A stretch of 41,194 nt of DNA from IMG/VR virus record IMGVR_UViG_3300022745_000073, positions 1 through 41,194 of that record. One strand, given 5' to 3'. Made by a program: the position numbers and the translations under genes. This DNA comes from a virus. This document shows, piece by piece, positions 1 to 41,194 of the stretch. Numbering within the stretch: the stretch's first letter is position 1; every line of letters begins with the position of its first letter. The notes beneath the pieces are model-generated. The model made no database searches, had not been told where the DNA came from, and worked only from the letters and a program-made list of their open reading frames with translations.

Positions 1-3000
1 TGTACATAGATCCTCCGGCCCCTTGGTCTCCATGAGATCCACGCCCGTGCCGGGGTAGGTCATATTCTTGTAGATCGATGCGACCTCGGTGCTGTACTCC
101 TTGGTGATGTCGGAGTAGCCATCGGAGAGCATGCCCGCGAGTTCCATGTTCGCGGTATCCGCGAAGATCTTCTCGACGAGATCCTTATTCTTACGCAGGA
201 TCTTGATGTCGGTGTTCGTATTACGGAACCCAGCCCTGTTCTTGGAACTGGATCCGATGAGTGCGAGCGCATCGATGCCGAAGTTCTCGACCATCTGCTG
301 ATCAGCCAACTTGAAGTCGCCATTGTTCGCGTCGATCGCGTTACCATAGTAACGCGTCATCGCTGCAGTTACAGGATCGAATGTCGTGGAGATGGGAGCG
401 TTGAATTGCAGGATTGCACGCAACCCATACAACAGTGAAGTGCTCTGGATAGAGTCTGCAACATTAGGCCGCGTCCCCTGCATTCCATCTCGGTACCACT
501 TGGCGACAGCGACCTTGTAGTTCGCTGCCATATCGGAGGCGAACCGCGTGTCATTCATGAAGCCATCGGTGTTCCCGAACACCCCTGCCATGACGGTATC
601 GAGCGCGGAACGCGCATATCCGGGGAGCATGGAGTTCGCGGCACGCTGGACGAAGGTCTCACCCTCGGTGGGGTATCCCTGATACAGGATGGAGGACTCG
701 AAGACGCTGTCTCCGAGCGATTCCCGCATGCCCTTGACGATATCCTCGGCATATGCGCCGAGGAATGAGTGCTCTGCCGTCAGCGCCATGAGTTCCGAGA
801 CCCCAAGGGAGCCGAAGAACGCGACGGATGGGTCGGAAATCATGAACTCCAACTGCTTTGGGTTCATCTTGAACCCCCCGCCGCGCGAATCCGTGTACGG
901 ATTGAGCGCTGGCTTCATCCAATCGGGCACATGTTCGTCATAGAAGGGCAGGGTGACCGTCACAGGCGTGCCAGCGGGCACGGATTGCAGGTTGGTGTAG
1001 TGATTCCCGTCGCGATCCTCGTAGGTTCCGAAGACATCAGCCGCCTGCGTCACTCGAGTGTACCAGTATGCGTTCATCGGGTTCTTCGCGATCAACTTCG
1101 CAGCCACAACCTGCGAATTGAAGAACGCGGTGGGGAATGCCATGACATATCTGGCGTAATGTCCGATATTTGTCTGGCGGCGTGCCGAGTAGAGCACGCC
1201 TTCCACTCGCTGCAGCGCTTCGCGCTGCGCAACCGAGCGCATCTGGTTGGTCACGAGGTCAGCCGAGACCTCTTTGCCCGCAGCGCGGGCCATGCGCACC
1301 TGTCGCTTGAGTGAATCCTCCATGTACTTGAGGAAGAGCGGGTTACGGACGAGCCGGTTCTCCACTCCAGAGAGGACGCGCCAGCCCTTCTCGGTGAATG
1401 CGCTCGCGCGGTACGCTGCTCGCGATCCGGGCGACAGTTCCATCAACTTGACGTCGGGGCCGGAGACCTCGGGCAGCAGATCGGTGCGACCGCCGAGGCG
1501 TTCGCCCATCTCCTCGGTCGAGACCTTGCGCTTCAGGATGATCCCGCGCAGTTCCTCGTCCGGATACATCGATCGGATGAGGGTGGAGGTCTGGTCTGCC
1601 CACTGCTCGACGACGTCACGCGTCACCGCGTTGTCGGCGACGCCCAGTCGGTTCGACATGGCAGCAAGGTACTTGCGACCGGGGCCGGAATAGATCCAGT
1701 CGACGATCTGCTTGGTTCCCGCGCCCTCGAGCACCATGCGGGCCACCTCGTCGTTGCGCAACTGACGGTTGGCAACGTGGGACAGCGCGTTCATGTACCC
1801 GTCGGGGTTCTCCTTGAACGACATCTTCACCCAGCGCGACGCCTGATTGGCGACACGGCGCTGGAACGACGACTGCAGGGCGGCGGCGTAGAAGTCTTGA
1901 CCGGAGTCGAGTTCGGCGAAGAATGCCTCGGTACCCTTGACGTTCCGGTCAGCGAGGGACGGGATGTCGTAGTGGACTCCGTCCACCTCGAAGCCGAGAC
2001 GCTGCTCACCAGCGTAGCGACGCGCAGCATCGAGGCCGTGGGCCTTGGCCGTGGCAGCGATGAGTTCCTCTCGCTTGACCGTGGCAGCGTTCGCTGCTGT
2101 AGTCCGCGCATCACGCGCCTCGTCGCGGAGCAACTTCTGCTCACTGATCGTGTTCGCGTGATCGCGGCGCAGGTCGGACAATTCCTGCATCTTGTCTTCG
2201 ATGTCAGCCTTCGCGGTGAGATCCTTCGTCTTCTTCCGCAACTTGTCGAGTTCATCGATCTCTGCCGAGATCTCTCGGATCTTCGCTCCGGATGCGGCCA
2301 TGGACTTCTCAGCAGCCGTGACCGCGTCGTGCGAGTTCATGATGTCGCCACGGATGACGGCGATCTCCTTGGTCAGACGCTTCGCCGTTCCCTTGTTGGT
2401 CACGCGGCTGACGCCTGCTTGGATCGCACGGGTGCGGTTGTAGGCGATGTTCTTCAGGCCGGGGAGGATGTTGTCCACGCCGAACATGCTGTCGGTTGCC
2501 ATCGCTGCGCGGAGCAGCGGATCGACGATGGAGTTCTTCGGGATGTACGCCATACGCAGCAGATTGAGGTTCGAGAACACGAAGTTCGCGTGGTCGAGAA
2601 ACTCCTCGGCAGAGACGATGGTCTTGTGCAGCGAGTGCTGCTTCGTGCCCAAGACGGTGTCGGCGAGTTCACCCGTGAACTGACCCGGCTGAGTGGAGCG
2701 ATGCTTGAGCAGCGCTTCGAGTTCCAACTCGAGTTTGTTGAAGTCCATCATCGGGATGGTCTGCGCAGCGTTCGAGCGGAGCACGAGATCGGTGACAACG
2801 ATGCTGCCATCATCGGCAACCGTAACGCCCTCGTTCTTATGGACTGAGTCCCACGCCGTCTGACGGCTCTCCGAGAACTGTCCCTGATGCCAACGGCGAA
2901 TGAAGTTCGCCGCATCCCCGCGGGCGTCGTCGAGTCCCTCGACGCCGAAGTGCTTGGCGATACGGATGAGCGTCTCCTGCTCTATATCCGCGATCACGGC

Positions 3001-4482
3001 AGCGCGTTCGTTGTCCGTACGCGCCGTGATGAAGCGTGCAGCAGAGATGCGCTTGAACTCATCATGAGCAGCGCCACTAAGCGCGACCGAGTTGTTGAGA
3101 TCGGAGAGGAGGTCATTGACCGCCTCGTTCTTGCGCGGGTTCGTGATGTTGATGTGACCCTGCGCACGACCCGAGCCAGCCCACTGGATGAAGCGGACGG
3201 TGCGGTCATACGCGGTCGTGTTGTACACACGCTCCTGCCAGTGACCCTCGCCCAGAGGGCGGAACTCCCCAAGCGCAGCGGTGATCTTAGCCTCGTCCTT
3301 GAGCGCCAAGAGGCGCTCGACGGATCCGAAGCGTGACGGCTGGTAGGGATTGAGGTCGATGCCTCGCGCCTTCTCGGCAGCGAAGTCATCGAGCGCCTTG
3401 GCGAGCGTCGGGTTGCGCTTGGCAAGATCGCCGAGCACGGCATTGAGTCGGGCAGACAACTTCGCGTCAGGGATCTCGTGGATCTGTGCGAGGTTGCCAT
3501 CCCACAGCGGCTTGACTTCCTTGACCCCGTAGTTGTCGAGGACGTCGGCAACGGAGGGAGCGGACTGGAAGAGATTCTCGAGGGCGACCGTGTCGCCCTT
3601 CTCCGCGAGCAGGTAGTCCTTGATCTGCGCAGGCTCGGTGAGTTGCGACAGGATCGTGGCAGCGCGATTGACGTCGTTGCTCGTCGAGACGAGCGGGTGC
3701 GTGATGAGAACCTCGGGGCGCGTCTCACGCGCCACGTCCTCGATCATGGTCGCCAGAGTGGAACGCTTGGCATTTCCACTCGCGATGTCGGCCACGGCCT
3801 TCTCGGCGTCTGCCGCATACGCGGCAAGACCCTCGGCGCTTGCTTCGATCGCACGCGATCCGATGGCCTTGGTGGTGAGCATCTTCCGAACGGCAGAGCC
3901 GCCCTTGGAGCCGAGCACTCCGAGTGCGAAGTCGCTGCCTCCCGAGAGGAGCACTCCAGCCCACTCATCGCGGAACGCCTTGTTGCGCTTCTTGTCGTTG
4001 AAGATGTTGAAGTCGCTGTCCATGAACGTCGGGCGCACCGAGTCGGGGATCATGCCACTGATGACTTGACCAACGGGAGTGTGCGCAGCGAGCGTCTGGC
4101 CCGCCTGACCGAACGAGATCTTCTTGGCCTGCTTGTGGGCGAAGGCCCAGTTCTCCGCAAGCGATCCCTTGTTCGCCAAGGGCGTGAGCGCCACGGCAGA
4201 GAGTTCCTGCGAGATCGGATCGATGACGTGCTCTTGCAAGGCGGTCATGGCCGCGAGTGCGGGATTGAGAAACGCGCCGATGACGGGGTTGCCCGCCGCA
4301 TTCTGGATGCCCTTGCCGACGGTGTCGGCCACCACGGTCTCCGCCTTGCCGACGAGCGTGCCGTCGTTCGCCTGCTGCTTGATGCGCTGATCGGCGAGGA
4401 ACGACTTGTTCGGGGGAGTAACCTTCGTCGACTGCGACCCCTTGAGGAACTCGTCTAGGTTATTGGGGAGTGGCTTCGCCAT
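1..4482 (-). CDS. Giant virion protein, N-terminal 1494 codons (continues at 41068-40555)
   Basis: This reading frame has no stop from ATG 4482 down to base 1. It continues in the same frame at 41068 and ends at 40555, so the full product is 1662 residues. The start has GGAGAGGG just upstream and overlaps the preceding small ORF by 23 bp. The N-terminus is soluble and Ala-rich. Residues about 700-805 are rich in charged heptads (KRLTKEI, EIDELDKLRKK) and look like a coiled coil. No signal peptide, catalytic motif or recognised domain was seen. The gene lies between portal and capsid, followed by three other large uncharacterised virion-type proteins. By position and size I infer an internal virion or DNA-ejection protein of a short-tailed phage. 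A tape measure is less likely because no tail-tube genes are recognised. Long plus-strand ORFs over this gene are codon-aligned shadows. Confidence 0.85.
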   Translation of the reverse strand, partial: MAKPLPNNLDEFLKGSQSTKVTPPNKSFLADQRIKQQANDGTLVGKAETVVADTVGKGIQNAAGNPVIGAFLNPALAAMTALQEHVIDPISQELSAVALTPLANKGSLAENWAFAHKQAKKISFGQAGQTLAAHTPVGQVISGMIPDSVRPTFMDSDFNIFNDKKRNKAFRDEWAGVLLSGGSDFALGVLGSKGGSAVRKMLTTKAIGSRAIEASAEGLAAYAADAEKAVADIASGNAKRSTLATMIEDVARETRPEVLITHPLVSTSNDVNRAATILSQLTEPAQIKDYLLAEKGDTVALENLFQSAPSVADVLDNYGVKEVKPLWDGNLAQIHEIPDAKLSARLNAVLGDLAKRNPTLAKALDDFAAEKARGIDLNPYQPSRFGSVERLLALKDEAKITAALGEFRPLGEGHWQERVYNTTAYDRTVRFIQWAGSGRAQGHINITNPRKNEAVNDLLSDLNNSVALSGAAHDEFKRISAARFITARTDNERAAVIADIEQETLIRIAKHFGVEGLDDARGDAANFIRRWHQGQFSESRQTAWDSVHKNEGVTVADDGSIVVTDLVLRSNAAQTIPMMDFNKLELELEALLKHRSTQPGQFTGELADTVLGTKQHSLHKTIVSAEEFLDHANFVFSNLNLLRMAYIPKNSIVDPLLRAAMATDSMFGVDNILPGLKNIAYNRTRAIQAGVSRVTNKGTAKRLTKEIAVIRGDIMNSHDAVTAAEKSMAASGAKIREISAEIDELDKLRKKTKDLTAKADIEDKMQELSDLRRDHANTISEQKLLRDEARDARTTAANAATVKREELIAATAKAHGLDAARRYAGEQRLGFEVDGVHYDIPSLADRNVKGTEAFFAELDSGQDFYAAALQSSFQRRVANQASRWVKMSFKENPDGYMNALSHVANRQLRNDEVARMVLEGAGTKQIVDWIYSGPGRKYLAAMSNRLGVADNAVTRDVVEQWADQTSTLIRSMYPDEELRGIILKRKVSTEEMGERLGGRTDLLPEVSGPDVKLMELSPGSRAAYRASAFTEKGWRVLSGVENRLVRNPLFLKYMEDSLKRQVRMARAAGKEVSADLVTNQMRSVAQREALQRVEGVLYSARRQTNIGHYARYVMAFPTAFFNSQVVAAKLIAKNPMNAYWYTRVTQAADVFGTYEDRDGNHYTNLQSVPAGTPVTVTLPFYDEHVPDWMKPALNPYTDSRGGGFKMNPKQLEFMISDPSVAFFGSLGVSELMALTAEHSFLGAYAEDIVKGMRESLGDSVFESSILYQGYPTEGETFVQRAANSMLPGYARSALDTVMAGVFGNTDGFMNDTRFASDMAANYKVAVAKWYRDGMQGTRPNVADSIQSTSLLYGLRAILQFNAPISTTFDPVTAAMTRYYGNAIDANNGDFKLADQQMVENFGIDALALIGSSSKNRAGFRNTNTDIKILRKNKDLVEKIFADTANMELAGMLSDGYSDITKEYSTEVASIYKNMTYPGTGVDLMETKGPEDLCT

Positions 4483-4618
4483 TCGTACCCTCTCCGCTCA
4501 ACTGCTGGACGAGCGCGATCCGATCTTCATCGGATGCGAAGTTCATGTGGGCTAGATCCCACGCCACTGGCGCGAGATCGAACCCGAGGTATTCGAGGTG
4601 TTCCTCGAACTTCTTCAT
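4460..4618 (-). CDS. Small acidic protein (52 aa), unknown function
   Basis: ATG 4618 to TAA 4460 encodes 52 residues beginning MKKFEEHLEYLGF. It starts 5 bp after the stop of the 135-residue gene and its last 23 bp overlap the start of the giant virion gene, a spacing typical of a translationally coupled virion operon. It has no Cys or membrane segment. The Glu/Asp-rich helical composition suggests a small assembly or adaptor factor, but I do not recognise a family. The Shine-Dalgarno signal is weak, so expression may depend on coupling. Confidence 0.65.
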   Translation of the reverse strand: MKKFEEHLEYLGFDLAPVAWDLAHMNFASDEDRIALVQQLSGEGTNGEATPQ

Positions 4619-4623
4619 GACGT

Positions 4624-5031
4624 TCACTGCTGCTGACTCCTCAGGTAGCGAACGAACGACTTCATCGTGCCACTCGACATTGGCGAGTTGGCGTACATCT
4701 CCATGAGCGGGAGGTACTGGCCGATCTTGCCGAGATCGGTGAGCAACTGCTCGGCTGGCGTTGCCATCCCAAGCGCCTCCGGCCCCGGCCCACCGCTGAT
4801 GCGGGAGCCGGAGCCGATGGCCTCTTCTGGATAAGCGGTCGGGGCAGACAGCGGGGTCACGCTCGGTGTCTTCTGACGCTCCATGGGAGCACCCTGCTGA
4901 ATCTGCTCGAAGTCCTTCGACTCTCCGTACCCCGCGTTCGGCAATGCCTGAACGCCCTGTCGATCGGTACGCTGTGAGAACTTCCCCGGCCCGCTTACGG
5001 GAGCACGGTTCTCGGAATATCCTTGAGCCAT
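4624..5031 (-). CDS. Virion-operon protein (135 aa), unknown function
   Basis: I chose ATG 5031 (MAQGYSENRAP) because GGAG lies 8-12 bases upstream. The longer GTG start at 5040 would sit inside that ribosome binding site. The N-terminal two thirds is Pro/Gly/Ser-rich and probably disordered. Residues about 92-135 form a predicted amphipathic helical end (AEQLLTDLGKIGQYLPLMEM). The gene sits 11 bp after the LysM protein and before the giant virion protein, so a structural or assembly role is likely from position alone. No homologous family was recognised. Confidence 0.75.
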   Translation of the reverse strand: MAQGYSENRAPVSGPGKFSQRTDRQGVQALPNAGYGESKDFEQIQQGAPMERQKTPSVTPLSAPTAYPEEAIGSGSRISGGPGPEALGMATPAEQLLTDLGKIGQYLPLMEMYANSPMSSGTMKSFVRYLRSQQQ

Positions 5032-5042
5032 TGCTTCCACTC

Positions 5043-6926
5043 CTACTTCTTAGGGATTCGCACCTTCGTGCCAGCGAAGATGCTTACCTTGCCGGTTTCC
5101 TTGCGCTTCTTGATGATCGGATTGACGTCAAGAATCTTTGACACCGACGTATTGTGGGCACCGGCGATATCCCAAAGAGTGTCGCCGTGCTTCACTGTAT
5201 AGGTGGCCTTGATGTTTCCGGTTACCGGAGGAGCAGCGGCGAACTTCTTCGTCCGCTGCATCGCGCCACCCGTGTTACGCGCGTTGATCGAACCCTTGAG
5301 GTTGCCGGTCGACTTCGGCTTGGGAGCCGAGCCACCACCCGTCAGGAACTTCGCTGCGGTATTGACCCCGTTGGCCGTCATGCTTCCGAACTGCTTGACG
5401 ATGGGTGCAACCATCGCGGTCTCGAGCACGAACTTCGCAGCCCTCGCGGCCTTGCCCGGCCCAGCCTTGACAAGCGCATCGGTCGCAGCGTTGCGAACGA
5501 TCTTGCCCTTGTCGGCTTTGCCGATATCCTCGATGACGCCCTGAACATAATTCTTCGGGGAGGACTTCACCTTGGGTTTTGCTGCTGGCTTCGTTACCGA
5601 AGTCTGCTTGAACTTCTTGCCAGCGGCTGCTGCCTTCTTCACGGCGGGGGCCTTCGGCCCCATGCCCGGAAGGTTTGGCTCAGTCACCTTGACAACAGGG
5701 CGGGGAGCCTTCTTCACAGAGCGGGCAGAAGGAGCAGTGTCGGTAGTTGCCGGGGGCGATGCCGGAGCAGCAGGTGCAGCCTTCTTGAATGCTGATTTCT
5801 TCTCACCCTTCACTGCGGGCTTCGCCTTGTCCGCGACCGCGCGAGCGCTCGTGGAACGAGCGGCCTTCGCGACGACGGCCTTGACATCCTTCGACATCTG
5901 GTGCTGCTTGACGAAGTCGCCGTACTCACTCTGTGAGATGAGACCAGCGTCGAGCGCCTTCTGCGCTCGCTCGAGTAGTACGCCATCCTTGGTGCTGATC
6001 GCGGTCTGGCCCTTGGTGAACAGGCCACCACTCTTGGGCGCGACCTTGGTGCTTCCCGGTTTGTGAAGCGTGCTCGGGTTCACCGGCTTGAACTTTCCAG
6101 CGGGACGCGGGCGAGGGGGCTTGGGCTGGGCTGCCAACTTCTTACCAGCGTCGGCCTGATCCTGCTTCGCCTTGTCGATGAATTGCTTGCGGATCTCGTC
6201 GGTCGACATCCCACGCGGCGCTTCAGCCGGAGCCACCTTCTTCACAGCCTTCTTGGCGATCCCCTTACGCTCATTCTGCAGCGCGGTGATCTCCTTGCGG
6301 ACTGCGGGGTTGAAGTCGGTCAACTTCGCCTTGCCGGATTCGATCTCCTTCAGCGCATCGGAGATGCGCTTGCGACCTTCGGTCGAGTTGATCGTCTCCA
6401 TGTCGCGGAGCACGCGCTCTGCGCCAGACTCGCGAGTCTTGGTGCGGATCGGTTCGCTGCCCGTTCCAATGGTGCGCTTGCCCGAGCGGGACGTGGCCCC
6501 ACGCTGGCCGGGAGCGGTCTCCACGTTGGTAGACGAACCCTCGGAAGCGGCGATGTCGCTGAGGCGACCCTTGCCACCATTGGGCGGAAGGACGGCACCA
6601 GACCTGGAGACACGCCACTCGATGGGGTTCACCTTGTACGCGGCACGCGCCTGCTCGATTCCCTTCTTCACAATGGGATCGTTGGGATCTGCACCGTTGA
6701 CAAGGGTCGGACGCCACGCCTTCGGACGTCCGCCCGTCTTCGGCTTCGCTGCGCCCTTGGGTGCCACCGTCTCGACAGGCTGATCTATGATCGCCTGTAC
6801 GTTCTTGCGGAAACCCTTGGGTACCTGATTGATCTTCATCTTGCCGGACTTGACTCGGTTGACGTAGTATTGCGCACTCAGCGCAACCTTCTGCCCCTTC
6901 ACGTCCGGCCTCGCGACGGTAGCCAT
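5043..6926 (-). CDS. Basic Lys/Ala/Pro-rich protein with C-terminal LysM domain (627 aa)
   Basis: The last 52 residues (YTVKHGDTLWDIAGAHNTSV through GTKVRIPKK) are a clear LysM domain, a fold that binds N-acetylglucosamine polymers such as peptidoglycan. The preceding ~570 residues are very basic, with repeated Lys-Lys-Ala and Pro-Ala-Lys runs like histone H1 tails (for example AVKKAAAAGKKFK), broken by a more ordered helical block around residues 465-540. The gene follows portal and a 50-residue basic ORF. I infer a virion protein that contacts packaged DNA and/or the cell wall during entry. An endolysin is unlikely because no hydrolase domain is present. Start ATG 6926 lacks a strong Shine-Dalgarno sequence. 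Confidence 0.85.
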   Translation of the reverse strand: MATVARPDVKGQKVALSAQYYVNRVKSGKMKINQVPKGFRKNVQAIIDQPVETVAPKGAAKPKTGGRPKAWRPTLVNGADPNDPIVKKGIEQARAAYKVNPIEWRVSRSGAVLPPNGGKGRLSDIAASEGSSTNVETAPGQRGATSRSGKRTIGTGSEPIRTKTRESGAERVLRDMETINSTEGRKRISDALKEIESGKAKLTDFNPAVRKEITALQNERKGIAKKAVKKVAPAEAPRGMSTDEIRKQFIDKAKQDQADAGKKLAAQPKPPRPRPAGKFKPVNPSTLHKPGSTKVAPKSGGLFTKGQTAISTKDGVLLERAQKALDAGLISQSEYGDFVKQHQMSKDVKAVVAKAARSTSARAVADKAKPAVKGEKKSAFKKAAPAAPASPPATTDTAPSARSVKKAPRPVVKVTEPNLPGMGPKAPAVKKAAAAGKKFKQTSVTKPAAKPKVKSSPKNYVQGVIEDIGKADKGKIVRNAATDALVKAGPGKAARAAKFVLETAMVAPIVKQFGSMTANGVNTAAKFLTGGGSAPKPKSTGNLKGSINARNTGGAMQRTKKFAAAPPVTGNIKATYTVKHGDTLWDIAGAHNTSVSKILDVNPIIKKRKETGKVSIFAGTKVRIPKK

Positions 6927-6933
6927 CAGTTGA

Positions 6934-7086
6934 TCAGTGGGCCTTCACGCCTGAGGCGGACGTGCTCTTGGGCATCTTGCCCTTGGCAACGCCGCCACCC
7001 TTGATGACGGAACCGGGAGTTCCCTTGCCGATGATGGGCTTGCTTGTCGGTGCGGGCTTGTGTCCACCCTGCTTACCAATAGCCAT
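6934..7086 (-). CDS. Small basic Gly/Lys-rich protein (50 aa)
   Basis: ATG 7086 to TGA 6934 encodes 50 residues beginning MAIGKQGGHKPAPTSKP and ending ASGVKAH. GGAGAAGAC lies directly upstream of the ATG, and the portal stop codon sits in the same leader, so the gene is tightly packed between portal and the LysM protein. Glycine, lysine and proline dominate, with no Cys or hydrophobic stretch. It resembles other short basic proteins coded next to head genes, such as the one at 35816-35935. Function is unknown; DNA or virion binding is only a guess from charge. Confidence 0.7.
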   Translation of the reverse strand: MAIGKQGGHKPAPTSKPIIGKGTPGSVIKGGGVAKGKMPKSTSASGVKAH

Positions 7087-7094
7087 GTCTTCTC

Positions 7095-8840
7095 CTACAT
7101 TGGGATCTGGCGGGTCACTCGACCCGACAGGGTTGCGTTTCCAGAGCCGTTGATACCAGCGAGAAGTTCCTGCATGGATCGGGGCTGCTGCTGTTGGGGC
7201 ATACCCATCGGGGGTTCGCCCTGACTCTGTTGTTCACCCTGTTCGGGTGGCTCGTTCGGTTCCGGCTTCTCCGGCTCGAACGCCTTGGCCACAGCGTCTT
7301 CGAGGGACACGCCCTTCTTGCGCTGCTTGATGACGAGCGAGATCTTCTCGATGACATCGAGGGGGTTCTGGCCCTGCATCACCATCTGTGGGATCGCGTT
7401 CGAGAGGGAGGCAATGCTTGCCTTCATCGAATCGCGCATCTCTTCGATATCGATCGCACGCTCCTCCTCGCTCGCGTTGAGCGAGATGGGGAGGTTGCGC
7501 TGCACAAAGCCACGGGAGAGCAACTTGTCGCCACGCGCCTGCAGCGCGAAGACGAGGGCGCGGTTCGGATCGAGACCGGCCATGAGTCCGTACTCGACGA
7601 TGACGCCGTGGTTGCCACGGATGTCCCGTGAAGCCTTGTACTTGAGTTTGTACTGGCTGCCGTTGACCGTGGAGGAGACTTCCTTCTCCACGTCACCGAA
7701 GTACGCCTCGTCAATTGCGAAGGCGATGGACACGGCTTCGCCGATGGCCTCGCCAAGGATGGACTGCGCCACCTTGATCTGCCCATCGAAGCCAGCCTGC
7801 AGTGCCTTGATGCCCTGACCTGTGACGATACTCGAGTCGATGTTGCCTGCACGGGTGGGAGAGAAGCGGGAGCCGAGACGCATCTCGTCTGCCAGCATCC
7901 CCTCTTGGGCGAATGCGTTCTGCGGGACGTCGAGCGGAACACGCCGGATCTTCTCCGGCGAGTTCGAGCGGATTACCGCGTCGCCGCCGACTGCAAACTG
8001 CGTCACATCCTGCGGCAGTGCGAGCGGAGCGTCGACTGCCTTCTGAATCGCGTCCATGGTGAGCATCGCGAGCCGCGCCTTGGCCGCGTAGATGGGAAGC
8101 ACGTCGTCAAACTGACCACGCTGCTCGTCATCGAGGGACGGACGGAGCGCGATGGCGACAGGAACGCGACCGATGCGGTTGGGAACGGACGAGAGCACCA
8201 TGCCGCTGCGCGATGGGAGGAACATCACCGTTGTCTTGGCGTCGTACCAGCGCACGACCTCGATGAGTTCGTTGGGATCGGTGCGCGTCATGCCATTCAT
8301 GAGGATCTGCGACTCAGCCTCGGGGAACTTGGCCACAAGATCCCCCGCTTTGCGGCGATAGAGGCGGGCGTAGGCCGTCACGGTGCCATAGCGATCCATG
8401 TCGAAGTACGCGCCGACCGAATCCTCGACGTGGATGTGGGGCCGCTTCTCCTTGAAGTTCGGCTCTACGCGAAGCGGCACGAACCCGTAGGTGTGGTAGC
8501 GATCCGCACCACTAATGAGGGTCGTGCCGAGTCGGGACGCGGAGATGTAGAAGTTGGCTATCTTCGTACACTTGTCTGCACGCGTCCGGGCTGAGTCATC
8601 GAGCGACGAATCGCCAGCAGCAGTGATCGTAGGGATCACACCAGTCTGCTCGGCCATGTCCTTCGCCGCTACATCGATGAGATTCGCGATGATTGGTCGC
8701 GACCACAGCCCATCTGGAAAGAGTCCGGGGAATACTTGCTCAGGGCGGCCCGCCCTGACAAGGGCGACCTGACGCATTCGCATGTCGCGCTCGCTCGAGC
8801 GCTTTCGGAGCGCGTCGAACATGGTTGCGTAGTCCGGCAT
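7095..8840 (-). CDS. Portal protein (581 aa)
   Basis: This gene follows the terminase by 9 bp and has the length and layout of a podovirus/siphovirus portal: an N-terminal wing with a long amphipathic region, a central block with an SRLGTTLISGADRYHTYGFV segment typical of actinophage portals, a late helical region (about residues 430-510) and a Gln/Pro-rich tail. Portals form the dodecameric ring at the head vertex through which DNA is packaged and ejected. I use ATG 8840 because AGGAGG lies 5 bases upstream. The GTG six bases earlier falls within that site. Neighbours TerL and small head genes support the call. No frameshift was seen. Confidence 0.9.
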   Translation of the reverse strand: MPDYATMFDALRKRSSERDMRMRQVALVRAGRPEQVFPGLFPDGLWSRPIIANLIDVAAKDMAEQTGVIPTITAAGDSSLDDSARTRADKCTKIANFYISASRLGTTLISGADRYHTYGFVPLRVEPNFKEKRPHIHVEDSVGAYFDMDRYGTVTAYARLYRRKAGDLVAKFPEAESQILMNGMTRTDPNELIEVVRWYDAKTTVMFLPSRSGMVLSSVPNRIGRVPVAIALRPSLDDEQRGQFDDVLPIYAAKARLAMLTMDAIQKAVDAPLALPQDVTQFAVGGDAVIRSNSPEKIRRVPLDVPQNAFAQEGMLADEMRLGSRFSPTRAGNIDSSIVTGQGIKALQAGFDGQIKVAQSILGEAIGEAVSIAFAIDEAYFGDVEKEVSSTVNGSQYKLKYKASRDIRGNHGVIVEYGLMAGLDPNRALVFALQARGDKLLSRGFVQRNLPISLNASEEERAIDIEEMRDSMKASIASLSNAIPQMVMQGQNPLDVIEKISLVIKQRKKGVSLEDAVAKAFEPEKPEPNEPPEQGEQQSQGEPPMGMPQQQQPRSMQELLAGINGSGNATLSGRVTRQIPM

Positions 8841-8849
8841 GCCCACCTC

Positions 8850-10751
8850 CTAAAGCAGAGCGAGTTGCTCTGCTGCTGCAAGTTCATCAAGGTTGATGAC
8901 GTATCGTGATTCGATGTCGCCCCGTGAGGCGTACTGGTTCTTCATGAAGTAGTTCACCCCAGTGGACTGGGTGATGACCTCTCGGGCAACAATCTCGCAG
9001 AACCAGAGCGCCATAACGGCGTCCATCTTGAGTTTGCTGCCCCTCACCCCCGGCTGCCATGTGATCAATTGCTCGATCAACTTCTTGATGGCCTCGAACT
9101 GGGAGGAGTCCGGCAGTTCAATCAGGTTATCCTTGTTGTGCTTGGTCGTCACTTGGCCGTCTCGGAGCGTCTTGGTGCCGAAGAGCGGAGCAAGCGACGC
9201 GACACCGAACTCGGGATCCGTCTTGTTGTTGCCGGTGAAGTGCGGGCGGTACGCGATTCCCCGCGTTGCGAAGAAGCGGGTGATCTCCTCGTCCTGCGTG
9301 AGGAACAACTGGAAGGCGTTGCTCTCCACAATGACGACGTGGGGCCGATAGATGTCGGCCCACGACCTCAGGAGGTCTCGGATCGCGGCGGGGGTTGGGG
9401 ACTTCATGATGAGTACGTCCATGACGTACCGCTTGTGCGTGCGGCGGTCTACTGCGTAGGCCACCGCCGCCGTCTCCCCGCGCATTGCGGGGTCGAGTCC
9501 CACGATACGGTAGAAGTTCTGGGCATCCTGTGGATGACCAGCCGCACCCGCGATCAACGCACCCGGCTTTCTCATGCCGTTCACTGCGCCTCTGACGCAT
9601 GTCGGGTCGAAGATCGCGTCTTCTGCGATATCTTGGTTCTGGTAGACCAGCGACCACTTCGCTGGGCCTACCTCATTGCGCACCTTCTCGAGGCGCTTTC
9701 CCGACCAGCGATCGTACATGCCGTCGGAACCCTTGACGTCGTGCTCGGAGAGTGGCTGCTCGCTTCGCGGCCACAGCGTATCCCAGCCGTCGGAGGTGTC
9801 AGTGTATTCAAGAACTGCAGGCATGGCCAGATATGTCCATGGGACAGCACCATCTGTATAGTGATCTGGGTTACGGAGTTCCCTGTAGAGGTCAACCGAG
9901 GCCACTCGGGTGCCGAGGACGAGCAACTGGCCACCATCCGGTGGGAGGCGGGACGCCACCTCCTGTCGGATCCAGTCCATCTGCGCCTCGTACTGGTTGG
10001 CGTTAGACAGGACGACCGTGTCGTCGAGGATGATGAGGTGGGCACGGTTGCCATAGATCTGACCGCCGATACCGACCGCCTCAACGGTCGGGTCTTTCTC
10101 CCCGGAGTCCCGACCCTCGCCACCGAGGTAGATCTGGGTGGCCGTCCACTGATCGGCGGTGGCACGGAAGCCATCGGCGGGGCCGAAGGCAACCTGCATG
10201 TCAGCGTAGCGGGGATGCGTCAAGCGTTGCTTGATCGCATAGAGAAACTTCTTCGCCTGATTTTGTGTCTTCGACACAATCATGACGGAGATGTTCGGAT
10301 CCTTGACGATCCGGTACACGACGTAGTTGATGGTGACGGTCATCGACTTGGAATGGTTCGGGGGAACGTTCACGAGGACGCGGGACAGGCCCGCCGTCCC
10401 CTTCTCGTAGATCATCGAGTTGTGGAGGCAGGACGGGTCTCGACCTTCCATAAGGTCGACGACGTTCTGCATGTGCGGCCATACGGTGGTATACAGGTAC
10501 TTACGGGAGAATTCGGAGAACTGTATCTCACTCTGTCGGGATACCTGCGCGGCGTCCGCTTTGCGGAGACGCGCATTGTCAATGAACGCGGAGAATCCCT
10601 CCACGTTCCGACGCTGCTGCTCGTACCACGAGCGGCTGCGTCCGATGACCTTCAGGGCATCCTCAATGGTACGGCCCTGCCGTACCTGCAGGATGAGTTC
10701 CTTGCGTGCCTGCTCTGCATCAATCCGTCGTTTGTCGGTCATAACGTCCAT
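8850..10751 (-). CDS. terL: Terminase large subunit with N-terminal HTH (633 aa)
   Basis: This is the DNA-packaging ATPase/nuclease. Walker A is at residues 129-137 (VPPNHSKSM), Walker B at 239-244 (LIILDD) and the coupling motif at 277-282 (LVLGTR). The RNase H-like nuclease supplies D420 (GLDPAMRG), E476 (VIVESNAF) and D577 (MDAVMALW). Residues about 26-64 (GRTIEDALKVIGRSRSWYEQ) look like the HTH of a small terminase or transposase, so DNA recognition and motor may be fused. No separate small terminase gene was found nearby. The gene is first in the late operon. ATG 10751 has no clear Shine-Dalgarno sequence; ATG 10742 is an alternative. A 566-residue plus-strand ORF over it is an antisense shadow. 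Confidence 0.95.
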   Translation of the reverse strand: MDVMTDKRRIDAEQARKELILQVRQGRTIEDALKVIGRSRSWYEQQRRNVEGFSAFIDNARLRKADAAQVSRQSEIQFSEFSRKYLYTTVWPHMQNVVDLMEGRDPSCLHNSMIYEKGTAGLSRVLVNVPPNHSKSMTVTINYVVYRIVKDPNISVMIVSKTQNQAKKFLYAIKQRLTHPRYADMQVAFGPADGFRATADQWTATQIYLGGEGRDSGEKDPTVEAVGIGGQIYGNRAHLIILDDTVVLSNANQYEAQMDWIRQEVASRLPPDGGQLLVLGTRVASVDLYRELRNPDHYTDGAVPWTYLAMPAVLEYTDTSDGWDTLWPRSEQPLSEHDVKGSDGMYDRWSGKRLEKVRNEVGPAKWSLVYQNQDIAEDAIFDPTCVRGAVNGMRKPGALIAGAAGHPQDAQNFYRIVGLDPAMRGETAAVAYAVDRRTHKRYVMDVLIMKSPTPAAIRDLLRSWADIYRPHVVIVESNAFQLFLTQDEEITRFFATRGIAYRPHFTGNNKTDPEFGVASLAPLFGTKTLRDGQVTTKHNKDNLIELPDSSQFEAIKKLIEQLITWQPGVRGSKLKMDAVMALWFCEIVAREVITQSTGVNYFMKNQYASRGDIESRYVINLDELAAAEQLALL

Positions 10752-11232
10752 TTCGGTTGCTGCCCGTAGCCAATCGGGCAGATGACAGAGTAAGGCCTAC
10801 TAAATGAGGCGGAGCCGATCTCGGATCGATCGTCTCCTTTACCGTTCGCGACCGCGCTCAAGCGGTCGCTCACTCACTCCTCGCAGCCGCCGCCAAGCGG
10901 CTGCTCGGAGGCAGTATTCGGGGATGGCGTAGCCATCATCTATATAAGAAGGGGGCTATAAAAAAGCCCCCTGTTCAATAGGGTGTGATGAACATCACAC
11001 CATTATGTAGAGGAATCGGACACCGAGGGTGTCCTCTTCCTAATCGTTATCAAATTGAGGCCGAGGAAATTGTGGAAAATTTCCGAGGGGATAGTAGAGT
11101 ACTACCCCCACGCCCGTTCATAAAACGGGCGGGTCACCCATCCAACTTCGTTGGATTTGGGCATGCCAAAGGGCCACCCCTCTCGAAGAGAGATGGCCCG
11201 TGGGCTGGCAGTCCCCAAGGGACTGATTTCCG
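10752..11232. other. Non-coding hairpin array between a small gene and terL
   Basis: No credible gene is present in these ~480 bases. Instead there are at least ten inverted repeats at close spacing. Arms are 10848-10855/10862-10869 (GCGACCGC), 10883-10890/10897-10904 (GCAGCCGC), 10923-10928/10932-10937, 10951-10957/10965-10971, 10982-10990/10993-11001 (GGTGTGATG), 11018-11024/11028-11034, 11065-11071/11078-11084, 11111-11118/11124-11131, 11140-11146/11150-11156, 11171-11176/11194-11199 with an inner CTCTC/GAGAG stem, and 11209-11215/11219-11225. It lies in the leader of the late operon. Possible roles are termination or antitermination, a packaging site or a replication origin; the sequence alone does not decide. 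Confidence 0.75.
10951..10971 (-). terminator. Putative intrinsic terminator in the late-operon leader
   Basis: GGGGGCT and AGCCCCC form a perfect 7-bp GC-rich stem with an A-rich loop. Read on the minus strand the loop is T-rich and is followed by TTCTTATAT. This would stop leftward transcripts from the 11.5 kb promoter before terL unless read-through is controlled. The T tract is short, so efficiency is uncertain. Confidence 0.5.
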
Positions 11233-11442
11233 TCAGATCCCGACGGCCTTCCAGAACATCCGATCGCCTACGGCGATGAGGACGTCGTAGCCGATCACCA
11301 AGTCCCGCTCGTCGGTGCCTTCGGCACCCCACGCGGGTGCGACTTCGAGCACAAGACCGAAGGTCTTGGGGGCAACCTTCACCACATCGCCTTCCGAAGG
11401 AAGGAGACCGGCTTCGATTGCCTTGAGTGTGAGTGTACGCAT
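11233..11442 (-). CDS. Small protein (69 aa), unknown function
   Basis: ATG 11442 is placed by AAAGGAATCC just upstream, giving MRTLTLKAIEAGLLPSEGD and ending VGDRMFWKAVGI. An upstream extension to 11493 lacks a ribosome site. The product is a soluble, mixed alpha/beta-looking protein with no Cys. It is alone between the divergent promoter region and the hairpin array that leads into terL, and it runs in the same direction as the late genes. It could be a regulator of late transcription or an early host-interaction protein, but nothing in the sequence identifies it. Confidence 0.7.
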   Translation of the reverse strand: MRTLTLKAIEAGLLPSEGDVVKVAPKTFGLVLEVAPAWGAEGTDERDLVIGYDVLIAVGDRMFWKAVGI

Positions 11443-11491
11443 GATGGATTCCTTTGTTCCTTTCAGCCGGTATCTCCGAACTGATGACACC

Positions 11492-11521
11492 ATTCAAGCA
11501 GATGCACAAGCGCCCTGTCAA
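11492..11521 (-). promoter_or_regulatory. Leftward sigma-70-type promoter
   Basis: On the minus strand, TTGACA (11521-11516) is followed after 18 bases by TTGAAT (11497-11492), a 4/6 match to the -10 consensus. Transcription would start near 11485, about 43 bases before the 69-residue gene. It is the only TTGACA box seen upstream of the late direction. Confidence 0.45.
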
Positions 11522-11777
11522 GTTGGGCCTTCGGCCCGTACGCGTACGTACGTACGTTGGTTCGGCTTCATCATCACGATCGCCCGCTCGCGCGTAGGCG
11601 CGAGGGAGATCTGCGCGTGTGAACTATGCGTATGTCCTGTGCCCAGATCCTGCCCGTGTGTGCTCCCCGTAGCGTTTGCGGCATGCAAACGCATGAGGTT
11701 TTCGGCTCCAAATTGACCGCCGAGAGCCACCAAAATGACACCGAAACGCCGATTGTTACTACGTAAGGGAGACCGAT

Positions 11778-11807
11778 TTGACAGTGCCGATCTCCATGAC
11801 CTTAGAT
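11778..11807 (+). promoter_or_regulatory. Rightward promoter for the plus-strand operon
   Basis: TTGACA at 11778-11783 is followed after 18 bases by TTAGAT (11802-11807), a weak -10. The predicted start, around 11814, lies about 45 bases before the GTG of the first gene. The -35 is consensus and the position fits the start of the operon; the -10 is only a partial match. Confidence 0.4.
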
Positions 11808-11858
11808 GGTGATTGTCGCCGACCGACGACGAGATACCGACCAACGAAAGGATCGACC

Positions 11859-12431
11859 GTGTCATTCCGACTCGAAACGGCCCACGCCACAGAGACCAGC
11901 GTGTGGTACGACACCTGCACCTACCAAGACGAGGACTTGAGCCTCACCCCAGAACCCAGCCTTCGGCTGAACTTCGTCGTGAACAGCAACTTCGCCTTCA
12001 TCATCGAAGGCACCACCGCAGAGTGCCTCCGCGTCGTCACCAAGGCGCTGGAGCAGATCAACGACCGGATGCGCTACGACGAGATCAAGGCCAAACGGAT
12101 CGCCGCCGAGGATGCCATGGAGGCGGCCCTCGACGCCGAACTCATCAACGTCGAGCGTGACCTTGACCCCGAGTTCGAAGAACTCGTGGTCGACATCCCT
12201 GAGGCGCATCCCTTGGATGACACCAAGTACCAAGACCTCGTTCGTGTCTTCGACACGACCAAGGTTGACCTTGGCTGTAATGACTGGCACTGCACGCTGT
12301 GCTACGACGTCAAGCCCGATTTCCAGATCTCCGAGGAGATCACCGAGGGCATGGTCGCATGCCCCGACAAGACCTGCAAACTGTGCCACGTCCCCGTGCT
12401 CATGGTGACCCCATTGAGGAACGGACTGTGA
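11859..12431 (+). CDS. Acidic protein with C-terminal CxxC pairs (190 aa)
   Basis: The GTG start at 11859 has AAAGGA seven bases upstream; the in-frame extension to 11778 is not supported and would overlap the promoter. The N-terminal half is a beta-rich soluble domain, followed by a helical acidic stretch. Near the end there are two cysteine clusters (CNDWHCTLC and CPDKTCKLC, about residues 141-179), likely a zinc-binding treble or ribbon. It is the first gene of the plus operon. Function is unknown; zinc-finger proteins in this position are often early host-takeover factors, which is inference only. Confidence 0.8.
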   Translation: MSFRLETAHATETSVWYDTCTYQDEDLSLTPEPSLRLNFVVNSNFAFIIEGTTAECLRVVTKALEQINDRMRYDEIKAKRIAAEDAMEAALDAELINVERDLDPEFEELVVDIPEAHPLDDTKYQDLVRVFDTTKVDLGCNDWHCTLCYDVKPDFQISEEITEGMVACPDKTCKLCHVPVLMVTPLRNGL

Positions 12432-12583
12432 CGATCCTCCGGATCGTGACCTTCATAGCCTTCGGCTGTGGCGCCCTCGTAGTGGTGGGCGTCGCAGTCG
12501 AGGAGGTGCGCTCGTGTCTTCACTACGTGAAGCATGGAGAGTGTCGGCTTGACACGGTCTGCCGACATGGTGTTCAACTGTAA
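12428..12583 (+). CDS. Small single-pass membrane protein (51 aa)
   Basis: GTG 12428 overlaps the preceding stop (GTGA), a coupling seen throughout this operon. The product MTILRIVTFIAFGCGALVVV continues into a short Cys- and His-containing tail. Residues 4-24 form one hydrophobic segment. A membrane-targeted early phage peptide, possibly for host interference, is plausible; no family was recognised. Confidence 0.65.
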   Translation: MTILRIVTFIAFGCGALVVVGVAVEEVRSCLHYVKHGECRLDTVCRHGVQL

Positions 12584-12626
12584 GTAGCAAGCCCCAATCC
12601 ACCGACCAAAGAACGGAGCAACACAC

Positions 12627-12833
12627 ATGAAGCAAACACGCATCACTCCCGCACTGACCGAACCGATCTGCGTCACCGAACTCGGTCACGGCATCGAGAT
12701 CTGGGAGTTCTCCGAACTCCGAGCGCAAGTACGCACCGATGGCACTGCCATCTATCAGTTCTACGGCGAGACGGCATGGGCCGACGCCGTTCGCTACGGT
12801 TCCGACCTCATCATCGAAAGGATCTACGCATGA
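12627..12833 (+). CDS. Small protein (68 aa), unknown function
   Basis: MKQTRITPALTEPICVTELG starts 12 bases after GGAG. The body looks like a compact beta/alpha domain ending with AVRYGSDLIIERIYA. The stop overlaps the next start in an ATGA junction. Codon third positions are C/G-rich as in neighbours, supporting coding. Function is unknown. Confidence 0.75.
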   Translation: MKQTRITPALTEPICVTELGHGIEIWEFSELRAQVRTDGTAIYQFYGETAWADAVRYGSDLIIERIYA

Positions 12834-12940
12834 CCGAGCAATCCGAGACCATTACGTGCGAGCATCGCTGGCACGTCAATTTCACAGGCACACGGCGCGA
12901 GTGCCTCACCTGTGGCCGTTACGAAAGGCTGGGCAAATGA
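12830..12940 (+). CDS. Tiny zinc-finger-like protein (36 aa)
   Basis: Start ATG 12830 overlaps the previous stop and its stop overlaps the next start, both by ATGA. The 36-residue product has Cys10, His12, Cys29 and Cys32 (C-x-H ... CLTC), a minimal zinc-knuckle pattern. It carries GKATTT-like neither membrane nor signal features; it is a compact soluble peptide ending ERLGK. The double ATGA coupling is the main evidence that it is translated. Confidence 0.65.
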   Translation: MTEQSETITCEHRWHVNFTGTRRECLTCGRYERLGK

Positions 12941-13266
12941 CGCGCAAGGATTACGTGCTCATCGCCGCCGCTCTCCGCCGAACGGCGGAGCGAGAGGTGC
13001 GGATTCGCTCTGCCATGGCGATCCAAGATCGCCGTGCCGCAGAGGATCCGGAAGCCGGATCGTCTCAACTCTGGCTCGCCGGTGCCCTCCAGCGTGACGC
13101 CACGCTGACGAACATCGATATGGCACTGGCCGACGTCGTCGTCGACATCGCCGACGCGTTGTCTGAAGACAACCCACGCTTCGACAAGGACATGTTCTAC
13201 GATGCCGCAGGCATCGACTCCACCGGCCTCACCCTCCCCATCAAACACTCACCCGAAGGGATCTGA
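12937..13266 (+). CDS. Conserved-type actinophage protein (109 aa)
   Basis: MTRKDYVLIAAALRRT and the C-terminal NPRFDKDMFYDAAGI pattern recur in small phage proteins of actinobacterial and other hosts; the role is not known. The product is mostly helical with no membrane segment. Start ATG 12937 overlaps the upstream stop (ATGA), and a longer upstream extension in this frame is excluded by that arrangement. It belongs to the plus-strand early block. Confidence 0.8.
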   Translation: MTRKDYVLIAAALRRTAEREVRIRSAMAIQDRRAAEDPEAGSSQLWLAGALQRDATLTNIDMALADVVVDIADALSEDNPRFDKDMFYDAAGIDSTGLTLPIKHSPEGI

Positions 13267-13267
13267 C

Positions 13268-13495
13268 ATGACAAGCGTCCACATCCACCTCTCGCACTAC
13301 GGCTTCGGCCCCGACGATACGACCTCGTACTTCACAAACTACATGACCGATGAAATCGGGGTCAATGTCAGCATCTCCATCCGACGCGAGGGCTTGGAGC
13401 ACACGAGTCTCACGCTGCACTTTGGCAGCGAGGAGACTGCCCGCAAGTTCTTCAACGATGGACTCGACTCCATCGCCCTACTCCCTCAGGAGTAG
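13268..13495 (+). CDS. Small protein (75 aa), unknown function
   Basis: ATG 13268 begins one base after the upstream stop, with GAAGGGATC as ribosome site. The protein MTSVHIHLSHYGFGPDDTTS reads as an alternating beta-strand domain with a terminal helix (ETARKFFNDGLDSIALL). No Cys or transmembrane segment is present. No family was recognised; expression is supported by packing and codon bias. Confidence 0.75.
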   Translation: MTSVHIHLSHYGFGPDDTTSYFTNYMTDEIGVNVSISIRREGLEHTSLTLHFGSEETARKFFNDGLDSIALLPQE

Positions 13496-13581
13496 CCACA
13501 ATCTGACGGTGCCCATGCCCAACCCATTCCATGGGCATCGTCAGTTCCACTGTCCACCTAGTCCCGAAGGGAAACGAACTC

Positions 13582-14313
13582 ATGACTGATCCCAAGACAC
13601 TGGCTACGCCAGTCTCAAGGAATAAGAAAATCGCTGGCCGTAGGCCAATCGCTGCCACCTATCGCACCAAGGATACGTGCTCTTCCGACTGCCCCTTCGT
13701 CGTCCTTGACGACAACGGGATGATGACCGACAAGCGCACCTGCTATGCAGCCACCGGCCCCGGAGGCGGAGCCTTCGCCTTGGTCAATCGGCTCGGTCGT
13801 GGCGTGGATCCCGAACTCGAGAAGATCTATCACCAGTCCCCTCCGGGGGCTGTCGTCCGGCACCTTGTGTCCGGCGACCTCGACGTTCACTACATCCGAG
13901 CGGCCAACAGTCTGCACTCAATGCGCCCAGATCTCGAGGGCTACGGATACACGCATCACTGGCGCATCCTGAATCCCAGTGTCATCAAGGGCTGGGTAGT
14001 GAACGCCAGTTGTGAAACAACAGGCGACGTGAAGCAAGCCCTCGAAGAGGGATGGCAATGCGTCATCGAGTCGCCGACTGACGACTCGCTCCATGGGCAG
14101 CGCATCGAGGGACGACGAGTCGTCACCTGCCCGGCGCAACGTGATGATCGGGTGAAGTGCAGTGACTGCACACTTTGCCGAACCGACAGCAAGACACGCC
14201 CTATCGTGGAGTTCTTACTCCACGGTGGACATCAGAAGCGAAACCATGATATGCTTGTAGATATGCGAGCAATGGAAGCCAACCTACAAACGAAAGGATC
14301 TGACCATGATTGA
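13582..14313 (+). CDS. GP88-like Cys-rich phage protein (243 aa)
   Basis: The protein starts MTDPKTLATPVSRNKKIAGR at ATG 13582; an extension to 13531 lacks a ribosome site. It has the layout I associate with the phage GP88/DUF7227 group: TYRTKDTCSSDCPF then TCYAATGPGG, a middle block YTHHWR and a C-terminal CPAQ...CSDCTLC followed by VEFLLHG. At least eight cysteines in paired motifs suggest bound metal or Fe-S. The biochemical role of the group is not known to me. It ends with an 8-bp overlap with the next gene. Confidence 0.7.
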   Translation: MTDPKTLATPVSRNKKIAGRRPIAATYRTKDTCSSDCPFVVLDDNGMMTDKRTCYAATGPGGGAFALVNRLGRGVDPELEKIYHQSPPGAVVRHLVSGDLDVHYIRAANSLHSMRPDLEGYGYTHHWRILNPSVIKGWVVNASCETTGDVKQALEEGWQCVIESPTDDSLHGQRIEGRRVVTCPAQRDDRVKCSDCTLCRTDSKTRPIVEFLLHGGHQKRNHDMLVDMRAMEANLQTKGSDHD

Positions 14314-14989
14314 TATCGAGCACGTCAACTTCACCGGAGTCCAGTACCCGTGCTATCAGGACTGCCCTGCCTGCGTCGCCAATGGCGACGCCGACCTCTG
14401 CCCCTGCACCAAATGCGTTGACGAACGCGAAGCACTGCATGCCCAACCCACCGACACCGAAGGAGAAGCGAACATGGAAGAGACCATCATCCCAACCGAG
14501 GCGATCCACGTCATCGTCGAAGACGAACTCACGATCGACCCGACCACAGTGCAGGAAGAGATCCTGAAGGGCACGATCCGCGACCTCGCCGCCACGGTCG
14601 GCGACTTGCAGAATCGAGTCACAGATCTGCGGCGCAAGGCGGACGCCAAGGGCGTCGAAGTGCAGGCGTTCTTCGATGAACGGATCATCGATCAGTACGG
14701 CGACGGGTTCGATGACGATGACGAAGTCACGGTCAGCATCGGGGAGATCAACTCGCTCCTCTGGAGTGCGTTCTCGCTCTCCCCGTTCTCCGCACTCAAA
14801 GAGTTCGACGTCTGCGGAACCGTGTCCTTCGAGTGGCGCATCACAGTCGAGGCGAAGAACGCATCCGAGGCACGCTCCAAGGTCGAAGATGAACTCGCTT
14901 GGGCAGAGCCGGAGATCATGGACATGGAGGTCGAAGATGGCAGCATCGATTGGTGCGACACGACGATCCTCAGGGTCGAGGCGCTGTAG
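14306..14989 (+). CDS. Acidic protein with N-terminal Cys cluster (227 aa)
   Basis: AAAGGATCTGACC precedes ATG 14306. Residues about 16-38 contain CYQDCPAC and CPCTKC, a probable zinc or Fe-S cluster site. A helical coiled segment (about 90-125) and a C-terminal acidic alpha/beta domain (VSFEWRITVEAKNASEARSK) follow. The very acidic middle (DDDDE) may mimic DNA, but that is speculation. An internal ATG at 14474, shortly after a GGAGAAG, could produce a shorter form without the Cys cluster. Confidence 0.75.
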   Translation: MIDIEHVNFTGVQYPCYQDCPACVANGDADLCPCTKCVDEREALHAQPTDTEGEANMEETIIPTEAIHVIVEDELTIDPTTVQEEILKGTIRDLAATVGDLQNRVTDLRRKADAKGVEVQAFFDERIIDQYGDGFDDDDEVTVSIGEINSLLWSAFSLSPFSALKEFDVCGTVSFEWRITVEAKNASEARSKVEDELAWAEPEIMDMEVEDGSIDWCDTTILRVEAL

Positions 14990-14991
14990 CC

Positions 14992-15288
14992 ATGGGCCAT
15001 CGATACATCACAGAGCAAGCGCTCGCAGATCTGAACTGCCGACTCGGCGAACTCGAGTTCGACAGCAAGGACAACGTCGACGAACTCTTGTACGACGTGA
15101 CTCAGGTGGCTCGGGAGCAGGGCAGGCTAGTCCTGCTCCGCTACGAGTACGACCTGCTGCCCGACGAAGTCGTCGAGACGTGGTACGACTGCGCTCTCGA
15201 GACACTCCGCACTTACGACGGAACCTACAGTGAAGACACGGTCTTCACATCATTCGACGACATAACGGAAGGAGATCTGCCATGGTAA
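14992..15288 (+). CDS. Acidic small protein (98 aa), unknown function
   Basis: ATG 14992 follows the previous stop by two bases. The product MGHRYITEQALADLNCRLGE is strongly acidic and helical, with many Asp/Glu pairs (LLPDEVVETWYDCALETL). It overlaps the next start by 7 bp. No motif or membrane segment was seen. Acidic small early proteins can act as DNA mimics or antirestriction factors, but no specific evidence exists here. Confidence 0.75.
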   Translation: MGHRYITEQALADLNCRLGELEFDSKDNVDELLYDVTQVAREQGRLVLLRYEYDLLPDEVVETWYDCALETLRTYDGTYSEDTVFTSFDDITEGDLPW

Positions 15289-16256
15289 TGGCACAGCGCA
15301 CAATGGCGCACAAACTCATCGGCTCCGAGGTCAACGCTGAAAGCGCTCGGGATGCTCTGCATCAGGCCGACCTCGACTGGCAGGTCACAGTCGAAGACTT
15401 GTACACGAACGACGCGATCAAACTCACCGATCGATTCGCCACCATCAAGAACAAGGTCATCCTCCGAGAGGATGGAGTAGAGGAACAGCGCAAGGTGCTC
15501 GGCGTGGTTGGCTCCAGATACCACGCCCTGCAGAACGAGGAGATGTTCTCCGCACTCGACATGATCGTCGACTCTGGCGAAGCCAGATACACAGCGGCTG
15601 GTGAACTCGATGGCGGCACCACGGTGTGGGTCATGATGGCTCTGCCTGAGGGCGTGAAGATCGAGAACGATCCCCACGCTGCATACCTGCTGGCTCGGAC
15701 ATCACACGATGGATCCTCCAGCCTGCAGATCATCCCGATTGTGCATCGTCTGTTCTGCACCAATCAGATCAACGCTGCCTTCGGCAAGGCTGCCAGCAAG
15801 TACACGCTGCGCCACACCATCGGTGCGAAGATCGGGATCCAAGAGGTACGGGACAAGTTGTCACTTGTCTACGCTGGGATCCAGCACTACGCAGAGTTGG
15901 CCGATGTGCTACAGCGCAAGACCATCGATGCAGACGAAGAGCGCCGATTGCTCGGCGACATCTTCCCGATGGATCGACACCTCACCGAGACGTCGTACTC
16001 GATGCTCGATCGTGGAGAGCGCACCAAGAAAACGCGTACTCTTGCGGCACGAAGCAAGGTGAGCAGCATCTACCACGGCTCGACTGGCACCATGCCAGAG
16101 TGGGAAGGCACTGCCTACGGCATGTTCCATGCTGTCGTCGAGTACGCCGATCACTTCCAAGGTGGAAGTGAAATGACTCGCAACCTGCGAGTTGTGAACG
16201 GGAAGTCTGACGACTTCAAGAACTCGACGCTGGATCTCATCCTTGCCCGAGTATGA
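15282..16256 (+). CDS. DUF932 family protein (324 aa)
   Basis: The sequence has the DUF932 (phage/plasmid-like TIGR03299) signature: LGVVGSRYHALQNEEMFSALD near residues 73-93, AAGELDGGTTVWVMMALPEG, SHDGSSSLQIIPIVHRLFCTNQI and RHTIGAKIG. The length matches the family. Members are common on phages and plasmids; their reaction is not established. Start ATG 15282 has GGAGATCTGCC upstream and overlaps the preceding gene; the second Met (ATG 15288) is also possible. It is the largest gene of the plus operon. Confidence 0.9.
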   Translation: MVMAQRTMAHKLIGSEVNAESARDALHQADLDWQVTVEDLYTNDAIKLTDRFATIKNKVILREDGVEEQRKVLGVVGSRYHALQNEEMFSALDMIVDSGEARYTAAGELDGGTTVWVMMALPEGVKIENDPHAAYLLARTSHDGSSSLQIIPIVHRLFCTNQINAAFGKAASKYTLRHTIGAKIGIQEVRDKLSLVYAGIQHYAELADVLQRKTIDADEERRLLGDIFPMDRHLTETSYSMLDRGERTKKTRTLAARSKVSSIYHGSTGTMPEWEGTAYGMFHAVVEYADHFQGGSEMTRNLRVVNGKSDDFKNSTLDLILARV

Positions 16257-16266
16257 CGAGGAGCGC

Positions 16267-16503
16267 ATGACCTTGGAGGAAATGCTCGGGAGGCTGGATG
16301 ACCCAGCCTTCCGAGACCCCCAGAGGTTTGATCCAGACTGCAGATTCAGCGCGGCTACTGCTATCGCAGTAGTGCAGTGCATTGCGGACGCCGAGAGCAA
16401 AGGACTCTCGTCGTTCATCGAACGACAGGAAGTGGAGCGCGGCAAGCGCATCCTGTACGCCATCATTGCAGCACCCGACACAGAAGAGAGGCTCATCCCG
16501 TGA
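16267..16503 (+). CDS. Small protein (78 aa), unknown function
   Basis: ATG 16267 is preceded closely by GAGGAG. A TTG at 16243 would extend it into the DUF932 gene and cannot be excluded. The product MTLEEMLGRLDDPAFRDPQR is mainly helical. Its stop overlaps the GTG of the following gene (GTGA). No domain was recognised. Confidence 0.65.
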   Translation: MTLEEMLGRLDDPAFRDPQRFDPDCRFSAATAIAVVQCIADAESKGLSSFIERQEVERGKRILYAIIAAPDTEERLIP

Positions 16504-16805
16504 CCATCAAGAACCTACAGTTCGTAGACGAACTCCCACCCTCCAGTCCGAAGGGATCTCGCCAAGAGTTCCAAGGCATCGAGGACGCACTCAAGACGCA
16601 GCCCAATCGCTGGGCCAAGGTCAAGGCCTTCCCGCGCAAGACTGCCGATGGCAAGCACAGCATGCAGGGCTACTCATTCAGCAGCCAGTGCAACAGCAAC
16701 TACCGCAAGTATCTGTCTCAGAAGCGAGGCTTCGAGACAGCAGCCCGCACCGTCGGCGATGAGGTCATCGTCTACGCCCGATACACAGGAGGAGAGCAAG
16801 CATGA
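16500..16805 (+). CDS. Basic protein (101 aa), unknown function
   Basis: GTG 16500 is coupled to the upstream stop. The sequence (residues 38-101: PNRWAKVKAFPRKTADGKHS ... KYLSQKRGFETAARTVGDEV) is basic and Arg/Lys-rich, with a beta-type end, and matches a recurring actinophage small-protein pattern of one tryptophan followed by alternating basic strands. Nucleic-acid binding is plausible from charge. The stop overlaps the next ATG by four bases. Confidence 0.75.
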   Translation: MTIKNLQFVDELPPSSPKGSRQEFQGIEDALKTQPNRWAKVKAFPRKTADGKHSMQGYSFSSQCNSNYRKYLSQKRGFETAARTVGDEVIVYARYTGGEQA

Positions 16806-17122
16806 ACGACATGTCCTACACCGATACCATCACGAAGACGATCTTCAACGTGTTTACCAGTGAGCAGATCGAACGCTCATTCACCAATGGCTTCGCCGAC
16901 ATCATTCCCATTGGGCCAAGCGGGGACAGGCTTGCCTACACCATCCTCGACTTCGCCAAACTGGCGGCAGAGATGGCGGCGGTCGAGGCTGCCGGTCATC
17001 TGATCCGTCGCTTCGAGGGCGACTCCGCCGAGGTCGCGTTCCTCTTGGACTACAAGGCGATGGTCATCGCCCGGATGGCACAGCGCAAGGAGGCGGCCAA
17101 TGGCCAAGCCCAAGCCAACTGA
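16802..17122 (+). CDS. Helical protein (106 aa), unknown function
   Basis: MNDMSYTDTITKTIFNVFTS starts in an ATGA overlap with the previous gene. The protein is Ala/Glu-rich and helical (ILDFAKLAAEMAAVEAAGHL) with no cysteines. It overlaps the next gene by 23 bp. No family or catalytic motif is evident. Confidence 0.75.
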   Translation: MNDMSYTDTITKTIFNVFTSEQIERSFTNGFADIIPIGPSGDRLAYTILDFAKLAAEMAAVEAAGHLIRRFEGDSAEVAFLLDYKAMVIARMAQRKEAANGQAQAN

Positions 17123-17417
17123 GATTCGGTTGGTGGCAGATCTCCTCGCCCTCGACGGGAGCAATCTCGAAGAGGCGAGGGATCTCGCCGAAGAGATCAT
17201 CGTGAAGTTGGATGCCAAGCGCAGAGAGGACGAACAATACGTGCTCTGTGCTCGGCTCGCTGACTACGCACCCATCACTGCGTACGGCCCGTGGTCAACG
17301 CAGAATCAGGCACTCAAGTTCTCCAAGAACTTGTCCGGCGAGGGTGAACCTCGTGCTGTGATCGTCAAGATCACAAAGGAAGACGACATCCTCAAGAGGA
17401 ACGGACTCACGAAGTGA
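17100..17417 (+). CDS. Small protein (105 aa), unknown function
   Basis: ATG 17100 sits inside the end of the preceding gene after GGAGGCGGCCA, a good ribosome site. The protein begins MAKPKPTEIRLVADLLAL, has a helical acidic half (SNLEEARDLAEEIIVKLDAK) and then a beta-type C-terminus resembling a fold common in actinophages (YAPITAYGPWSTQNQALKFS ... RAVIVKITKED). Function is unknown. Confidence 0.8.
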   Translation: MAKPKPTEIRLVADLLALDGSNLEEARDLAEEIIVKLDAKRREDEQYVLCARLADYAPITAYGPWSTQNQALKFSKNLSGEGEPRAVIVKITKEDDILKRNGLTK

Positions 17418-17493
17418 GAGCGGTAGCCGCTCTCCTGCTCGCCGCACCGGCATGGCTTGCTGCCATGCATCACACAACAGGAAGGAAGTAGTC

Positions 17494-17646
17494 ATGGAGT
17501 TAGTCTTCACGATCATCGTCGCGACCTGCACTTACTGGGCAGGGCGCGGCACGGGTAGACAGGAGGGATATAACTCGTGCTTCCTCCGGTACAACAAACT
17601 GCCGGACGGGAACAACCTGTACTACATCAAGTCGAAGTACATGTAA
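17494..17646 (+). CDS. Small membrane-anchored protein (50 aa)
   Basis: ATG 17494 follows GGAAGGAAG, an excellent ribosome site. The product MELVFTIIVATCTYWAGRGT has an N-terminal hydrophobic segment (residues 2-16) followed by a basic, Tyr-rich tail ending IKSKYM. A longer in-frame extension to 17452 lacks a site. It is the last gene of the plus operon, 10 bp before the terminator. Confidence 0.7.
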   Translation: MELVFTIIVATCTYWAGRGTGRQEGYNSCFLRYNKLPDGNNLYYIKSKYM

Positions 17647-17656
17647 CACAACGAAG

Positions 17657-17683
17657 AGGGCGCACCCGCAATGGGTGCGCCCT
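17657..17683. terminator. Bidirectional terminator between convergent operons
   Basis: GGGCGCACCC (17658-17667) and GGGTGCGCCC (17673-17682) form a perfect 10-bp stem with a 5-base loop, extended by an A-T pair and flanked by GAAGA and TTTCG. It lies between the stop of the rightward operon (17646) and the stop of the leftward sigma-like gene (17703), so it can serve both strands. Confidence 0.9.
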
Positions 17684-17702
17684 TTCGTGTTTCGCGCGTG
17701 CG

Positions 17703-18341
17703 CTAGTAGGGACTCCGCCCCCCCAACACTTCGATCATGTTCTTCATCCCAGCCCGCACGATCTGATCGACTCGCGACTGCGAGATGCTGTGCATCTCGG
17801 CGATCGCACTGAGTGTCAGGTCAGCACCGTAGCGCTCGAGCAGGATGAGTCGCATGCGCGGGTCGATCTTCCGCATGGCTCGGTCGATGTCGGCGACCAT
17901 TGCCAGTACGTCGTTGCCCTCGTTGGCAAGACGCTTGCTTCGCTTCGTGTTCATGGTCTCGGCGTCGAAGACCTGCCCAACCATGTCGATGTCGTTGTTG
18001 TACACGGCGCGGATCAGGTTCTCTACGAGCGCCACCTTGTAGAAGTACTCGTCCGTTGCTTGGTACCCAGACTTCTTCGCCTTCTCCTTGCGTGCGTAGC
18101 GCTCAGCCGCACGCCTGAGGAATGTACTGAGCGCAGCGCGTCCACGCCTGCGCTCGATCTCGTCATCGCGCATCATGAACTCAGCGACCTTGTCGCTGCG
18201 CTTCCACGCGTACTCGAGCGCTGCCTGCTTCAGGTCATCGAACTCTGCCCAGTTGCCGAACCTGCGGTAGACAGAGCGGGCAGCGATTGCTGCCTCGGTG
18301 TCGATCTCTTCCCAGATCGGATCGTCTGCTGCTATCTTCAT
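17703..18341 (-). CDS. Sigma factor-like protein (212 aa)
   Basis: Residues about 14-48 resemble sigma region 2 (AIAARSVYRRFGNWAEFDDL), and the last 39 residues carry a region-4-like HTH (LSAIAEMHSISQSRVDQIVR). A basic helical middle links them. The layout matches small sigma-70-like proteins in actinophage genomes, which may redirect host RNA polymerase or act as HTH regulators. It is the last gene of the leftward early operon, coupled by ATGA to the gene before it. Such a protein could switch on the late operon, for which I found no good promoter; that is inference. Confidence 0.75.
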   Translation of the reverse strand: MKIAADDPIWEEIDTEAAIAARSVYRRFGNWAEFDDLKQAALEYAWKRSDKVAEFMMRDDEIERRRGRAALSTFLRRAAERYARKEKAKKSGYQATDEYFYKVALVENLIRAVYNNDIDMVGQVFDAETMNTKRSKRLANEGNDVLAMVADIDRAMRKIDPRMRLILLERYGADLTLSAIAEMHSISQSRVDQIVRAGMKNMIEVLGGRSPY

Positions 18342-18703
18342 GGCAGGCGCACCTTGATCGAGAAGCCGGTGCCGTAGTAGCCATTGTCGTAGCCCTCTGA
18401 CCTGATCAGTTCGACGGAGTTGCCTCCGGCGGCGTAGACGAATAGCAGAACGTTCTCGCTATTGCCCCATCCGTCAACGCTCGTCGCGATCTCGCAGTTC
18501 GTGATGACATTATCGAAGACGTTGAGCGCGGTGATGTCGTAGTCACCATTGCCACAGGAGCAGCCGCCCTCGTTACCCTCGACGTCATAGATCGTTCCAT
18601 CATCGAGCGTAAGCGTTTGCTGCTCAAGATCTGCTGCAACAACTCGTCGTCCGACAAACAACTGCTTGATGTGAGCCTCGTCACAAGAGTAGATCCTATT
18701 CAC
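18338..18703 (-). CDS. GGCSCGNGDY-type actinophage protein (121 aa)
   Basis: GTG 18703 overlaps the phosphoesterase stop (GTGA); an extension to 18958 would be a shadow. The sequence MNRIYSCDEAHIKQLFVGRR leads to a GGCSCGNGDY motif (residues 46-55) and NGYYGTGFSIKVRLP at the end, a pattern I associate with the DUF7448 family of actinophages. Two conserved cysteines and a beta-rich fold are apparent. The function is not known. Confidence 0.75.
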   Translation of the reverse strand: MNRIYSCDEAHIKQLFVGRRVVAADLEQQTLTLDDGTIYDVEGNEGGCSCGNGDYDITALNVFDNVITNCEIATSVDGWGNSENVLLFVYAAGGNSVELIRSEGYDNGYYGTGFSIKVRLP

Positions 18704-19446
18704 TTCGCTGACCAGACCTTTCCTTCGAGCACGAACGAGCCGTCGGCTCGCATCGGAACGAGAGCGGGCGTCACGTTGCGCCCGTCCACATACAGAACGC
18801 CGAAGCCATTCTGCCAGTTGGCAGATCCGCCCCGCAGATAGGATGCCTTCCTCATGTCCATGAGGTTGCCGATCTCCATGCCCCAGAGGATGCGGTTGAT
18901 CCGTCCGTTCACCGACTCGGTGCTCGGGATGAGTCCCATCCTGTGTGTGTGACCACACACCACGCTCTTACCCCAGCGCTTGGCGAGGTTGATGGCAGTG
19001 GCTCCGCCAATCTGGGACGTGCGCCCCTCGTCGCCATGGGCGAGCACCCATCCGGGCGCGATCTCTGTCGGCTGCTTGTGGTACGTGATGCCGAGGTCAT
19101 CAAGGTGGAGGAAGTTCTCCAACTTCAACTCGGGCAGGTGGCGATACTCTGGGACTCGGATCTTGTTCGTGTTGAACAGGCGGTCGGTGTGGTTGGAGCG
19201 CACCATGTCCGTGATGCGCAACTGCTCGAGCACGCGGATCGTTGCGTCCCGCTCCTTGTCGAGGTTGGTCTCGTACTGCAGCGGCGTGCCGTGTGCCCAT
19301 CGGCTGATCCCAGTGAAGTCAGCCTCGTCTCCAACGGAGACGACGCGCTCTGGCTTGGTCACCCTGATGTAGTTGGCGAGTGCTGCCACATGCCTCGGTG
19401 AGTGGAACGGAACCTGAAGATCTGAGACGAAGGGGATGACTCTCAT
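18700..19446 (-). CDS. Metallophosphoesterase (248 aa)
   Basis: The calcineurin-like dimetal phosphoesterase motifs are present in order: SDLQVPFH (D9; Gln at the usual His position, as in several phage members), VGDEADF (D40), SNHTD (N85, H86), LAHGDEG (H137) and CGHTHRMG (H166, H168). These enzymes hydrolyse phosphomonoesters or diesters; substrate is unknown here and could be nucleic acid ends or nucleotides. The gene is between a 26-residue hydrophobic ORF and the DUF7448-like gene, coupled on both sides. Its place next to primase and an Nmad1-like gene suggests a role in DNA or nucleotide metabolism. Confidence 0.9.
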   Translation of the reverse strand: MRVIPFVSDLQVPFHSPRHVAALANYIRVTKPERVVSVGDEADFTGISRWAHGTPLQYETNLDKERDATIRVLEQLRITDMVRSNHTDRLFNTNKIRVPEYRHLPELKLENFLHLDDLGITYHKQPTEIAPGWVLAHGDEGRTSQIGGATAINLAKRWGKSVVCGHTHRMGLIPSTESVNGRINRILWGMEIGNLMDMRKASYLRGGSANWQNGFGVLYVDGRNVTPALVPMRADGSFVLEGKVWSAK

Positions 19447-19523
19447 GTGAGGTTCCCCATCAGTGCGTTGTACGTCATGATGCAGCAGAAGAGCACTGCC
19501 CAGATAGCAAGGAAGCGGGCCAT
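19443..19523 (-). CDS. Hydrophobic micropeptide (26 aa)
   Basis: ATG 19523 overlaps the upstream stop, and its own stop overlaps the phosphoesterase ATG, both ATGA junctions. The product MARFLAIWAVLFCCIMTYNA is almost entirely a single membrane-spanning segment. The exact double coupling and lack of other coding in this 76-base gap support translation, either for function at the membrane or simply to carry ribosomes into the next gene. Confidence 0.6.
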   Translation of the reverse strand: MARFLAIWAVLFCCIMTYNALMGNLT

Positions 19524-19855
19524 CAGAGATGCCCGCCTTCCCGGTACCACTGCTTCGGCTTGGGGAACGTGTCGTCCACGAGCATCATGCCGATGGCTCC
19601 GTAGTTCATGAGGTCGAGGTACGTCTCTCGGATCGACTCGTGCTGCGGGTCGCTCCCGGTGGAGACGAGATGTGCAGCACGCTGCACCTTGTCCATGATG
19701 CGCGTGAGCAGCCCAACCTGCTCACCGAATGGTGAGAGTCTGATGTTGTCCGGCCCGTAGTCACGCTGCTTGGAGAGCAGTACGTAGTACGCCTCGTCGT
19801 AGAGATCGCTGGCTGCGCATCGGAAGTCATCGAAGCCGAAGTCAGTATCGGTCAT
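19523..19855 (-). CDS. Nmad1/DUF1599-like protein (110 aa)
   Basis: The pattern KQRDYGPDNI ... GLLTRIMDKVQRAAHLV ... ESIRETYLDLMNYGAIGMML matches the nucleotide-modification-associated domain 1 (DUF1599) group as I know it. These all-helical proteins are linked by context to nucleotide or DNA modification in phages. Length is close to the domain. Start ATG 19855 has GGAGCAGG upstream. The neighbours are the primase TOPRIM gene and a metallophosphoesterase. No obvious base-modifying enzyme accompanies it. Confidence 0.7.
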   Translation of the reverse strand: MTDTDFGFDDFRCAASDLYDEAYYVLLSKQRDYGPDNIRLSPFGEQVGLLTRIMDKVQRAAHLVSTGSDPQHESIRETYLDLMNYGAIGMMLVDDTFPKPKQWYREGGHL

Positions 19856-19864
19856 GCCCTGCTC

Positions 19865-20506
19865 CTACACTGCGTTGATTATGTCGAGCAACTTCGTTGC
19901 TCCGTAGTACTGAATGGTACTATTCACATCGTGGCCGGGGGGCAACGACACGCGGACAGCGTTCGGTAGAACCTCCACTAGTTTCTTTGCCAGATCTTGG
20001 CCGGGATTTGTCCCGTCCTCTTTGATGTCGTTGTCTGTGCAGATGATGACTCTGTCGATGCCGTCGAAGCAGCGACCGAAGTGAGGCTTCCACGCGTTCA
20101 CTCCGGCCACCGCAACGGCTGGCACACCACACATCGTGGCGGCGATGGCATCGAGTTCCCCCTCGACGATCGCCACCCGATCGACTGCGTCGAGCACAGC
20201 CTGCGTGTTGTACAAGTAGTGGCGCTGGCCAGTCGGGATCAGGTACTTGCGATCCGACTCGCCAAGCCTGCGGAACTTGAATGCGACCACGCCCGATGGG
20301 CGCAGGTATGGGATGGAGAGCATGCCCTTGAACATCTCATCGTGCCCAGCCGAAGGCGTGGCCACGTATCCAAGGCGGAACTGCTCCGCCGCCTGAGCCA
20401 GCCCGCGCGAGTGGAGGTACTCCTCGGCGGGCGAGCCAGCGAGCGACTCGTGATACTGAAGCGAGGCTTCAGTCCACAGGTTGATGAGGCTCAGGTTAGG
20501 TCGCAT
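19865..20506 (-). CDS. DNA primase, TOPRIM half (213 aa)
   Basis: The catalytic TOPRIM motifs are visible: VAIVEGELDA (E115 as the catalytic acid) and IICTDND followed by NPGQDLAKKL (D158, D160). The N-terminal block (AEEYLHSRGLAQAAEQFRLG, FKFRRLGESDRKYL) matches the DnaG-type region preceding TOPRIM. The zinc-binding domain is on the preceding ORF, 3 bp upstream, so primase is divided into two polypeptides. Primes lagging-strand or origin DNA synthesis together with the helicase at 23500-24327. Confidence 0.88.
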   Translation of the reverse strand: MRPNLSLINLWTEASLQYHESLAGSPAEEYLHSRGLAQAAEQFRLGYVATPSAGHDEMFKGMLSIPYLRPSGVVAFKFRRLGESDRKYLIPTGQRHYLYNTQAVLDAVDRVAIVEGELDAIAATMCGVPAVAVAGVNAWKPHFGRCFDGIDRVIICTDNDIKEDGTNPGQDLAKKLVEVLPNAVRVSLPPGHDVNSTIQYYGATKLLDIINAV

Positions 20507-20509
20507 TCC

Positions 20510-20845
20510 TTAGTCCTTGCGTAGTCTTGGTGGTACCCACCGACGCGACGAGCGTACTCGAACGTTGACTCGATGAGTTTGAACAGCGTCCACCATCCCC
20601 ATGCTATCGAGGAAGACGAGCGCTTGCTTGAAGGTGAGTGCTTCTCGAGCCATGACAACATGTACCGCGCTCCCACCAGCCCCGCACGCGTGACAATGCC
20701 ATAGACCCTTCTCGATATTGACTGACGCACTCGCGTGCGCATCATCGTGAACCGGACACTGCATTGACGCTTCCCTTCCGCCACGGAACGAGACTCCGTA
20801 GTGGTCAAGGACAGCAGCGAGATCATGCCGTTGATCGTCATGCAT
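20510..20845 (-). CDS. DNA primase, zinc-binding half (111 aa)
   Basis: A CHC2-type zinc ribbon is clear: CPVHDDAHASASVN and WHCHACGAGGSA, after YGVSFRGGREAS. I set the start at ATG 20845, where TGATG joins it to the stop of the transglycosylase frame; a longer version from 20887 would overlap more. The C-terminal tail is Arg-rich. It and the TOPRIM gene together make up a DnaG-like primase, a layout found in some actinophages. The zinc domain recognises template. Confidence 0.85.
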   Translation of the reverse strand: MHDDQRHDLAAVLDHYGVSFRGGREASMQCPVHDDAHASASVNIEKGLWHCHACGAGGSAVHVVMAREALTFKQALVFLDSMGMVDAVQTHRVNVRVRSSRRWVPPRLRKD

Positions 20846-21270
20846 CAGTACCAACCGTGCTTCTCTGAGTGCGCCCATGCTGCGCAAGGGCGCGAGTATC
20901 TGTGCTCAATGTACCGTAGTCCGATCTGGATTTGCCGACGAGGATCTCGCGTCTTCATACCGAGCAACTGCGGGATACCGAATGCTGAACTCGTGGGATT
21001 TTTTGCTGTAGTCGACCAGCCGCTCTCGCGCTCCCAGAGCAACCTCAAGCACTGGAACTCTGCGATCCCCCATCCGTACTGAGCCAGCGTATAGGAGCGG
21101 GCGTACGACCGACTGGCCCTCGGCGTTGATCTCAGAAAGGAAGAGGAGTGGGCCGAGTGTCTGAGGGACACGGCCCGCTCGCCAGTCAGCAAAGTCGGAG
21201 CACTGGCAGCGGTTGTTGATAATGTCGTCGCCGCACACAATGCACATGCTAATCGCGCGAGCCATCTCAT
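20845..21270 (-). CDS. Transglycosylase-like lysozyme domain protein (141 aa)
   Basis: Residues 62-141 match phage and actinobacterial lytic transglycosylase/Rpf-like domains: YGWGIAEFQCLRLLWERESG with catalytic Glu82, NPTSSAFGIPQ, QIQIGLRYIEHRYSRPCAAW and AHSEKHGWY. It cleaves glycan strands of peptidoglycan. ATG 21270 has GAGGTGA six bases upstream and the first 24 residues (MRWLARLACALCAATTLSTT AASA) could be a signal peptide, but residues 25-60 look non-native and are in conflict with a Cys-rich ORF in the other frame. The stop joins primase by TGATG. It is in the early operon rather than the lysis cassette. Confidence 0.75.
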   Translation of the reverse strand: MRWLARLACALCAATTLSTTAASAPTLLTGERAVSLRHSAHSSSFLRSTPRASRSYARSYTLAQYGWGIAEFQCLRLLWERESGWSTTAKNPTSSAFGIPQLLGMKTRDPRRQIQIGLRYIEHRYSRPCAAWAHSEKHGWY

Positions 21271-21277
21271 CGGTCAT
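20906..21277 (-). CDS. Overlapping Cys-rich ORF (123 aa, C-terminal half uncertain)
   Basis: ATG 21277 (or GTG 21280) begins MTDEMARAISMCIVCGDDII with Cys12, Cys15, Cys24 and Cys26, a zinc-knuckle arrangement. GC at third positions is high for roughly the first 70 codons and then falls just where the transglycosylase frame (+1 relative) gains it, at the G-run near 21065-21072. So either two genes overlap by over 300 bp, or ribosomes or a sequencing error move from this frame into the transglycosylase. The downstream half of this ORF may therefore not be real. Confidence 0.5.
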   Translation of the reverse strand: MTDEMARAISMCIVCGDDIINNRCQCSDFADWRAGRVPQTLGPLLFLSEINAEGQSVVRPLLYAGSVRMGDRRVPVLEVALGARERLVDYSKKSHEFSIRYPAVARYEDARSSSANPDRTTVH

Positions 21278-21281
21278 CACC

Positions 21282-21620
21282 TCAGTACCCTGCCATCTTC
21301 ATCAACTTGACCCACTGCGCAACGGGCAGGACTGCGTAGTGCTCGCCCACATCGGTGGTGCCGCGCTTCTTCGCGATCACCACACCAGTGTCGGCGTTTG
21401 CGTTGTACATCTCGACCTCCAGTTCCTTGAGGTATGCGGAGAAGCGAAGTGACTTCTCGTTCTTGGCCTCGATGACGCAGCCAATTATCCCGTAGATGTC
21501 ACCCTTGTCAAGCGTCGCTCCAGCGATGCGTCGCTCCGCGTGGATCCAGCCATTGGCGACGAGGTACTTGGCGATGTCGAGTTCGTACTTGGATCCCTTC
21601 GCTTTCTGTGGTGTCGTCAT
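21282..21620 (-). CDS. Holliday junction resolvase-like nuclease (112 aa)
   Basis: The Hjc/VRR-type restriction-fold signature is present: KGSKYELDIAKYLVANGWIH (Glu), ERRIAGATLDKGDI (Asp) and CVIEAKN (Glu-x-Lys). The length fits archaeal-type Hjc and phage relatives, which resolve four-way junctions before packaging. Start ATG 21620 overlaps the upstream stop (ATGA). A near-consensus promoter lies inside the gene at 21484-21511. Confidence 0.85.
   Translation of the reverse strand: MTTPQKAKGSKYELDIAKYLVANGWIHAERRIAGATLDKGDIYGIIGCVIEAKNEKSLRFSAYLKELEVEMYNANADTGVVIAKKRGTTDVGEHYAVLPVAQWVKLMKMAGY
21484..21511 (-). promoter_or_regulatory. Candidate internal promoter within the resolvase gene
   Basis: On the minus strand TTGACA (21511-21506), a 16-base spacer and GATAAT (21489-21484, 5/6 match) have the same 16-base spacing as the early promoter at 25.9 kb. 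It would start near 21477 and drive the transglycosylase/primase group. It lies in coding sequence (DKGDI), so chance is possible. Confidence 0.4.
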
Positions 21621-21880
21621 TCCGATTCCTCTTTCGCGTCTGGGGTTTTGCCCGTGTTGGGCGATGCGGGAATATGCCCGCCGCTATTCCTGTATAGGGT
21701 GAGGTTGTCGTCTGAACCCCTACCCTTTTGTGCCCCCGGCGCAGCCCGAACCCCTACCCTTTTGTGCTCACCCTCCCCACGGACAGCGCAGCGGGCACAT
21801 AGCGGCGCTCCGAACAATCCACAGAACAGCCCTTGCCAGAATCGGATGCGGCGATTGCACAACAAGCACTTACCTCTCAT
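21617..21880 (-). CDS. Zinc-ribbon-like protein with repeat-derived tail (87 aa)
   Basis: ATG 21880 overlaps the upstream stop. The N-terminus MRGKCLLCNRRIRFWQGLFC ... LCARC contains paired cysteines and a hydrophobic stretch. It then runs through the AVRGEGE peptide encoded by the repeated cassette, and through two copies of a 20-bp repeat (21714-21733 and 21748-21767) that, being 34 bp apart, are read in different frames. The tail therefore appears assembled from repeats. The stop overlaps the resolvase ATG. Function is unknown. Confidence 0.65.
   Translation of the reverse strand: MRGKCLLCNRRIRFWQGLFCGLFGAPLCARCAVRGEGEHKRVGVRAAPGAQKGRGSDDNLTLYRNSGGHIPASPNTGKTPDAKEESE
21714..21767. repeat. 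Pair of perfect 20-bp direct repeats
   Basis: GAACCCCTACCCTTTTGTGC occurs at 21714-21733 and again at 21748-21767, separated by 14 bases. The second copy runs directly into a copy of the repeated Shine-Dalgarno cassette (21767-21787). The 34-bp period breaks the reading frame between copies. Confidence 0.9.
21767..21787 (-). repeat. Repeated SD/AVRGEGE cassette, copy 1 (one mismatch)
   Basis: This 21-bp element matches 22352-22372 and 22594-22614 apart from one base. Read on the minus strand it encodes AVRGEGE and carries a purine-rich GGGGAGGGTGAG. Here it is internal to a gene and no start codon follows. Confidence 0.85.
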
Positions 21881-22347
21881 ACCCGCTCACCTTCCCTGCG
21901 AATGGCGGCGATGGCGATGGTGACTACCTCAGCGGCGCAGCAGTCGCACTCGTCCTCTGGCAGCGCGTCATCCCAATGCTCGTGCAATTTCAATGACATG
22001 CGATGTTCGGCAGCCTTGACCCACTCTGCCGCCTCATCTAGCACTTCTCCACGGATAGCGTCGGCAACATCTTCGGCGTACTGCACAAACGTGCGATCAG
22101 TAGTTGGCGGCTCGGCGATGCGCGAGTGCGCTACAACAATTTCAAGCGCACTCATCCATCCCGCGTTGTATGACGCCGCGAGCGAAACGCCATACTTGCC
22201 CAGCACTTCCTTGTCGTGTGCGGCAAGCCAACGGTCGAACTCTTCCGCAACGGCTTGGTAGTCTCTTCCGGTGCAACCGCACACTGACTCATGGAACGCG
22301 AGAGAATCGCGCACTACGTATGTGGTCGGCGTGTACGGTTCAGTCAT
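21877..22347 (-). CDS. Repeat-family early protein (156 aa)
   Basis: ATG 22347 (MTEPYTPTTYVVRDSLAFHE) lies five bases after GGAAGGTGAG, supplied by a copy of the repeated cassette. The opening MTE(P)YTPT and the segment AEEFDRWLAAHDKEV resemble the gene at 22591-22845, so the two are probably paralogues. A helical middle and a CDCC motif near the end (PEDECDCCAAEVV) precede the C-terminal IAAIRREGERV, a diverged version of the AVRGEGE ending. Function is unknown; similar small-gene families are frequent in actinophage early regions. Confidence 0.8.
   Translation of the reverse strand: MTEPYTPTTYVVRDSLAFHESVCGCTGRDYQAVAEEFDRWLAAHDKEVLGKYGVSLAASYNAGWMSALEIVVAHSRIAEPPTTDRTFVQYAEDVADAIRGEVLDEAAEWVKAAEHRMSLKLHEHWDDALPEDECDCCAAEVVTIAIAAIRREGERV
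21886..21915 (-). repeat. Diverged copy of the SD/AVRGEGE cassette
   Basis: This copy shares CTCACCTTCCC and the trailing GGCGATGGC with the others but has changed in the middle. It encodes AAIRREGE and supplies the GGAAGGTGAG ribosome site six bases before ATG 21880. Confidence 0.65.
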
Positions 22348-22591
22348 TGCTCTCACCTTCCCCACGGACAGCAGCGAGAGCATCATCAATCGCGGTGTCG
22401 TACCCGTCAGCCGCCCCACTGCATTCGTAGCAGTGCTCGTACAAGGCCCAGCCGTTCTCGTCTTTCTTGGCTGATGCGCGGAGCGCAGCCACCGTGCTCA
22501 GCACCCTCCGCCGTTCGTCTGCGCGGGCCGATGCGATAACAGCGCATTGGCACATCCAGCCGTCGTACTCGCAGAACTTGTCGTGTTCCAT
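22340..22591 (-). CDS. Repeat-family early protein with Cys motifs (83 aa)
   Basis: ATG 22591 joins the upstream stop as TGATG; the ribosome site comes from a cassette copy. Residues include CEYDGWMCQC and YEHCYECSG, a possible zinc site. The C-terminus ALAAVRGEGESND is the conserved cassette-encoded tail, which also provides the site for the next gene. No known function. Confidence 0.75.
   Translation of the reverse strand: MEHDKFCEYDGWMCQCAVIASARADERRRVLSTVAALRASAKKDENGWALYEHCYECSGAADGYDTAIDDALAAVRGEGESND
22352..22372 (-). repeat. Repeated SD/AVRGEGE cassette, copy 2
   Basis: Identical over 21 bp to 22594-22614. On the minus strand it ends with GGGGAAGGTGAG five bases before ATG 22347 while encoding AVRGEGE as the tail of the upstream gene. 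Confidence 0.9.
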
Positions 22592-22845
22592 CACTCACCT
22601 TCCCCACGGACAGCGGCGATGGCTTCAAGCGTGGGGATGCTGCATTCCTCGAAGTCACAGCCCGTGCCCTTCGAGCACGGGACGCACTCCAAGCGATCCA
22701 CCGCTTCGTCTATCACGTCCAACTCGTATGCGGCAAGGAACCGTTCGGCTTCCTCCATCGCCTTTACGTCAGCGACATCGAACAGTCGCCGATACATGAC
22801 CCATGCAGCACTAATCTCCCGCACGGTTGGCGTGTACTCGGTCAC
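22591..22845 (-). CDS. Repeat-family early protein (84 aa)
   Basis: MTEYTPTVREISAAWVMYRR resembles the N-terminus of the 156-residue gene two positions downstream (MTEPYTPTT, EEFDRWLAAH versus EAERFLAAYE), indicating duplication. A Cys pair (CVPCSKGTGCDFEEC) follows and the protein ends AIAAVRGEGE from the cassette. ATG 22845 overlaps the preceding stop. Function is unknown. Confidence 0.8.
   Translation of the reverse strand: MTEYTPTVREISAAWVMYRRLFDVADVKAMEEAERFLAAYELDVIDEAVDRLECVPCSKGTGCDFEECSIPTLEAIAAVRGEGE
22594..22614 (-). repeat. Repeated SD/AVRGEGE cassette, copy 3
   Basis: Identical over 21 bp to 22352-22372. It encodes the last residues (AVRGEGE) of the gene ending at 22591 and places GGGGAAGGTGAG directly before the TGATG junction. 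Confidence 0.9.
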
Positions 22846-23192
22846 TTTTCCTCCGGTGTGTAGATGACGCGCAGTGGGCCACGATCAGCGTGGAGATTGG
22901 GCCAGATGCGACAACTCATGATTTCCGTCGAGAACCATGTACCGGCACCTGCGTGCTGCCACGCAATGCTTTCCTTGTCCAGCACCACACTGCCCGTTGG
23001 CGGTTCCGGTGGGAGCAGCACCGTGACCTTCGTGGCGAACGCGGCGAGGTGAGTAGTGGAGTAGCAAGTAACACTGTTGCGAACTCCACTCCACGCCACC
23101 TCGTCGATCTCTACGGTTCCCTCAATGGCCCCGTCCTTGAACTCGACGCGCACGTAGTCGCCGTTGTTCACATTGGCGAATAGGTCTTTCAC
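22842..23192 (-). CDS. Actinophage-type small protein (116 aa)
   Basis: MKDLFANVNNGDYVRVEFKD opens a beta-rich SH3-like sequence (GAIEGTVEIDEVAW), followed by VTVLLPPEPPTGSVVLDKES and IAWQHAGAGTWFS. This GSVV...AWQ pattern is recurrent in actinophage hypothetical proteins. Both ends overlap neighbours by four bases. No known activity. Confidence 0.75.
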   Translation of the reverse strand: MKDLFANVNNGDYVRVEFKDGAIEGTVEIDEVAWSGVRNSVTCYSTTHLAAFATKVTVLLPPEPPTGSVVLDKESIAWQHAGAGTWFSTEIMSCRIWPNLHADRGPLRVIYTPEEK

Positions 23193-23509
23193 AGTTCTCC
23201 TACCTTCACGCTTCCCGATCCGTACACGGATCGTAGGTTATTGTCATCGAAGGGATCGAAGACAAGCAACTCGAACTTGGTTCCCGTTGCTTCTCGATAG
23301 CGTACACGATCTGGTGGTGTTGTGCCAGCCCAGATCCCGTAGTCCTCATGCTTCATTGCCCACTCGAAGCACTGGTCGAAGATGGTGCAGCCAGCGCAGA
23401 TCTTGCGGATCGCTGCCGTCTCGGTGGGCGTGTCCTTCTCCGGGAAGAACGTCTCGGTGGGGAACTCCACGCACGGTGGCAGTTCATTCTTGGGAACTCT
23501 CATTGCCAT
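23189..23509 (-). CDS. WhiB-family transcription factor (106 aa)
   Basis: Four cysteines at 13, 38, 41 and 47 (C-x24-CAGC-x5-C) would bind a [4Fe-4S] cluster, followed by the GIWAGTT turn (58-64), which matches the WhiB G[VI]W[AG]G motif. WhiB proteins are confined to actinobacteria and their phages, where they bind region 4 of the main sigma factor; phage versions can repress host whiB genes. It overlaps the helicase gene's end by 10 bp and is in the early operon. The C-terminal 40 residues are acidic, with a GSGSVKVGEL end. Confidence 0.92.
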   Translation of the reverse strand: MAMRVPKNELPPCVEFPTETFFPEKDTPTETAAIRKICAGCTIFDQCFEWAMKHEDYGIWAGTTPPDRVRYREATGTKFELLVFDPFDDNNLRSVYGSGSVKVGEL

Positions 23510-24327
23510 TCGCGGCGCGTCCGCGCCTGCTCCATATCAGAGGAAGAGTTGTACAGGGTCATATAGGGCAGGTCGGCAGCCACCGTGATGAAGCGGTCGG
23601 CCTTGGGGTAGGACTGGCCGTGGCGATTCTTCACAGCACAGATCCTGTACTGGCTACCGCTGAGTGCGACAGTGAGCACGACCTCGGGCAGTGCCGCCAC
23701 CTTGCCCATGAGCGCACGGCGCGGGGCTGGGTAGTCTGGCTTAGATTCACTCTGTGCCTCGGACACATGGTGCAGCACGATGAACGCTGCCTCTGTGTCA
23801 CGGGCGAGCGTGTGGAGTGCGGACATGCTGTCGCGCATGGATGTCCACTCGTTGTCCGAGTCTCCATGGATGTTCATGAGGTTGTCGACGATGACGAGTG
23901 CTGGCATGTCACCGTAGAGTTCGCAGTACGCGAGCAGTTCCTGCTCGATCGATTCGATGTTCGGGCCAGAGTCGAAGTCGAACCGGATGTGGTTCGCCCC
24001 GTCGGCGAGCGCGTCCTCAATCAGGACGGACGCCTCGCCAGCGAGCATTGCCTTCACTTCCTTGGCCTTCTTGCCAAGGAGGATGGCCCCCGCCCGCTCT
24101 GCGATTGTAGATGAGTCGGAGTCGGCGCTGAAGTACAGCGTCGGCACCTTCGACTTCACCGCATACCACAGGGCGAGCAGGGTCTTGCCACCTCCGGGTA
24201 CTGCTGCCACGACGTGGAGTTGTCCACGTCGGAACGTGACGTCCTCCACCCCAAGGGACGGGAGGATCTCTGGGAGACACTCCCCACCCGAGGCGTGTCC
24301 GGCGACGACGTGCAGCAGTGATCTCAT
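23500..24327 (-). CDS. RecA/DnaB-type replicative ATPase (275 aa)
   Basis: A P-loop AVPGGGKTL (42-50), Walker B LVIVDN (144-149) and the downstream IVLHHVSE (H186/H187) sensor-like motif mark a RecA-fold ATPase of the DnaB/RadA type. The DnaB N-terminal domain is missing, so it is a compact helicase core or recombination loader. I use ATG 24327, one base after the previous stop; an extension to 24402 would overlap coding. With the primase halves and the resolvase it makes up the replication set. Confidence 0.85.
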   Translation of the reverse strand: MRSLLHVVAGHASGGECLPEILPSLGVEDVTFRRGQLHVVAAVPGGGKTLLALWYAVKSKVPTLYFSADSDSSTIAERAGAILLGKKAKEVKAMLAGEASVLIEDALADGANHIRFDFDSGPNIESIEQELLAYCELYGDMPALVIVDNLMNIHGDSDNEWTSMRDSMSALHTLARDTEAAFIVLHHVSEAQSESKPDYPAPRRALMGKVAALPEVVLTVALSGSQYRICAVKNRHGQSYPKADRFITVAADLPYMTLYNSSSDMEQARTRREWQ

Positions 24328-24328
24328 G

Positions 24329-24772
24329 TTATCGCGCTGGCCATTCGCCTTCACACTTACCGGCAGATGCATTGCCGAAAGGTGTGTCATTGATGCAGGC
24401 ATACATCTTGTAAGCCTTGCCAGCCTTGCTCGTTCCGTTCTTCACGACACGAGCGCCGTGTGCGCAGTACCCCGTACCGGGGACTCCGCGCTGGAATGAG
24501 TTGCCCCACTTGTCCTGCATCGTCTCGATGCCACCAGTTGGTGCGCTCTGGGGTGCCTGTTGCTGGGGCACAGCAGCATTCTGCGGGGCTTGCGACGCGG
24601 GCTGGGGTGATTGGGCTACCCCGATACCCTGCAGCGCCTCGATCCACGAGACTGCTGTCTGTGCGTTCATGAGGTTCTCAAGGAACTCCTCGACCGTGCC
24701 GCCGCGAACGGTGAAGAGATCACCGTTCACCTTGACAGTTGCTGAGTATGTTGCTTCTGCATGCTGTGACAT
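24329..24772 (-). CDS. Possible ssDNA-binding or zinc protein (147 aa)
   Basis: The N-terminus (TYSATVKVNGDLFTVRGGTV) is a small beta domain, followed by a Gln/Pro/Ala-rich linker (residues ~52-85) and a C-terminal block GYCAHGARVVKNGTSKAGKA ... CIND ... KCEGEW with three cysteines and a histidine that could bind zinc. This protein typically sits between a RecB-like nuclease and helicase in actinophages. Whether it binds ssDNA is inference from context. ATG 24772 has GGAAAGGAATAG upstream. Confidence 0.65.
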   Translation of the reverse strand: MSQHAEATYSATVKVNGDLFTVRGGTVEEFLENLMNAQTAVSWIEALQGIGVAQSPQPASQAPQNAAVPQQQAPQSAPTGGIETMQDKWGNSFQRGVPGTGYCAHGARVVKNGTSKAGKAYKMYACINDTPFGNASAGKCEGEWPAR

Positions 24773-24775
24773 GCT

Positions 24776-25468
24776 CTATTCCTTTCCTTCTTCTGGTTGA
24801 TACAACGGGAAACTCTGGGAGAGTTCACTGCCCCACGCTACACACTGGGCCTTCACTCCGCAACCGGCGCACCCGAACCCGACGTTCGGGATGTAGGTGC
24901 CGGTCTCTTGCTGCGCCGCCATGGCGCGGAACATGTAGTTGAAGTAGTCGATGTCCCACGGGTCGAGGGAGACGACGTCTTCGAGTTCACCCTTGCGGGT
25001 GGAGTAGAACGCGCCGTACTTCGGGCGTATTCCGTATGCCTTCTCGAGCGCACTGGCGTAGAGACCCAACTGCTCGAATCCGATCGGGGGCTTCGACCCC
25101 GTCTTGTAGTCGACCACTATGAGATCGCCATTGGGCATGGCGTACACCGCATCGATGACGAGGCGGACTGGGATGCCACCGAACGTGACCTCCGCCTCCC
25201 ACTCGATCGCATGCTTGCCGTTCGGCAGCAGCGCAATCTCCCAGTCATGGGACTGCATCCACAGCAGGTAGGAGTCGATTTGCTTCAGGCCTTCGGTCTT
25301 CCACCAGTCGACGTCCTCTCCGTTGGGGCGAGCCTTGGTCTTGGACTTGGCGGGGACGCGGAACTCGGAGCACGGGATACCAGTGAGTCGCTCTTCACGA
25401 GCGACCGTGGCATCCATGATCTCGATGAAGAGCGCGGCACGCTCTTCCGGATTAGCAATCAGGGTCAT
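24776..25468 (-). CDS. RecB/Cas4-type exonuclease, C-terminal part (230 aa)
   Basis: The PD-(D/E)XK core is present: VIDAVYAMPNGDLIVVDYKT with D106, D120 and K122, then the QLGLYA motif (Q133), and cysteines 200, 203 and 209 for an Fe-S cluster. The N-terminal helix with the conserved GxxIHE motif and the fourth cysteine is missing here and is found on a separate ORF at 25672-25878. Cas4-like phage nucleases degrade DNA ends and aid recombination. ATG 25468 overlaps the zinc-ribbon gene by 17 bp; GGAGGA lies 11 bases upstream. No CRISPR array is present, so no adaptation role is implied. Confidence 0.85.
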   Translation of the reverse strand: MTLIANPEERAALFIEIMDATVAREERLTGIPCSEFRVPAKSKTKARPNGEDVDWWKTEGLKQIDSYLLWMQSHDWEIALLPNGKHAIEWEAEVTFGGIPVRLVIDAVYAMPNGDLIVVDYKTGSKPPIGFEQLGLYASALEKAYGIRPKYGAFYSTRKGELEDVVSLDPWDIDYFNYMFRAMAAQQETGTYIPNVGFGCAGCGVKAQCVAWGSELSQSFPLYQPEEGKE

Positions 25469-25709
25469 GGGACTCAGCATCCTCCACATAGTCTGGGCTG
25501 TCAACTGGGCAGGGCAGAGTCACGGGTGCGCCGCAACTCTCGCACTTGCCATTGAGGTACCAGCCTGCGATGTTGTAGTCCTCGAACCACACGATGGTGA
25601 GGAAGGTCTCCCCTCCACAGTTCAGGCATCGATGGGTCGGGATCCCCGTCGTGTCGATCATGGGATCGGCGTCACTCGGCTGAGGCAGCGGGGGTAGCGA
25701 CGAGTTCAT
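25452..25709 (-). CDS. Zinc-ribbon protein between the nuclease pieces (85 aa)
   Basis: CLNCGG (C28, C31) and CESCGA (C56, C59) form a classical zinc ribbon with a 24-residue spacer including GWYLNGK. GAAGGTGA directly precedes ATG 25709, the best ribosome site of the three overlapping ORFs. It overlaps the N-terminal nuclease piece by 38 bp and the C-terminal piece by 17 bp, in a third frame. It could be an inserted gene that split the nuclease or a partner holding the halves together; both are inference. Confidence 0.8.
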   Translation of the reverse strand: MNSSLPPLPQPSDADPMIDTTGIPTHRCLNCGGETFLTIVWFEDYNIAGWYLNGKCESCGAPVTLPCPVDSPDYVEDAESHDPDC

Positions 25710-25878
25710 GGTTCACCTTCTCGAGCATCTCGTGGATGGATGTGCCAGCGACCAGCCAGCAGGATGGATCCTCTTTGACTCCGAGGATACGGGTGAGGTA
25801 GTACAGGTGCTGGCACCTGCGGTACGTTCCCAACTGGGAGAACGACCGATGGGCCGGTAGGTTGGTTGGTGTGTTCAT
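25672..25878 (-). CDS. RecB/Cas4-type exonuclease, N-terminal part (68 aa)
   Basis: RSFSQLGTYRRCQHLYYLTR and WLVAGTSIHEMLEKVNHE are the N-terminal signature of Cas4/RecB-like phage nucleases: Cys22 as the first Fe-S ligand and His49 of the GxxIHE motif. The remaining motifs are on the ORF at 24776-25468. ATG 25878 is about one base from the predicted transcription start, so the mRNA would be leaderless, consistent with the absence of a Shine-Dalgarno sequence. It is the first gene of the early operon. Confidence 0.82.
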   Translation of the reverse strand: MNTPTNLPAHRSFSQLGTYRRCQHLYYLTRILGVKEDPSCWLVAGTSIHEMLEKVNHELVATPAASAE

Positions 25879-25885
25879 GGATCGG

Positions 25886-25913
25886 AGCATACACGATCCG
25901 AACTCGATGTCAA
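25886..25913 (-). promoter_or_regulatory. Early leftward promoter, leaderless, with flanking inverted repeat
   Basis: TTGACA (25913-25908), 16-base spacer, TATGCT (25891-25886). The expected start falls at about 25879-25880, adjacent to ATG 25878, and no ribosome site is present, so the mRNA should be leaderless. GGATCG (25879-25884) and CGATCC (25894-25899) flank the -10 as a 6-bp inverted repeat that may be an operator. It drives the replication/early operon down to 17703. Confidence 0.75.
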
Positions 25914-26164
25914 CACTCGGCGTGTCGCGCCGTGTCCTGTGTTACATTCTCCCTGCGCGAAAGCGTGGGGCAGAAACCTCAGTGATGGATGACGGCGATG
26001 GTCGGCTTCCTGACGGAGAGCCTCCTCGATTCTCCCCGCTTTTCTTTGGGGGAGAAAGAGGGGGCATTTCCTAGTTCAGGAATCCGGCGATAGCCGGGTT
26101 CCATAAAGAGAGATGAGGGCGGGCCTCAAGCCCGCCTTGATCTGCTTGCCGGACAAGCAGAAAA

Positions 26165-26188
26165 GAGGGAGGGCCTAAGCCCTCCCTC
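26165..26188 (-). terminator. Terminator of the late operon
   Basis: On the minus strand a 10-bp perfect stem (GAGGGAGGGC/GCCCTCCCTC, 4-base loop) is followed by TTTTCT. It begins 7 bases after the stop of the last late gene (26195). It isolates the early promoter from late read-through. Confidence 0.92.
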
Positions 26189-26194
26189 ATCTGA

Positions 26195-26395
26195 TCAGAT
26201 ATCAAGTGCCGCCAAGGTGGCGGCATCAATGGATCCGTGTACTTCTAGTTTGCTCTTCCGTTGGAAGCCACGCAGCATCTGCTGCAGTGGCGGATCGAGG
26301 AGATCGTCTCCTCGCACGTTCAATGCCCGTCGTACTTTGAGGACGAGCGGGTCACGCTCGTCTGGATTCACGAGAGGAATGTCGGATGGGATCAC
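26195..26395 (-). CDS. Peptidoglycan-binding (PG_binding_1-like) protein (66 aa)
   Basis: GTG 26395 overlaps the preceding stop (GTGA). LVLKVRRALNVRGDDLLDPP then MLRGFQRKSKLEVHGSIDAA ending TLAALDI is the three-helix PG_binding_1 pattern (FQ, G, hydrophobic TLAAL end). It has no catalytic domain. It could be a virion cell-wall-binding accessory or a partner of the separate M15-like endolysin. It is the last gene of the late operon. Confidence 0.75.
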   Translation of the reverse strand: MIPSDIPLVNPDERDPLVLKVRRALNVRGDDLLDPPLQQMLRGFQRKSKLEVHGSIDAATLAALDI

Positions 26396-28278
26396 GTTTC
26401 CACATCCACCGTTTGGAGTTGGACTGTGACTGTCCCGCCGAACCCGTGGGTAAACGACGGCACCATGCCCTGCTCGAACTGCACGCCGCGAATCTGGCAG
26501 ATCCGTTCCTCGCCCGTAGTGAAGTCCTGAAACAGGACGGCACTGCCGGACTGTTCAAGAAGTTCGAGACGTTGGAAGCGATCCCAAGGATCGCTCGTGA
26601 TTGTGCTGCCATTCGCGTCCGCCTCTTCGCTGTAGCAACGAAGCGGCAGCGTTATCGTCCTACTACGTACGGGCGCTGGGAGTGATCTGAGTTGCCATTC
26701 TTCAAGCGTAGGAGAGACCGACGGATCGGTACTCCCAAGGTTGATCTGGATCTGATGCTGTCCGTCAGCGAGCAGGCCCGACGAGATCGCAATGTTCTGC
26801 ACTCCACCCACTGGGAGGAAGTCGATGCCTGTCGAGGAACCTGCACTATCCTCGATGATAAAGCCCACCGTGCCGACTGCATCGCCCGTGCGGAGCATGA
26901 ACGAAACAGGCTGCTTCTTTTCGGTCGTCCCGTAGCGGATCCACCCCGATCGGATGTATCCATTCTCGGCGTAGTCCGTGATGGATTCAATCCAAAGCCC
27001 GTTGCTGTCGGTCATCAACTTCCGCCCGCTGGTACCGATGAAGGCCACACCGTTTGGTTGCACGTCTGCTGCGGACAAGTCCGGAGCGTAGGCGAACGAC
27101 TGCCCCACCGCTGTCCCGAGATCGATCCGCCACAGCCCAGTCGTCCCGAGCAGGATGTCCGCCCGAGTGGCGAAGACGAACTCGCCAGTGAAGGCGAGGT
27201 CGGTGACAGGGGAATCGAACATGCGCTGACCATAGGTGAACCCATCACCCGTGCTGTTCTCGACACCGATCCGGATGCCCTCGCTGGTAGCAGCGACGAC
27301 GTACGTGTTCAGGTACGAGCGCAGTTGATTGAGCGTCTCGCCTCGTGGGAACTCGGCGACCACGGTCGGTTCATTCATCTGGCCAATTCCGCCAGCCGTC
27401 ATGTCGATAGTGAAAGACAGCACTTGGCTTACGACGCCGATAGTGGAGCCAACAAGAATCGCTGAGGTTGTCGCCGTGATCGTTGGGTAGGTCACACCCT
27501 TTGTCGCAAACCTCGAGTCCGCTGCTACTGACACCGTCGTGGTTGACACTGGGTTGCGACCCAACTCGAAGACGTGCATCGGGTTCGTGTCCGTGATCTG
27601 TGCCGCAACAACGATCCGGTTCTTCACGAACGCGATCGAGTTCACTGTCCACGTCGTTGATCCTGCCGGTTGGTTGTACAACTTGGTCGGGGTTAGGTCG
27701 CTTGCGACCTCCCAGATGCCATTGCTCGTAGCAACGATGGCGGACGAGCCATCGCTTGTGAGTGCCTGAGCCTCACCCGTGATTCCCGTGACCACGGTGA
27801 GCACATCGCCCGACGAGTACAGGTACACAGCGCCACCGATGATGAGCCATGTACCTGCATCGCAGGTTGCGGGATGATGCGCATCGGCATTCGCCTCGAA
27901 CGCCGTATCCTTGAGCAGGGAGATCTGTCCCGGCGTCCACACGTCCACGTTGGCAGACTCGTCGAACCGATACAGATCATCCTGCGCCGCGTCGTAGAAC
28001 GTCAGGCCAGCACCGCGATGCCACGAAGTGGCAGAGCGCAGCCACCAGTTGGACAGCGAGTTCTCGCCAGCGCTCGACCCTTGATCGATGCGCTCCTTCT
28101 GGTACGGAGTCGTGACGCGCGAGATCGGGTTGTCCTTGTTGGCTGCCGACAGCCACGGCATGTTGCCGATGGCGTAGTGGGCAGCGAAGGTTGACCTCTC
28201 GTAGCGCGACAGCGCATCCGGCACACCGAGACCCAGAGCAAACGGGATGTCGGTGAGGACGGCCTTGTTCTTGGACAT
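26392..28278 (-). CDS. Large tail protein, probable beta-rich propeller or nozzle (628 aa)
   Basis: The protein is almost wholly beta-type, with repeated blocks of about 45-60 residues (ALTSDGSSAIVATSNGIWEV, FATRADILLGTTGLWRIDLG, VAFIGTSGRKLMTDSNGLWI) suggesting a propeller or repeated blades, then a C-terminal beta domain (SMTLRTG-like, ERICQIRGVQFEQG). The length and position after fibres suggest a tail-tip, nozzle or receptor-contact component. Unusually it lies after holin and endolysin. GGAAGG precedes ATG 28278. Confidence 0.7.
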   Translation of the reverse strand: MSKNKAVLTDIPFALGLGVPDALSRYERSTFAAHYAIGNMPWLSAANKDNPISRVTTPYQKERIDQGSSAGENSLSNWWLRSATSWHRGAGLTFYDAAQDDLYRFDESANVDVWTPGQISLLKDTAFEANADAHHPATCDAGTWLIIGGAVYLYSSGDVLTVVTGITGEAQALTSDGSSAIVATSNGIWEVASDLTPTKLYNQPAGSTTWTVNSIAFVKNRIVVAAQITDTNPMHVFELGRNPVSTTTVSVAADSRFATKGVTYPTITATTSAILVGSTIGVVSQVLSFTIDMTAGGIGQMNEPTVVAEFPRGETLNQLRSYLNTYVVAATSEGIRIGVENSTGDGFTYGQRMFDSPVTDLAFTGEFVFATRADILLGTTGLWRIDLGTAVGQSFAYAPDLSAADVQPNGVAFIGTSGRKLMTDSNGLWIESITDYAENGYIRSGWIRYGTTEKKQPVSFMLRTGDAVGTVGFIIEDSAGSSTGIDFLPVGGVQNIAISSGLLADGQHQIQINLGSTDPSVSPTLEEWQLRSLPAPVRSRTITLPLRCYSEEADANGSTITSDPWDRFQRLELLEQSGSAVLFQDFTTGEERICQIRGVQFEQGMVPSFTHGFGGTVTVQLQTVDVET

Positions 28279-28279
28279 G

Positions 28280-28486
28280 TCAGCCTTCCGTGGAACCCAC
28301 GCCGTAGTTCTTGGTCAGCGTCGTCCAGTTGAGCGAGGCCCACGCCACGAGTGCGCCAGCCATAGCGATGATGTAGTCAGGTGCCGGGAGTTCGACGACG
28401 GAGTCCGCCGCCCAACCGAAGAGCGCAGAGACGAGCATGATCGTGAGTTCGCGTACCTTCTGGGGCAAGCGGTCGAGCAGGTTCAT
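28280..28486 (-). CDS. Holin (68 aa)
   Basis: Two hydrophobic segments (TIMLVSALFGWAADSVV and YIIAMAGALVAWASLNW) separated by a short loop, short charged N- and C-termini and a position straight after the endolysin fit a class II holin, which forms inner-membrane pores at lysis. The start overlaps the endolysin stop by four bases. Confidence 0.8.
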   Translation of the reverse strand: MNLLDRLPQKVRELTIMLVSALFGWAADSVVELPAPDYIIAMAGALVAWASLNWTTLTKNYGVGSTEG

Positions 28487-28911
28487 GAGAGTTCCTTGAT
28501 CAATCCGAAGGGTGCGGCACTGGTGTCCGCCTTGATGGTGAAGGAGATGTGGATGTGGTGCATGTGCGGATCACCGACGTGCTTCCGCCACTGCCACGCC
28601 TTGCCCTTGAGGTTGCGCCTCGGGCTTGCTATCTGGCCCATGTGGATGAGGTACGCGATGCGTCCATCCGTGGCTGCGATCTTGCGGATCGCATCTGCCA
28701 GTTGCCATGAGGCACGCTGGTTCGCGGGATCCAGATCACGGTCGATATCGATCGCGTGAACCACACCGCGCTTGTCGGGGATATGGTCAGAGATCCCACC
28801 GGATACGTGGCGAGCGTCGGCAACCCATCCGTCGCTCTGCTTGTCGCGCTTGGGGTAGAGCGCGTCGACTTCTGACCGAAGGCGCACCGCGCCTGATGCA
28901 AGAGTTGCCAT
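28483..28911 (-). CDS. Endolysin, M15-like zinc peptidase (142 aa)
   Basis: The zinc motifs are visible: SDHIPDKRGVVHAIDID (H43, H52, D55) and DPHMHHIHISF (H119, H121). These belong to D-Ala-D-Ala carboxypeptidase or L-Ala-D-Glu endopeptidase types that cut peptide stems of peptidoglycan. No cell-wall-binding domain is fused; a separate binding protein is at 26195. ATG 28911 starts one base after the previous stop. The longer start (28926) would overlap the upstream gene. Confidence 0.85.
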   Translation of the reverse strand: MATLASGAVRLRSEVDALYPKRDKQSDGWVADARHVSGGISDHIPDKRGVVHAIDIDRDLDPANQRASWQLADAIRKIAATDGRIAYLIHMGQIASPRRNLKGKAWQWRKHVGDPHMHHIHISFTIKADTSAAPFGLIKELS

Positions 28912-28912
28912 G

Positions 28913-29170
28913 TCATCCCTGTCCAAAGATGCGGTCTACGCCGACGCTGACTGCGGCGGCGAGAAAGGAAGCGATACCCGACGCCTTCCATACGAGGCGC
29001 TCGAGGTTACGGATGCGTCCCTCGTGATCATCCAGCCACTGGTCGTGGGCTGTGTGTCGTGAAGCGAGGGTGTCTAGTCGCGAGTGCATCGATCCCATAA
29101 CCTTCTCTTGGTCGACCAGTTTGTCGTACACGTCGCGGATCGTTACCGTGAAGCCGATCTCAGTGGACAT
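28913..29170 (-). CDS. Coiled-coil/single-TM protein, probable lysis accessory (85 aa)
   Basis: Residues 10-60 are a charged coiled coil (LVDQEKVMGSMHSRLDTLAS, HEGRIRNLERLVWK) and residues 63-80 one hydrophobic span (ASGIASFLAAAVSVGVD). This resembles XhlA-like holin accessories. It directly precedes the endolysin and is coupled to the upstream gene by an ATGA overlap. A virion anchoring role is also possible. Confidence 0.65.
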   Translation of the reverse strand: MSTEIGFTVTIRDVYDKLVDQEKVMGSMHSRLDTLASRHTAHDQWLDDHEGRIRNLERLVWKASGIASFLAAAVSVGVDRIFGQG

Positions 29171-29457
29171 CAGGCCATCACCTCAGCCTTCGGAAGTTCC
29201 CACTGCACAGTGGTCTCGTTGAAGAACCACTCAGGGTTCCCGTCATCTGGCTTGGGGAAGTAGTACGCATCCAGCGCTGCGTCGTAGTGCATACCGGGAA
29301 GCGCGTAGCGCACCCGAGTTCCATCGTCGTACGTGCGGATCCAGCGACCACCAAGGTTGCCGATGATCCAGTCGAAGCCCTCGCCCGCTTCGTTGTCGTT
29401 GCCGACGACGGTACGGAGTACCACGTCGTTGTCGTCGAGTTCTGCCCAGTAACTCAT
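29170..29457 (-). CDS. Phage tail-associated small protein (95 aa)
   Basis: MSYWAELDDNDVVLRTVVGN followed by WFFNETTVQWELP is a pattern seen in short proteins near phage tail fibre genes of several groups (a beta-rich fold with NGG...YDGWV-like turns); role unknown. Both ends overlap neighbours by four bases, within the fibre-to-lysis section of the late operon. Confidence 0.75.
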   Translation of the reverse strand: MSYWAELDDNDVVLRTVVGNDNEAGEGFDWIIGNLGGRWIRTYDDGTRVRYALPGMHYDAALDAYYFPKPDDGNPEWFFNETTVQWELPKAEVMA

Positions 29458-30134
29458 ACCGCGATCCTTACGATGACGACGCCCTGCTGCGCGGCGTTGT
29501 ATGCATCTTGCCCTCCGCAGTATGCGCTCGGTGTTCCGTTCCCCCCGGCGGCACCGTTCCCCGTGTCACCCAATCCTCCACCGCCAGTTCCGTAGAGGAC
29601 GGATGTCCCAGAGATGGACGACGTAACACCGATGCCGCCAGCGCCACCGTAGTCGGTCTGCGCATCTGGATCGCTTGACGAACCCTGTCCCGCACCACCG
29701 GCGCCACCACCGCCGCCACCGGCGTGGCCCCACCCGGAGTCCGATCCGCCCCCGCCCGAGTAACCGTTGCCACTCGTGCCGCCAACGTCGTATCCGCCAG
29801 CCGCGCCAGCGGCAGCGACAACAGTGGATCCGATAGATGATGCGGATCCGGGGCCACCGACTGTGATGGTATAGGTACCAGCAGGAAGCGAGAGTGAGTT
29901 GTTCTGGTCAACCTTGCCAGCGCCACCACCGCTATAGGAGCCAACCGCTCCACCACCGCCACCGACGAGCGACTGCACAGTGGCAGTCGCGTTGGACACG
30001 GTAAGCGTGCCCGACGTCGTGAAGGTATGAATCTCCCAGCCCGTGATGTTCGTGACTGTGCCACCCGAGAGGGTGGCTGTGCCACCACCCCCTGCGGCTG
30101 CGGGCTTACGCCCGCGCATCATCCTGAGACTCAT
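29454..30134 (-). CDS. Glycine-rich tail appendage protein (226 aa)
   Basis: The centre is dominated by glycine, with runs such as GGGGGAGGAGQG and SGGGGSDSGW; around it lie beta strands (HTFTTSGTLTVSNATATVQS, LPAGTYTITVGG) as in glycine-rich receptor-binding domains (Gly_rich_2 type) that form polyglycine II sandwiches. Such domains are often host-range determinants. I use ATG 30134, coupled to the upstream fibre stop; an extension to 30161 is a read-over. A short basic N-terminus (MRGRKPAA) may anchor it. Confidence 0.8.
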   Translation of the reverse strand: MSLRMMRGRKPAAAGGGGTATLSGGTVTNITGWEIHTFTTSGTLTVSNATATVQSLVGGGGGAVGSYSGGGAGKVDQNNSLSLPAGTYTITVGGPGSASSIGSTVVAAAGAAGGYDVGGTSGNGYSGGGGSDSGWGHAGGGGGGAGGAGQGSSSDPDAQTDYGGAGGIGVTSSISGTSVLYGTGGGGLGDTGNGAAGGNGTPSAYCGGQDAYNAAQQGVVIVRIAV

Positions 30135-31390
30135 GCTGCGATATCCCCTTGGAGAACCCACTCGTCGGTGCCGCGCTTGTAGAGCACGGCCCCAGAGTAC
30201 TGGCCAGTGATCTTCAACTTGGCCCCGCTCGAGCGAATGGTCACGCCAGCGCCAGCCACGACAGTGGTCTGGCCAGCGCCCAACTGGGAGATGTCGATCT
30301 GCGTTCCGATCGGGAACCCAACGCTCGAGTTCGGAGGGACGGTAAGGTTGTTCGCCGAAGCCACGTTCATCTCAACGACCTTGGATGCGTCGGTGATCAC
30401 CAGCGTGTAGGACGCAGTCTGCGTGTTGATGCTGGCGTTCTTGTCCATCTTCGACGTGTCGGATGCGTGGACGTGATCCTCGCGCGAGTAGCGCTTCGAC
30501 GTACCGACGGTGACCGTCCCGTTCATCACGGGGTTGGACGCGCCAGCCTGAGCCACCACGAACGCAGTGCTTGCAACCTGCGTCGTGTTCGTGTCCACCG
30601 CAGCGGTGGGAACAGCGGGGGTTCCGGTGAAGGTCGGCGATGCAAGCGGAGCCTTCGCGGAAAGATCTGTCACCAGACCGCTCACCTTGGCTTCGGGAAT
30701 CGCGGCATCGTTGAACACGGGGTTCGCCGTGAACGTCTTCACGCCAGTGAAGGTCTGGGGATCTTCTAGATCAGCGATTGTGTCCCAGCCGCTACCGTCG
30801 TAGTACTTGACGGTGTTGGCCGCGTCGTTGTAGTAGACGTCCCCCGTCTCGGGCGAGGTCGGGTTGGATCCGTTGACGTAGAACTGGGCCGGAGCGTGGA
30901 AGTGGACGCGTGCGTTGAAGGTCTTGGATCCAGTGATCGTCTCTGTGCCAGCGAGATGCACGACAGCAGAGTCAGCAGCCTTGGCTGCGAGATCAGTGAC
31001 GAGCGACGTGACGTCCGACTCGGAATGCGAGTGCGTCGTTGGTGTACGAGCGTTGGTCATGCGTGCGTCACTGGTGAGCACGAGCGCCGACGTGTCGGCG
31101 ATCCCATGCACTGCAGTCGTGTCCGCTTCATGCGTCGACACCTTGGATGTGGCATCCGACGCCGCAGCACTCTGGGCGGCAGCGGCTGCGCCGAGCGCGT
31201 CGTAGAAGCCGGAAAGGTTGACCACGCCAGTCAGCCCATCGACGGAGGTGACGCCTCCGGACGATGCGGGCAACTGTGAGGTGGGAACCTTGCCAGTTCC
31301 GTCGAGTTCGGCTACGCCGTTGGCTGTGCCCTTGAGTCCAGTGCCAAGGAACGAGGTGAGCGCAGAAGCGATCGAGCGAGCGTTAGACAT
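30131..31390 (-). CDS. Tail fibre protein (419 aa)
   Basis: Typical fibre repeats are present: GGVTSVDGLTGVVNLSGFYD, APLASPTFTGTPAVPTAAVD, TFTGVKTFTANPVF and VNGSNPTSPETGDVYYND. Ala-rich segment AAAAAQSAAAS suggests a trimeric shaft. The C-terminus has a beta-strand tip (TVPPNSSVGFPIGTQIDISQ ... LYKRGTDEWVLQGDIAA) seen at ends of fibres. It lies among fibre, Gly-rich and small tail genes. It overlaps the preceding gene by 8 bp. Confidence 0.85.
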   Translation of the reverse strand: MSNARSIASALTSFLGTGLKGTANGVAELDGTGKVPTSQLPASSGGVTSVDGLTGVVNLSGFYDALGAAAAAQSAAASDATSKVSTHEADTTAVHGIADTSALVLTSDARMTNARTPTTHSHSESDVTSLVTDLAAKAADSAVVHLAGTETITGSKTFNARVHFHAPAQFYVNGSNPTSPETGDVYYNDAANTVKYYDGSGWDTIADLEDPQTFTGVKTFTANPVFNDAAIPEAKVSGLVTDLSAKAPLASPTFTGTPAVPTAAVDTNTTQVASTAFVVAQAGASNPVMNGTVTVGTSKRYSREDHVHASDTSKMDKNASINTQTASYTLVITDASKVVEMNVASANNLTVPPNSSVGFPIGTQIDISQLGAGQTTVVAGAGVTIRSSGAKLKITGQYSGAVLYKRGTDEWVLQGDIAA

Positions 31391-31601
31391 TCACGCCTCC
31401 ATTGGAGAAGCCGGTTGCTGGGTCGTAGAGATCTCCGGGCGCTGCGGTCGGGAGACCGTCTGCGCCAGTGACGTCAATGAAGAGTGCGTCTGGTGTCAGG
31501 AACATCGCGGCGAACCGCGCATCCATATGGAGAACGTCAACCACTTCTCCGCTGATGACGCACGCCACCTTGATGGGTGGCAGGGCTGGCTGTTCGCTCA
31601 C
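31383..31601 (-). CDS. Small fibre-region protein (72 aa)
   Basis: MSEQPALPPIKVACVISGEV leads into a beta-rich body (LFIDVTGADGLPTAAPGDLY) of a kind found between tail fibre genes in several phages. It overlaps the previous stop by four bases and the next start by 8 bp. No activity is known. Confidence 0.7.
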   Translation of the reverse strand: MSEQPALPPIKVACVISGEVVDVLHMDARFAAMFLTPDALFIDVTGADGLPTAAPGDLYDPATGFSNGGVNV

Positions 31602-31822
31602 TGGATCTCCTTGTATGACACTTGCACTTCATCCCACTTGCCGAGCGGGCAGGACGCGTTGGGGAGTTTGGTCTTGGCGATCATGAAGCAACCGCACTCC
31701 AAGCAGTTGCCCGTTGGGAAGAAGCGGGGACAGGCGCGACAGATCTCCATGCGCTCTGCTGCCACCACGGTCTCAACTCTGCCGAGGTTCTTGTTGAAGA
31801 TATCCCATGGACGGGCGGTCAT
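31598..31822 (-). CDS. Cys-rich zinc protein, DUF6171-like (74 aa)
   Basis: RMEICRACPRFFPTGNCLEC followed by GCFMIAKTKLPNASCPLGKW is the signature of small phage zinc proteins of the DUF6171 kind: C28xxC31, C40xxC43-G-C45 and C58. They occur near tail or baseplate genes in many phages and their role is not defined. Both ends fit tightly into neighbours. Confidence 0.75.
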   Translation of the reverse strand: MTARPWDIFNKNLGRVETVVAAERMEICRACPRFFPTGNCLECGCFMIAKTKLPNASCPLGKWDEVQVSYKEIQ

Positions 31823-31823
31823 G

Positions 31824-32852
31824 TCAGACCGCCGAAGAGAACGAGTCTGCGACGAGTCCTTGGTTGTACTGGGACAGCGTCTTCATGAGTCCAGTCTTCG
31901 TGCCCTTGGCTGCCGTGTTCGTCTCGGTCTTGGTACCAAGCGATGTCGTCATCGCCGTGTCCGAATAGGCGGTGACCGTCAGGCCGTTGCCAGAAGTGAC
32001 GGCCTTGATCGCAGCAGCGGCGGAGGAGAGCGCAACATCTGTTCCGACCGTGGACACAACCCCGCCAGCAATCTTGATCGTACGCAGGTAGTGCGCGTAC
32101 GTCGTCACTGTGGTGGTCGTTGCCTGCGAGCGCGTGTAGAGCGTTGTGTTCTGCGTACGCGTGTAGTACAACTCGTTGAAGCAGCACTGGGATCCGTTCC
32201 AAGTTCCACCCGCGCCACCGCACGAGCCAGAGGTGTAACCGCCGTAGCAGTTGTACTGGGCAACGGACGAGGAACTGATGGTTCCGCAGCCACCGGGGTT
32301 GCAGGTGTTGCCGTAGTCGCTACATGACACCGGGCTACCCGTACAGGAACTGTTCGACGTAACGGTTCCGCACCCACCGGGTGCGCACGTATTGGTCGAG
32401 TCGGAGCAGGAGACGGCGCTGCCGTTGCACGGAGTTGAAGTGCTGGACACGCTATGCGCGTGAGCGCCCCACAGATCGTTGGCATCGTTCGCCCAGAACA
32501 CAACTCCAGTCCCAGCCGTCACACTCGCGGAGACGGTCACGTCGACTGCGGCCATCTCCACGACCGCAACGGGGGTTGCGTTGGAAGCAACCGATGAATC
32601 GGAACGCGCTTGCGATCCGGTCGCGTACCAGACTCCACGGAGATTCGTCCACGGCTGACCCGTGTCCGATGTCCCGAGAGATCCAGAAGTAGTCCGGCTG
32701 AAGGCGTCCGTGATCAGCGCTGCAAAGCACGCGATCCATGTCCCACCGACCCGTACCCACATCGAAGAGACCGTGCGCCACGTCCCGCTTACGCGCACCT
32801 TCGTTGCTCTGAGGCTGCGCCATGTTCCACCTACCCGAACCGCTGCTGTCAT
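31824..32852 (-). CDS. Cysteine-rich tail surface protein with tandem repeats (342 aa)
   Basis: The N-terminus has three copies of VRV(G/S)GTW (residues 5-40). Residues ~140-230 contain twelve of thirteen cysteines, including a tandem duplication of about 31 residues reading CxGSxVSCSDxxNTCxPGGCGT, followed by YNCYGGYTSGSCGGAGGTWN and CCFNE. The C-terminal 100 residues are Ser/Thr/Ala-rich and beta-like. No signal peptide is present. A disulfide-stabilised surface or receptor-binding module on the virion is likely. AAGGA precedes ATG 32852. Confidence 0.8.
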   Translation of the reverse strand: MTAAVRVGGTWRSLRATKVRVSGTWRTVSSMWVRVGGTWIACFAALITDAFSRTTSGSLGTSDTGQPWTNLRGVWYATGSQARSDSSVASNATPVAVVEMAAVDVTVSASVTAGTGVVFWANDANDLWGAHAHSVSSTSTPCNGSAVSCSDSTNTCAPGGCGTVTSNSSCTGSPVSCSDYGNTCNPGGCGTISSSSVAQYNCYGGYTSGSCGGAGGTWNGSQCCFNELYYTRTQNTTLYTRSQATTTTVTTYAHYLRTIKIAGGVVSTVGTDVALSSAAAAIKAVTSGNGLTVTAYSDTAMTTSLGTKTETNTAAKGTKTGLMKTLSQYNQGLVADSFSSAV

Positions 32853-32861
32853 GAAGAATCC

Positions 32862-34418
32862 TTAGACGTACTTCAGCCAGACGTCGCCGTCCGCGCCACC
32901 GGACGGATCTGCGGTCGAAGTCCAGATGTTGCGGACAACGCCGAGCGAGACGGACGCGGTAGAGACCGTGCCGTTAGTCTGGTTCACCAGACCCGTGATC
33001 GTGTTGTTCGCTGCGCTGATCGTCTTGTTCGTCAGCGTTGCTGCGCTCGATGCCGTGAGATACGGCGAGAGATCGAGCGTCGTCCACTTGAGTCCGACCG
33101 ACTGCGTCGAGTCGGCGACGAGGTACTGGCCATTGGTGCCAACCCCGAGCCGAGCGTACGAGTCATTCGCAGTGGCGACGATTATGTCGCCCTTGCTGTC
33201 GAAGATGGTGACGAGCACTGCCTGCGTGACGAGATCGAACTGGGTGAAGGTGATGACCTCCACCGTGTCGCCCGCCGCCATGGCGGCGATGCCCGTGATA
33301 CTCGTGCCGTTGCTCGCCGTGTAGTCTACGCCGCGCACGAGCATGATGCCGTTGAGGTATACCTGCTCGTAGTTCGCGAGATAGGACAGCGTGGATGCAT
33401 TGACGTCGGGGCCAGACACCGAGGTCTGGCCAGCGCTCACGGTGTAGCGGTAGCGGAAGATCTGGGCAGCAGAAGCGATGCCCACCCACTGGGTTCCCGA
33501 CCACGTCTTCATCGCGTTGATTGTGGTGTTCCAGTAGAGCGCTCCGGTGAGGAGCGCGTTGCCATCGTTGTCGAGTGTCGGATCGGAAGCCTTGGCTCCA
33601 AGGTAGCGATCATCGAACGAGTCGAATGACGCTGCCGCAGCAGCAGCAGAGGCCGCAGCCCCGACACCCGCTGCCGCAGCAGCGGCACTCACGACCCCGT
33701 CGACTTGACCCTTGGTCGCTGCGTCAGTGGACGCGGTTCCGTCGGCGAGTCCTGTTATCTTGTTGCCACCCATGGGCAGCGCACCCGTGGCAGCACGGCT
33801 GCCATCTCGGAACAGAGCCGAGGAGTCGGGCGATGTGACGATTGACACAGATTCCAGATCGGTCATCGTGCCGGTGCCAGTCACTGCACCAGTAAGCGTG
33901 ATGGTAGGAGACTCGGTCGCGTTCTCCCAGAGTCCAGACGCGGAGTTGAACCGGAGAACCTGACCATCTACTGGGGTAGTGATCTGTGCATCCTCGAGTT
34001 CGTCAAGCACAAGGCCAACGATTGTTGCGTTGGTGAGCGTCTTGCTGTCGAGTGTCTGGGCACCAGTGGTGCCGACCACGTCTCCGGAGACACCGTGGGC
34101 GCTCGTCGCGTTCTCATGGTCGCGCGAGTTCTTGAAGTCGATGGCGGTGACGCCATGCTCGACTGACGTGCCCGAGATATGCGCCTTGCCACCCGTACCG
34201 TCGTACCCACGGATGACGTTGTACACAGAGCCGGACTTGCTTGTGACGCTGACGACCTCTTCGTCAGCGCTGTCCTTCTGCAGGATGAGCGTGAACGGGT
34301 AGCCCTGCGCCTCGGGCATGCCTGCCGTTGAGGCCAACTGGATCTGCGTGTCGGTGGAACCGATCGAGGTGACTAGCGTCGTCTTGACCGCAGTGTTGGA
34401 GTAGTAGCGGGTGGTCAT
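32862..34418 (-). CDS. Tail fibre or tail-tip protein (518 aa)
   Basis: The N-terminal ~95 residues (LVTSIGSTDTQIQLASTAGM, YPFTLILQKDSADEEVVSVT, NVIRGYDGTGGKAHISGTSV) form a virion-attachment domain found on many phage fibres. Then come TLDSKTLTNATI, ATLTNKTISAANNTITGLVN shaft motifs, a collagen-like Ala patch (AAAAAGVGAAASAAAAAAS, ~240-265) and a terminal GDVWLKYV, as in trimmed fibre ends. GAGGTGAGTGA precedes ATG 34418. A receptor-contact role is probable. Confidence 0.85.
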   Translation of the reverse strand: MTTRYYSNTAVKTTLVTSIGSTDTQIQLASTAGMPEAQGYPFTLILQKDSADEEVVSVTSKSGSVYNVIRGYDGTGGKAHISGTSVEHGVTAIDFKNSRDHENATSAHGVSGDVVGTTGAQTLDSKTLTNATIVGLVLDELEDAQITTPVDGQVLRFNSASGLWENATESPTITLTGAVTGTGTMTDLESVSIVTSPDSSALFRDGSRAATGALPMGGNKITGLADGTASTDAATKGQVDGVVSAAAAAAGVGAAASAAAAAASFDSFDDRYLGAKASDPTLDNDGNALLTGALYWNTTINAMKTWSGTQWVGIASAAQIFRYRYTVSAGQTSVSGPDVNASTLSYLANYEQVYLNGIMLVRGVDYTASNGTSITGIAAMAAGDTVEVITFTQFDLVTQAVLVTIFDSKGDIIVATANDSYARLGVGTNGQYLVADSTQSVGLKWTTLDLSPYLTASSAATLTNKTISAANNTITGLVNQTNGTVSTASVSLGVVRNIWTSTADPSGGADGDVWLKYV

Positions 34419-34422
34419 TCAC

Positions 34423-35319
34423 TCACCTCGTGTAGTTGATCGTCGGTTGGAACTCATCGCTCTGGCGCTGCTTCTCTTCGCCGAGGCGGATCTGGTACAT
34501 CTGGTACATGTAGCGAGCGACGTTCGTCGCCTTGCCCGAATCGTTCTTCGTGTCGATCGCGTCAGCGTTCACGCTGACAGCATTCACCTTGCCGGGATCA
34601 ACGGACGAGAGCATCTTCCACAGTGCGCCATAGCGCACCACATCCATGGCCCGCTCGGGCAGTCCGGTGTCGATGAACACGTTCTCCACCGAATCCTGCA
34701 TGATGATCGGATCGCCGAGGTACTGGACGCGCACGGTGGCACCCGGCATGGGTGCCTCATTAAGCACGAGCGCCTTCATCGTGCGGGGCACGCCGTTGTC
34801 GTCGCCCCTATAGTTGCGATCCATGTACCAGCGCTTGATGGGTTCCCAGATGCCAGTCGAGTCAGGACGCTGCCATGTGACGCTTGTCACATGCAGTGCA
34901 TCGGTCGGCAGTTGCCACGCAAACTGCGACCCGTTGAACTCGAACTCGTAGTTGTTGACCGCAAACAGGTCAACCGACTGGATGATCTCGTTGATGTAGC
35001 GCATCACCATGGAGCGCGGGAAGAGCGGGTTGTTGCGCACGAGCGTGTTCGCCGGATGCCAGCGATCGGTGGTGGCCATCCAGCCACGACCGGACGGGAT
35101 CACGGTGACGGTGCCATACGTCTTGTCTACTTGCTTGACGTAGACGAGTTCGCTTCCGATCTCCACCGTGCCACGGGAGATGGCTGATGCATCGTCGACC
35201 GTGAAGGAGAGACCGCCCTCGCCGAGATCGGCGGTGAGTACGGTGAGTGAGTCTTGGTTGCGAACGTAGGCGTTCGCTTCTGCGATTGCGATGTCCGTCA
35301 TCTGTGCGAGGGTCGTCAT
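34423..35319 (-). CDS. Head-tail connector or tail adaptor protein (298 aa)
   Basis: The N-terminal region combines helices and a beta insert (GEGGLSFTVDDASAISRGTV, ELVYVKQVDKTYGTVTVIPS) similar to the insert in the fibre gene that follows; residues ~105-298 are helical with VRYGALWKMLSSVDPG, a pattern of phage gp11/gp6-like connector proteins. Position immediately after small head genes and before fibres supports an adaptor role. No enzyme motif. Confidence 0.7.
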   Translation of the reverse strand: MTTLAQMTDIAIAEANAYVRNQDSLTVLTADLGEGGLSFTVDDASAISRGTVEIGSELVYVKQVDKTYGTVTVIPSGRGWMATTDRWHPANTLVRNNPLFPRSMVMRYINEIIQSVDLFAVNNYEFEFNGSQFAWQLPTDALHVTSVTWQRPDSTGIWEPIKRWYMDRNYRGDDNGVPRTMKALVLNEAPMPGATVRVQYLGDPIIMQDSVENVFIDTGLPERAMDVVRYGALWKMLSSVDPGKVNAVSVNADAIDTKNDSGKATNVARYMYQMYQIRLGEEKQRQSDEFQPTINYTR

Positions 35320-35320
35320 G

Positions 35321-35560
35321 TCACACTGCCTTAGCCGCTACGCCAGTGGCGTCAGACACGCGCACTGCTTTTGTGATGTCTTTCATCTTGGTGGTCGCGG
35401 GCTGGATGCCGTACTTGCGGGCATCGCGGTACGCCGTGAGTTCCTTCTCGTTCGCGTGAGCGAACGCGCGAACCTGAATGTTCGAGACGGAGATGGTGTT
35501 CACCTTGCACCCGAAGCACCCGTCCACATAGACGGGGTGATCTTCTCTATGGTTCGCCAT
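35321..35560 (-). CDS. Small head-operon protein with CFGC motif (79 aa)
   Basis: MANHREDHPVYVDGCFGCKV has one CxxC pair; a helix containing AHANEKELTAYRDARKYGIQ follows. Such CFGCKV proteins occur near the capsid genes of many actinophages. One CxxC cannot make a full zinc site alone, so dimerisation or a partner is likely. Overlaps the previous stop by one base. Confidence 0.75.
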   Translation of the reverse strand: MANHREDHPVYVDGCFGCKVNTISVSNIQVRAFAHANEKELTAYRDARKYGIQPATTKMKDITKAVRVSDATGVAAKAV

Positions 35561-35811
35561 TAGTTCTCCACCACGTATTCGCCGTATCCTGCGGCGATCA
35601 GTTCTGCTGCTAGTTGCGGTGTGATCTGGTGATCGAAGCCACCGCGAAGGACTTCAGTGCATTGGGCAAGGAAGTCCTCACGCGGGACAACGACCGTCTT
35701 CCAAGCCCCGTTGTGTTTGACTACCGACTTGGCTACGGGGTAGCCCACGAAGTAGAGATCGTGCGGTAGCCCGATCTTGTACTCGTACGTCGGGTTTACG
35801 AAACGGGGCAT
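35560..35811 (-). CDS. Small head-operon protein (83 aa)
   Basis: MPRFVNPTYEYKIGLPHDLY reads as a small alpha/beta protein with a C-terminal acidic/Tyr helix (LAAELIAAGYGEYVVEN). It begins 4 bp after the stop of the lysine-rich ORF. No motif was recognised; connector or head completion is inferred from position. Confidence 0.7.
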   Translation of the reverse strand: MPRFVNPTYEYKIGLPHDLYFVGYPVAKSVVKHNGAWKTVVVPREDFLAQCTEVLRGGFDHQITPQLAAELIAAGYGEYVVEN

Positions 35812-35815
35812 GGGA

Positions 35816-35935
35816 TCAGCAAGCCTTCTTGAACTTCGGCGCCATCTTCATTGCGCCAGCCTTGGCGGGCGGGAAGGGGAACTTACCCTTCGCCACTGCC
35901 TTCTTCGCGGGCACGGCCTTCTTCTTCGCTACCAT
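35816..35935 (-). CDS. Lysine-rich 39-residue protein after the capsid gene
   Basis: MVAKKKAVPAKKAVAKGKFP continues to KMAPKFKKAC, with about a third lysine and Ala-Lys-Lys repeats like histone H1 tails. AAGGAGA lies four bases before ATG 35935. It is directly downstream of the major capsid gene. Binding to packaged DNA or to the capsid is a reasonable guess; no family was recognised. Confidence 0.7.
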   Translation of the reverse strand: MVAKKKAVPAKKAVAKGKFPFPPAKAGAMKMAPKFKKAC

Positions 35936-35953
35936 GATTCTCCTTGTCAGAGA

Positions 35954-35980
35954 GGAGGGAGCCTTACGGCTCCCCCCTCC
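35954..35980 (-). terminator. Stem-loop after the major capsid gene
   Basis: GGAGGGAGCC (35954-35963) pairs with GGCTCC and CTCC (35968-35980) around a TTAC loop, with one extra base in the stem. No T-run follows, so it may act as an attenuator or 3-prime mRNA stabiliser, lowering expression of genes after the capsid. Confidence 0.55.
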
Positions 35981-35993
35981 GTTGCGCTCATCG

Positions 35994-36941
35994 TCAGATG
36001 GACGAATCGCAAGTGATGACGTAACGTGCCTCGGGACGGTAGATGTTCCAGCCGAGGAGACCCTTCCAGCCCACGGGGCGGAAGCGCATCAACTTGTCAG
36101 TCACCGGGCCGATGACCGTCTGGGGTTCCTGAGTGACAGCCTCGAGCAGAACCTGCTTGCCTAGGATGACGACCTTGTGAGTGCCGTCGACCATCTCAAC
36201 ACGCGGGGACTCGATGAACTTGACGCCACCGAAGATGCCGACTTCGCCGTTCCAGTTGTTACCCAGACCGGAGTCGGTGTAGGTGTGCGGCGAGCGCCAG
36301 TTGGCGTTGCCGTTTGCAGCCGACTCGACACGGAGATCGTACGAGACGTCGGGATGGATCATCCCGATGAACGCACCGTTCTCGCGCTCGACGACAGAAG
36401 CGCCGCGCAACTTGGCAACGGCCTTCATGACATCGGTTGCCTTGAGGTACTGCGCACCACCAGTCAACGCGCTGATGTCAGCACCATTGACAACAGTCTC
36501 GTCGTCTGCGACCGTGCCGTCGAAGCGGCCCGTTGCGGGAGAGACGAGGATGCCGTAGATGATTGCATCGAGCGAGTCGCGCATGTTGTACGCGAGCATG
36601 TCTGCGATTGCGGGATCGACAGCCGAGAGGGCTTCCAACTTCAGACGCTCGGTCACGGTGACAGCGTTGCCACGGTTATCGAGGGTCACGGAGACCTTCT
36701 TGGTATTCGAGATAGCGACCGAGTCGACGTCCGTGGTCTCGGACAGCGTGCCGGTGACGCGTGCCAGATCCTTGTAGATCTGGAACGTCACGGACGAGCC
36801 GGGACTCGTTACATCGACGGGGCGCTTGTCGGCGAACTTGCGGAAGAGCGGCTCCGAGCGGAGCGACATCTCGACCATCTTGTCGTACGACTGTTGGATC
36901 AGATTGGAGATACTTGAAGTGGAGGTAAGGGCATTAGCCAT
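35994..36941 (-). CDS. Major capsid protein, N4-gp56-like (315 aa)
   Basis: The sequence follows the N4-gp56 family of HK97-fold capsid proteins: a long N-terminal helix (SSISNLIQQSYDKMVEMSLR), SSVTFQIYKDLARVTGTLSE, a spine helix with VTVTERLKLEALSAVDPAIA, GRFDGTVADDETV, HPDVSYDLR and the C-terminal RFRPVGWKGLLGWNIYRPEA. Length is typical. It lies directly after a scaffold-like gene and has the strongest ribosome site in the operon (GGGGGAGGTC), fitting high expression. Confidence 0.88.
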   Translation of the reverse strand: MANALTSTSSISNLIQQSYDKMVEMSLRSEPLFRKFADKRPVDVTSPGSSVTFQIYKDLARVTGTLSETTDVDSVAISNTKKVSVTLDNRGNAVTVTERLKLEALSAVDPAIADMLAYNMRDSLDAIIYGILVSPATGRFDGTVADDETVVNGADISALTGGAQYLKATDVMKAVAKLRGASVVERENGAFIGMIHPDVSYDLRVESAANGNANWRSPHTYTDSGLGNNWNGEVGIFGGVKFIESPRVEMVDGTHKVVILGKQVLLEAVTQEPQTVIGPVTDKLMRFRPVGWKGLLGWNIYRPEARYVITCDSSI

Positions 36942-36970
36942 GACCTCCCCCTTTCACTTGATGGATTGGA

Positions 36971-37414
36971 TTACCTGCCCTGTAGGATCGCCATCACTTC
37001 TTCCTGCGACTTGGCCGCAGCGATTCGTGCTGACATATCCTGACCCACGCTTGGGTCAGAGCCGCCGTCCTCCATGTCATCCATGAGTCCGTAAGCGGCT
37101 GCATCGGGATCGTCTCCCGACTCATCACCATCAACTGGCACGATGCCGAAGTCGGCACCATTCTCGTAGAGCCAATCGGAGATTGACTCTTCATCTGCTG
37201 CTACACCCGAAGGGATGTACTTTGCGATTCGGGCCGGGACGCCGAAGGTTTCGAGGATTGACTCGACCGTGCTCTTGCGGGAGTTGGTTTCGTAGGACGC
37301 GATTACCTCGTCCTTGCCCGCGAGTTCCTTGCTCATGTCTGAGATCTGCTTACGCAGTTTCTTGATGAGCGGAGTCTCGGCTTCGCCGTACTCGTCTTCG
37401 TTGTCATATGCCAT
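36971..37414 (-). CDS. Scaffolding protein (147 aa)
   Basis: An acidic, helical protein: a coiled-coil N-terminus (LIKKLRKQISDMSKELAGKD), a central ILETFGVPARIAKYIPSGVA, a helical DWLYENGADFGIVP and a very acidic linker (DGDESGDDPDAA) before a basic C-terminal helix (RIAAAKSQEEVMAILQGR) are typical of phage scaffolds. It directly precedes the capsid gene. AAAGGGAGCATCACC precedes ATG 37414. Confidence 0.85.
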   Translation of the reverse strand: MAYDNEDEYGEAETPLIKKLRKQISDMSKELAGKDEVIASYETNSRKSTVESILETFGVPARIAKYIPSGVAADEESISDWLYENGADFGIVPVDGDESGDDPDAAAYGLMDDMEDGGSDPSVGQDMSARIAAAKSQEEVMAILQGR

Positions 37415-37549
37415 GGTGATGCTCCCTTTGCTAAACCCTTATCGGGTCGCACGCAAACGCGTCTGGCCCAAGGGGTGGGACAGATCGGACATGCATGACT
37501 ACCGGACTACTACGCCCACGCGGGCCGGTCGATCGCGTGAGGGGATTGG

Positions 37550-38878
37550 TTAGACGTTCGCCACTCGGGAGAGTGACTCGCGTCCTACTGCGCTCTGCTG
37601 CTGGAACATGGCGCGTTCTTTGGATGCCAACTTGCGACGCTTGGTACCGGCCTCGGTACCACCAGCAAGGGCGAGTTGCTCACGCACCACGCCCTCGGTG
37701 CTGACGTCGCCACCGTAGATCTTGTTCAGGCGATCGAGCCCCGGCTGCATCTGTGCAGCCTGCTGGAACGCAGACTCTGCGTACTTGCTCTTGCCCGAGT
37801 TGTAGATCTCCTCAGAGAATGCAGTACCCGCAGCGCCATATCCCGTACGGGCAGCAGCACCAGCGACATCGGCTGAGCCGTATGCCTTCTCGAGATTGAC
37901 GATGGTGTTACGACCATCGAAGATCGGGAGCGCACGCTCGGGATCGAGCAGGTAGGCCGTGATGTCGCTCGCACTGAGACCGTACTGCGTACGGAGCGCA
38001 TCGAGCGTGAACTTGTCAGCGTTGTTCGCTGCCGTGGATGCAAGATCCACGCGGCGCTTGACTTCCGTCAGCGCCACGCCGTTACCGATGAAGTTGGAGA
38101 AGTCCTCGGGCTGATCGTAGAAGCCAGAGGGCAGGCCAGCCTGCTGCATGTACTCCCTGTAGTCCGACTCGAGTTGGATGTACTCGGCGGGATTGAGGAG
38201 ACGGTCTCCGGGCATCGCCTTGCCAGCGGCCATGCGCTGGCGCATCTTTTCGTTGCCCGAGAAGCGCTGCTTGTACGCGTCCGAGTTGTAGATCGCGTTG
38301 AGCATCTCGCTCTCGTTTGGGTTGACGTTCGACGCGTACATGTTGGTGACAACACCGACCAACTTGTCGGTGAATGTCTTGTCCAGACCGGCGTTCGTGA
38401 ACATGGCAGTGAGCGCATCCAGTGCGCTCTTGCGCTCTTGGATCTGCTCCTCGGTTGCGGTGCCCATTGGGCTGGCCTTCTCGCCAGACGGGCGCTGGTT
38501 GCCAGCACCCGCACCCTTGAAGGTCTTCTGATTCACGGTGGACAGGAAGGACGCGATGTCGAACGTGCCCGCTGCCTTGGCATCAGACGCAGCGTTGATT
38601 GCCGCGCCGATGTCGGTACCAGCGAGTCCAGCCTTGGCGGCTGCGTTGAGCACAGCCGCATACTCGGATCCCGTGAGCGTCTTGCCCTCGGTGTACGAGT
38701 CACCGTAGTAGCCCGCCTGAGAGACGCCACCCCGCAGATCAAGATACTGCTGGGGCGTCATGTTGTTCAGGCGTGCGTTCTCTGCGATGATCGGACGCAT
38801 CGATGCCGGAAGCATCGCGAAGTCCTTGTAGATCTCAGAGGCGCTGGCGATGCCAGTCGCATTCGTGGTATCTGTCAT
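37550..38878 (-). CDS. Putative internal virion/ejection protein (442 aa)
   Basis: Mostly helical and Ala-rich, with LNPAEYIQLESDYREYMQQA and YDQPEDFSNFIGNGVALTEV as the best-ordered block and a basic C-terminal end (GTKRRKLASKERAMFQQQSA). It overlaps the preceding stop by four bases and is followed by 135 bp without a recognisable gene before the scaffold gene. With the 312-, 247- and 1662-residue genes it forms a block of large proteins between portal and capsid. I infer internal virion or DNA-ejection proteins; no domain is recognised. Confidence 0.7.
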   Translation of the reverse strand: MTDTTNATGIASASEIYKDFAMLPASMRPIIAENARLNNMTPQQYLDLRGGVSQAGYYGDSYTEGKTLTGSEYAAVLNAAAKAGLAGTDIGAAINAASDAKAAGTFDIASFLSTVNQKTFKGAGAGNQRPSGEKASPMGTATEEQIQERKSALDALTAMFTNAGLDKTFTDKLVGVVTNMYASNVNPNESEMLNAIYNSDAYKQRFSGNEKMRQRMAAGKAMPGDRLLNPAEYIQLESDYREYMQQAGLPSGFYDQPEDFSNFIGNGVALTEVKRRVDLASTAANNADKFTLDALRTQYGLSASDITAYLLDPERALPIFDGRNTIVNLEKAYGSADVAGAAARTGYGAAGTAFSEEIYNSGKSKYAESAFQQAAQMQPGLDRLNKIYGGDVSTEGVVREQLALAGGTEAGTKRRKLASKERAMFQQQSAVGRESLSRVANV

Positions 38879-39813
38879 CCGAGGAACCCGAAGTCCTTGA
38901 GGATCTTGCTGCCAAGATCGGTGTACTCGTTCTTTGCTTGCTCGGTGTACATCCAGCGCTTGTCCTTGCGTGCTGTCAACTTCGCGTCGTACAGCGTCAT
39001 GGGCTGGGGTGATCCATCCTTGGCCGAGCCGTTGAGGATCTTCTGCACGAGGTCATCGTTCAGTCCGATGGTTGCGTCACCAAGCACATCCTTGGCCACA
39101 GTGAGCCACGGATCTGCCCAGTCGAGCAGCGTGACGCCGCGTGCTGCGGCGGACGCGTACGCGGGGAAGCGGGAGATCGCCATCTTCTGCGCCTCATCGT
39201 CTGCATCCTGCGCCGCCATAGTGCCAGCGGTCACGGCCTTGGCCGTGGTCTTGAACCAGTTAGTGAACGCTTCGTTCGACATGGACGAGTCGAGTCCGTA
39301 CTTGTGTGCCGTGTCATACAGAGAGGTGGCGACCTCTTCGGCTTTGCCGGACAGATCGAAGAGCGACTGGCCCCCGACCTGCATGGTCTTGGTGAAGTCG
39401 ATCGCGCCAGCGATCTTCTGCTGCAGCCACGACTCGTCGTAGTTCTCCCACTTGCCACCGACGAGATCGCCACCGTGCAGTGTCTGATTCGCGATATTGG
39501 CAAGTTCCGTATCGGACGGAACTTCGGCACCCATGGCGAGGTACTGATCCTTGATCGTCTTCGACGTCTTGGCGATGACCGAGTCCCAGATCTTCGGCTG
39601 CGCCAGCCGCTCCTTCTCAATCTCGATCCACGTCTTCGTGTGGTTCTTGCCCCACTCGGAATTGGTGATGGCGTTCAGGATGTCGGCATCCTGCCAGTTG
39701 CGCTGGATCGCCAACTTGAAGATGTTCGTCAATTCGGGATTGCCGTTGAGCGTGGCGGCAGCCACGCCATACTTCTTGGCGAGCGCCTTGGTATCGAGGG
39801 TGTCCTTCTTCAT
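38875..39813 (-). CDS. Putative internal virion/ejection protein (312 aa)
   Basis: Helical protein with the recurrent pattern YGVAAATLNGNPELTNIFKL near the start and YDAKLTARKDKRWMYTEQAK leading to LKDFGFLG at the end, which I associate with uncharacterised proteins of environmental actinophages. No transmembrane segment or enzyme motif. The first residues MKKDTLDTKALAKK are basic. It starts one base after the stop of the previous gene and overlaps the next by four. Role inferred from position. Confidence 0.75.
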   Translation of the reverse strand: MKKDTLDTKALAKKYGVAAATLNGNPELTNIFKLAIQRNWQDADILNAITNSEWGKNHTKTWIEIEKERLAQPKIWDSVIAKTSKTIKDQYLAMGAEVPSDTELANIANQTLHGGDLVGGKWENYDESWLQQKIAGAIDFTKTMQVGGQSLFDLSGKAEEVATSLYDTAHKYGLDSSMSNEAFTNWFKTTAKAVTAGTMAAQDADDEAQKMAISRFPAYASAAARGVTLLDWADPWLTVAKDVLGDATIGLNDDLVQKILNGSAKDGSPQPMTLYDAKLTARKDKRWMYTEQAKNEYTDLGSKILKDFGFLG

Positions 39814-39814
39814 G

Positions 39815-40558
39815 CTACTGCGCCAACTTCTGTTCGATCATCGTGGGCTGTGAGATGAACTTGTCGAGTACGCCCATGAAGTCAATGCCGACCTTGCGCT
39901 CGGCGTAGCCTTCCTTGCTCTGAGCCGTATCCTGCGCGAACTGCTGCGCGTTGAGACCGACCTTCTGGAACCCTGCGCCGTAGATGTTTGGGTCATGCTT
40001 GGATGCAGAGTTGATTGCCTTGGTGAAGGCCTTCAACTCTTGGTCTGTCATGTCGCGCCCGAGCGCTTCCTGCCACGCTGCATTGCCCGTGGCCTTGGCA
40101 GCAGACTCACTGTAGAGCACTGCCTGTCGCGTGGTTCCACCACCGCCACTACCGGATCCACCACCAGTGCCACCCTTGATGGCACCGAAGTCGTAGGTGT
40201 TGAGGAAGTGGCGCGGATCCTTTGTGCGTCCGAGCGACTGCCATGTCACGGCATCCTTGAGAGCGGTGGTCATTCCCTTGTCCGTCGGATGCTGCGGGAA
40301 GAACGAGAGCATTCGGTTCCAGTTGTCCGAGTACTTCTTCTTCGCCACGTCGTAGTAGTCATTCGCCCAAGAGGGATCGACGAGACGAGGATCCCCCTCG
40401 TCGTCCCTCATGATGTCGAGCGTGTTGAAGTCGATGACATAGACTTGACCGAGTCCGGACGATGGGAACTGCTTGTTCGGATCGAATCCGCCAAGGTTGG
40501 AAGCAACGATGCCACCGGGATTCGCCGTGGGTGCAGGCTTGGGCGTGGGGTTGGTCAT
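39815..40558 (-). CDS. Putative virion protein with Gly-rich hinge (247 aa)
   Basis: A Pro-rich N-terminus (NPTPKPAPTANPGGIVASNL), a helical block with WANDYYDVAKKKYSDNWNRM, a 13-residue Gly/Ser hinge (GGTGGGSGSGGGG, about residues 130-142), then a helical C-terminal half (RQAVLYSESAAKATGNAAWQ). The start overlaps the giant protein's stop by four bases. Function unknown; grouped with the putative ejection proteins. Confidence 0.75.
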   Translation of the reverse strand: MTNPTPKPAPTANPGGIVASNLGGFDPNKQFPSSGLGQVYVIDFNTLDIMRDDEGDPRLVDPSWANDYYDVAKKKYSDNWNRMLSFFPQHPTDKGMTTALKDAVTWQSLGRTKDPRHFLNTYDFGAIKGGTGGGSGSGGGGTTRQAVLYSESAAKATGNAAWQEALGRDMTDQELKAFTKAINSASKHDPNIYGAGFQKVGLNAQQFAQDTAQSKEGYAERKVGIDFMGVLDKFISQPTMIEQKLAQ

Positions 40559-41194
40559 GCCTGATCACTCTCATCTCGTAGTTCGGGCATCCGATCCAGC
40601 CAGCGATTAGCGAACAGAGCAAACTCCGTTCCACTCTCAGCGACGTACTGGTTGTGCCACTCTGCCCATGCTGCCTTGAGCGGCTTCGTGTCCTGACGAC
40701 TCGCGGTGAGCGAGTCGAGCGCCTGCTTGAACCTGTTCGCTTGCTCTGCCCAGAATGCGATCTCGCCCCACTTCTCAGCGTTGGCTCCGGTCTGCTGCTT
40801 CATCCACTTCTTGTTGCTGACCGTGATGTTCACGACCTTCATGGTCTGTGTCCAGAAGTCAGTCGCCGCAGAGCGACGGACGCTATCCCATGCGGGATAG
40901 GCAGCAACAACCTGTGCCTCGAGATCCTTCATCTTGGAGTACAGACCGCTGGTCTTGTAGGAAGCAGAGTACGTCGACTTGATGCCGTACTCGCGCATCT
41001 TGGCATCGCGCCAGTCAGTGGCGCGCCCCCATTCGTACCAACCCATGCGAACCTGAGGATCTATGTACAGATCCTCCGGCCCCTTGGTCTCCATGAGATC
41101 CACGCCCGTGCCGGGGTAGGTCATATTCTTGTAGATCGATGCGACCTCGGTGCTGTACTCCTTGGTGATGTCGGAGTAGCCATCGGAGAGCATG
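40555..41194 (-). CDS. Giant virion protein, C-terminal part
   Basis: This is the 3-prime end of the gene that starts at 4482. Bases 41194-41069 duplicate 133-8; 41068-40555 add 171 codons including the stop. The final region (KTSGLYSKMKDLEAQVVAAY to RWLDRMPELRDESDQA) is helical with many Trp and Lys, ending in an acidic tail. The stop overlaps the 247-residue gene's ATG. At the contig start the six bases ATGTAC are inverted to GTACAT, so codons at the join differ (Leu-Tyr-Ile versus Leu-Cys-Thr). Confidence 0.85.
   Translation of the reverse strand, partial: MLSDGYSDITKEYSTEVASIYKNMTYPGTGVDLMETKGPEDLYIDPQVRMGWYEWGRATDWRDAKMREYGIKSTYSASYKTSGLYSKMKDLEAQVVAAYPAWDSVRRSAATDFWTQTMKVVNITVSNKKWMKQQTGANAEKWGEIAFWAEQANRFKQALDSLTASRQDTKPLKAAWAEWHNQYVAESGTEFALFANRWLDRMPELRDESDQA
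41055..41076. repeat. Inverted repeat at the contig join
   Basis: GAGGATCT (41055-41062) and AGATCCTC (41069-41076) are perfect 8-bp arms around ATGTAC. At the start of the window the same right arm (8-15) is preceded by GTACAT, the reverse complement of the loop. The contig therefore starts within the loop in flipped orientation. Confidence 0.85.
41069..41194. repeat. Terminal overlap with window start (126 bp, equals 8-133)
   Basis: The two ends are identical over 126 bases and lie inside one open reading frame. This indicates a circular assembly, hence a circularly permuted or circularised genome of about 41,061 bp. The overlap is more likely an assembly join than a physical terminal repeat. 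Confidence 0.9.

Follow-up and report, generated by a model that had tools for sequence, protein, structure and literature searches.

The leviviral lysis gene L is a third-frame gene spanning two of its neighbours. In phage lambda, the spanin genes Rz and Rz1 are lysis genes that overlap out of frame and have independent starts (PMC5295617, PMC6139136). The transglycosylases of the Streptomyces phages Endor1, phiCAM, Muntaha and Yosif (PHROG 15428 and 12661) share the C-terminal domain of the enzyme described below and an N-terminal signal or membrane segment, but they are encoded by stand-alone genes with no comparable overlap. A close system is found in freshwater phages (loci L002, L003 and L067–L146) that have core genes in common with the phage analysed here, and in which the signal peptide and linker of a homologous enzyme are also read in a second frame, as a nested ORF that we call ORF1. 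Gene callers tend to retain a single frame, and for this reason long out-of-frame overlaps of this kind often go unnoticed in tailed phages.

Here we describe an overlapping pair of frames, ORF A and ORF B, in the 41,194-nt IMG/VR record IMGVR_UViG_3300022745_000073 (the window), derived from an uncultured phage. The lambda Rz/Rz1 pair differs from A/B in consisting of other proteins, which act in outer-membrane disruption, and in showing no homology. The leviviral L gene belongs to an RNA phage, likewise without homology, and its likeness is to ORF1 of the relatives, which spans a membrane ORF and the transglycosylase gene, not to the window. The freshwater-phage overlap has the same relative frame as A/B, but ORF1 is unrelated to A, is preceded by a tiny membrane ORF and is conserved in many genomes.

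Two minus-strand frames between the RusA and primase genes

ORF A, ORF B, the features within them and the two flanking genes lie on the minus strand of the window. ORF A, a Cys-rich frame of 124 codons, runs from GTG at 21280 to the TGA at 20906 (20906–21280), with alternative starts at ATG 21277 and ATG 21265 (119 aa). ORF B, a 141-aa predicted secreted lytic transglycosylase, extends from ATG 21270 to the TGA at 20845 (20845–21270) in the +1 frame of A. Both frames are open, as the original prediction described; each has a separate start, and they have 365 nt in common out of frame. Upstream lies a RusA-like Holliday junction resolvase gene (21282–21620; PHROG 244, E = 1.2e-21) and downstream a primase CHC2 zinc-ribbon ORF (20510–20845), the start of which is coupled to the stop of B (TGATG).

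A Shine-Dalgarno-like GAGGTG (21278–21283) overlaps the RusA stop codon and is placed 7 nt before ATG 21270, so that the reported start of B, with its own well-spaced ribosome-binding site and signal-peptide-like beginning, was borne out. This is the best-spaced site of the two frames; for A the spacing is poor, as GAGGTG touches ATG 21277 and lies 12 nt from ATG 21265. Residues 1–24 of B (MRWLARLACALCAATTLSTTAASA; 21199–21270) resemble a signal peptide, and the same DNA codes for the CxxC...CxC motif near the start of A (CIVCGDDIINNRCQC; 21200–21244), which had also been noted correctly.

The primase of the window is split, its zinc-ribbon and Toprim parts being separate ORFs at 20510–20845 and 19865–20506; the two ORFs overlap one another in the relatives L017, L019 and L020.

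Homology of ORF B to phage transglycosylases

In a profile search, residues 40/45–141 of B matched PHROG 15428 (E = 8e-24) and PHROG 12661 (E = 1.7e-20), confirming the transglycosylase domain suspected from the sequence; the Pfam SLT profile gave only 0.018 against B, under the cut-off. The domain and its leading helix occupy about residues 55–141 (20845–21108). By tblastn, 274 phage records matched B, mostly actinobacteriophages. Its closest homologues among viral contigs (45–57% identity) are complete 144-aa proteins with a signal peptide, and the small relatives generally are complete proteins of 133–149 aa that carry a signal or membrane segment at the N terminus. The ATG of B, which lies no more than a few codons away from the point where the relatives begin, its Shine-Dalgarno site, its signal-peptide-like start and its length all agree with these relatives. 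Alignment revealed the catalytic-region motif ESxW...GIPQ and the C-terminal GWY in B, with E82, S83, W85, G98, Q101, Q113, Y120, G139 and Y141 invariant across 10 aligned sequences. Sequence comparison thus gives good support to B as a complete, predicted secreted transglycosylase.

The coding signal had been proposed to move by +1 at a G-run spanning 21065–21072. The run in fact consists of five G residues (21067–21071), and homology in frame B is continuous on either side of it: upstream, SRSYARSYTLAQYGWG aligns with SKAYARSYILTQYPSW of L081 and SKSYAKAVISAQYETWG of L002, and SYARSYTLAQYGW also belongs to this homologous part. This continuity refutes both a frameshift and a missing base at the G-run. 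No homologue of A was found in the collections searched.

In favour of two overlapping genes, none of 98 natural +1 shadows contained a signal peptide as good as that of B; if A alone were real, synonymous recoding of A would produce one in 4.7% of cases (14.5% under a looser definition). With such a peptide arising in about 5% (or 15%) of recodings, the start of B could be due to chance.

Codon signal and the proposed origin of the overlap

To locate the coding signal, we used a codon model trained on the window's own genes. Over codons 1–62, A was gene-like (synonymous z = −0.42) and B shadow-like (z = −5.87), in agreement with the shadow-like look reported for the early residues of B; past codon 62 the order flipped (A, −6.7; B, about −3.5). 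The best change point was 21107, with positions 21113–21083 lying within 3.3 bits, which places the switch from A to B (21083–21113) upstream of the G-run. The coding-like part of A, originally put at about 70 codons, covers codons 1 to about 58–62, and the C-terminal half of A is not codon-adapted. For the segment preceding the domain, the score of the transglycosylase frame minus that of the −1 frame was −43.6 in the window, an extreme outlier relative to 35 transglycosylase homologues from bacterial genomes (mean +36.5, minimum −15.7) and an outlier also relative to 22 further transglycosylases in which no overlap was called. Overprinting is expected to leave typical codon usage in the older frame and atypical usage in the newer one (PMC3744397). 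Over its first ~60 codons, A is probably real and the older of the two frames.

We consider it somewhat probable that A and B are two out-of-frame overlapping genes, with the signal peptide and linker of B overprinted on A; of the three options offered originally, this long overlap is the best supported. Translation of B would begin at ATG 21270, served by a separate Shine-Dalgarno site, and the enzyme would be exported by its signal peptide and cut peptidoglycan; A would be a small Cys-rich protein started by coupled re-initiation just past the RusA stop or from ATG 21265. Most likely, a transglycosylase domain was brought up against the 3′ end region of a pre-existing A gene, the signal peptide and linker of B were recruited from the +1 frame of A, and A was then left to continue as a shadow of B until it meets a stop. 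The relatives' phages have terminase, RusA, primase, DUF932-like and RecA-like genes in common with the window, and the position of the transglycosylase gene varies among them: it lies between RusA and primase in the window, between the terminase and the DUF932-like gene in relatives, and adjoining a RecA-like gene in L018 and L019. With the gene having moved, it is plausible that it acquired a different upstream neighbour and thereby a new junction. Precedent comes from the related phages, where ORF1 and the transglycosylase overlap with the same frame relation.

If this is true, a working secretion signal arose inside the frame of another gene. We propose more tentatively, at slightly below even odds, the combined view that the signal peptide of B arose when the +1 frame of an unrelated Cys-rich gene was overprinted, the same ~70 nt encoding a secretion signal as well as a Cys cluster, and that, taken together with the conserved nest of the related phages, the N-terminal segment of the transglycosylase gene is a repeated place for new overlapping genes. 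The conserved ORF1 nest of the relatives points to tolerance of dual coding in the variable signal-peptide and linker region of lysis enzymes.

The single sharp point at which A hands the coding signal over to B, together with the pure shadow look of the first 60 codons of B, would also result if one gene, combining a Cys-rich N terminus with a transglycosylase, had been split by an indel at about 21113–21083, either an assembly error or a recent mutation, the start of B then being fortuitous. Repairing such a split would yield a fusion with no signal peptide, unlike every relative examined; we found no fusion of this kind among the relatives, the small ones having a signal or membrane segment of their own, and the position of B's ATG near the relatives' start, its best-spaced Shine-Dalgarno site and the exclusion of the G-run itself as the site of the lesion all weigh against an indel, which is the leading alternative but one that we regard as unlikely.

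We find it unlikely that B is the only gene and A an accidental frame, whose codon and Cys signals would reflect an Ala/Thr/Ser-rich signal peptide and linker read out of frame. The openness of A alone was not significant, a frame of at least 120 codons having a 16% chance given the residues of B and one of at least 60 codons a 41% chance, and A has no homologues. In the −1 frame, a Cys codon results when a T-ending codon precedes Ala or Val, and a comparable shadow containing Cys is present in L018. With the residues of B fixed, the codon signal of A had a probability of 0.064 under the usage of the second half of B, which favours this reading, and of 0.003 under phage codon usage, which speaks against it. 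Also against it, the probability of the Cys cluster (at least four Cys within 16 residues, with B fixed) was 0.020, and in 0 of the 35 bacterial-genome homologues did the −1 frame outscore the transglycosylase frame by nearly as much.

A programmed +1 frameshift joining A to B fits the +1 relation of the frames and the direction in which the coding signal passes, but is very improbable, because A stays open through the switch with no stop in its frame there, a slippery site with a zero-frame stop or slow codon is missing from the switch, the G-run lies downstream of where the homology of B begins, B has a start of its own, and in relatives a stop codon is usually found immediately ahead of the transglycosylase ATG, in the enzyme's frame, and precludes entry from upstream. 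Classical +1 frameshift sites carry a zero-frame stop at the shift.

Under the favoured reading of two overlapping genes, A lacks a detectable homologue and is therefore not proven. No close relative of the window turned up in the collections searched, and a literature search returned nothing on this gene pair. The designation of A as a zinc knuckle was not supported: no family, profile or homologue backs it, and only the motif is present. We rejected several candidate relatives. The ORF1 profile gave no match in the window, and a match of A to Pseudomonas phage Y5 (E = 0.2) did not keep the Cys pattern in the alignment. In relatives without ORF1 (L081, L088, L102, L132 and L140), a small protein with CxxCG...CxC lies upstream of the transglycosylase instead; two profiles of such proteins failed to recover A, which has only the CxxCG...CxC pattern and its position in common with them, so that the tie is a lead only.

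These small proteins form an acidic Cys-containing family (MSEP...CxxCG...CxC) directly upstream of the transglycosylase in relatives (L081:279–458, L088:4718–4852, L102:1–123, L132:4681–4833, L140:1182–1427, L013:3860–3988 and L105:4611–4757), at a distance of 9 nt in L132 and L140. Separately, a second Cys-containing −1-frame ORF of 64 aa occurs within the signal-peptide part of the transglycosylase in L018 (1787–1981), a phage with a RusA 71% identical to that of the window. Its frame is open with P = 0.023 given the enzyme's residues; it is dissimilar to A, and the search for its relatives found none, so we did not accept it as a homologue of A.

The ORF1 nest in related phages

A profile scan yielded 80 loci of relatives. 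In 64 loci of the surveyed set (48 distinct sequences in 11 clusters at 85% DNA identity), ORF1 (89–100 aa) overlaps the first 179–215 nt of the transglycosylase gene with the frame relation that A has to B, beginning 88–91 nt before that gene and ending about 200 nt into it (for example L085:4775–5062, L002:1400–1687, L067:2856–3143, L121:2148–2450 and L141:2680–2973). ORF1 is contained wholly, in the third frame, within the transglycosylase gene and a preceding ORF of 31–34 aa with a single membrane segment, which its first 88 nt also overlap. In 57 loci the end of this membrane ORF and the start of the transglycosylase share an ATGA. Tiny ORFs of this type, of 28–34 aa and often with the ATGA overlap, lie directly before the transglycosylase in L085 (4771–4866), L134 (4753–4854), L141 (2676–2774), L101 (4898–4984) and L081 (471–575), and may encode a holin-like partner. 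Most loci have a stop directly before the transglycosylase ATG and GGAG upstream, indicating that the relatives' enzyme starts on its own and not via frameshifting. The window has neither ORF1 nor a membrane ORF preceding B.

Of 51 unique main-type loci, 49 retain an uninterrupted ORF1 frame, against a chance of ~9% per sequence calculated from transglycosylase residues and codon usage. It has been lost while the transglycosylase and membrane ORF remain intact through stops in L108/L109 (L108:1304–1591, L109:4775–5062) and L125, and through a 1-nt frame shift in L077. Changes that would stop ORF1 while being synonymous in the transglycosylase had an observed/expected ratio of 0.02 in the middle of the overlap and 2.28 after it, an effect inflated by the choice of representatives with ORF1 open. 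Where ORF1 and the membrane ORF overlap, synonymous differences per codon were 0.070 in the membrane-ORF frame and 0.067 in the ORF1 frame versus 0.290 in the transglycosylase past the overlap; these are effect sizes and not P values, since the pairwise counts are not independent. The synonymous sites of the membrane ORF are about fourfold constrained, and a low synonymous difference in both frames is as expected if both are constrained. These data show selection on both frames for ORF1 in the relatives. A structured RNA as the cause of the conservation before the transglycosylase start was rejected, as the consensus fold was weak and only 2 of 20 pairs had changed on both sides.

ORF1 had no match in Pfam, PHROG or cultured phages, and its predicted fold is of low confidence (pLDDT 60), so we assign it no function. 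It represents a conserved, previously unannotated gene family in the relatives, and the nest of ORF1, membrane ORF and transglycosylase is a stronger discovery than the overlap in the window itself.

Two further observations concern the window outside this locus. At 28483–28926, inspection by eye revealed a candidate second cell-wall enzyme, a peptidase of the D-Ala-D-Ala carboxypeptidase type, so the transglycosylase may not be the sole lysin. At 21877–22845, three consecutive small ORFs end in similar C-terminal peptides (AIAAIRREGERV, ALAAVRGEGESND and AIAAVRGEGE), a resemblance that suggests tandem paralogues or a repeated module end.
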